From an uncultured Porphyromonadaceae bacterium (GTDB lineage Bacteria; Bacteroidota; Bacteroidia; Bacteroidales; Muribaculaceae): 32,086 bases of DNA. Positions 1 to 32,086 of the stretch are shown in pieces (the stretch's first letter is position 1; the number at the start of each line of letters is the position of its first letter). The notes under the pieces are model-generated. The model worked only from the letters and a program-made list of their open reading frames with translations, had not been told where the DNA came from and did not search any database. The stretch lies in NCBI GenBank assembly GCA_947176585.1, contig CAMWRI010000009.1, positions 1-32,086 of the forward strand. Direction: 5' to 3'. The position numbers and the translations under genes are program-made.

Positions 1-24
1 GCAAATAGAAATATGACAACTATT

Positions 25-924
25 TTACCCCCCCCCATGAATTTTTACTCCCAACATCGCAAGTGCATTATCAGAAAGCGACACAATGCGTCCACAAGCC
101 GCAGTAAATGTCATTTCTCCAAAATACAAATTGCCACCCACCTCATAAAAATCCACGCGCACCTGCGGGAATCCCTGCGCAAGCACACGCGCACAATCGA
201 GCATTTTATCTAAATTCAAAGGAGCAGGAACCACAGTGCTCACAGGCCTATGCACATCATTGTGATTCAGATATTCTTTGTGGTATTGCCATTTCGTGTC
301 ATATGCCGCCGTCTCATAAACACCCCCTTGGCGATTCATAACCACAAACACCAGCTCAGGCTCGCCACCAATACACCACACTTTATAATCAATGAGCGAT
401 TTCGACTCCACAGACTGCTTATCCTTATCAAGAAGCTGCTCGGCCACCACGCGCGGCTTAATCCGCAGATAATGCGGCTCGGCCGTAGCCTTACCGAAAG
501 GATGACGAAAAAGATTTTTGAAATAGGCGCGCAACTCTGCCGCATCAGTTTTACTCTTGTCTGCAACTATACGAACATCACCCGACCCATTGGTTGCTTT
601 CAGCACAAAGCTATCAGGCAGAGCATCAAGATCAATATCGTCCGGATTATCCCACACCGCCAACAGCGGCACGAGGATGTCACCCAGCCCACAACTCTCC
701 ACATATTCGCGCACGGCATATTTATCGGCCAGACGGGACCACTCTCGCGTATCGGTGGTAAACGCCAATTTATTAATCCATTGATTGAGATCCTCGGGGT
801 GCTCCCAGTTTATTTCCCGCCCGAAAGTTTCGCGATAATACACCTCGGCACGCCCTTTTAAGCTCATAAATTTCAACTTCAGGCGATTTCTTAGCCACCA
901 AAAAATTGTAGCAGTCGAATACAT
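25..924 (-). CDS. TupA-like ATP-grasp family protein (polysaccharide/teichuronopeptide biosynthesis-like)
   Basis: ORF with DYKVWCIGGEPELVFV, RVDFYEVGGNLYFGEMTF and an ATP-grasp core (SFVLKATNGSGDVRIV) typical of the TupA-like ATP-grasp family. The ORF track starts at a GTG (930); an ATG lies at 924. The 3' end contains a G9 run. Confidence 0.8.
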   Translation of the reverse strand: MYSTATIFWWLRNRLKLKFMSLKGRAEVYYRETFGREINWEHPEDLNQWINKLAFTTDTREWSRLADKYAVREYVESCGLGDILVPLLAVWDNPDDIDLDALPDSFVLKATNGSGDVRIVADKSKTDAAELRAYFKNLFRHPFGKATAEPHYLRIKPRVVAEQLLDKDKQSVESKSLIDYKVWCIGGEPELVFVVMNRQGGVYETAAYDTKWQYHKEYLNHNDVHRPVSTVVPAPLNLDKMLDCARVLAQGFPQVRVDFYEVGGNLYFGEMTFTAACGRIVSLSDNALAMLGVKIHGGG

Positions 925-942
925 GGTCACAATTATTATATA

Positions 943-2349
943 CTAATGCTGCGAAGCATCCGGAGCGCCAGATTGGCCGACTGCACCACCACGATGCCGA
1001 CGGCCGCCACGACGTCGACGCTTCTTCGACTCTCCGGTCTTGGCCGCAGCTTCTTCGGCGGGGGCAGCAGCCTCTGTGGCAATATCGGCTGTTCCTTTCT
1101 CCTGGGCAGCGTGTTTCCCGCCTCGACCATGACGGCCGCCGCGTCCACGGCCTTTCGAGCCACGGCCTCTGCCGCCCTTGGCTCCGCCATCGCGGGCAGG
1201 AGACGAAAGCTCAGCACGTGCGCCAAACTCCTCCGGCACATCCTCGCGACGCACAGGTTTGCCCAGGAAGCGCTCGATCGAGGCAAAGCTTCCGCGGTCG
1301 CGCTCGCCCACGAGCGTCACCGCCGCACCCTCCATGCCCGCGCGCGCCGTGCGGCCGATGCGGTGCACATAATCCTCTGCCTCGCGCGGCACGTCGTAGT
1401 TCACCACCAGGGCGATATCATCGATGTCGATACCGCGGGCCAGAATATCCGTGGCAATCAATATGTCGAGCCGACCCGTACGGAACTCATGCATCACCTC
1501 GTCGCGCCGCGCCTGCTCGAGATCAGAGTGCATCTCGGCCGCATTATATCCCACACGGCGCAATTCGCGCGTCAGCTCCTTTACCTTCAACTTCGATGCC
1601 GCAAACACTATCACACGCTTCGAAGCTTTCGATGCGAAAAGATGACGCAGCACACCCGTCTTGCTGCGCTCCGGACAGATCACCACCGACTGGTCGATAC
1701 TGTCGGCCGGACGGCTCACCGCAATCTTCACCTCCACGGGGTCGCGCAGAATCTTCGCCGCCATCTGCTTGATCTTGGGCGGCATCGTGGCCGAGAACAT
1801 CAGCGTCTGGCGCGACGCTGGAGTAGCGGCCACAATCTGCATAATGTCATCATAGAAACCCATGTCGAGCATCCGGTCGGCCTCGTCCAGAATCAGCACC
1901 TGCACCTTGCTCAGATCCACATAGCCCATACTCATATGAGCCAGCAGGCGACCCGGGGTGGCGATCACCACGTCGGCACCCATCTTCAGGCCACGCTGCT
2001 GCTGCGCAAAAGTAGCACCATCCGTACCGCCATAAATAGCCACCGAATTCACAGGCAGAAAATACGAGAAACCTTCCATCTGCCGGTCAATCTGCTGCGC
2101 CAGCTCACGCGTGGGCGACATCACAATGCAATTTATAGCATCCGGTTCCGGCTGCGAAGCCAGGCGATCTATCACCGGCAGCAGAAACGCCGCCGTCTTG
2201 CCCGTACCGGTCTGTGCCACCGCTATAAGGTCGCGTCCCTCCAGCACCGCCGGTATTGCCTGTTCCTGAATGGGCGTGCACTCGCTGAAGTGCATCGCAT
2301 CGAGCGCATCAAGAATATCGTCGCTCAGATCTAACTCATCAAACGTCAT
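943..2349 (-). CDS. DEAD-box ATP-dependent RNA helicase with R/G-rich C-terminal tail
   Basis: AQTGTGKTAAF (Walker A), PTRELAQQ, DEADRMLDMGF, SATMP, IATDILARGIDI, HRIGRTARAG motifs; basic RG-rich C-terminus. Confidence 0.96.
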   Translation of the reverse strand: MTFDELDLSDDILDALDAMHFSECTPIQEQAIPAVLEGRDLIAVAQTGTGKTAAFLLPVIDRLASQPEPDAINCIVMSPTRELAQQIDRQMEGFSYFLPVNSVAIYGGTDGATFAQQQRGLKMGADVVIATPGRLLAHMSMGYVDLSKVQVLILDEADRMLDMGFYDDIMQIVAATPASRQTLMFSATMPPKIKQMAAKILRDPVEVKIAVSRPADSIDQSVVICPERSKTGVLRHLFASKASKRVIVFAASKLKVKELTRELRRVGYNAAEMHSDLEQARRDEVMHEFRTGRLDILIATDILARGIDIDDIALVVNYDVPREAEDYVHRIGRTARAGMEGAAVTLVGERDRGSFASIERFLGKPVRREDVPEEFGARAELSSPARDGGAKGGRGRGSKGRGRGGRHGRGGKHAAQEKGTADIATEAAAPAEEAAAKTGESKKRRRRGGRRHRGGAVGQSGAPDASQH

Positions 2350-2384
2350 TATATATATAATATATGTGCATGTATTTACGCCCG

Positions 2385-2392
2385 CAAAGTTA
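2385..2392 (-). promoter_or_regulatory. Putative Bacteroidetes -7 element upstream of the DEAD-box helicase
   Basis: Plus-strand CAAAGTTA = TAACTTTG on the minus strand (consensus TAnnTTTG), about 36 nt upstream of the ATG at 2349. No good -33 TTTG was seen. Confidence 0.5.
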
Positions 2393-2439
2393 CAAAAAAT
2401 ATTTACATTTATTGTGTATCAGCCCTTATATCCCACCAA

Positions 2440-3351
2440 TTATTGGTCATCGCTCTTGCACAGCGAGGCGTTGCGACGGAGGCCGTCGAGGCGGAGGCGC
2501 ATGAGGGCGGTGCCTGTGAAGGTGGATTTGAAGGTGCCGCGGGTGAGTGCGAGGGCACGGGCGGGTGTCATGGCGAGGATTTCGGCACGGGGTTGAAGGC
2601 CGGGCAGGGATGTGGCCGGCCCTTGCGAGAGGGGGCATACGCGGCTGCACACGTCGCAGCCGGCGAGGCGGCCGTGCAGATCCGTGGCCACCGGTAGTGG
2701 TCCGCGCCATTCCACGGTGAGACATGACAGGCAGCGGCGGGCGTCGACGCGGCCGCTTCCGTCGAGGGCTCCGGCGGGACAGGATTGCACACAACGACCG
2801 CAGCGCGTGCATAGTTCATTATCAAGCGGGGACGTTGGGGCTATGGCGGCGGTGGTGAGTATCTCGGCAAGAAAGATTTCAGATCCGGCTCCAGGCACGA
2901 GCAGCTTGCCGCTGAGGCCGCAGCGGCCCACTCCGGCGCGTTCGGCCCAGTAGCGCTCGCGCAGAGGCGCGGAATCGACGCACACGCGGGTGGCTCCGCC
3001 GCAACGACGCTCTATTGCTGCGGCTACGGGCGCGAGACATTCGCGAAGCACGGTGTGGTAGTCGCCGCCCAGGGCGTAGTCCGAGATCCAGGGATTGTGG
3101 TCGCTGCGCCTATAGCTGAAGGCGCACACAATGATGCTGCGGGCGCCTTCAAGCAACTGCCGGGGATCGAAGCGCACATCGTGATACCGCTCCATATATT
3201 GCATGCATCCGTGGTTGCCTGATGCTATCCATGCGTCGTAGACGCCGCGGTCGGCTTCTTCTACCGGCCCGGCGGGGGCCACGCCCCAGGCTACCGCACC
3301 GGCGTCGCGGCACAGGGTGTCAAGAAAGGCGTTGTCGGCAGGAGTGTTCAT
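2440..3351 (-). CDS. queG: Epoxyqueuosine reductase QueG
   Basis: Two ferredoxin-like Cys clusters (CTRCGRCVQSCP and CLSC...CDVCSRVCP) and QueG-like N-terminal region (ARSIIVCAFSYRR, DYHTVLRECL). The likely start is the ATG at 3351, not the longer ORF start; it overlaps the upstream stop as ATGA. Confidence 0.9.
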   Translation of the reverse strand: MNTPADNAFLDTLCRDAGAVAWGVAPAGPVEEADRGVYDAWIASGNHGCMQYMERYHDVRFDPRQLLEGARSIIVCAFSYRRSDHNPWISDYALGGDYHTVLRECLAPVAAAIERRCGGATRVCVDSAPLRERYWAERAGVGRCGLSGKLLVPGAGSEIFLAEILTTAAIAPTSPLDNELCTRCGRCVQSCPAGALDGSGRVDARRCLSCLTVEWRGPLPVATDLHGRLAGCDVCSRVCPLSQGPATSLPGLQPRAEILAMTPARALALTRGTFKSTFTGTALMRLRLDGLRRNASLCKSDDQ

Positions 3352-3968
3352 CGCTCCGGCAGAGTTTCGAAGCTGTAGCCTTGCTGCAGCAGCCATTCGA
3401 TAGCGGCAGGGAGCACGGCTTCCATGCGGAGCTGTGCCTTAATCGAGTCGTGAAACACTATGATGCTGCCGGGGCGGGTGTATCGCATGACGTTGCGGAG
3501 CACCTGCCCGGGTGTGAGCTGCGAGGAGTAGTCGCGTGTGACCACATCGTACATTATGATATCGAAGCGGCGGCGCAAGGCTCGCAACTGCCCGCGGCGC
3601 ATTATGCCGTGGGGCGGCCTGAACAGGCGACTGCCTATGAGAGCGGCAGCTTCCGAGATATCGCGCAGATAGCGGCGGGTGGACACGTGAAGGCCCTGGA
3701 GGTGGTGCATTGTGTGGTTGCCCACGCTATGGCCGGCGGCGCGCACCTGTTCGAGCAGGCCGGGATTGCGGCGCACGTTGTCGCCCACCATGAAGAATGT
3801 GGCCCGCACGCCATAGCGTGCGAGCGTTTCGAGCACCCGTGGCGTCACCTCCGGCACGGGGCCGTCGTCGAAGGTGAGGTACACCACCTTGCGGCGGCGT
3901 TCCCTCCCCCTCCACTGCGCCCCTGGAAACAGGAGGCGGTAGAGCCACGGCGGCTGCTCAATGAACAT
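3348..3968 (-). CDS. NodB-type polysaccharide deacetylase
   Basis: VVYLTFDDGPVPEVTPRVLETLARYGVRATFFMVGDNV and HSVGNHTMHHLQG are NodB homology-domain motifs. Confidence 0.93.
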   Translation of the reverse strand: MFIEQPPWLYRLLFPGAQWRGRERRRKVVYLTFDDGPVPEVTPRVLETLARYGVRATFFMVGDNVRRNPGLLEQVRAAGHSVGNHTMHHLQGLHVSTRRYLRDISEAAALIGSRLFRPPHGIMRRGQLRALRRRFDIIMYDVVTRDYSSQLTPGQVLRNVMRYTRPGSIIVFHDSIKAQLRMEAVLPAAIEWLLQQGYSFETLPER

Positions 3969-3977
3969 GCGCGGCTA

Positions 3978-6900
3978 TCAGATAAGACGGCCCCACTCCT
4001 CGCGCGAGAATCCGTAGGTGTTCTCAATGTCGCGGGTGCGTGCCATTGGATCCATGCCGGCAGCCTCGAAGGCTTCGAGGAGCAGGGCGCCCTCGCGGGC
4101 CACTTCGGGCAACGCGCGCACGTCGGTCACGCTGTCCACACCGGCGGCCTTGGCCAGATCGCTGACGGTGTAGCCATCGACATACAGCAACGGATACACC
4201 CGGAGCGCATACTCAAGCGGCAGTCGCTCGCGCACATCGGCCAGCAGGGCTTCCTGCTCAGGCGTGCGGTGCGGCATAGCGGTGAGTTTCTCAACCAGAT
4301 CCATCTGGTTGAGCAGGCCCACGGCCATTCCCAGATATTGCAGCGCATACTGCTCGGCGCGGCCCATTGCAGCGCGCTGCGTGGACGATAGCGACAGTGC
4401 ATATCGCATGAGCTGGGCGTAGCGCTTCTCGGAACCGTCGAGCACGGCGCGTGCCTTGGCCAAATCGTCGGCGCGGCCCGTGTCGAGCCAGAGGTCGTAG
4501 TATTTGGAGGCGATGTACACATCCATCATGTTGTCCCAGGGAGCCGTCTTGGCGGGCAGCTTCTCCACAATCAGGTCGAGCAGATTGCGGGCCATATCGC
4601 GCTGGGTCACGGGCACTTCCGTGCCGTGCTCACGGGCATATGCCACGGCGAATTCGCTGGCGGGTGCGTCGGGCTGCGCGAGCAGGTCCTCGGCGGCGGT
4701 GAAGAGGCCGGAGCGTGTGGACGACACCATGCGGCGCACCGTCTCGTCGAGATAGAGCTTATCGGCATCGGGCGCGTCGAGACCGCCCCAGCGATAGCGC
4801 GAGAAGGCGTTCTCATAGGCCTTGGCGGCGTTGACGTTGACGGGAGCGTTGCGGAAGGGCGTCACCTCATAGGCCATACCGGTGGCTGCGAGATAGGGCG
4901 AAAGACCCAGATAGTAGGACGACGGCACGGTGGTGGCGAAATACATGGGGCGCTCCCAGCCGTTGGCCAGCGAGTGTGAAATCATATCGAGCGACAGAGT
5001 GCGGGCCAGGTGCATACCGCTGCCCAGGTCGCGCAGATTGGTGCGCGGAGCATCAAAATGGGCGGCCAGCACATTGGCTGTATCGGCGGGATTCACGCCG
5101 AAGCGCTTCACTGCGGCTGCGGTGTCGACCTCCAGCACCACGCGCGGCGATGTGAGGAGATGTGCGCCGAACTGCGATGCATCCGAGGCATAAAGCTCGG
5201 CCAGAGCCTTCTGCGCCGGCACGAGAGAATCGGTGCGGGGCACCACGAAGCTGTAGGCCAGGCCATCGTAGGCATAGTCGGCCGGCGTGGCGAGCGTGGG
5301 GATGGCCTTGCCCTCGTAGGAGGGATGGCGCATCTGATTGGCATACCAGTCGGTGGTGAGGTAGCTGAGATTGACCACGCGCACGTCGCGGCGCACGCCT
5401 TCTACTTCCTGGGCATACCACAGCGGGAAGGTGTCGTTGTCGCCATTCGTGAAAATCACGGCATCCGGGTCGAGCGATTCGAGATAGTTCATGCCGAAGT
5501 CGCGGGTGGTATAGCGCCCGCTGCGGTCGTGGTCGTCCCAGGTCTGCGACACCATCTGCAGGGGCACCGCGATGCCTATGACCACAGCCACTCCGGCGGT
5601 GGCCCACTTGGCACCCTCGGAGGGCTCGCGGCGGCTCGCCAGCTTGAGCGCGTCGCGCAGCAGATATGCCACAGCGGAGACGCCCATGCCGATCCAGATG
5701 GCAAATGCGTAAAACGAACCGGCGAAGGCATAGTCGCGCTCACGCGGCTGTCCGGGCGTCTGGTTGAGGTAGAGCACGATGGCTATACCTGTCATGAAGA
5801 ACAGGAAGAATACCACCCAGAACTGCTCGATGCCGCGGCGCCCGTCAGGCCCGAAGCTGCGCAGCGCCTGCCACAGCAGGCCTATGATGCCCAGCAGCAG
5901 GGGAAGCATGTAGAACACATTGTGGCCCTTGTTTGCGCTGCCGTATTCGTCGGGCAGCAGGCTCTGGTCGCCCAGGCGGGGATTGTCGATGAAGGGGATG
6001 CCCGAGATCCAGTTGCCCAGATGCGGCTCGCCGTTGCCTTGCAGGTCGTTCTGGCGGCCGGCGAAGTTCCACATGAAGTAGCGCCAGTACATATGGTTGA
6101 GCTGGTAGTTCACGAAGTAGCGCAGGTTCACGCCGAAGCCCGGTTTCCAAGCGGTAGTCTGCTGCACGGGATTGCCGTTCTTGTCCATGGCTGTGGTGAT
6201 TGTGCTCTGGCTGTGCAGGTAGGGAGCCACCTCGTAGAGGGGAGCGTAGCCGTCGTTGGCCCAGCGGTGACGCATCTCGGCAGGGATATCGTCCAGGTCG
6301 GGCGTGGAGTAGTCGGCCCAGCTCTTATACGACGGCACGTGATTCTGATCGGTGCTGTAGATGCGGGTGAGCAGCATCTTCATATCGGGCACGTGGCGAT
6401 AGTTGGGTTTGTCTGTTTTCTGCACATATTCGTCGTCCTGCAGGGGCGAGGTCTTCACCACCTTTGACCACACGGGCTCCGAGTCGTTGTAGGCACCGCC
6501 GTTCTCGTCGCGCAGGTAGCCGTCGAGGATGCGGGTGACGGGGCGCCCGTTCTGGTCCACGCGCACATACAGGTTGCCCTGGCCGTCGTCCACGGTCTCA
6601 AGCTCCTCGGCGAAAGCCACACCGTAGAAGAGCGGGCGGTCGCCGTATTGCTCGCGGCTCATGTAGGATTCAAGGGCAAACACGTTGTCCGGCGCATTCT
6701 GGTTCATAGGCGTATTGGCCGACGCGCGTATGAGCAGCAGCGCGTAGCTGGAATAGCCGATGAATATCACGAAGATGCTGAGCATGATCACGTTGAGCAC
6801 GCGCACGGGCAGCTTGGAGCACAAGAAGAACAGCCAGCAGGCCAGGGCGGCCACGAGCAGCAGGCTCAGCCACCACGGGCCGGCCAGCAGCACGCCGCTG

Positions 6901-7805
6901 AGCACCACGCCCAGGAGCGTGCTCCAGCGAATGGCTGCCGCGCTGCGCTGCATGTAGAGAGCGCGGGCGTTCCAGCAGAACACGCCAACGAGCACCACGG
7001 CGTAGACGAGCACGCCCGTGTTGTAGCCTGTGCCCAGGGTGTTGACGAAGAAGAGCTCGAAAGCCTGAGCCACCTTCATGAAGCCAGGCACGAGACCGTA
7101 GAGGATAGCAGCCACGAGCACGCACGACACGGCCAGAGCCACGAGCGAGCCGCGGGCGTCGATATTTCGCCACTTGCGGTAGTAGAACACCAGACCGATG
7201 GCCGGGATGCACAGCAGATTGAGCAGATGCACGGCGATGCTCACGCCTATCACGTAGGCTATGAGTACCAGATAACGGTCGCTATGGGGGTCGTCGGCAC
7301 GGTTTTCCCACTTGAGGATGAGCCAGAACACCAGCGCCGTGCAGAACGACGAGAAGGCATAGACCTCACCCTCCACGGCCGAGAACCAGAAGGTGTCGCT
7401 CCACGTGTAGGCCAGCGCGCCGCACAGGCCCGACCCCATGATAATCACCAGCTTGCGCAGCGATATTTCCGTGGCGTCGTCGCGCACGATGAGGCGACGC
7501 ACCAGGTGGGTGATTGTCCAGAACAGCAGCAGGATGGTGCCCGCGCTCAGGAGCGCCGACATGGAGTTGACGGCCACGGCCGCACCTGTGATGTCGCCGC
7601 CGAATACGGTCACGAAGAATCGTGCCGCAAGCATGAAGATGGGGTTGCCCGGGGGGTGACCCACTTCGAGCTTGGCGCCCTGGGCTATGAACTCCGGGCA
7701 GTCCCAGAAACTTGCCGTGGGCTCGATTGTGAGCAGATAGGTGACGGCTGCCACCACGAAGCACACCCAGCCCAGGGTGTTGTTGACGATATTGTAGCGT
7801 TTCAT
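3978..7805 (-). CDS. DUF2723 family multi-pass membrane protein (TMEM260/GT117-like putative O-mannosyltransferase)
   Basis: N-terminal LTIEPTASFWDCPEFIAQGAKLEVGHPPGNPIF is the typical DUF2723 signature; many TM segments followed by a large C-terminal soluble part. Confidence 0.88.
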   Translation of the reverse strand: MKRYNIVNNTLGWVCFVVAAVTYLLTIEPTASFWDCPEFIAQGAKLEVGHPPGNPIFMLAARFFVTVFGGDITGAAVAVNSMSALLSAGTILLLFWTITHLVRRLIVRDDATEISLRKLVIIMGSGLCGALAYTWSDTFWFSAVEGEVYAFSSFCTALVFWLILKWENRADDPHSDRYLVLIAYVIGVSIAVHLLNLLCIPAIGLVFYYRKWRNIDARGSLVALAVSCVLVAAILYGLVPGFMKVAQAFELFFVNTLGTGYNTGVLVYAVVLVGVFCWNARALYMQRSAAAIRWSTLLGVVLSGVLLAGPWWLSLLLVAALACWLFFLCSKLPVRVLNVIMLSIFVIFIGYSSYALLLIRASANTPMNQNAPDNVFALESYMSREQYGDRPLFYGVAFAEELETVDDGQGNLYVRVDQNGRPVTRILDGYLRDENGGAYNDSEPVWSKVVKTSPLQDDEYVQKTDKPNYRHVPDMKMLLTRIYSTDQNHVPSYKSWADYSTPDLDDIPAEMRHRWANDGYAPLYEVAPYLHSQSTITTAMDKNGNPVQQTTAWKPGFGVNLRYFVNYQLNHMYWRYFMWNFAGRQNDLQGNGEPHLGNWISGIPFIDNPRLGDQSLLPDEYGSANKGHNVFYMLPLLLGIIGLLWQALRSFGPDGRRGIEQFWVVFFLFFMTGIAIVLYLNQTPGQPRERDYAFAGSFYAFAIWIGMGVSAVAYLLRDALKLASRREPSEGAKWATAGVAVVIGIAVPLQMVSQTWDDHDRSGRYTTRDFGMNYLESLDPDAVIFTNGDNDTFPLWYAQEVEGVRRDVRVVNLSYLTTDWYANQMRHPSYEGKAIPTLATPADYAYDGLAYSFVVPRTDSLVPAQKALAELYASDASQFGAHLLTSPRVVLEVDTAAAVKRFGVNPADTANVLAAHFDAPRTNLRDLGSGMHLARTLSLDMISHSLANGWERPMYFATTVPSSYYLGLSPYLAATGMAYEVTPFRNAPVNVNAAKAYENAFSRYRWGGLDAPDADKLYLDETVRRMVSSTRSGLFTAAEDLLAQPDAPASEFAVAYAREHGTEVPVTQRDMARNLLDLIVEKLPAKTAPWDNMMDVYIASKYYDLWLDTGRADDLAKARAVLDGSEKRYAQLMRYALSLSSTQRAAMGRAEQYALQYLGMAVGLLNQMDLVEKLTAMPHRTPEQEALLADVRERLPLEYALRVYPLLYVDGYTVSDLAKAAGVDSVTDVRALPEVAREGALLLEAFEAAGMDPMARTRDIENTYGFSREEWGRLI

Positions 7806-7807
7806 AA

Positions 7808-8788
7808 TCAGATGGAAAGACGGCGCAGCGTGTCGAGCAGCTCGCGGTTTATGGGTTTGTCGTTCTTGATGGCTTTATAGAAGGGAACGTACACAATCTC
7901 GTCGTTGCGCACACCTATCATCACGTTGCGCTGGTCCTCCATGAGCGCGTCGATGGCGGCGGCACCCATGCGCGATGCCAGGATACGGTCGTGGGCCGTG
8001 GGGGAGCCGCCGCGCTGCAGGTGGCCCAGAATGGACACGCGCACGTCGTAGCCGGGATATTCGTTCTTCACGCGCTCGGCCATCCCCATGGCTCCACCCG
8101 TGACGGGACTCTCGGCCACGAGCACGATCGACGAGTTCTTGCTCTTGCGGAAACCGTTCTGAATCAGCTCTGCAAGCTGGTCCACCTCGGTGCTTATCTC
8201 CGGGATGATGGCGGCTTCTGCGCCGGATGCTATGGCGCCGTTCAGCGCCAGGAAGCCTGCGTCGCGGCCCATCACCTCGATGAAGAAGAGGCGCTCGTGG
8301 CTGGTGGCCGTGTCGCGTATCTTGTCCACGCAGTCCATGATTGTGTTCAGAGCCGTGTCGTAGCCAATGGTTGTGTCGGTGCCATAGAGGTCGTTGTCGA
8401 TGGTGCCGGGGAGGCCTATGATGGGGATATTGAACTCATTGGCAAAAATGCGCGCGCCCGTGAGCGAACCGTCGCCGCCAATCACCACCAGCGCGTCGAT
8501 GCCGTGGCGCTGCATCACGTCGTAGGCCAGGCGCCGTCCCTCCGGAGTCTGGAATTCCTTGCATCGTGCGGTCTTAAGGATAGTACCGCCCTGCTGGATG
8601 ATATTCGACACATTCTGAGTGCGGAAGTCCACGATTTCATCGCTGATGAGACCGCGGTATCCGCGATATATACCTTTGACTTTCAAGCCGGCATAGATAG
8701 CCGAGCGTGTCACGGCGCGTATTGCGGCATTCATGCCGGGGGCATCGCCTCCGCTCGTGAGAATGCCCACGCATTTGATTTCTGCCAT
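7808..8788 (-). CDS. pfkA: ATP-dependent 6-phosphofructokinase
   Basis: [81 protein letters not shown]. Confidence 0.97.
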
Positions 8789-8820
8789 ATTATGTGATGT
8801 TTACAAATTTTTCCAATTTG

Positions 8821-8828
8821 CAAAATTA
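8821..8828 (-). promoter_or_regulatory. Putative -7 element upstream of pfkA
   Basis: Plus-strand CAAAATTA = TAATTTTG on the minus strand (TAnnTTTG), about 33 nt upstream of the pfkA ATG. No convincing -33 box. Confidence 0.35.
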
Positions 8829-8982
8829 ACACTTTATGCCGAATCTCCCGCGCCCGCGCGTCATTTTAAGATTTTTTGATAGAAAAAGAGGACAAAAAAA
8901 CGGGCATGCGGGGAAACCTCGCGCGGAAGCGCCTGAAGATAAGACACCCTTCAGGAAAAACTCGCGCGGAGCCGCAGAGTAA

Positions 8983-9669
8983 TTATTCGTCATCTTCATC
9001 CCCGTACCATCCGTAAGGCGGCATTTTTTCTATGTAGGTTTCTTGCAGATGCTGTAGCTCTTCCGGCGGCAGAGGAGTGTATTTAACTATTTGAAAGTCA
9101 CGCTCTCCACTCCCGGATTCGATATGCACAAACCATAATTCGTGTTCATTGGCCTTTACCAGTTGATAATGATCCAACACGTACAAATGCACAGTACCGG
9201 TGTGGCTATCATATTTGTAACCGCTGTTATCTGTAATACGATAGTCCTTCCCTCTATCTACATCCGTGCAATCCATAAAGATCGCCCCTTGGCCATTTTC
9301 CCCGAAGTAGAGTGGTTCCGATGCACCGGGGATCCAGCCGGTTATACCTTTGTCGGTTACAAACATCTTACGCGCCCTGTGACTTGGGGTAGTTCCTAAT
9401 TTATAGTAGTCATAGCACATAGCCGGCTTCCATCCGCGGCCCACAATGGCGGCAAGCAACTGTTCTTCCGAAGGATAGTATTGCCCAAGGCTGTCCTCTA
9501 TAAACATCGCGCCCTCAGCATCCGTCCACACCTTGATAGGAAAGCGCTTGTCATATGCTCGCTGGTCCTGCGCATGCGCATTCTCCAATTTCACAGTTCT
9601 ATGCGCGGCGCACCCGTAGGCAAGCGATACTGAGCACAAAAATAGCGTTATTGCTATTCTATTCATCAA
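8983..9669 (-). CDS. Hypothetical putative lipoprotein
   Basis: Signal-peptide-like N-terminus MMNRIAITLFLCSVSLAYGC|AAH with an imperfect lipobox; no recognised domain; visibly lower GC than its neighbours. Confidence 0.65.
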   Translation of the reverse strand: MMNRIAITLFLCSVSLAYGCAAHRTVKLENAHAQDQRAYDKRFPIKVWTDAEGAMFIEDSLGQYYPSEEQLLAAIVGRGWKPAMCYDYYKLGTTPSHRARKMFVTDKGITGWIPGASEPLYFGENGQGAIFMDCTDVDRGKDYRITDNSGYKYDSHTGTVHLYVLDHYQLVKANEHELWFVHIESGSGERDFQIVKYTPLPPEELQHLQETYIEKMPPYGWYGDEDDE

Positions 9670-9798
9670 TTCCTGGTGTTTTTGTAAAATAAGTCGCTTG
9701 CAAATTGTAGCTGTAATTATACCTTACCACTTTCCTATCAGCATATCATATTACTTCTCTGCGCTTCTGCTCGAGTGCGTCTTCGCTACTGCGTAGCG

Positions 9799-12705
9799 CT
9801 ATTTGCGGGGCTGTATATTGAGCTTGTATTGCACGGAGAGCATGAAGTAGCGGGGGAGGGCGTTGGTGTAGGCCACGGTGCGGCCGGCGGCGGTGACAGC
9901 GTAGGTGACGTTGGAGAGGCGGTGGAGCAGGTCAAAGCCGTCGGCGATGAACACCCAGTGGCGGGAACGCGGCGGGGTATAGGTGAGGCGCAGGTTCCAC
10001 ACGGGGTCGGTGGTGTCGAGCTGCGGCGAACCGTAGCCTCGGCGGGCGTAGCACACGAAGTCGGTGGAGGCGCCGAAGCCGGCAGGCAGTATGAACACGC
10101 CGGAGATGCCGTAGTTGTAGTGATGGGCGTTGAGGTCGTTGAAGCCGGGCTGCCCGGAGGTGGTGTGGCGGAATGTGTAGTCGCCTCGCAGCTTGAGCAT
10201 CTGGCCGCCTATCTGCCAGATAAGGCGCAGCTTCTGGGAAATCTCGCTGTTGTTCACGCGCGTGGGCTCAGGCTCCTCAAGGCCCACGCCTATCATGTCG
10301 TTGAGGCGCGTGACGGATGCATCGGTAGTGCTCGTGAGCGACCACTGCTTACGTTTGCCGAACTGCCAGGCAAGCTCGTTGGTGACGGCAGCCGAACGGT
10401 TGCCGTCCACGTTGTACATGCGGTTGCGGCGCACGCCAGTGGCCGTGTCGTAGCTGAAGCCGCGGGTGAGTGCGTTGGACGTGTGGGAATAGCTGAGGTA
10501 GAACTCGTTGTTGAGTTTCTCGGTGAACGGCTTGAACTCCCAGCGCAACAGATGCACGAAGCGGTTCTCGGCCTTGAGCGACGGGTTGCCCAGGTAGATG
10601 TTCATGGGGTCGGTGTCGTCCACGGCGTCCACCATATCCACGAGTTCGGGCAGGCGCGGGGTGCATCGGAAGCTGTAGCGCAGCGAGTGGGCGTAGCGGT
10701 AGGCCTCGCCTTCCTTTTTCTTGAAATCATACTCCACCATCGCCGAGTATATACTGTTGATATTCATCGTGAAATAGCGAGGGGAGATGCGGGATGTCTC
10801 GCCGTCGCGCACGTATGTGAAATAGCGGTGGTCCAGGGTGAACTGCGGCCTTATATACACGTTCAGATAGCCTTTGTTCTTGTATTCGTGGGAGATGTAG
10901 GCATATGGCATCACGGCGTGGCTGTGCTGCACGGTGTGGGAGGTGTAGCTGTTGGCGGGGTCGAAAGTCTCGGCATAGCCGGCGGGGAGCACGCCGTATA
11001 TGCCCATGTCGTTCAAGCGATCGAGGGCGTAGGAATACGAGTCCCTCACGCGGTCGATGAAAGTATAGGCATACTGCACGCCCACATGCTGCTCCCACAG
11101 CGTGGCGCTGTAGTTGGGCTGCCAGGTGAAAAGGAACCTGTGATTGGGCGTGCGGTCGTTGAAGCGGCGGCGCCGCTCGGCGGTCTGCGCAGCCGTGGCT
11201 CCGTAGTCCACGGAGTAGTCGTTCCAGAGCTCCTCGCGGGTGGAGTTGTACGACACCTGCAGTTGCATTCCCACGTTGTCGGCATTGCCCGGCAACTTAA
11301 ATCCCACGTAGGGGAAAAAGTCGGCGCTCCACTCTCGGCGGCGCGTATCGGCCAGCGTCTTCACGCGATTGATCACCTTCGATTCCAGTTCCGAGCTGCT
11401 TCCCGAGAAAAGTCCGTCGAGAATCTCGGGCGTAATCTGCCCGGGATCGTCGTTGAAGCTGCCCGAGAGCGCCGATCCGGCATTCTTCGTATCGGTGTAG
11501 GAGCCCCGCAGTCCGGTCATATAGGTCATGCGCTGTCGCTTCATCCACAGGTGGAGGAGCGCGGAGGCACTCAACTCGCGGTCGCGGTTGTCGTTGTAGG
11601 CCTGCTCATAGGTGTCGCCGCCCGGCAGGAAATTGATGAGCGACGAGGTGCGCCGCGTGTCGTTTACGGTGCGCTCCAGCGTGACGTTTCCGAACGCCTC
11701 CTTTGTTTCCTCGGCATTTTCATAGTTATAGTCGAGGCCCAGGCTCATCACGCGGCGCGTGCCGTCCGGCAGCAATTCCGGGGTCCAGGTATCTTCCTTG
11801 CCCGGCTTGCGGTTGTCGTTGAGATTATTCACGTTGGCCACAAGCGACATCCTCGACGTGGAGCTGAAGCGGCTCAGGAAGAGGCGTCCCAGATAGCGGT
11901 CGCTCGTGCCGTAGCCACCTTGCGCGTTGAGAATCCAGCCCACGCTGTACTCCTTCTTGAGCTGCACGTCCATCGTGAGCACCTTGGGCGCCGACTCGTC
12001 GCCCTTGCGCTTGGCCTCGGTGGTCTGACCCTCATACACCTTGATATTATTAACCGTATATGCGCCGATATTCTCCAGCATCACGTTCTTGTTGCCGTCG
12101 AAAAACTCCTTGCCGTTGAGCAGCAGCGATTCCACAAACTGACCGTTGACCTTGATCTGGCCGTCGCTCGTGAGTTCAGCGCCGGGCAGCTGCGCGATGA
12201 GCGCGTCGAGCATCGAGCCCTCGGCCAATTCAAATGCGTCGGCATTGTAGACCACCGTGTCGCCCTTGTTGTAGAACTTGATTTTGGAGGTGACCACCGT
12301 CACCTCGTTGAGCTGGCGCGGCGCCCGCTCCATGAATATCGTGGGAATATCGCGATATTGCTCGCGGCGGCCGGGCTTGTCGAGATGAAAGCTCACCGTC
12401 TGGTCCTTATAGCCGTCGCACACCACGTCAAACACATACACCGAATCCACCCTGGGCACCGTGAGCCAGAACATCGACAGCGAGTCGTATTCGTTGTTGC
12501 TTATCCATCGCACGCCCTTATTGGCATCCACCGACACCTGGAGATTGCCCTGCGCATCGTAGAGCATCACCTTAGCCTGGCGCAAGTCGCGCTTGAAAGC
12601 GGCATCTTTCACTCGGCCGTAAAGGCTTATGCTGTCGACTTCGGCCGCGCGGACTGCGAGGGCGGCGAGAATCATCAAAAGGGCGGCAAAAAACTTTCTG
12701 TCCAT
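9799..12705 (-). CDS. Outer-membrane beta-barrel / TonB-dependent receptor-like protein with N-terminal carboxypeptidase-regulatory-like domain
   Basis: Signal peptide; SISLYGRVKDAAFKRDLRQAKVMLYDAQGN (CarboxypepD_reg-like); plug-like LNEVTVVTSKIKFYNKGDTVVYNADAFELAEGSMLDALIAQLPGAEL; long beta-barrel with alternating aromatic strands. Confidence 0.88.
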   Translation of the reverse strand: MDRKFFAALLMILAALAVRAAEVDSISLYGRVKDAAFKRDLRQAKVMLYDAQGNLQVSVDANKGVRWISNNEYDSLSMFWLTVPRVDSVYVFDVVCDGYKDQTVSFHLDKPGRREQYRDIPTIFMERAPRQLNEVTVVTSKIKFYNKGDTVVYNADAFELAEGSMLDALIAQLPGAELTSDGQIKVNGQFVESLLLNGKEFFDGNKNVMLENIGAYTVNNIKVYEGQTTEAKRKGDESAPKVLTMDVQLKKEYSVGWILNAQGGYGTSDRYLGRLFLSRFSSTSRMSLVANVNNLNDNRKPGKEDTWTPELLPDGTRRVMSLGLDYNYENAEETKEAFGNVTLERTVNDTRRTSSLINFLPGGDTYEQAYNDNRDRELSASALLHLWMKRQRMTYMTGLRGSYTDTKNAGSALSGSFNDDPGQITPEILDGLFSGSSSELESKVINRVKTLADTRRREWSADFFPYVGFKLPGNADNVGMQLQVSYNSTREELWNDYSVDYGATAAQTAERRRRFNDRTPNHRFLFTWQPNYSATLWEQHVGVQYAYTFIDRVRDSYSYALDRLNDMGIYGVLPAGYAETFDPANSYTSHTVQHSHAVMPYAYISHEYKNKGYLNVYIRPQFTLDHRYFTYVRDGETSRISPRYFTMNINSIYSAMVEYDFKKKEGEAYRYAHSLRYSFRCTPRLPELVDMVDAVDDTDPMNIYLGNPSLKAENRFVHLLRWEFKPFTEKLNNEFYLSYSHTSNALTRGFSYDTATGVRRNRMYNVDGNRSAAVTNELAWQFGKRKQWSLTSTTDASVTRLNDMIGVGLEEPEPTRVNNSEISQKLRLIWQIGGQMLKLRGDYTFRHTTSGQPGFNDLNAHHYNYGISGVFILPAGFGASTDFVCYARRGYGSPQLDTTDPVWNLRLTYTPPRSRHWVFIADGFDLLHRLSNVTYAVTAAGRTVAYTNALPRYFMLSVQYKLNIQPRK

Positions 12706-12727
12706 AGCAACGCATTTATCAATGCTG

Positions 12728-12735
12728 CAAAGGTA
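12728..12735 (-). promoter_or_regulatory. Putative -7 element upstream of the outer-membrane beta-barrel gene
   Basis: Plus-strand CAAAGGTA = TACCTTTG on the minus strand (TAnnTTTG), 23 nt upstream of the ATG. Confidence 0.45.
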
Positions 12736-12891
12736 GTGATTTTTTGGAGATTAATCGAGTTTTTTCCGGATATATCCCGATTATTCTTGATTAATCCGGA
12801 TTAACCGCAAGCCACATTTGCAAATGTAAATTTCTTTTATTTTTTCGGATATTTTTTTATTTGGCAATGTAAATTATTGCATTTTTTTCGC

Positions 12892-12899
12892 TAACTTTG
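12892..12899 (+). promoter_or_regulatory. Putative -7 element of the dcw cluster promoter
   Basis: TAACTTTG (TAnnTTTG), 42 nt upstream of the rsmH ATG at 12942, preceded by a strongly AT-rich tract; -33 box not clear. Confidence 0.55.
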
Positions 12900-12941
12900 T
12901 GGCTGAGGTCGGCCACCGAAGCGTCGATTTTGCAATCAACT

Positions 12942-13880
12942 ATGAATCAGGAAGTTTATCACATACCCGCTCTATTGCCGCAGACTATCGGTGCGCTCGA
13001 CATCCGCCCCGACGGCATCTACGTGGATGCCACCTACGGCGGCGGAGGCCACTCCGCTGCCATCCTCGATGCCCTGGGGCCGAAGGGACACCTCTACGGC
13101 TTCGACCAGGACGAGGATGCCGTGCGCCGCGCTCCGGCCAAGGACGACCCGCGCTTCACGATGGTCTACAGCAACTTCCGCTACCTCAGCAACTTCATGG
13201 ACTACTACGGAGTGCCGGAGGTAGACGGCGTGCTGGCCGACCTGGGCGTGAGCTTCCACCACTTCGACGACCCCACCCGCGGATTCTCCTTCCGATGGGA
13301 CGGCGCTCTGGACATGCGCATGAACCGTCGCGGCGGACGCTCGGCTGCCGAACTGCTGGCCACTGCATCGCCCGAAGAGCTCACCCGCCTGCTGCGCCTC
13401 TACGGCGAGCTGCGGCAGGCTCCGCGCCTGGCACGCGCCATCACCGAGGCACGCGCCCGCGGTGCCGTCGACACCGTGGAGGCCCTGCGTGCCGTGGCCG
13501 AGCCTCTGCTCAATCCGCGCCAGCAGAAGAAAGAGATGGCCCAGCTGTTCCAGGCTCTGCGCATAGAGGTGAACGACGAGCTCGGCGCCCTGCGCGCGCT
13601 GCTCAACCAGGCCCTGCAGGTGCTCCGCCCCGGCGGGCGCCTGGCCATCATCACCTACCACTCGCTCGAAGACCGCCTGGTGAAGAACTTCATGCGCACC
13701 GGCAACCTCGACGGCACCGAAAACAAAGACTTCTTCGGCCGCACGCTCGCACCTATGCGCCTGCTCAACTCCAAGCCCATCGTGCCAGACGAGGCCGAGG
13801 TGGAGGCCAATCCCCGCAGCCGCAGCGCCAAACTGCGCGTGGCCGTGAAACTCGAACCTCAAAACACTCAGCAGCCATGA
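12942..13880 (+). CDS. rsmH: 16S rRNA (cytosine(1402)-N(4))-methyltransferase RsmH (MraW)
   Basis: YVDATYGGGGHSAAIL, LADLGVSFHHFDDPTRGFSFRWDGALDMRMN, ALRIEVNDELGAL, LAIITYHSLEDRLVKNF. Start taken at MNQEVYHIPAL. Confidence 0.96.
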   Translation: MNQEVYHIPALLPQTIGALDIRPDGIYVDATYGGGGHSAAILDALGPKGHLYGFDQDEDAVRRAPAKDDPRFTMVYSNFRYLSNFMDYYGVPEVDGVLADLGVSFHHFDDPTRGFSFRWDGALDMRMNRRGGRSAAELLATASPEELTRLLRLYGELRQAPRLARAITEARARGAVDTVEALRAVAEPLLNPRQQKKEMAQLFQALRIEVNDELGALRALLNQALQVLRPGGRLAIITYHSLEDRLVKNFMRTGNLDGTENKDFFGRTLAPMRLLNSKPIVPDEAEVEANPRSRSAKLRVAVKLEPQNTQQP

Positions 13881-14233
13881 AATTGCCACGCATCCCGCGC
13901 CCCTCGCGCCGCCACATGAGCGTGGCGTTCGACAATCTGCTGCACGGCAGCTTTCTCACGAGCCGCATATTCAAGCGCTACTTCTTCGGCGTGCTCCTGA
14001 TCGTGGGGCTAATCCTCATCAATATCTCGGTGCGCTACGACTGCGTGACCGGCATGGAGACCATAGCCTCGCTGCGCACACGCCTGCAGGTGGTGCGCAC
14101 GGAGCTGCAGCAGGAGCGCTCCACCTACATGAGTTCTACGCGCGAGAGCACAATGCAGCAGCGCGTCGACTCCCTGGGCCTCGGCCTGGGCATACAGCAA
14201 CGTCCACCCTTTAAACTCCCCGAAGGGAAATGA
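13877..14233 (+). CDS. ftsL: FtsL-like small bitopic cell division protein
   Basis: 118 aa starting MKLPRIPRPSRR; one TM (FFGVLLIVGLILINISV) followed by a coiled-coil-like segment; located between rsmH and ftsI; ATGA overlaps at both ends. Confidence 0.82.
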   Translation: MKLPRIPRPSRRHMSVAFDNLLHGSFLTSRIFKRYFFGVLLIVGLILINISVRYDCVTGMETIASLRTRLQVVRTELQQERSTYMSSTRESTMQQRVDSLGLGLGIQQRPPFKLPEGK

Positions 14234-16446
14234 GCACAGAACACGCAGGAAACAGCAATAACGGCGCCGCACAGGCACCCCGGAGCAAGGACTCGGGACG
14301 CCGCGGCCGCATCATCCTCAACATGGGTATCGTCACGGCTATCGTGCTGGTGATGGTGGCCCTGATCGTGTTCATGCTCGTCAACACCACCGTGGTCAAC
14401 GCCGATGCCTGGAACGCCAAGGGACGCCGCCAGCTCGACACCATCACCCCCATCGCCCCGCTGCGCGGCGACATTCTGGCGTGCGACGGCTCTATCCTGG
14501 CCACGAATCTGAACTACTACGACGTGAGCATCGACTTCAAGCCCAAGCACTTCTGGATCCGCCAGTACGTAGCAGCCCTCGACTCGCTGGCCGACACCCT
14601 GGCCGTGCATTTCCCGGAGCGCACGCGCGCCGAGTGGCACGCCTACCTGTCGAAACCGCTCGAAAAGTCGCGCAAAGACCGCAGCGGCACATATCGCCTG
14701 GTGCGCAACGTGCCCTTCGAGGTGGCCCAGGCCTTCAAGCGCTTCCCATTCTTCCGCCGCACGCGCAACGCCAACCGCACGGGCCTCAAAATCGAGCCGG
14801 TGCTGCGCCGCATGTATCCCTACGGCGACATGGCCCGCCTGAGCATCGGACGCGTGGGCTACCTGCCGGGCCAGCCGGACCAGCACGGAATCTCGGGCCT
14901 GGAGCAGGCGCTGGACACGCTGCTCTTCGGCAAGCCCGGACGAGCCAAGCGCGTGCTGTTCACGAACCGTGTGGCCAAGTGGCCCATCGAGCAGCCCCGC
15001 CACGGCTACTCCGTGACCACCACCATCGACATCACAATGCAGGACATCCTCGAGAGCGAGCTGGGAGAGATGCTCGTGAAGAGCAACGCCGACTGGGGCA
15101 CCGCCATGATCATGGAAGTGGCCACCGGCGACATCAAGGCCATTTCCAACCTCGAGCGGGACTCGCTCCATCCGGGCCGCTACATCGAGGCCATGAACCG
15201 CGCCGTGCTGGCCTACGAGCCGGGTTCGGTGATGAAGGCCATATCCATGATTCCGGCGCTGGAAGACGGCTATGCCCACCCCGTGAGCAAGACTTTCCCC
15301 ATCGGCTACAGCTACGCCTACAAAGGCGGCAACCCCATCCACGACACCCATTCGCCCGGAACCCTGCCCGTGAGCCGCTTCCTCGAATACTCGTCGAACA
15401 TAGGCATGACGCGCCTTGTGGCCGCCCACTACGAGGACAATCCCAACGGATTCCGCGAGCGCCTGCGCGAGATAGGTTTCTTCGACCGATTCAACACCGG
15501 CATCGCCCGCGAGCGCCGGCCCTACTTCCCCACCGTGGAAAACAACAACCGCGGCCTGGTGGCCCTCTCGCGCATGACTTTCGGCTACAGCACCATGATA
15601 CCGCCGCTCTACACCTGCGCCATCTACAACGCCATAGCCAACGACGGCCGCTTCGTGCGTCCGCGTCTGGTCAAGGCACTGCGCGACCGCGACGGCCGCG
15701 ACAGCATCATACCCGTGAGCTACGTGCGCGACAGCATCCTCAGCCGCAGCAACGCGGCGCTGCTGCGCGAGATGCTCACCCAGGTGGTCTACGGCGAGGG
15801 TGGCACCGCCAAATTTCTGCGCGACAAGACGGTGCGCATCGCCGGCAAGACGGGCACAGCCAAGATAGTGAACGAGCTGCGCCCCGGACAGAAGCGCGAC
15901 AGCATCGTGGGACCCGACGGTCGCAAGCGTCCCGTGGCCCTGGGCTACAAGGAGGGACACTACCGCGTGGCCTTCTGCGGATTCTACCCCGCCGAGAAAC
16001 CCAAATACACTTGCATAGTGGTGATCAGCGACCCGCGGCCACCGCTGCACGGACCGGCCGTGACAGCAGGCGCGGTGCTGAAGAACACCGCCCTCAAGCT
16101 CTATGCCCGAGGCTATCTCGACAACTACTCCGACATCAAGGAGAACGCCCCCGCCGATCCCGGACGCCCCACCCTCTACGCCACATGCCGCGATGACCGC
16201 GCCGAGGGAATCCACGATTATATAGGAATGCCCCGTGCCAACGTGATACAGCGCCCGGCCGACACCCCCGCCGGCACAGTGCCGGATGTGCGTGGTCTGG
16301 GCGTGCGCGAGGCCGTGGTGCGCCTTGAGAAAGCCGGCTACAACGTGACATTCCACGGCACCGGCTACGTGGCGTCGCAGGAACCCGCTCCCGGCGCCAA
16401 GGCCCCCAAAGGATATAAAGTGACACTTCAACTCAATCAATTCTGA
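14230..16446 (+). CDS. ftsI: Division-specific peptidoglycan transpeptidase (class B PBP, FtsI/PBP3-like) with C-terminal PASTA domain
   Basis: N-terminal TM; EPGSVMKA (SxxK), SSN (EYSSNIGM), KTGTAK motif; C-terminal VPDVRGLGVREAVVRLEKAGYNVTF PASTA. Confidence 0.95.
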   Translation: MSTEHAGNSNNGAAQAPRSKDSGRRGRIILNMGIVTAIVLVMVALIVFMLVNTTVVNADAWNAKGRRQLDTITPIAPLRGDILACDGSILATNLNYYDVSIDFKPKHFWIRQYVAALDSLADTLAVHFPERTRAEWHAYLSKPLEKSRKDRSGTYRLVRNVPFEVAQAFKRFPFFRRTRNANRTGLKIEPVLRRMYPYGDMARLSIGRVGYLPGQPDQHGISGLEQALDTLLFGKPGRAKRVLFTNRVAKWPIEQPRHGYSVTTTIDITMQDILESELGEMLVKSNADWGTAMIMEVATGDIKAISNLERDSLHPGRYIEAMNRAVLAYEPGSVMKAISMIPALEDGYAHPVSKTFPIGYSYAYKGGNPIHDTHSPGTLPVSRFLEYSSNIGMTRLVAAHYEDNPNGFRERLREIGFFDRFNTGIARERRPYFPTVENNNRGLVALSRMTFGYSTMIPPLYTCAIYNAIANDGRFVRPRLVKALRDRDGRDSIIPVSYVRDSILSRSNAALLREMLTQVVYGEGGTAKFLRDKTVRIAGKTGTAKIVNELRPGQKRDSIVGPDGRKRPVALGYKEGHYRVAFCGFYPAEKPKYTCIVVISDPRPPLHGPAVTAGAVLKNTALKLYARGYLDNYSDIKENAPADPGRPTLYATCRDDRAEGIHDYIGMPRANVIQRPADTPAGTVPDVRGLGVREAVVRLEKAGYNVTFHGTGYVASQEPAPGAKAPKGYKVTLQLNQF

Positions 16447-17909
16447 TGAAAAAGCTCAGTGAATTGCTCCCCCATATAGGCCCGCACGAGGTGCGGGGCG
16501 ACGCATCGGTGCAGCTCGAAGCCATCACCGCCGACTCCCGCGCGGTGGCACCGGGCAGCCTTTTCGTGGCCATGCGCGGCACCGCAGTGGACGGCCACCG
16601 GTTCGTTCCCGCCGCCGTGGAGGCCGGAGCTGCGGCCATCGTTGTGGCCGCCGACGCAACCATCGACCCGGCCACGGAAGCCCGCGCCACTGTGGTGCGA
16701 GTGCCCGACACGGCAGAGGCCCTGGGCCTGCTCGCATCCGCATGGCACGGCCACCCCTCGCGCCACCTCACCCTCGTGGGTGTGACCGGCACCAACGGCA
16801 AGACCACCGTGGCCACCCTGCTCTACGACATGGCCCGCCTGCGCGGCGAGCGCGCCGGCCTGCTCAGCACCGTGGTGAACCGCATAGGCACCCGCGCCGT
16901 GGCCTCCACCCACACCACTCCCGACCCGCTGGAGCTCAACGCCCTGCTGGCGCAGATGGTGGACGAGGGATGCACATTCGCGGCCATGGAGGTGAGCAGT
17001 CATGCGTGCGCTCAGCGCCGCATAGCCGGCCTCGCATTTGCCGGAGGAGTGTTCACCAACCTCACCCGAGACCACCTCGACTACCACGGCACCTTCCAGG
17101 CCTATCTCGAGGCCAAGCGCATGTTCTTCGACGCTCTGCCTGCTGACGCATGGGCTCTCGTGAACGAAGACGACTCACACGCGCGCGTTCTTATTCAAAA
17201 TACACGCGCACGCGTGTACGGCTACGGTCTCCGCTCTGCCGCAGATTTCCGCGCCGCCGTGGTGGAGGAACGCATCGACGGCATGGAGCTGCGCATCGAC
17301 GGCCGCGAGCTCCACACACCATTTGCCGGCCGATTCAACGCATCCAATCTTCTGGCCGTCTACGGCGCCACGCGCCTGCTGGGCTGCGACAAAGACGAGA
17401 CGCTGCGGCTGCTGAGCGCCCTGCACCCGGTGGCCGGCCGTTTCCAGACGTTCCACGGCGGAGGCATCACGGCCATAGTGGACTATGCCCACACGCCCGA
17501 TGCGCTGGCCAACGTACTCGACACCATCCGCCAGGCCGCCGGGCAGGATGCCGAGGTGATCACCGTGTGTGGCTGCGGCGGCGACCGAGACCACGGTAAG
17601 CGCCCCATGATGGCCCGCGAGGCTGCCCTGCGCAGCTCGCGCCTGATCATCACCTCCGACAATCCCCGCAGCGAGGACCCTGCCGAAATCGCCGCACAGA
17701 TGCTGGCCGGCCTCGACGACGACGAGCGCATAGCCGCAACCGTGGAACTCGACCGCGCCCGCGCCATAGCCCTGGCTATCAGCGAGGCCGAGCCCGGAGC
17801 CGTGGTGCTGGTGGCGGGCAAAGGCCACGAAAACTACCAGATAATAGGCTCTGAACGCCGTCATTTCGACGACGCCGAGCAAGTGAAGGAAGCTCTCAGC
17901 CAAAGATAA
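16446..17909 (+). CDS. murE: UDP-N-acetylmuramoyl-L-alanyl-D-glutamate--2,6-diaminopimelate ligase
   Basis: GVTGTNGKTTVATLLY, TNLTRDHLDYHGTF, VDYAHTPDALANVL, and DNPR (SDNPRSEDP), the meso-DAP recognition motif. Confidence 0.96.
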   Translation: MKKLSELLPHIGPHEVRGDASVQLEAITADSRAVAPGSLFVAMRGTAVDGHRFVPAAVEAGAAAIVVAADATIDPATEARATVVRVPDTAEALGLLASAWHGHPSRHLTLVGVTGTNGKTTVATLLYDMARLRGERAGLLSTVVNRIGTRAVASTHTTPDPLELNALLAQMVDEGCTFAAMEVSSHACAQRRIAGLAFAGGVFTNLTRDHLDYHGTFQAYLEAKRMFFDALPADAWALVNEDDSHARVLIQNTRARVYGYGLRSAADFRAAVVEERIDGMELRIDGRELHTPFAGRFNASNLLAVYGATRLLGCDKDETLRLLSALHPVAGRFQTFHGGGITAIVDYAHTPDALANVLDTIRQAAGQDAEVITVCGCGGDRDHGKRPMMAREAALRSSRLIITSDNPRSEDPAEIAAQMLAGLDDDERIAATVELDRARAIALAISEAEPGAVVLVAGKGHENYQIIGSERRHFDDAEQVKEALSQR

Positions 17910-17919
17910 ACCACTCATC

Positions 17920-19173
17920 ATGCTATACTACCTCTTCCAGCTACTCCAGGACAGCGGCGTGCCGGGCGCCCGACTCATGGACTATCTCACTTTCCGCTCC
18001 GGCGCCGCATTCGTGCTGGCCATGCTCCTGGCCATATTCGCGGGAGCAGCAGTGATACGCCGCCTGCAGCTCATGCAGGTGGGCGAGATCATCCGCGACC
18101 TCGATCTCGAAGGCCAGCAGGCCAAGAAAGGCACCCCCACCATGGGAGGTATCATCATCATCCTGAGCATAGTGCTGCCCTGCCTGCTCGTGGGAAATCT
18201 CGCGAATCCCTACATGATACTCATGCTCGTGGCCACCCTCTGGCTGGGTACCATCGGCTTCCTCGACGACTACAAGAAGCTCACCCGCCACAATAAAGAC
18301 GGCATACGCGGCAAGTACAAGATCTTCGGACAGGTGGGTATAGCGCTCATCGTGGCCGGCACCATGTATCTCAACCCCAACATGGTGATCGTGCAGAACC
18401 ACGAAGTGATCGACTCGTCCACGCAGCGCGTGGAGCAGGTGATCTACGACGAGGACGAGGAAGTGAAATCCCCCGAGACCACCATTCCCTTCGTGAAGAA
18501 CAACAACTTCAACTACTCGTGGTTTACGGGCTGGATGGGCAGCCATGCCGAGACCGGCGGCTGGGTGGTGTTTTTCATCTTCGTGATGTTTTTCGTCACG
18601 GCCACCAGCAACGGCGCCAACCTCAACGACGGCCTCGACGGCCTCTGCGCCGGCCTGAGCGCCGTGGCAGGCGTGGCACTCGCCATCATGGCATATCTGG
18701 GCGGCAACCTCATCTACTCGGCCTACCTGAACATAATGTATGTGCCCGCCAGCGGCGAACTTGTGGTGTATATGGCCGCCTTCATCGGTGCCCTCGTGGG
18801 CTTCCTGTGGTACAACGCCAACCCCGCGCAGGTGTTCATGGGCGACACCGGCTCGCTCACCCTGGGCGGCATTATCGCCGTATTCGCCATCCTCATCCAC
18901 AAGGAACTCCTGCTGCCCATCCTGGTGGCCCTCTTCTATATCGAGGACCTCTCGGTGGTGCTACAGGTGGCCTACTTCAAGCGCACAGGCGGCAAGCGCA
19001 TCTTCAAGATGTCGCCGCTGCACCACCACTTCCAGAAACCCGGCGACGGACGCTGGCCGGCACTCATCCAGTGGCCGCGCATGGCAATTCCCGAAGCCAA
19101 GATCGTGACCCGCTTCTGGATCATAGGCATCATTCTGGCCGTCGTAACTTTCGTAACCCTCAAAATACGCTGA
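17920..19173 (+). CDS. mraY: Phospho-N-acetylmuramoyl-pentapeptide-transferase
   Basis: GTPTMGGIIII, FLDDYKKLTRHNKDGI, NLNDGLDGLCAG, FMGDTGSLTLGG, MSPLHHHFQ. Confidence 0.97.
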   Translation: MLYYLFQLLQDSGVPGARLMDYLTFRSGAAFVLAMLLAIFAGAAVIRRLQLMQVGEIIRDLDLEGQQAKKGTPTMGGIIIILSIVLPCLLVGNLANPYMILMLVATLWLGTIGFLDDYKKLTRHNKDGIRGKYKIFGQVGIALIVAGTMYLNPNMVIVQNHEVIDSSTQRVEQVIYDEDEEVKSPETTIPFVKNNNFNYSWFTGWMGSHAETGGWVVFFIFVMFFVTATSNGANLNDGLDGLCAGLSAVAGVALAIMAYLGGNLIYSAYLNIMYVPASGELVVYMAAFIGALVGFLWYNANPAQVFMGDTGSLTLGGIIAVFAILIHKELLLPILVALFYIEDLSVVLQVAYFKRTGGKRIFKMSPLHHHFQKPGDGRWPALIQWPRMAIPEAKIVTRFWIIGIILAVVTFVTLKIR

Positions 19174-19174
19174 T

Positions 19175-20509
19175 ATGAAGAACATCGTGATACTCGGAGC
19201 CGGCGAGAGCGGCACAGGAGCCGCCATTCTGGCACGCGACAAAGGCATGAACGTGTTTCTCAGCGACTCGGGCACCGTGGCACCCCGATATGCCGAAATG
19301 CTCGACGCCGAGGGTATAGAGTGGGAGCAGGGCGGCCACACGCTCGACCGCATCCTGCAGGCCGACGAAGTGGTGAAGAGCCCCGGCATACCGGACACCG
19401 TGCCCGTGATGCAGGCCGTGCTGGAGCGCGGAATCCACGTGATCAGCGAGATTGAATTCGCAGCACGCTTCTTCCCGGAGGGCACACGCACCGTGTGCAT
19501 CACCGGCAGCAACGGCAAGACCACTACCACCATGCTCACCCACTACCTGCTGCAGCAGGCCGGCATCGACGCATCCACCGCCGGCAACATCGGCCGCTCG
19601 CTGGCATGGCAGGTGGCGCGCGAGCCACATGCCGTGTACGTGATAGAGCTCAGCAGCTTCCAGCTCGACAATATGTATGACTTCCGGGCCGACACCGCCG
19701 TGCTCACCAATATCACCCCCGACCACCTCGACCGCTACGGCTACGAGATGCAGCGCTACGTCGACGCCAAGATGCGCATACTTCGCAACATGCGTCCGTG
19801 CGACACGTTCATAAGCTGGGCCGACGACCCCGTGACCACCGTGCAGCCCGCCGCCATCCACACCGAGGCCCGGCATCTCACCTACTCCTGCACCCGTCCG
19901 GCCGATGCCTGCATCAACGACGAGGAAATCATGCTGCTGGGCAAGCCCCTGATGTATGCCGACAGGGTGCTCCTTCCCGGCACCCATAACTGCCTGAACG
20001 CCATGGCATCGGCCCTTGCCGCCACCACCGTGGGAGCCTCGCCCGAGGCTATAGCCCGGGGCCTGGAGACCTTCTCGCCCGTGGAACACCGTCTGGAGCC
20101 CATATTCACCAGCGACGGCCTCCACTGGGTGAACGACAGCAAGGCCACCAACGTGAACTCCACATTCTATGCCCTCGAGGCCATGCACGGCCCCACGATA
20201 CTCATCCTGGGCGGCAAGGACAAGGGCAACGACTACTCCGAGATCCTGCCGCTGGTGCAGGACCGCGTGGTGGCCATAGTGGCCATGGGACTGCACAACG
20301 AAAAAATCGTGGACTTCTTCTCGCCCCATGTGCAGGTGGAGTCCACCCACACCCTCGACCAGGCTATCGAAACCTGCCGCCTACTGGCCCATGAGGGCGA
20401 CACCATCCTGCTCTCGCCCTGCTGCGCCAGCTTCGACCTCTTCACCAGTTATGAGGACCGCGGACGCCGCTTCAAACAGCGCGTGCTCGAAACCCAACCC
20501 AAACGCTGA
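19175..20509 (+). CDS. murD: UDP-N-acetylmuramoylalanine--D-glutamate ligase
   Basis: VILGAGESGTGAAILA, KSPGIP, CITGSNGKTTTTML, LTNITPDHLDRYG, NDSKATNVNSTFYAL, LILGGKDKGNDY. Confidence 0.96.
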   Translation: MKNIVILGAGESGTGAAILARDKGMNVFLSDSGTVAPRYAEMLDAEGIEWEQGGHTLDRILQADEVVKSPGIPDTVPVMQAVLERGIHVISEIEFAARFFPEGTRTVCITGSNGKTTTTMLTHYLLQQAGIDASTAGNIGRSLAWQVAREPHAVYVIELSSFQLDNMYDFRADTAVLTNITPDHLDRYGYEMQRYVDAKMRILRNMRPCDTFISWADDPVTTVQPAAIHTEARHLTYSCTRPADACINDEEIMLLGKPLMYADRVLLPGTHNCLNAMASALAATTVGASPEAIARGLETFSPVEHRLEPIFTSDGLHWVNDSKATNVNSTFYALEAMHGPTILILGGKDKGNDYSEILPLVQDRVVAIVAMGLHNEKIVDFFSPHVQVESTHTLDQAIETCRLLAHEGDTILLSPCCASFDLFTSYEDRGRRFKQRVLETQPKR

Positions 20510-20551
20510 CAACCCACATCTCTCACCCAACACACCAACGCAATCACCGCA

Positions 20552-21868
20552 ATGGAATCCTCTCCGGCAATAGCAGCACAGGCCGACGCCATACGGCCCC
20601 GCGTGCGCACCGATCATCACATCTGGGGCATCTACATCGTGCTCCTGATCTTCTCAATCATCGAGCTGTTCAGCGCCTCCAGCCAGGAGGTGCGCCCCGA
20701 CGACATCTACGGCCCCATCGTGCGCCATGCCCAGTTTCTGGTCATGGGTCTGGCGATAATGCTCGTGATCCAGCACTTCCACTACCGCCACGTAGTGCGC
20801 TTCATCCCCTGGCTCGTGGCAGGCAGCATCGCCGCCATGCTCTATGTGCTGGTGGCCGGTGTCACCATCAACGGTGCCCGCCGCGGCATGCGAATCGCAG
20901 GCATGGTGATCCTGCCCGCCGAGTTCATAAAGCTGGCCGTGGCCCTGGGCGTGGCCCTGATTATGAGCCGCTACCAGGTGAAGGGGCGACGCGACGTGTC
21001 GATCCACGGCATACGCCTGTGTGTGATTCTCACGCTCGTGTGCTCCGGACTGCTCTTCACGCAGGGCCTCACAAACACCCTGCTGCTCATGGCCATAAGC
21101 CTGGCCATGATGGCCATCGGCGGTGTGGGGTGCAAGAAATTCTGGTGCGTGGTGGGAGTCTACGCCCTCATAGGCGGAGCAGCCATGGGCGTGAAGGTGA
21201 TTGCCGCCAAAACGGCCCCGCCGTCGGAAGCTGCCATAGAGGTGGCGCGGCTCAACCACGAGGAAGTGGGCGAAATCAATGAGACCGATCGCTCCAGCAC
21301 ATGGGCCGGACGCCTTACGCGCCACTTCCGCCTCAACAAATACAACGACCCCATCAACGACATCAACAAGCAGGAGCAGCTGAGCTACATAGCCCAGGCC
21401 CACGGAGGCATCACGGGCGTGGGCCCCGGCAAGTCGCGCGAGAACGCCCGCCTGCCCCTGGCATTCAGCGACTATATATATGCCATCGTGGTCGAGGAGT
21501 GTGGCCTGATATTCAGCATCTTCCTGCTGCTGTGCTATCTGTGGCTGTTCTTGCGCACGGGCTACGTGGGCACCCAGCTGCGGCGCACCCCGGCATGCTT
21601 CCTCATGATAGGCTGCGGGCTCTACATAGTGGTGCAGGCACTGTTCCACATGGCCATCGTGAGCGGCGTATTCCCCGTATCGGGCCAGCCGCTGCCGCTC
21701 ATCAGCAAGGGCGGCACATCGGTGCTCGCCACCTCGGTGGCCTTCGGCGTGATGCTCAGCGTGAGCCGCCACGCCGCCCGCACCGGCGACAAAGACACCG
21801 AGGCAGCAACCATCGAGCTCCAGAGCCTGCCCGAAAATCTCAGAACCGACAACCCCACACAGCTATGA
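20552..21868 (+). CDS. ftsW: SEDS-family peptidoglycan glycosyltransferase FtsW
   Basis: Multi-pass membrane protein; GARRGMRIAGMVILPAEFIKLAVAL, HGGITGVGPGKSRENARLPLAFSDYIYAIVVEECGL, FPVSGQPLPLISKGGTS. Confidence 0.95.
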   Translation: MESSPAIAAQADAIRPRVRTDHHIWGIYIVLLIFSIIELFSASSQEVRPDDIYGPIVRHAQFLVMGLAIMLVIQHFHYRHVVRFIPWLVAGSIAAMLYVLVAGVTINGARRGMRIAGMVILPAEFIKLAVALGVALIMSRYQVKGRRDVSIHGIRLCVILTLVCSGLLFTQGLTNTLLLMAISLAMMAIGGVGCKKFWCVVGVYALIGGAAMGVKVIAAKTAPPSEAAIEVARLNHEEVGEINETDRSSTWAGRLTRHFRLNKYNDPINDINKQEQLSYIAQAHGGITGVGPGKSRENARLPLAFSDYIYAIVVEECGLIFSIFLLLCYLWLFLRTGYVGTQLRRTPACFLMIGCGLYIVVQALFHMAIVSGVFPVSGQPLPLISKGGTSVLATSVAFGVMLSVSRHAARTGDKDTEAATIELQSLPENLRTDNPTQL

Positions 21869-22980
21869 CCAATACCACAATCAAGCGAGCAATCATAAGC
21901 GGAGGCGGCACCGGCGGACACATATTCCCGGCCCTCAGCATAGCCGGCGAGCTGCGCCGTCGGAATCCCGAAGTGGAAATCCTCTTCGTGGGTGCGGAAG
22001 ACCGTATGGAGATGACACGCGTGCCGGATGCCGGCTACGACATCGTGGGACTGCCCGTGGCCGGATTCGACCGCAAGCGCCTGTGGCGCAATTTCCGCAC
22101 CCTCTGGCTGCTGCAGAAGAGCATGCGCCTGGCCCGTAAGACCGTGCGCGACTTCCACCCGCAGATAGCCATAGGAGTGGGCGGCTATTGCAGCGGTCCC
22201 ACCCTCAAGGCTGCCCAGGCCCTGGGTGTGCCCACTCTCATCCAGGAGCAGAACGGCTATCCGGGTGTCACGAATAAATTACTTGCAAAGCGCGCCGAGG
22301 CCATCTGCGTGGCCTACGAGGGCACCGAACGCTTCTTCCCGGCCGACCGCATCCACCTCACGGGCAATCCCGTGCGTGCGTCGCTGCTCGACTGCACCCT
22401 CACGCCCGCCGAGGCCCGCAAGCAGCTGGGATTCGATCCGGAGCGCCCGCTGGTGCTCGTGGTGGGGGGCTCCCTGGGCGCAACCACTATCAACCGCGCG
22501 ATAGCCGCCGGCATCGACGCCATCACGGCCACCGGCGCCCAATTGCTGTGGCAGACCGGACGCCGCGACACCGACCTGGCCGCCGCCGTGACCGCCGGAC
22601 GCAAGGACGCCCGCGCCACCGAATTCATCGCCCGCATGGATGTGGCCTACCGGGCCGCCACCGTGGTGGTGTCGCGCGCAGGCGCCGGAAGCATCAGCGA
22701 GCTGCAGCTGCTGGGCAAGCCAACGGTGCTTGTGCCCTCGCCCAACGTCACCGAAGACCACCAGCGACGCAACGCCATGGCCCTCACCGCCCGCGATGCC
22801 GCCGTGATGGTGGAGGACGCCGACGCCACCGGAGAACTCGTGCCCGCCATCACCGCTCTCATAGCCGATGAGGAGCGGTGCGCCGCCATGGGCCGCGCCA
22901 TCAGCGCCATGGCATTGCCGGACGCCGCCTCGCTCATTGTAGACATTGCCGAAAACATAGTAGCCACACACAGCAAATGA
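21865..22980 (+). CDS. murG: UDP-N-acetylglucosamine--N-acetylmuramyl-(pentapeptide) pyrophosphoryl-undecaprenol N-acetylglucosamine transferase
   Basis: AIISGGGTGGHIFPALSIA, GVGGYCSGPTLKAA, PTLIQEQNGYPGVTNKLLAK, VVGGSLGA, SRAGAGSISELQLLGKPTVLVPSPNVTEDHQ. ATG at 21865 (ATGA overlap with ftsW). Confidence 0.96.
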   Translation: MTNTTIKRAIISGGGTGGHIFPALSIAGELRRRNPEVEILFVGAEDRMEMTRVPDAGYDIVGLPVAGFDRKRLWRNFRTLWLLQKSMRLARKTVRDFHPQIAIGVGGYCSGPTLKAAQALGVPTLIQEQNGYPGVTNKLLAKRAEAICVAYEGTERFFPADRIHLTGNPVRASLLDCTLTPAEARKQLGFDPERPLVLVVGGSLGATTINRAIAAGIDAITATGAQLLWQTGRRDTDLAAAVTAGRKDARATEFIARMDVAYRAATVVVSRAGAGSISELQLLGKPTVLVPSPNVTEDHQRRNAMALTARDAAVMVEDADATGELVPAITALIADEERCAAMGRAISAMALPDAASLIVDIAENIVATHSK

Positions 22981-24362
22981 ATCACGAATATCCCCGAATA
23001 TACTTCGTGGGCGGCGGAGGCATAGGAATGGCCGCCCTGGAGCGCTATTTTATCTCGCAGGGCCGAAGCGTGGCCGCCTACGACCGCACCCCCTCGCCCC
23101 TCACCGCAGCCCTCACCGCCGAGGGGGTGGCCTTCAGCTACGACGATGACCCCGCTCTGGCCGTGCCCGCACCCTTCCGCGATCCCGAGGGCACCCTGGT
23201 GGTCTACACCCCCGCCGTGCCCGAGACGTCGGCTCTGATGCAGTTCTTCCGCTCCGCCGGCCACCGCGTGATCAAGCGCGCCGAGGCCCTGGGCATCATC
23301 ACCCGCGGCAGCCGCGCCCTGTGCTTCGCCGGCACCCACGGCAAGACCACCACATCGGCCATGGCCGCCCACATCCTCCACACATGCACCTGTGGCTGCA
23401 ACGCCTTTCTGGGCGGCATCCTGCGCAACTACGACAGCAACCTGCTGCTGAGCCCCACCTCGCCGTGGACCGTGGCTGAAGCCGACGAATACGACCGCTC
23501 CTTCCACCGCCTGCGCCCGCATATCGCCGTGATCACCGCCACTGATCCGGACCACCTCGACATCTACGGCACAGAGGAAGCCTACCTCGAGAGCTTCGCC
23601 CACTTCACCGAGCTGATAGCTCCCGGCGGCGCGCTCGTGGCGCATACGGGCATGAAACTGAAGCCCCGCACGGGGCCCGATGTGAGCGTGTTCAGCTACT
23701 CGCGCAACGAAGGCGACTTCCACGCCGAGCACGTGCGCGTGGAGCCCGGCGGACGCCTCTTCTTCGACTTCGTGCATCCGGGCGGCGTGCTCCGCGATAT
23801 CGAGTTGGGAGTGCCCGTAGATATCAACGTGGAAAATGCCGTGGCCGCACTGGCCGCATGCTGGCTCACCGGCAGCCTCGAGCCAGAGGCCGCACGCCGT
23901 GCAATGGCCACCTTCGGAGGCACGGAGCGCCGTTTCCAGTTCGTGCTGCGCGACGGACGCGACGGACGCGTGATCATCGACGACTACGCCCACCATCCCG
24001 ACGAGCTGCGCGCCGGAATCGCCTCTGTGAGAGCACTTTTTCCCGATCGCAAACTCACCGTGGCCTTCCAGCCTCATCTCTACACCCGCACGCGCGACTT
24101 CGCCCCGCAATTCGCCGAGGCCCTGTCGGCAGCCGACTCTGTGGTGCTCACCGACCTCTATCCGGCCCGCGAGCAACCGCTGCCCGGAGTGAGCTCCCGC
24201 ATCATTTTCGATGCCGTTTCGTGTGCTGATAAACACCTAATCGCCAAAGACAATTTGGTAGATTGGCTGAAAAACCGTAACTTTGACATCCTATTGGCCT
24301 GCGGTGCCGGCGACATGAGTCTGCTGCTGCCGCAAGTGGCCGAATACTACAGCGAGAAATGA
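22977..24362 (+). CDS. murC: UDP-N-acetylmuramate--L-alanine ligase
   Basis: YFVGGGGIGMAALERYF, FAGTHGKTTTSAM, EADEYDRSFHRL, DDYAHHPDELRAGI. ATG at 22977 (ATGA overlap with murG). Confidence 0.96.
   Translation: MNHEYPRIYFVGGGGIGMAALERYFISQGRSVAAYDRTPSPLTAALTAEGVAFSYDDDPALAVPAPFRDPEGTLVVYTPAVPETSALMQFFRSAGHRVIKRAEALGIITRGSRALCFAGTHGKTTTSAMAAHILHTCTCGCNAFLGGILRNYDSNLLLSPTSPWTVAEADEYDRSFHRLRPHIAVITATDPDHLDIYGTEEAYLESFAHFTELIAPGGALVAHTGMKLKPRTGPDVSVFSYSRNEGDFHAEHVRVEPGGRLFFDFVHPGGVLRDIELGVPVDINVENAVAALAACWLTGSLEPEAARRAMATFGGTERRFQFVLRDGRDGRVIIDDYAHHPDELRAGIASVRALFPDRKLTVAFQPHLYTRTRDFAPQFAEALSAADSVVLTDLYPAREQPLPGVSSRIIFDAVSCADKHLIAKDNLVDWLKNRNFDILLACGAGDMSLLLPQVAEYYSEK
24254..24285 (+). promoter_or_regulatory. 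Candidate internal promoter for ftsQ-ftsA-ftsZ inside murC
   Basis: TTTG (24254-24257), 20-nt spacer, TAACTTTG (24278-24285): matches the Bacteroidetes consensus TTTG-N19-21-TAnnTTTG at all specified bases. Confidence 0.65.
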
Positions 24363-25222
24363 CGAAACGCTCCATCATAATGTGTGCCTGCACGGTAGTG
24401 CTGCTGGTGTATCTGGCCTTCGCTATGGCCGCTTCCGCCGACAGCGCGACGCACGCGCCTCTGGGCAAGGTGCACATAGGAGTATCGGACTCGATGCACA
24501 CCGGATTCATCACCCCCGCCGACATCGAGCGCGACTTCACCGCCGCCATCACCCCCGGCACGCCGCGCTGCTCGCTGAGCATCTCCCGCCTGGAGGAAGC
24601 CCTCGTAGCTTCCGACAAGATCGAGCGGGCCAACGTGGCGGTGCTCTCCGACGGCAGCCTGGCCGTGGATATCGTGCCCATGGTGCCCGTGGCGCGAGTG
24701 TTCGACAGCCGCGGTGCCGATTCGTACTATATCAACGCCCACGGCAAGCGTATCAGCGCCGAGGCCCGCTACCACGTGGACGTGCCCGTGGTGTGCGGCA
24801 CCTTCAACGACCGCTACACCCCTGCCCGCCTGCTCCCCCTGCTCAGCTACGTGGCCTCGCGCCCGGAGCTCGACGCGCTGGTGAGCACCGTGGTGAGCAC
24901 CTCCTCGGGCGACATCATCATAGTGCCGGCCATGCGCGGCCACGTGATCAACTTCGGCGACACCACCGACATGCCCGGCAAATTCGCCCGCCTGCAGCGG
25001 TTCTACCGCTCGGTATCACCCGTGCGCGGCTGGAACAGCTACGACACCATCAGCGTGAAATGGGCCGGACAGGTGGTGGCCTCACGCCGCGCGGGCCATC
25101 TCTCCGATGTGCAGCTCGCCGTGGCCGAGGAGGAATTCAACGATGCCGATGCCGAGACCGTGCAGGGCTTCGACCCGCATGAGGCCGACAACGGCATAGT
25201 GCCCGACAATGCCTATCAATGA
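24359..25222 (+). CDS. ftsQ: Cell division protein FtsQ/DivIB-like
   Basis: Short N-terminal cytoplasmic segment, one TM, periplasmic region with LEEALVASDKIERANVAVLSDGSLAVDIVPMVPVARVFD; position murC-ftsQ-ftsA. Confidence 0.88.
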   Translation: MTKRSIIMCACTVVLLVYLAFAMAASADSATHAPLGKVHIGVSDSMHTGFITPADIERDFTAAITPGTPRCSLSISRLEEALVASDKIERANVAVLSDGSLAVDIVPMVPVARVFDSRGADSYYINAHGKRISAEARYHVDVPVVCGTFNDRYTPARLLPLLSYVASRPELDALVSTVVSTSSGDIIIVPAMRGHVINFGDTTDMPGKFARLQRFYRSVSPVRGWNSYDTISVKWAGQVVASRRAGHLSDVQLAVAEEEFNDADAETVQGFDPHEADNGIVPDNAYQ

Positions 25223-25271
25223 CTCAACCACAACGAATACTAATCGACAAAACACCCATATAAATCTCTCA

Positions 25272-26807
25272 ATGGACGCCAGATACACAGCCGTGCTTGA
25301 AATCGGCAGCAGTAAAGTGAAAGGTGCGGTGGCTCGCACCGACAGCGATGGAGCCTCCACGCTCGTGGCCATGCACCAGGTGAGCACCAACGGATGCGTG
25401 CGACATGGACGCGTGCAGAACATCCAGGAAGTGGCCGCAGCAGTGGACGAGGTGCTCCGCCGCCTCGAAAACGACCCCGCCGTGGCTCCCCGCAAGATCA
25501 GGCGAGTGAGGGTGGCACTGGGCGGCCGCTCGCTCAAAAGCGTCCATTCCGAGGCCGAGGCACGCTTCGGCGAGGAGACCGACATCACTCCCGAAACCGT
25601 GGAGCGCCTCAAGAAAGAGGCCACATTCAGCCTGCCGGCCGACCGCCAGGTGCTGGCCGTGCTGCCCCGCACCTACAAGGTGGACAACACCAAGGTGCAG
25701 AAAGCCATCGGATGCACATGCCGCAGCATCCAGGCCAAGGTGACGGTGGTGCTGGCCGACCCCTCCAACCGCACCAACCTCGACCGTGTGCGCATGACCG
25801 GCGGCGCCGATACGCCGGACGGCGAACCGGTGGCCGTGGAGCGCGTGTATGTGCCGCGCCAGCTGGCACTCGCAGCCATGGCCCTCACTCCCAGCGAGCA
25901 GCAGTTGGGCTGCGTGCTCGTGGATATGGGTGCCGAAACCACCACGGTGAGCATCCACCGCGAGGGTGCCCTGCAGTCGCTCGTGACGCTGCCAATGGGC
26001 GGACGCAACATCACCATCGACCTGGCCAACGGCTTGAAGTGCACCGAGGAGCAGGCCGAATATATCAAGACCAACCAGGCATCGGCCATAGCCGACAGTG
26101 AGTCGATGGGCAACGACGCCAAGGAAATCAACAGCTACTCCCAGGCCCGTGCAGGCGAGATTATCGCAAACGTGATGTATCGCATCGAGGCCGCAGGCTT
26201 CAAACCCTCCGACCTCCCCGCAGGTATCATACTCACAGGCGGAGCCACCGGCATGCGCCGCATGGCAGAGCTCTTCGAGACGCAGACCAAGATGAAGGTG
26301 CGCACAGCTCCTGCCGACAACCGCGTGCGCCCCGGCACCACCGGCGCCGACCCCATCACATCCCTCGAAATCATGGCCCTGGCCGCATGGCCCGCAGGAG
26401 TGGACGGCAGCGACCTCACCGCACTCCCCGAGACCGCGCCCGCACGCACCGCCGAGGAGGAAGACCCCTACGGCCACGACGGCGCCGACGACACTGACGC
26501 ACGCTACGGACGTGAATACCACAACCCGCGCGGCTACGACCGCCGCCGCTACGATACCGATGACGACGACCCGGACCTCCTGGACGACGACCCGGATGAC
26601 GACGACTACGAAGACGACCGACGCCGCAGGCCCGGCAAAGGCGCGAAATCGAAGAAGCAGTACGTAGACCCGGATGACGATGACGACGACTACGAAGAAG
26701 ATCGCGGCAAGCGTAAAGGCGGCCGGTTCAGCGGCCTGAGCAATTTAATGAAAAAATTCGGCGACGCGGTGATAGGCACCACCGGCCCCCAAGATATGGA
26801 CGATTGA
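25272..26807 (+). CDS. ftsA: Cell division protein FtsA with Asp-rich linker and C-terminal amphipathic helix
   Basis: YTAVLEIGSSKVKGAVA, CVLVDMGAETTTVSIHREGAL, ILTGGATGMRRMAELFE (actin-fold phosphate/adenosine motifs). Start taken at MDARYTAV (25272). Confidence 0.93.
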   Translation: MDARYTAVLEIGSSKVKGAVARTDSDGASTLVAMHQVSTNGCVRHGRVQNIQEVAAAVDEVLRRLENDPAVAPRKIRRVRVALGGRSLKSVHSEAEARFGEETDITPETVERLKKEATFSLPADRQVLAVLPRTYKVDNTKVQKAIGCTCRSIQAKVTVVLADPSNRTNLDRVRMTGGADTPDGEPVAVERVYVPRQLALAAMALTPSEQQLGCVLVDMGAETTTVSIHREGALQSLVTLPMGGRNITIDLANGLKCTEEQAEYIKTNQASAIADSESMGNDAKEINSYSQARAGEIIANVMYRIEAAGFKPSDLPAGIILTGGATGMRRMAELFETQTKMKVRTAPADNRVRPGTTGADPITSLEIMALAAWPAGVDGSDLTALPETAPARTAEEEDPYGHDGADDTDARYGREYHNPRGYDRRRYDTDDDDPDLLDDDPDDDDYEDDRRRRPGKGAKSKKQYVDPDDDDDDYEEDRGKRKGGRFSGLSNLMKKFGDAVIGTTGPQDMDD

Positions 26808-26832
26808 ATCACCCTCAACCACAATACGATAT

Positions 26833-28188
26833 ATGGCACCCGAAGATAATCAGTATCTCGACAAATACGAACAAGCCGAAACCGAACCCAACCGCATCGT
26901 GGTAGTGGGCGTGGGTGGCGGCGGCAACAATGCCGTCAACTACATGTACGGCCAGGACATCCGCAGCGTATCCTTCGTTGTGGCCAACACCGACCGCCAG
27001 GCGCTCAACTCGTCGCCCGTGCCCACGAAGGTGCTCCTGGGTCCCACCGTCACCAAAGGACGCGGCGCCGGAGCAAAGCCAGAGCGCGCCAAAGCCGCGG
27101 CCGAGGAGAGCGCCCAGGATATCGAGCGCCTCTTCAGCGACGACATCGACATGGTGTTCGTCACCGCCGGCATGGGCGGAGGCACCGGCACGGGCGCAGG
27201 CCCGGTGGTGGCCCGCATCGCCCGCGAGAAAGGGCTGCTCACCATCGGAATCGTCACCATTCCCTTCCTCTTCGAGGGCTTGCGCAAGATCAACAAGGCT
27301 CTCGCAGGCGCCGATGAGATGAAGAAATACGTCGACGCACTGCTGGTGATCCAGAACGAGCGCCTCACCGATATCTACCCCGACGAAATCTTCGAGGAGG
27401 CATTCGCCAAGGCCGACGAAACTCTGGCCACCGCCGCACGCTCCATCTCGGAAATCATCACCAACCAGGGCTACATCAACCTCGACTTCAACGATGTGGA
27501 CACCACCCTGCGCGACGGCGGCACTGCAATCATATCCATAGGCTACGGCGAGGGCGAGAACCGCGTGACCAAGGCCATAGAAGACGCCCTGAACTCGCCG
27601 CTGCTCAACAACACCGACGTGTTCTCCAGCAAGCACCTGCTATTCAACCTCTGCTACTCGCGCGAGGCCGAGGTGCAGTTCAAGGCCAAGGAGGCAAAGG
27701 AATTCAACGACTTCGTGAACAAGATCGATCCCGAAGTGGAGGTGATCTGGGGTATCAAATACGACGAGACACTGGGCAACAAGGTGAAGCTCACCGTGCT
27801 CGCATCGGGCTTCGATATCACGGTGCACGAGAATGAGAACGGCGACCCCGACCTTGTGCTCACGGGCACACCACGCGACCATCACGACAAGCCGACACAA
27901 CCGGGCGCCATAGATATAGCCAAGATCTCCAACCTGTACGGCGAAGAGAAGATCAACGAGACCATGCGCACCCAGGACCGCCAGCGCTACATAATCCTGG
28001 ATGATGAAAATCTTGACAACGACGACGTGATCGAACGCTTCGAAAACACTCCCGCCTATAACCGAGACCGACGCCTGGTGCAGAACATCAAGGCCGCCGG
28101 GCAGCCCGTGGCTGCGCCCGAGCGCCCCGCGGCTCCCGCGCGCCCCGCAGCCGACGCCAACAGCATCAACTTCATCGACGAAGAATGA
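26833..28188 (+). CDS. ftsZ: Cell division GTPase FtsZ
   Basis: VVGVGGGGNNAVNYM, VFVTAGMGGGTGTGAGPVVARIA (tubulin signature), DEIFEEAFAKADE. Confidence 0.98.
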   Translation: MAPEDNQYLDKYEQAETEPNRIVVVGVGGGGNNAVNYMYGQDIRSVSFVVANTDRQALNSSPVPTKVLLGPTVTKGRGAGAKPERAKAAAEESAQDIERLFSDDIDMVFVTAGMGGGTGTGAGPVVARIAREKGLLTIGIVTIPFLFEGLRKINKALAGADEMKKYVDALLVIQNERLTDIYPDEIFEEAFAKADETLATAARSISEIITNQGYINLDFNDVDTTLRDGGTAIISIGYGEGENRVTKAIEDALNSPLLNNTDVFSSKHLLFNLCYSREAEVQFKAKEAKEFNDFVNKIDPEVEVIWGIKYDETLGNKVKLTVLASGFDITVHENENGDPDLVLTGTPRDHHDKPTQPGAIDIAKISNLYGEEKINETMRTQDRQRYIILDDENLDNDDVIERFENTPAYNRDRRLVQNIKAAGQPVAAPERPAAPARPAADANSINFIDEE

Positions 28189-28883
28189 ACCGCAAGCCCC
28201 GTCTCGTGATCAGCACCGGCGCAGGAATGAGCGCCGAGAGCGGCATCTCCACCTTCCGCGATGCCGACGGCCTCTGGGAGCGCTATCCGGTGATGCAGGT
28301 GTGCAGCGCCGACGGCTTCGCCGCCGACCCCGCTCTGGTCCACAACTTCTACAACGACCGCCGCGACCAGCTCGACACCGTGGAGCCCAACGCCGGCCAC
28401 CTGGCACTGGCGCGCCTTGAGGAGCACTTCGATGTGGATATCATCACCCAGAACGTGGACGACCTGCACGAGCGCGCCGGAAGCACCCGCGTGCTGCACC
28501 TCCACGGCGAGCTGCGCAAGGTGCGCGCAATGGACGATCCCTCGCTGCTCTTCACCCTGCCCGCAGGCACCCGCACCACGCCGGACACCCGCATCGACGG
28601 CCACGCCGTGCGGCCCCACATCGTGTTCTTTCAGGAAGCCGTGCCGGCCTTCGAGCCCGCCGCCCGCATCGTGGAGCAGGCCGATATTTTCGTGATCATA
28701 GGCACATCGCTGAGCGTCTACCCCGCCGCTTCGCTGCTGCAATATGTGCGCCCCGGCGTGCCCGTCTACTACATCGACCCGCGTCCCGCAGCCGTGCCCG
28801 CAAGCGTGCATGTGATATCCGCCCCGGCATCAGAAGGCGTGGAACTCCTGGCCCGCATCCTGATTGACTCAGACAAGAAGTAG
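28185..28883 (+). CDS. NAD-dependent protein deacylase, Sir2/CobB family, without the zinc-site cysteines
   Basis: GAGMSAESGISTFRDADGLWE, FYNDRRDQL, ITQNVDDLHERAG, LHLHGELRKV, IIGTSLSVYPAASLL. Only one Cys in the protein. Confidence 0.93.
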   Translation: MNRKPRLVISTGAGMSAESGISTFRDADGLWERYPVMQVCSADGFAADPALVHNFYNDRRDQLDTVEPNAGHLALARLEEHFDVDIITQNVDDLHERAGSTRVLHLHGELRKVRAMDDPSLLFTLPAGTRTTPDTRIDGHAVRPHIVFFQEAVPAFEPAARIVEQADIFVIIGTSLSVYPAASLLQYVRPGVPVYYIDPRPAAVPASVHVISAPASEGVELLARILIDSDKK

Positions 28884-28896
28884 CGCCCCCAACGTA

Positions 28897-28918
28897 GGGA
28901 TGCATCATGGTGCGTCCC
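28897..28918. repeat. Small palindromic hairpin (REP-like candidate) between the sirtuin and DUF4271 genes
   Basis: GGGATGCA-TCATGG-TGCGTCCC: 8-bp stem with one G.T wobble and a 6-nt loop; not followed directly by a long T-run. Confidence 0.45.
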
Positions 28919-28943
28919 ACTCCCACCGAGTTTCTATTATCCA

Positions 28944-29786
28944 GTGAACACCGACACCCTTCCGCAACCCCCGCAGGCTCCGCTGCCACGCCCCTTCGAC
29001 GCCTCGCTCGACCACGCGCTGGGCGCCATGGTGGAAGCGCGCCCGATCGACATGTCGCTGTTCAAGGCCTGTGCCGAGGAGGCCGCCCGCCAGTCGGCAC
29101 TGTGCTCCGGGCGCCCCGCCGAGCCTCGCGTGCTACATCCGGCCCGCCAGCCGGCAGTGTTGGGAGTGCTGGCCGTGCTGTTTGTGGCTTGCCTTCTGGT
29201 CTACAGCTATTTCGGCCGGGCCATGGCCGAAAGCGTGAACGACCTGTGGAGCCTGCGCAGCCGCGAGAACGCTTTCGACGACACCGCATCGGGGCGCCGC
29301 CGCGTGCAATGGGTGCTCGCCCTGCAATACGCCGCCTACGTCGGGCTCCTGCTCTATGCCATCGTTGATCCCGTGCCGGAGGCCGACACTCCGCTCGCGA
29401 TGCGCCACATCATGGCCATGATGTCCGTGGCGGCGGCCTATTACGTGTTTCAGCTGGGCGTGTACAACGTGCTGGCCTACACCTTCGCTCCGGATGCCGG
29501 GGCAGGCCACAGATGGGTGGACGGCTTCCAGGCTTCGCAAGGCATCACAGGTCTCGTGCTTTCCGTGCCGGTGCTGGCGATGGTGTTTTATCCGGATGCA
29601 TTTCTGGCATGCCTGACAGCCGCCGTGACGGTATATTTCATGGGACGCCTGATCTTCATAATCAAGGGTTTTAGAATTTTTTACACTGGTTATACCTCTT
29701 TAGTGTATTTTATTTTGTACCTTTGCACTCTTGAAATAGTACCCGTTCTGTGCATTCTGGCGCTCGCAGGCACGATAGCCCGCTGA
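28944..29786 (+). CDS. DUF4271 family membrane protein
   Basis: Multi-pass protein with C-terminal FRIFYTGYTSLVYFILYLCTLEIVPVL typical of DUF4271, located upstream of a HemD-like gene; GTG start in the ORF track. Confidence 0.8.
   Translation: MNTDTLPQPPQAPLPRPFDASLDHALGAMVEARPIDMSLFKACAEEAARQSALCSGRPAEPRVLHPARQPAVLGVLAVLFVACLLVYSYFGRAMAESVNDLWSLRSRENAFDDTASGRRRVQWVLALQYAAYVGLLLYAIVDPVPEADTPLAMRHIMAMMSVAAAYYVFQLGVYNVLAYTFAPDAGAGHRWVDGFQASQGITGLVLSVPVLAMVFYPDAFLACLTAAVTVYFMGRLIFIIKGFRIFYTGYTSLVYFILYLCTLEIVPVLCILALAGTIAR
29718..29725 (+). promoter_or_regulatory. Candidate -7 element inside the DUF4271 gene, upstream of the hemD-like gene
   Basis: TACCTTTG (TAnnTTTG) in a local AT-rich island within otherwise GC-rich coding sequence; -33 box weak. 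Confidence 0.5.
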
Positions 29787-29793
29787 TGCCGGG

Positions 29794-30588
29794 GTGCGCA
29801 TCCACACCTTGAAACGAGCCATCGCAGTGATTATAAAGAAGATATTAGTATCGCAGCCCAAGCCCGACACCGAAAAATCACCCTATTTTGAAATAGCCGA
29901 AAAATATGGTGTCGACATCGTTTTCCGTCCTTTCATCAAAGTGGAAGGCCTGTCGGTAAAGGATTTCAGGGCCCAGAAAATCAATATCGCCGACTACTCG
30001 GCCATCATCTTCACAGCCAAGACCGCTATCGACAATTTCTTCCGCCTGGCCGAAGAAACCCGCGTGAGCATCCCGGACACGCAGAAATACTTCTGCTCCT
30101 CGGAAAGCATTGCTCACTACCTGCAGAAATACATCGTATACCGCAAGCGCAAGATCTTCGCCTCCAAGACCGGCAAGCTCGCTGACATCATCCCCTCGAT
30201 GGTCAAGCACAAGACCGAGAAATATCTCTTTGCCGTGAGCGACGTGCACAGCGGCAAGGACTCGGCCATGCTCGCCGAGAGCAAGGTGAACTTCACCCCC
30301 GCCGTGATGTATCGCACCGTGAGCAACGACTTCGCCCCCGATGAGCCTTTCGACTACGACATGCTCGTGTTCTTCAGCCCACAGGGCATACAGTCGCTAT
30401 TCAAGAACTTCCCCGATTTCAAGCAGGGCGACATCGTGATTGCCACCTTCGGCGCCGCCACATCCAAGGCTGCCACAGACGCGGGCCTGCGCGTGGACGT
30501 AGCCGCTCCCTCGCCCGAAGCACCCTCCATGACCCAGGCCATAGACAATTATCTGGCCGAAGTACAACCCCCGCAGACAGCCGAATGA
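29794..30588 (+). CDS. hemD: Uroporphyrinogen-III synthase (HemD-like) family protein
   Basis: ILVSQPKPDTEKSPYFEIAEKYGVDIVFRPFIKVEGLSVKDFRAQKINIADYSAIIFTAKTAIDNFF and FFSPQGIQSLFKNFP...IATFGAATSKAATDAGLRVDVAAPSPEAPSMTQAI. The real start may be the GTG at 29827. Confidence 0.78.
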   Translation: MRIHTLKRAIAVIIKKILVSQPKPDTEKSPYFEIAEKYGVDIVFRPFIKVEGLSVKDFRAQKINIADYSAIIFTAKTAIDNFFRLAEETRVSIPDTQKYFCSSESIAHYLQKYIVYRKRKIFASKTGKLADIIPSMVKHKTEKYLFAVSDVHSGKDSAMLAESKVNFTPAVMYRTVSNDFAPDEPFDYDMLVFFSPQGIQSLFKNFPDFKQGDIVIATFGAATSKAATDAGLRVDVAAPSPEAPSMTQAIDNYLAEVQPPQTAE

Positions 30589-31013
30589 TGCCTCACGGCC
30601 TAAGACTATACAAGAAACAGCGCCTCTGTTCGCCCACAGCGATTGAGGCGCTTTTTGCCCGCACACCCGACGTGGACAGCGCCCTGGCATATCCGCTGCG
30701 CGCCGTATGGCGCCACGGAAGCGCCCGCCGCAGCGACTCGCCGCTGGCATTCGTGATCGTCGTGCCCAAGCGGCGCCTGCGTCACGCCGTGGACAGGGTG
30801 CTCATGCGCCGGCGCACCCGCGAGGCGTTTCGCCTCAACCACGCCGCTTTCCCCCTGCCTGAAGGCACCCGCACAGATGTGGCCTTCGTCTACGTAGGCT
30901 CCGGCCTCGAGCCTTACAGCGCCGTGGAGCGCGCTGTAAGGCGCCTGCTCGAACGCGTTGCCGCCTCGGCAGCCGACACCGCCACCGTTACCGACAGCCC
31001 ATTGCAGCCATGA
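30585..31013 (+). CDS. rnpA: Ribonuclease P protein component
   Basis: [20 protein letters not shown]...[26 protein letters not shown]; adjacent to yidD. The RNR motif is divergent. Confidence 0.88.
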
Positions 31014-31240
31014 ACACCCTCAGCCGCATAGCCGTAGCACTGCTCTCGCTACCCATCCACTTCTACCGGGCCGCGATATCGCCGCTGCTGCCCCCGGCCT
31101 GCCGCTACACCCCCACCTGCAGCGCCTACGCTCTCGAGGCACTCCGCCGCCACGGCCCCCTGCGCGGCACATGGCTTACAATCAAGCGCATAATGCGCTG
31201 CCACCCCTGGGGAGGCAGCGGCTACGACCCCGTGCCATGA
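31010..31240 (+). CDS. yidD: Membrane protein insertion efficiency factor YidD
   Basis: [59 protein letters not shown] is a full YidD signature. Confidence 0.97.
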
Positions 31241-31845
31241 TACCACCAGGAGTGACCGACATACACACCCACAACCCACACGCTCCGACCGGTACGGCCA
31301 TCGTGAATATCGAGCCCGACGCCGGCATACCGGCCGACGCACCGCCAGGAGCCCTCTACAGCACAGGCGTGCACCCCTGGCGCAGCGCCGAGGCTGCCAC
31401 GCTCTGGCCCCGGGTGGAAAACCTTGCAGGCGATGATCGCATAGCCGCCATAGGCGAGGCCGGCCTCGACCGCCTCAAAGGCGCGCCGCTGTCAGAGCAA
31501 CTCACTCTGCTCGAGCGCCACGCCCGCCTGGCCGATGCACTGGGCAAACCACTGATAGTGCACTGCGTGCGCGCATGGGCCGAGCTTCTGGCCCTACACC
31601 GCCGCCTGCGTCCGGCGCAGCCCTGGATCATCCACGGCTTCCGCGGAGCCCCGGCTCTGGCCGCACGGCTCCTGGAGGCAGGCATGTACATCTCCCTCGG
31701 CCCACGATTCAACCCCGCCACCGCAGCCGCCGTGCCGGCACACCGGCTGCTGCTCGAAACCGACGACAACTCCGCAGTCTCGATCGCCGACGTGGCCGCA
31801 GCCGTGGCCGCAGCCAGGGACTCATCACCAGCCAAATCGAATTAA
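31237..31845 (+). CDS. TatD-family metal-dependent hydrolase (short Bacteroidetes type)
   Basis: [58 protein letters not shown]. Start at ATG 31237 (ATGA overlap with yidD). Confidence 0.88.
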
Positions 31846-31864
31846 ACCACAATATATCATTACT

Positions 31865-32086
31865 ATGACACTCAACCTCATCGCCTTCACCTCCGTGCTC
31901 CACGACGCCACCATGGTGCGCCAGTCGCATCAGGCAATCATCGACGAACTCGAGCGCACCTTCGACCACGTGGAAATCTACACCCCCGACCGTGTGGCCG
32001 AAATACCCGCCGGCAGCTTCACCGCCCTGTTCATCGCCACAGGCGGCGTGGAATGTCAGGTGAAAGACGCCTTCCACACCCTCCCC
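31865..32086 (+). CDS. Uncharacterised protein, truncated by the window end
   Basis: Open frame from ATG 31865 to the window edge: MTLNLIAFTSVLHDATMVRQSHQAIIDELERTFDHVEIYTPDRVAEIPAGSFTALFIATGGVECQVKDAFHTLP. Confidence 0.6.
   Translation, partial: MTLNLIAFTSVLHDATMVRQSHQAIIDELERTFDHVEIYTPDRVAEIPAGSFTALFIATGGVECQVKDAFHTLP

Follow-up and report, generated by a model that had tools for sequence, protein, structure and literature searches.

The 3' end of murC in the 32,086-nt stretch of DNA analysed here (the window) contains a site, at 24254-24285 of the + strand, that very probably functions as a promoter for the primary sigma factor, gives rise to an extra ftsQAZ transcript, was gained once and has been kept by selection. 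The two boxes named in the original prediction are present exactly as described: TTTG at 24254-24257 and, 20 nt further on, TAACTTTG at 24278-24285. The whole site reads TTTGGTAGATTGGCTGAAAAACCGTAACTTTG, and the peptide encoded at the boxes is DNLVDWLKNRNFDILLACGAGD. The core TTG of the -33 box (24255-24257) is the codon of Leu427; the -7 box comprises the third base of the Arg434 codon, the Asn435 and Phe436 codons and the first base of the Asp437 codon, and is preceded by the A-rich end of the spacer, AAAAACCG (24270-24277).

Promoters of the Bacteroides primary sigma factor, sigma-ABfr, as characterized in B. thetaiotaomicron and B. fragilis, combine a -7 element TAnnTTTG, a TTTG near -33 and an AT-rich spacer (PMC7366714). 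The murC site shares all of these: TAACTTTG matches TAnnTTTG, and the TTTG near -33 lies at a spacing of 20 nt, inside the expected range of ~19-21 nt for TTTG or TTG. RNA polymerase carrying a primary sigma factor of the sigma-ABfr type would recognize the two boxes and the AT-rich spacer within the last 110 nt of murC. When both strands were searched, 24254-24285 was the single match to the full consensus in the window, the mean in shuffled windows being 0.09, and it is also the best-scoring + strand promoter site of the window. A sigma-70 site of the E. coli type that would serve ftsQ was considered and rejected, the matches being weak and their number near chance.

The same pattern serves as a promoter motif throughout this genome. 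TTTG-N17-23-TAnnTTTG has 227 matches (117 + 110) in the 2.4-Mb assembly, as opposed to 18 (9 + 9) for the reversed pattern, so that most of the matches are not due to chance. A spacer of 20 nt is the commonest (56 of 99) among the genomic matches listed, the murC site scores above the median of the 99 other matches listed, and the A-rich spacer end recurs in the genome-wide collection of sites. A Sigma70_r3 gene was not detected in the window's own assembly (G000; 90% complete); because five of six other genomes of the genus contain one, this absence is probably an assembly gap.

The host gene is part of a dcw-type run on the + strand: rsmH (assigned by position; ATG at 12943), an FtsL-like gene, a PASTA penicillin-binding protein and a Mur ligase at the place of murE are followed by mraY, murD, an ftsW-like gene, murG, murC, ftsQ, ftsA and ftsZ. 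murC (UDP-N-acetylmuramate--L-alanine ligase, 22977-24362, +) was identified by TIGR01082 (E=2e-85) and three Pfam Mur ligase domains; its score of 287 bits compares with an NCBIfam murC cut-off of 335 bits, yet all three domains are present, indicating a divergent MurC. Its end overlaps the ftsQ start in an ATGA (murC end 24362, ftsQ ATG 24359). ftsQ (24359-25222, +; an ORF of 287 aa) has no Pfam or NCBIfam match and was assigned by its position and by matching relatives, while ftsA (25272-26807, +; TIGR01174, E=3.7e-49) and ftsZ (26833-28188, +; TIGR00065, E=2.1e-97, above the curated cut-off) were recognized by their models. The site is thus located in a coding gene on the same strand, with ftsQ-ftsA-ftsZ directly 3' of it; ftsQ follows murC in 81 of 81 loci (the window and 80 relatives), and ftsA comes next in 80. 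Since no terminator-like site was found on the + strand between 24200 and 28900, a transcript initiated in murC should cover ftsQ, ftsA and ftsZ. Gene order, this lack of terminator-like sites and conservation together suggest that the site drives ftsQAZ independently; transcription of the three genes would be raised, or set separately from that of the upstream peptidoglycan-precursor genes.

Two TAnnTTTG sites had been claimed for the + strand array, and these are indeed found at 24278 and 29718; a third, at 12892, precedes rsmH at the beginning of the array. The latter, TAACTTTG at 12892-12899 (+), is situated ~44 nt 5' of the rsmH ATG and is likely the main promoter of the dcw run; no TTG or TTTG was found at the usual spacing from it. 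Inspection of the ORFs just 5' of it revealed none resembling mraZ. The box at 29718-29725 (+), TACCTTTG, lies in an AT-rich stretch ahead of an ORF at 29794 and is likely the promoter of genes 3' of the ftsZ group; no TTTG or TTG was found at a spacing of 19-21. Strong -7-like boxes on the minus strand, all outside the dcw run (2385-2392, 8821-8828, 9637-9644, 12728-12735 and 12821-12828), probably are promoters of minus-strand genes.

Transcription usually starts 5-8 nt 3' of the -7 box, which places the predicted start region at 24290-24296 (+). The additional transcript may begin near A24293, the best guess, inside the conserved stretch TTATTGAC, and would read through ftsQ, ftsA and ftsZ. 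From the position of the boxes and the ftsQ ATG at 24359, a 5' leader of ~66 nt, located inside murC (24293-24358, +), is predicted if A24293 is the start; the original estimate of ~70 nt differs from this by only a few bases. In B. thetaiotaomicron, leaders have a mean length of 52 nt and a median of 32 nt (PMC7366714). A literature search yielded no published start sites for Muribaculum. Within 24291-24296, relatives strongly prefer TTA/CTA and TTG as the Leu439-Leu440 codons, a bias taken here to mark the start region, although an AT-rich start region would not by itself account for how well the TTG-AC part is conserved.

Whether the boxes merely reflect the protein can be judged from the codons. 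MurC residues around N-F-[DE] adjoin a conserved strand, [DE][IV]LL..GAG[DN], so the protein does constrain some of the letters, and a conserved peptide whose codons happen to spell both boxes might in principle account for the site. The original prediction hinged on conservation of the boxes beyond what the protein needs, and such conservation is pronounced: in the 81 loci with DNA, mostly from metagenome assemblies, the full two-box pattern occurs on the coding strand of the last 200 nt of murC in 51, a count across mutually related loci of shared ancestry that are not independent. Resampling of the last 70 codons according to each gene's own codon usage produced the pattern in 0.8 of 81 loci (maximum 3 in 500 rounds), and synonymous codon shuffling inside the AT-rich tail produced it in 6.9 of 81 (maximum 15). 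Elsewhere in the ~13-kb neighbourhoods of the 81 loci, two-box matches number eight on the same and eight on the opposite strand. Likewise, TAnnTTTG is found in most loci in only a single 50-nt bin of the ~13 kb around murC (68 of 81; runner-up bin, 7 of 81). At the same codons as in the window, the -7 box is present in 71 of the 81 loci; all 71 have TT at the place of the -33 box and a TTG or TTTG at a spacing of 18-21, an arrangement found at just three other sites in their 4.5-kb stretches, and the A-tract at -8 to -4 is present in 80-100% of relatives. The Phe codon of the -7 box is TTT in 73 of 78 genes, compared with 577 of 1647 elsewhere in murC; in genes of at least 58% GC the figures are 24 of 25 and 83 of 506. 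Synonymous bias along the whole gene is highest at codon 434 (CGT) and second highest at 427 (the TTG of the -33 box), followed by codons 440 and 439 just 3' of the -7 box, with 436 (TTT) close behind; the proposed constraint of these codons by promoter function is thereby supported. Moreover, the frame in which TTTG is read differs between loci, and the spacer compensates: xxT-TTG goes with 20 nt in 29 loci and TTT-Gxx with 19 nt in 22, which means that conservation acts on the DNA word rather than on the peptide. The murC genes that lack the promoter differ among themselves in the residues encoded at the box, with TTC as a frequent Phe codon there (in five, the sole TTC users in the set). 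The two synonymous nulls, the codon bias profile and the two-frame TTTG refute a combination of chance and protein constraint, which we regard as extremely improbable.

The codons at the site had been described as atypical, and the whole neighbourhood is: 24201-24300 (+) has 41% GC, as opposed to ~67% in the body of murC, and is the 100-nt window of lowest GC in the gene run 12943-28188. The dip is genuine, and codons rich in A and T are plausible where the end of a gene overlaps the next start. Slow codons ahead of the murC stop, or an mRNA kept free of structure for the coupled ftsQ start, might have generated promoter letters as a by-product, and the local AT-richness does lift the chance expectation, to the 6.9 of 81 loci given above. 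The dip, however, is located ~60-160 nt 5' of the stop and not at the ftsQ start, and the synonymous bias peaks on the box codons instead of being evenly spread. It also disappears in relatives without the boxes although their murC-ftsQ junction is retained: the GC difference is -0.236 in promoter carriers, -0.061 in the ten relatives without the promoter and -0.064 in 132 distant murC genes without it. The contrast between carriers and losers is suggestive rather than a formal test, as an independent-pairs comparison under shared ancestry provided only three well-supported pairs, too few to reach significance. An origin of the letters in translation is very unlikely. Scarcely more credible is a binding site of another factor or an RNA element, such as a processing site or the 5' end of a small RNA, in place of a promoter of ftsQAZ. 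Conservation does extend past the two boxes into the start region TTATTGAC, and a short RNA could be a further product of the promoter; on the other hand, both the conserved letters and their spacing coincide with the promoter motif found genome-wide, no + strand terminator-like site precedes or interrupts ftsQ, and RNAalifold predicted no conserved structure in 20 aligned sequences, so that a conserved RNA structure at the site was rejected.

An ftsQAZ promoter of the sigma-ABfr type in murC is not indispensable, however: the site is absent in ten of the 81 relatives, and yet ftsQ follows murC in all ten, with ftsA after ftsQ in nine (the contig of the tenth gave no ftsA match). No replacement promoters were found from -1600 to +2900 in these relatives, save for one doubtful site in L039. 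In a MurC tree of 138 sequences the site is confined to a single clade of 121, of which 109 have both boxes; six changes are needed on the tree among the 81 close loci. An order-wide search with one mismatch allowed matched 48 of 393 genomes, and the exact matches were concentrated in seven families. Muribaculaceae are among these, a carrier MurC (G022) grouping as identical to that of Heminiphilus faecis, as are Barnesiellaceae, one carrier family holding Barnesiella sp. An55. At the corresponding place of murC, the site was not found in 23 same-class or 26 other-class loci, and most other sampled Bacteroidales families, as well as other orders and classes of the phylum, were without it. The simplest history would be one gain, in the ancestor of a clade of Bacteroidales that includes Muribaculaceae, Barnesiellaceae and about five more families, followed by several losses.

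Selection on the promoter may fix the MurC residues N-F-[DE] here as well as the codons. It is likely that a promoter fixed once in the gene of an essential enzyme has dictated both codons and residues (AAC TTT G) over about seven families, the evolution of the MurC C-terminal domain being subordinate there to the transcription of division genes, and that the residues diverge only upon promoter loss.

Intragenic promoters of ftsQAZ are known in E. coli, and the murC promoter would join this kind. Promoters at the 3' end of the E. coli dcw cluster feed ftsQ, ftsA and ftsZ (PMC3265435), including the ddlB-ftsZ promoters as cited in PMC5061873. The proposed arrangement resembles this in that additional promoters towards the end of the cluster, within or beside the coding genes immediately 5' of the division genes, would provide for their transcription; in contrast to E. 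coli, the host gene here is murC and not ddlB, ftsQ or ftsA, the promoter is of another type, and one full consensus site stands against six promoters. In Bacillus mycoides and B. subtilis, ftsQAZ transcripts with starts internal to the dcw cluster outnumber the long ones that include the mur genes (PMC3762067). The proposed transcript would likewise start within the cluster, whereas in Bacillus the promoters are located within or close to the ftsQ-ftsA region and depend on different sigma factors. Compared with a typical sigma-ABfr promoter, the murC site differs in lying wholly within an upstream coding gene whose codons and residues it appears to constrain, with a start that is predicted here. 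Its internal position is not new in itself, as internal start sites make up 21% of all start sites in B. thetaiotaomicron (PMC7366714). No description of an ftsQ/murC promoter in Bacteroidetes was found in the literature searched, which did not cover all journals.

Comparative evidence from synonymous sites alone can thus locate an intragenic promoter in uncultured bacteria, and a regulatory signal is seen to shape the sequence of an essential enzyme. A supply of FtsZ that is separate from the synthesis of cell-wall precursors has been studied mainly in E. coli and Bacillus; in an abundant gut lineage, the murC site is a precise and conserved candidate for the element that may set the two apart.
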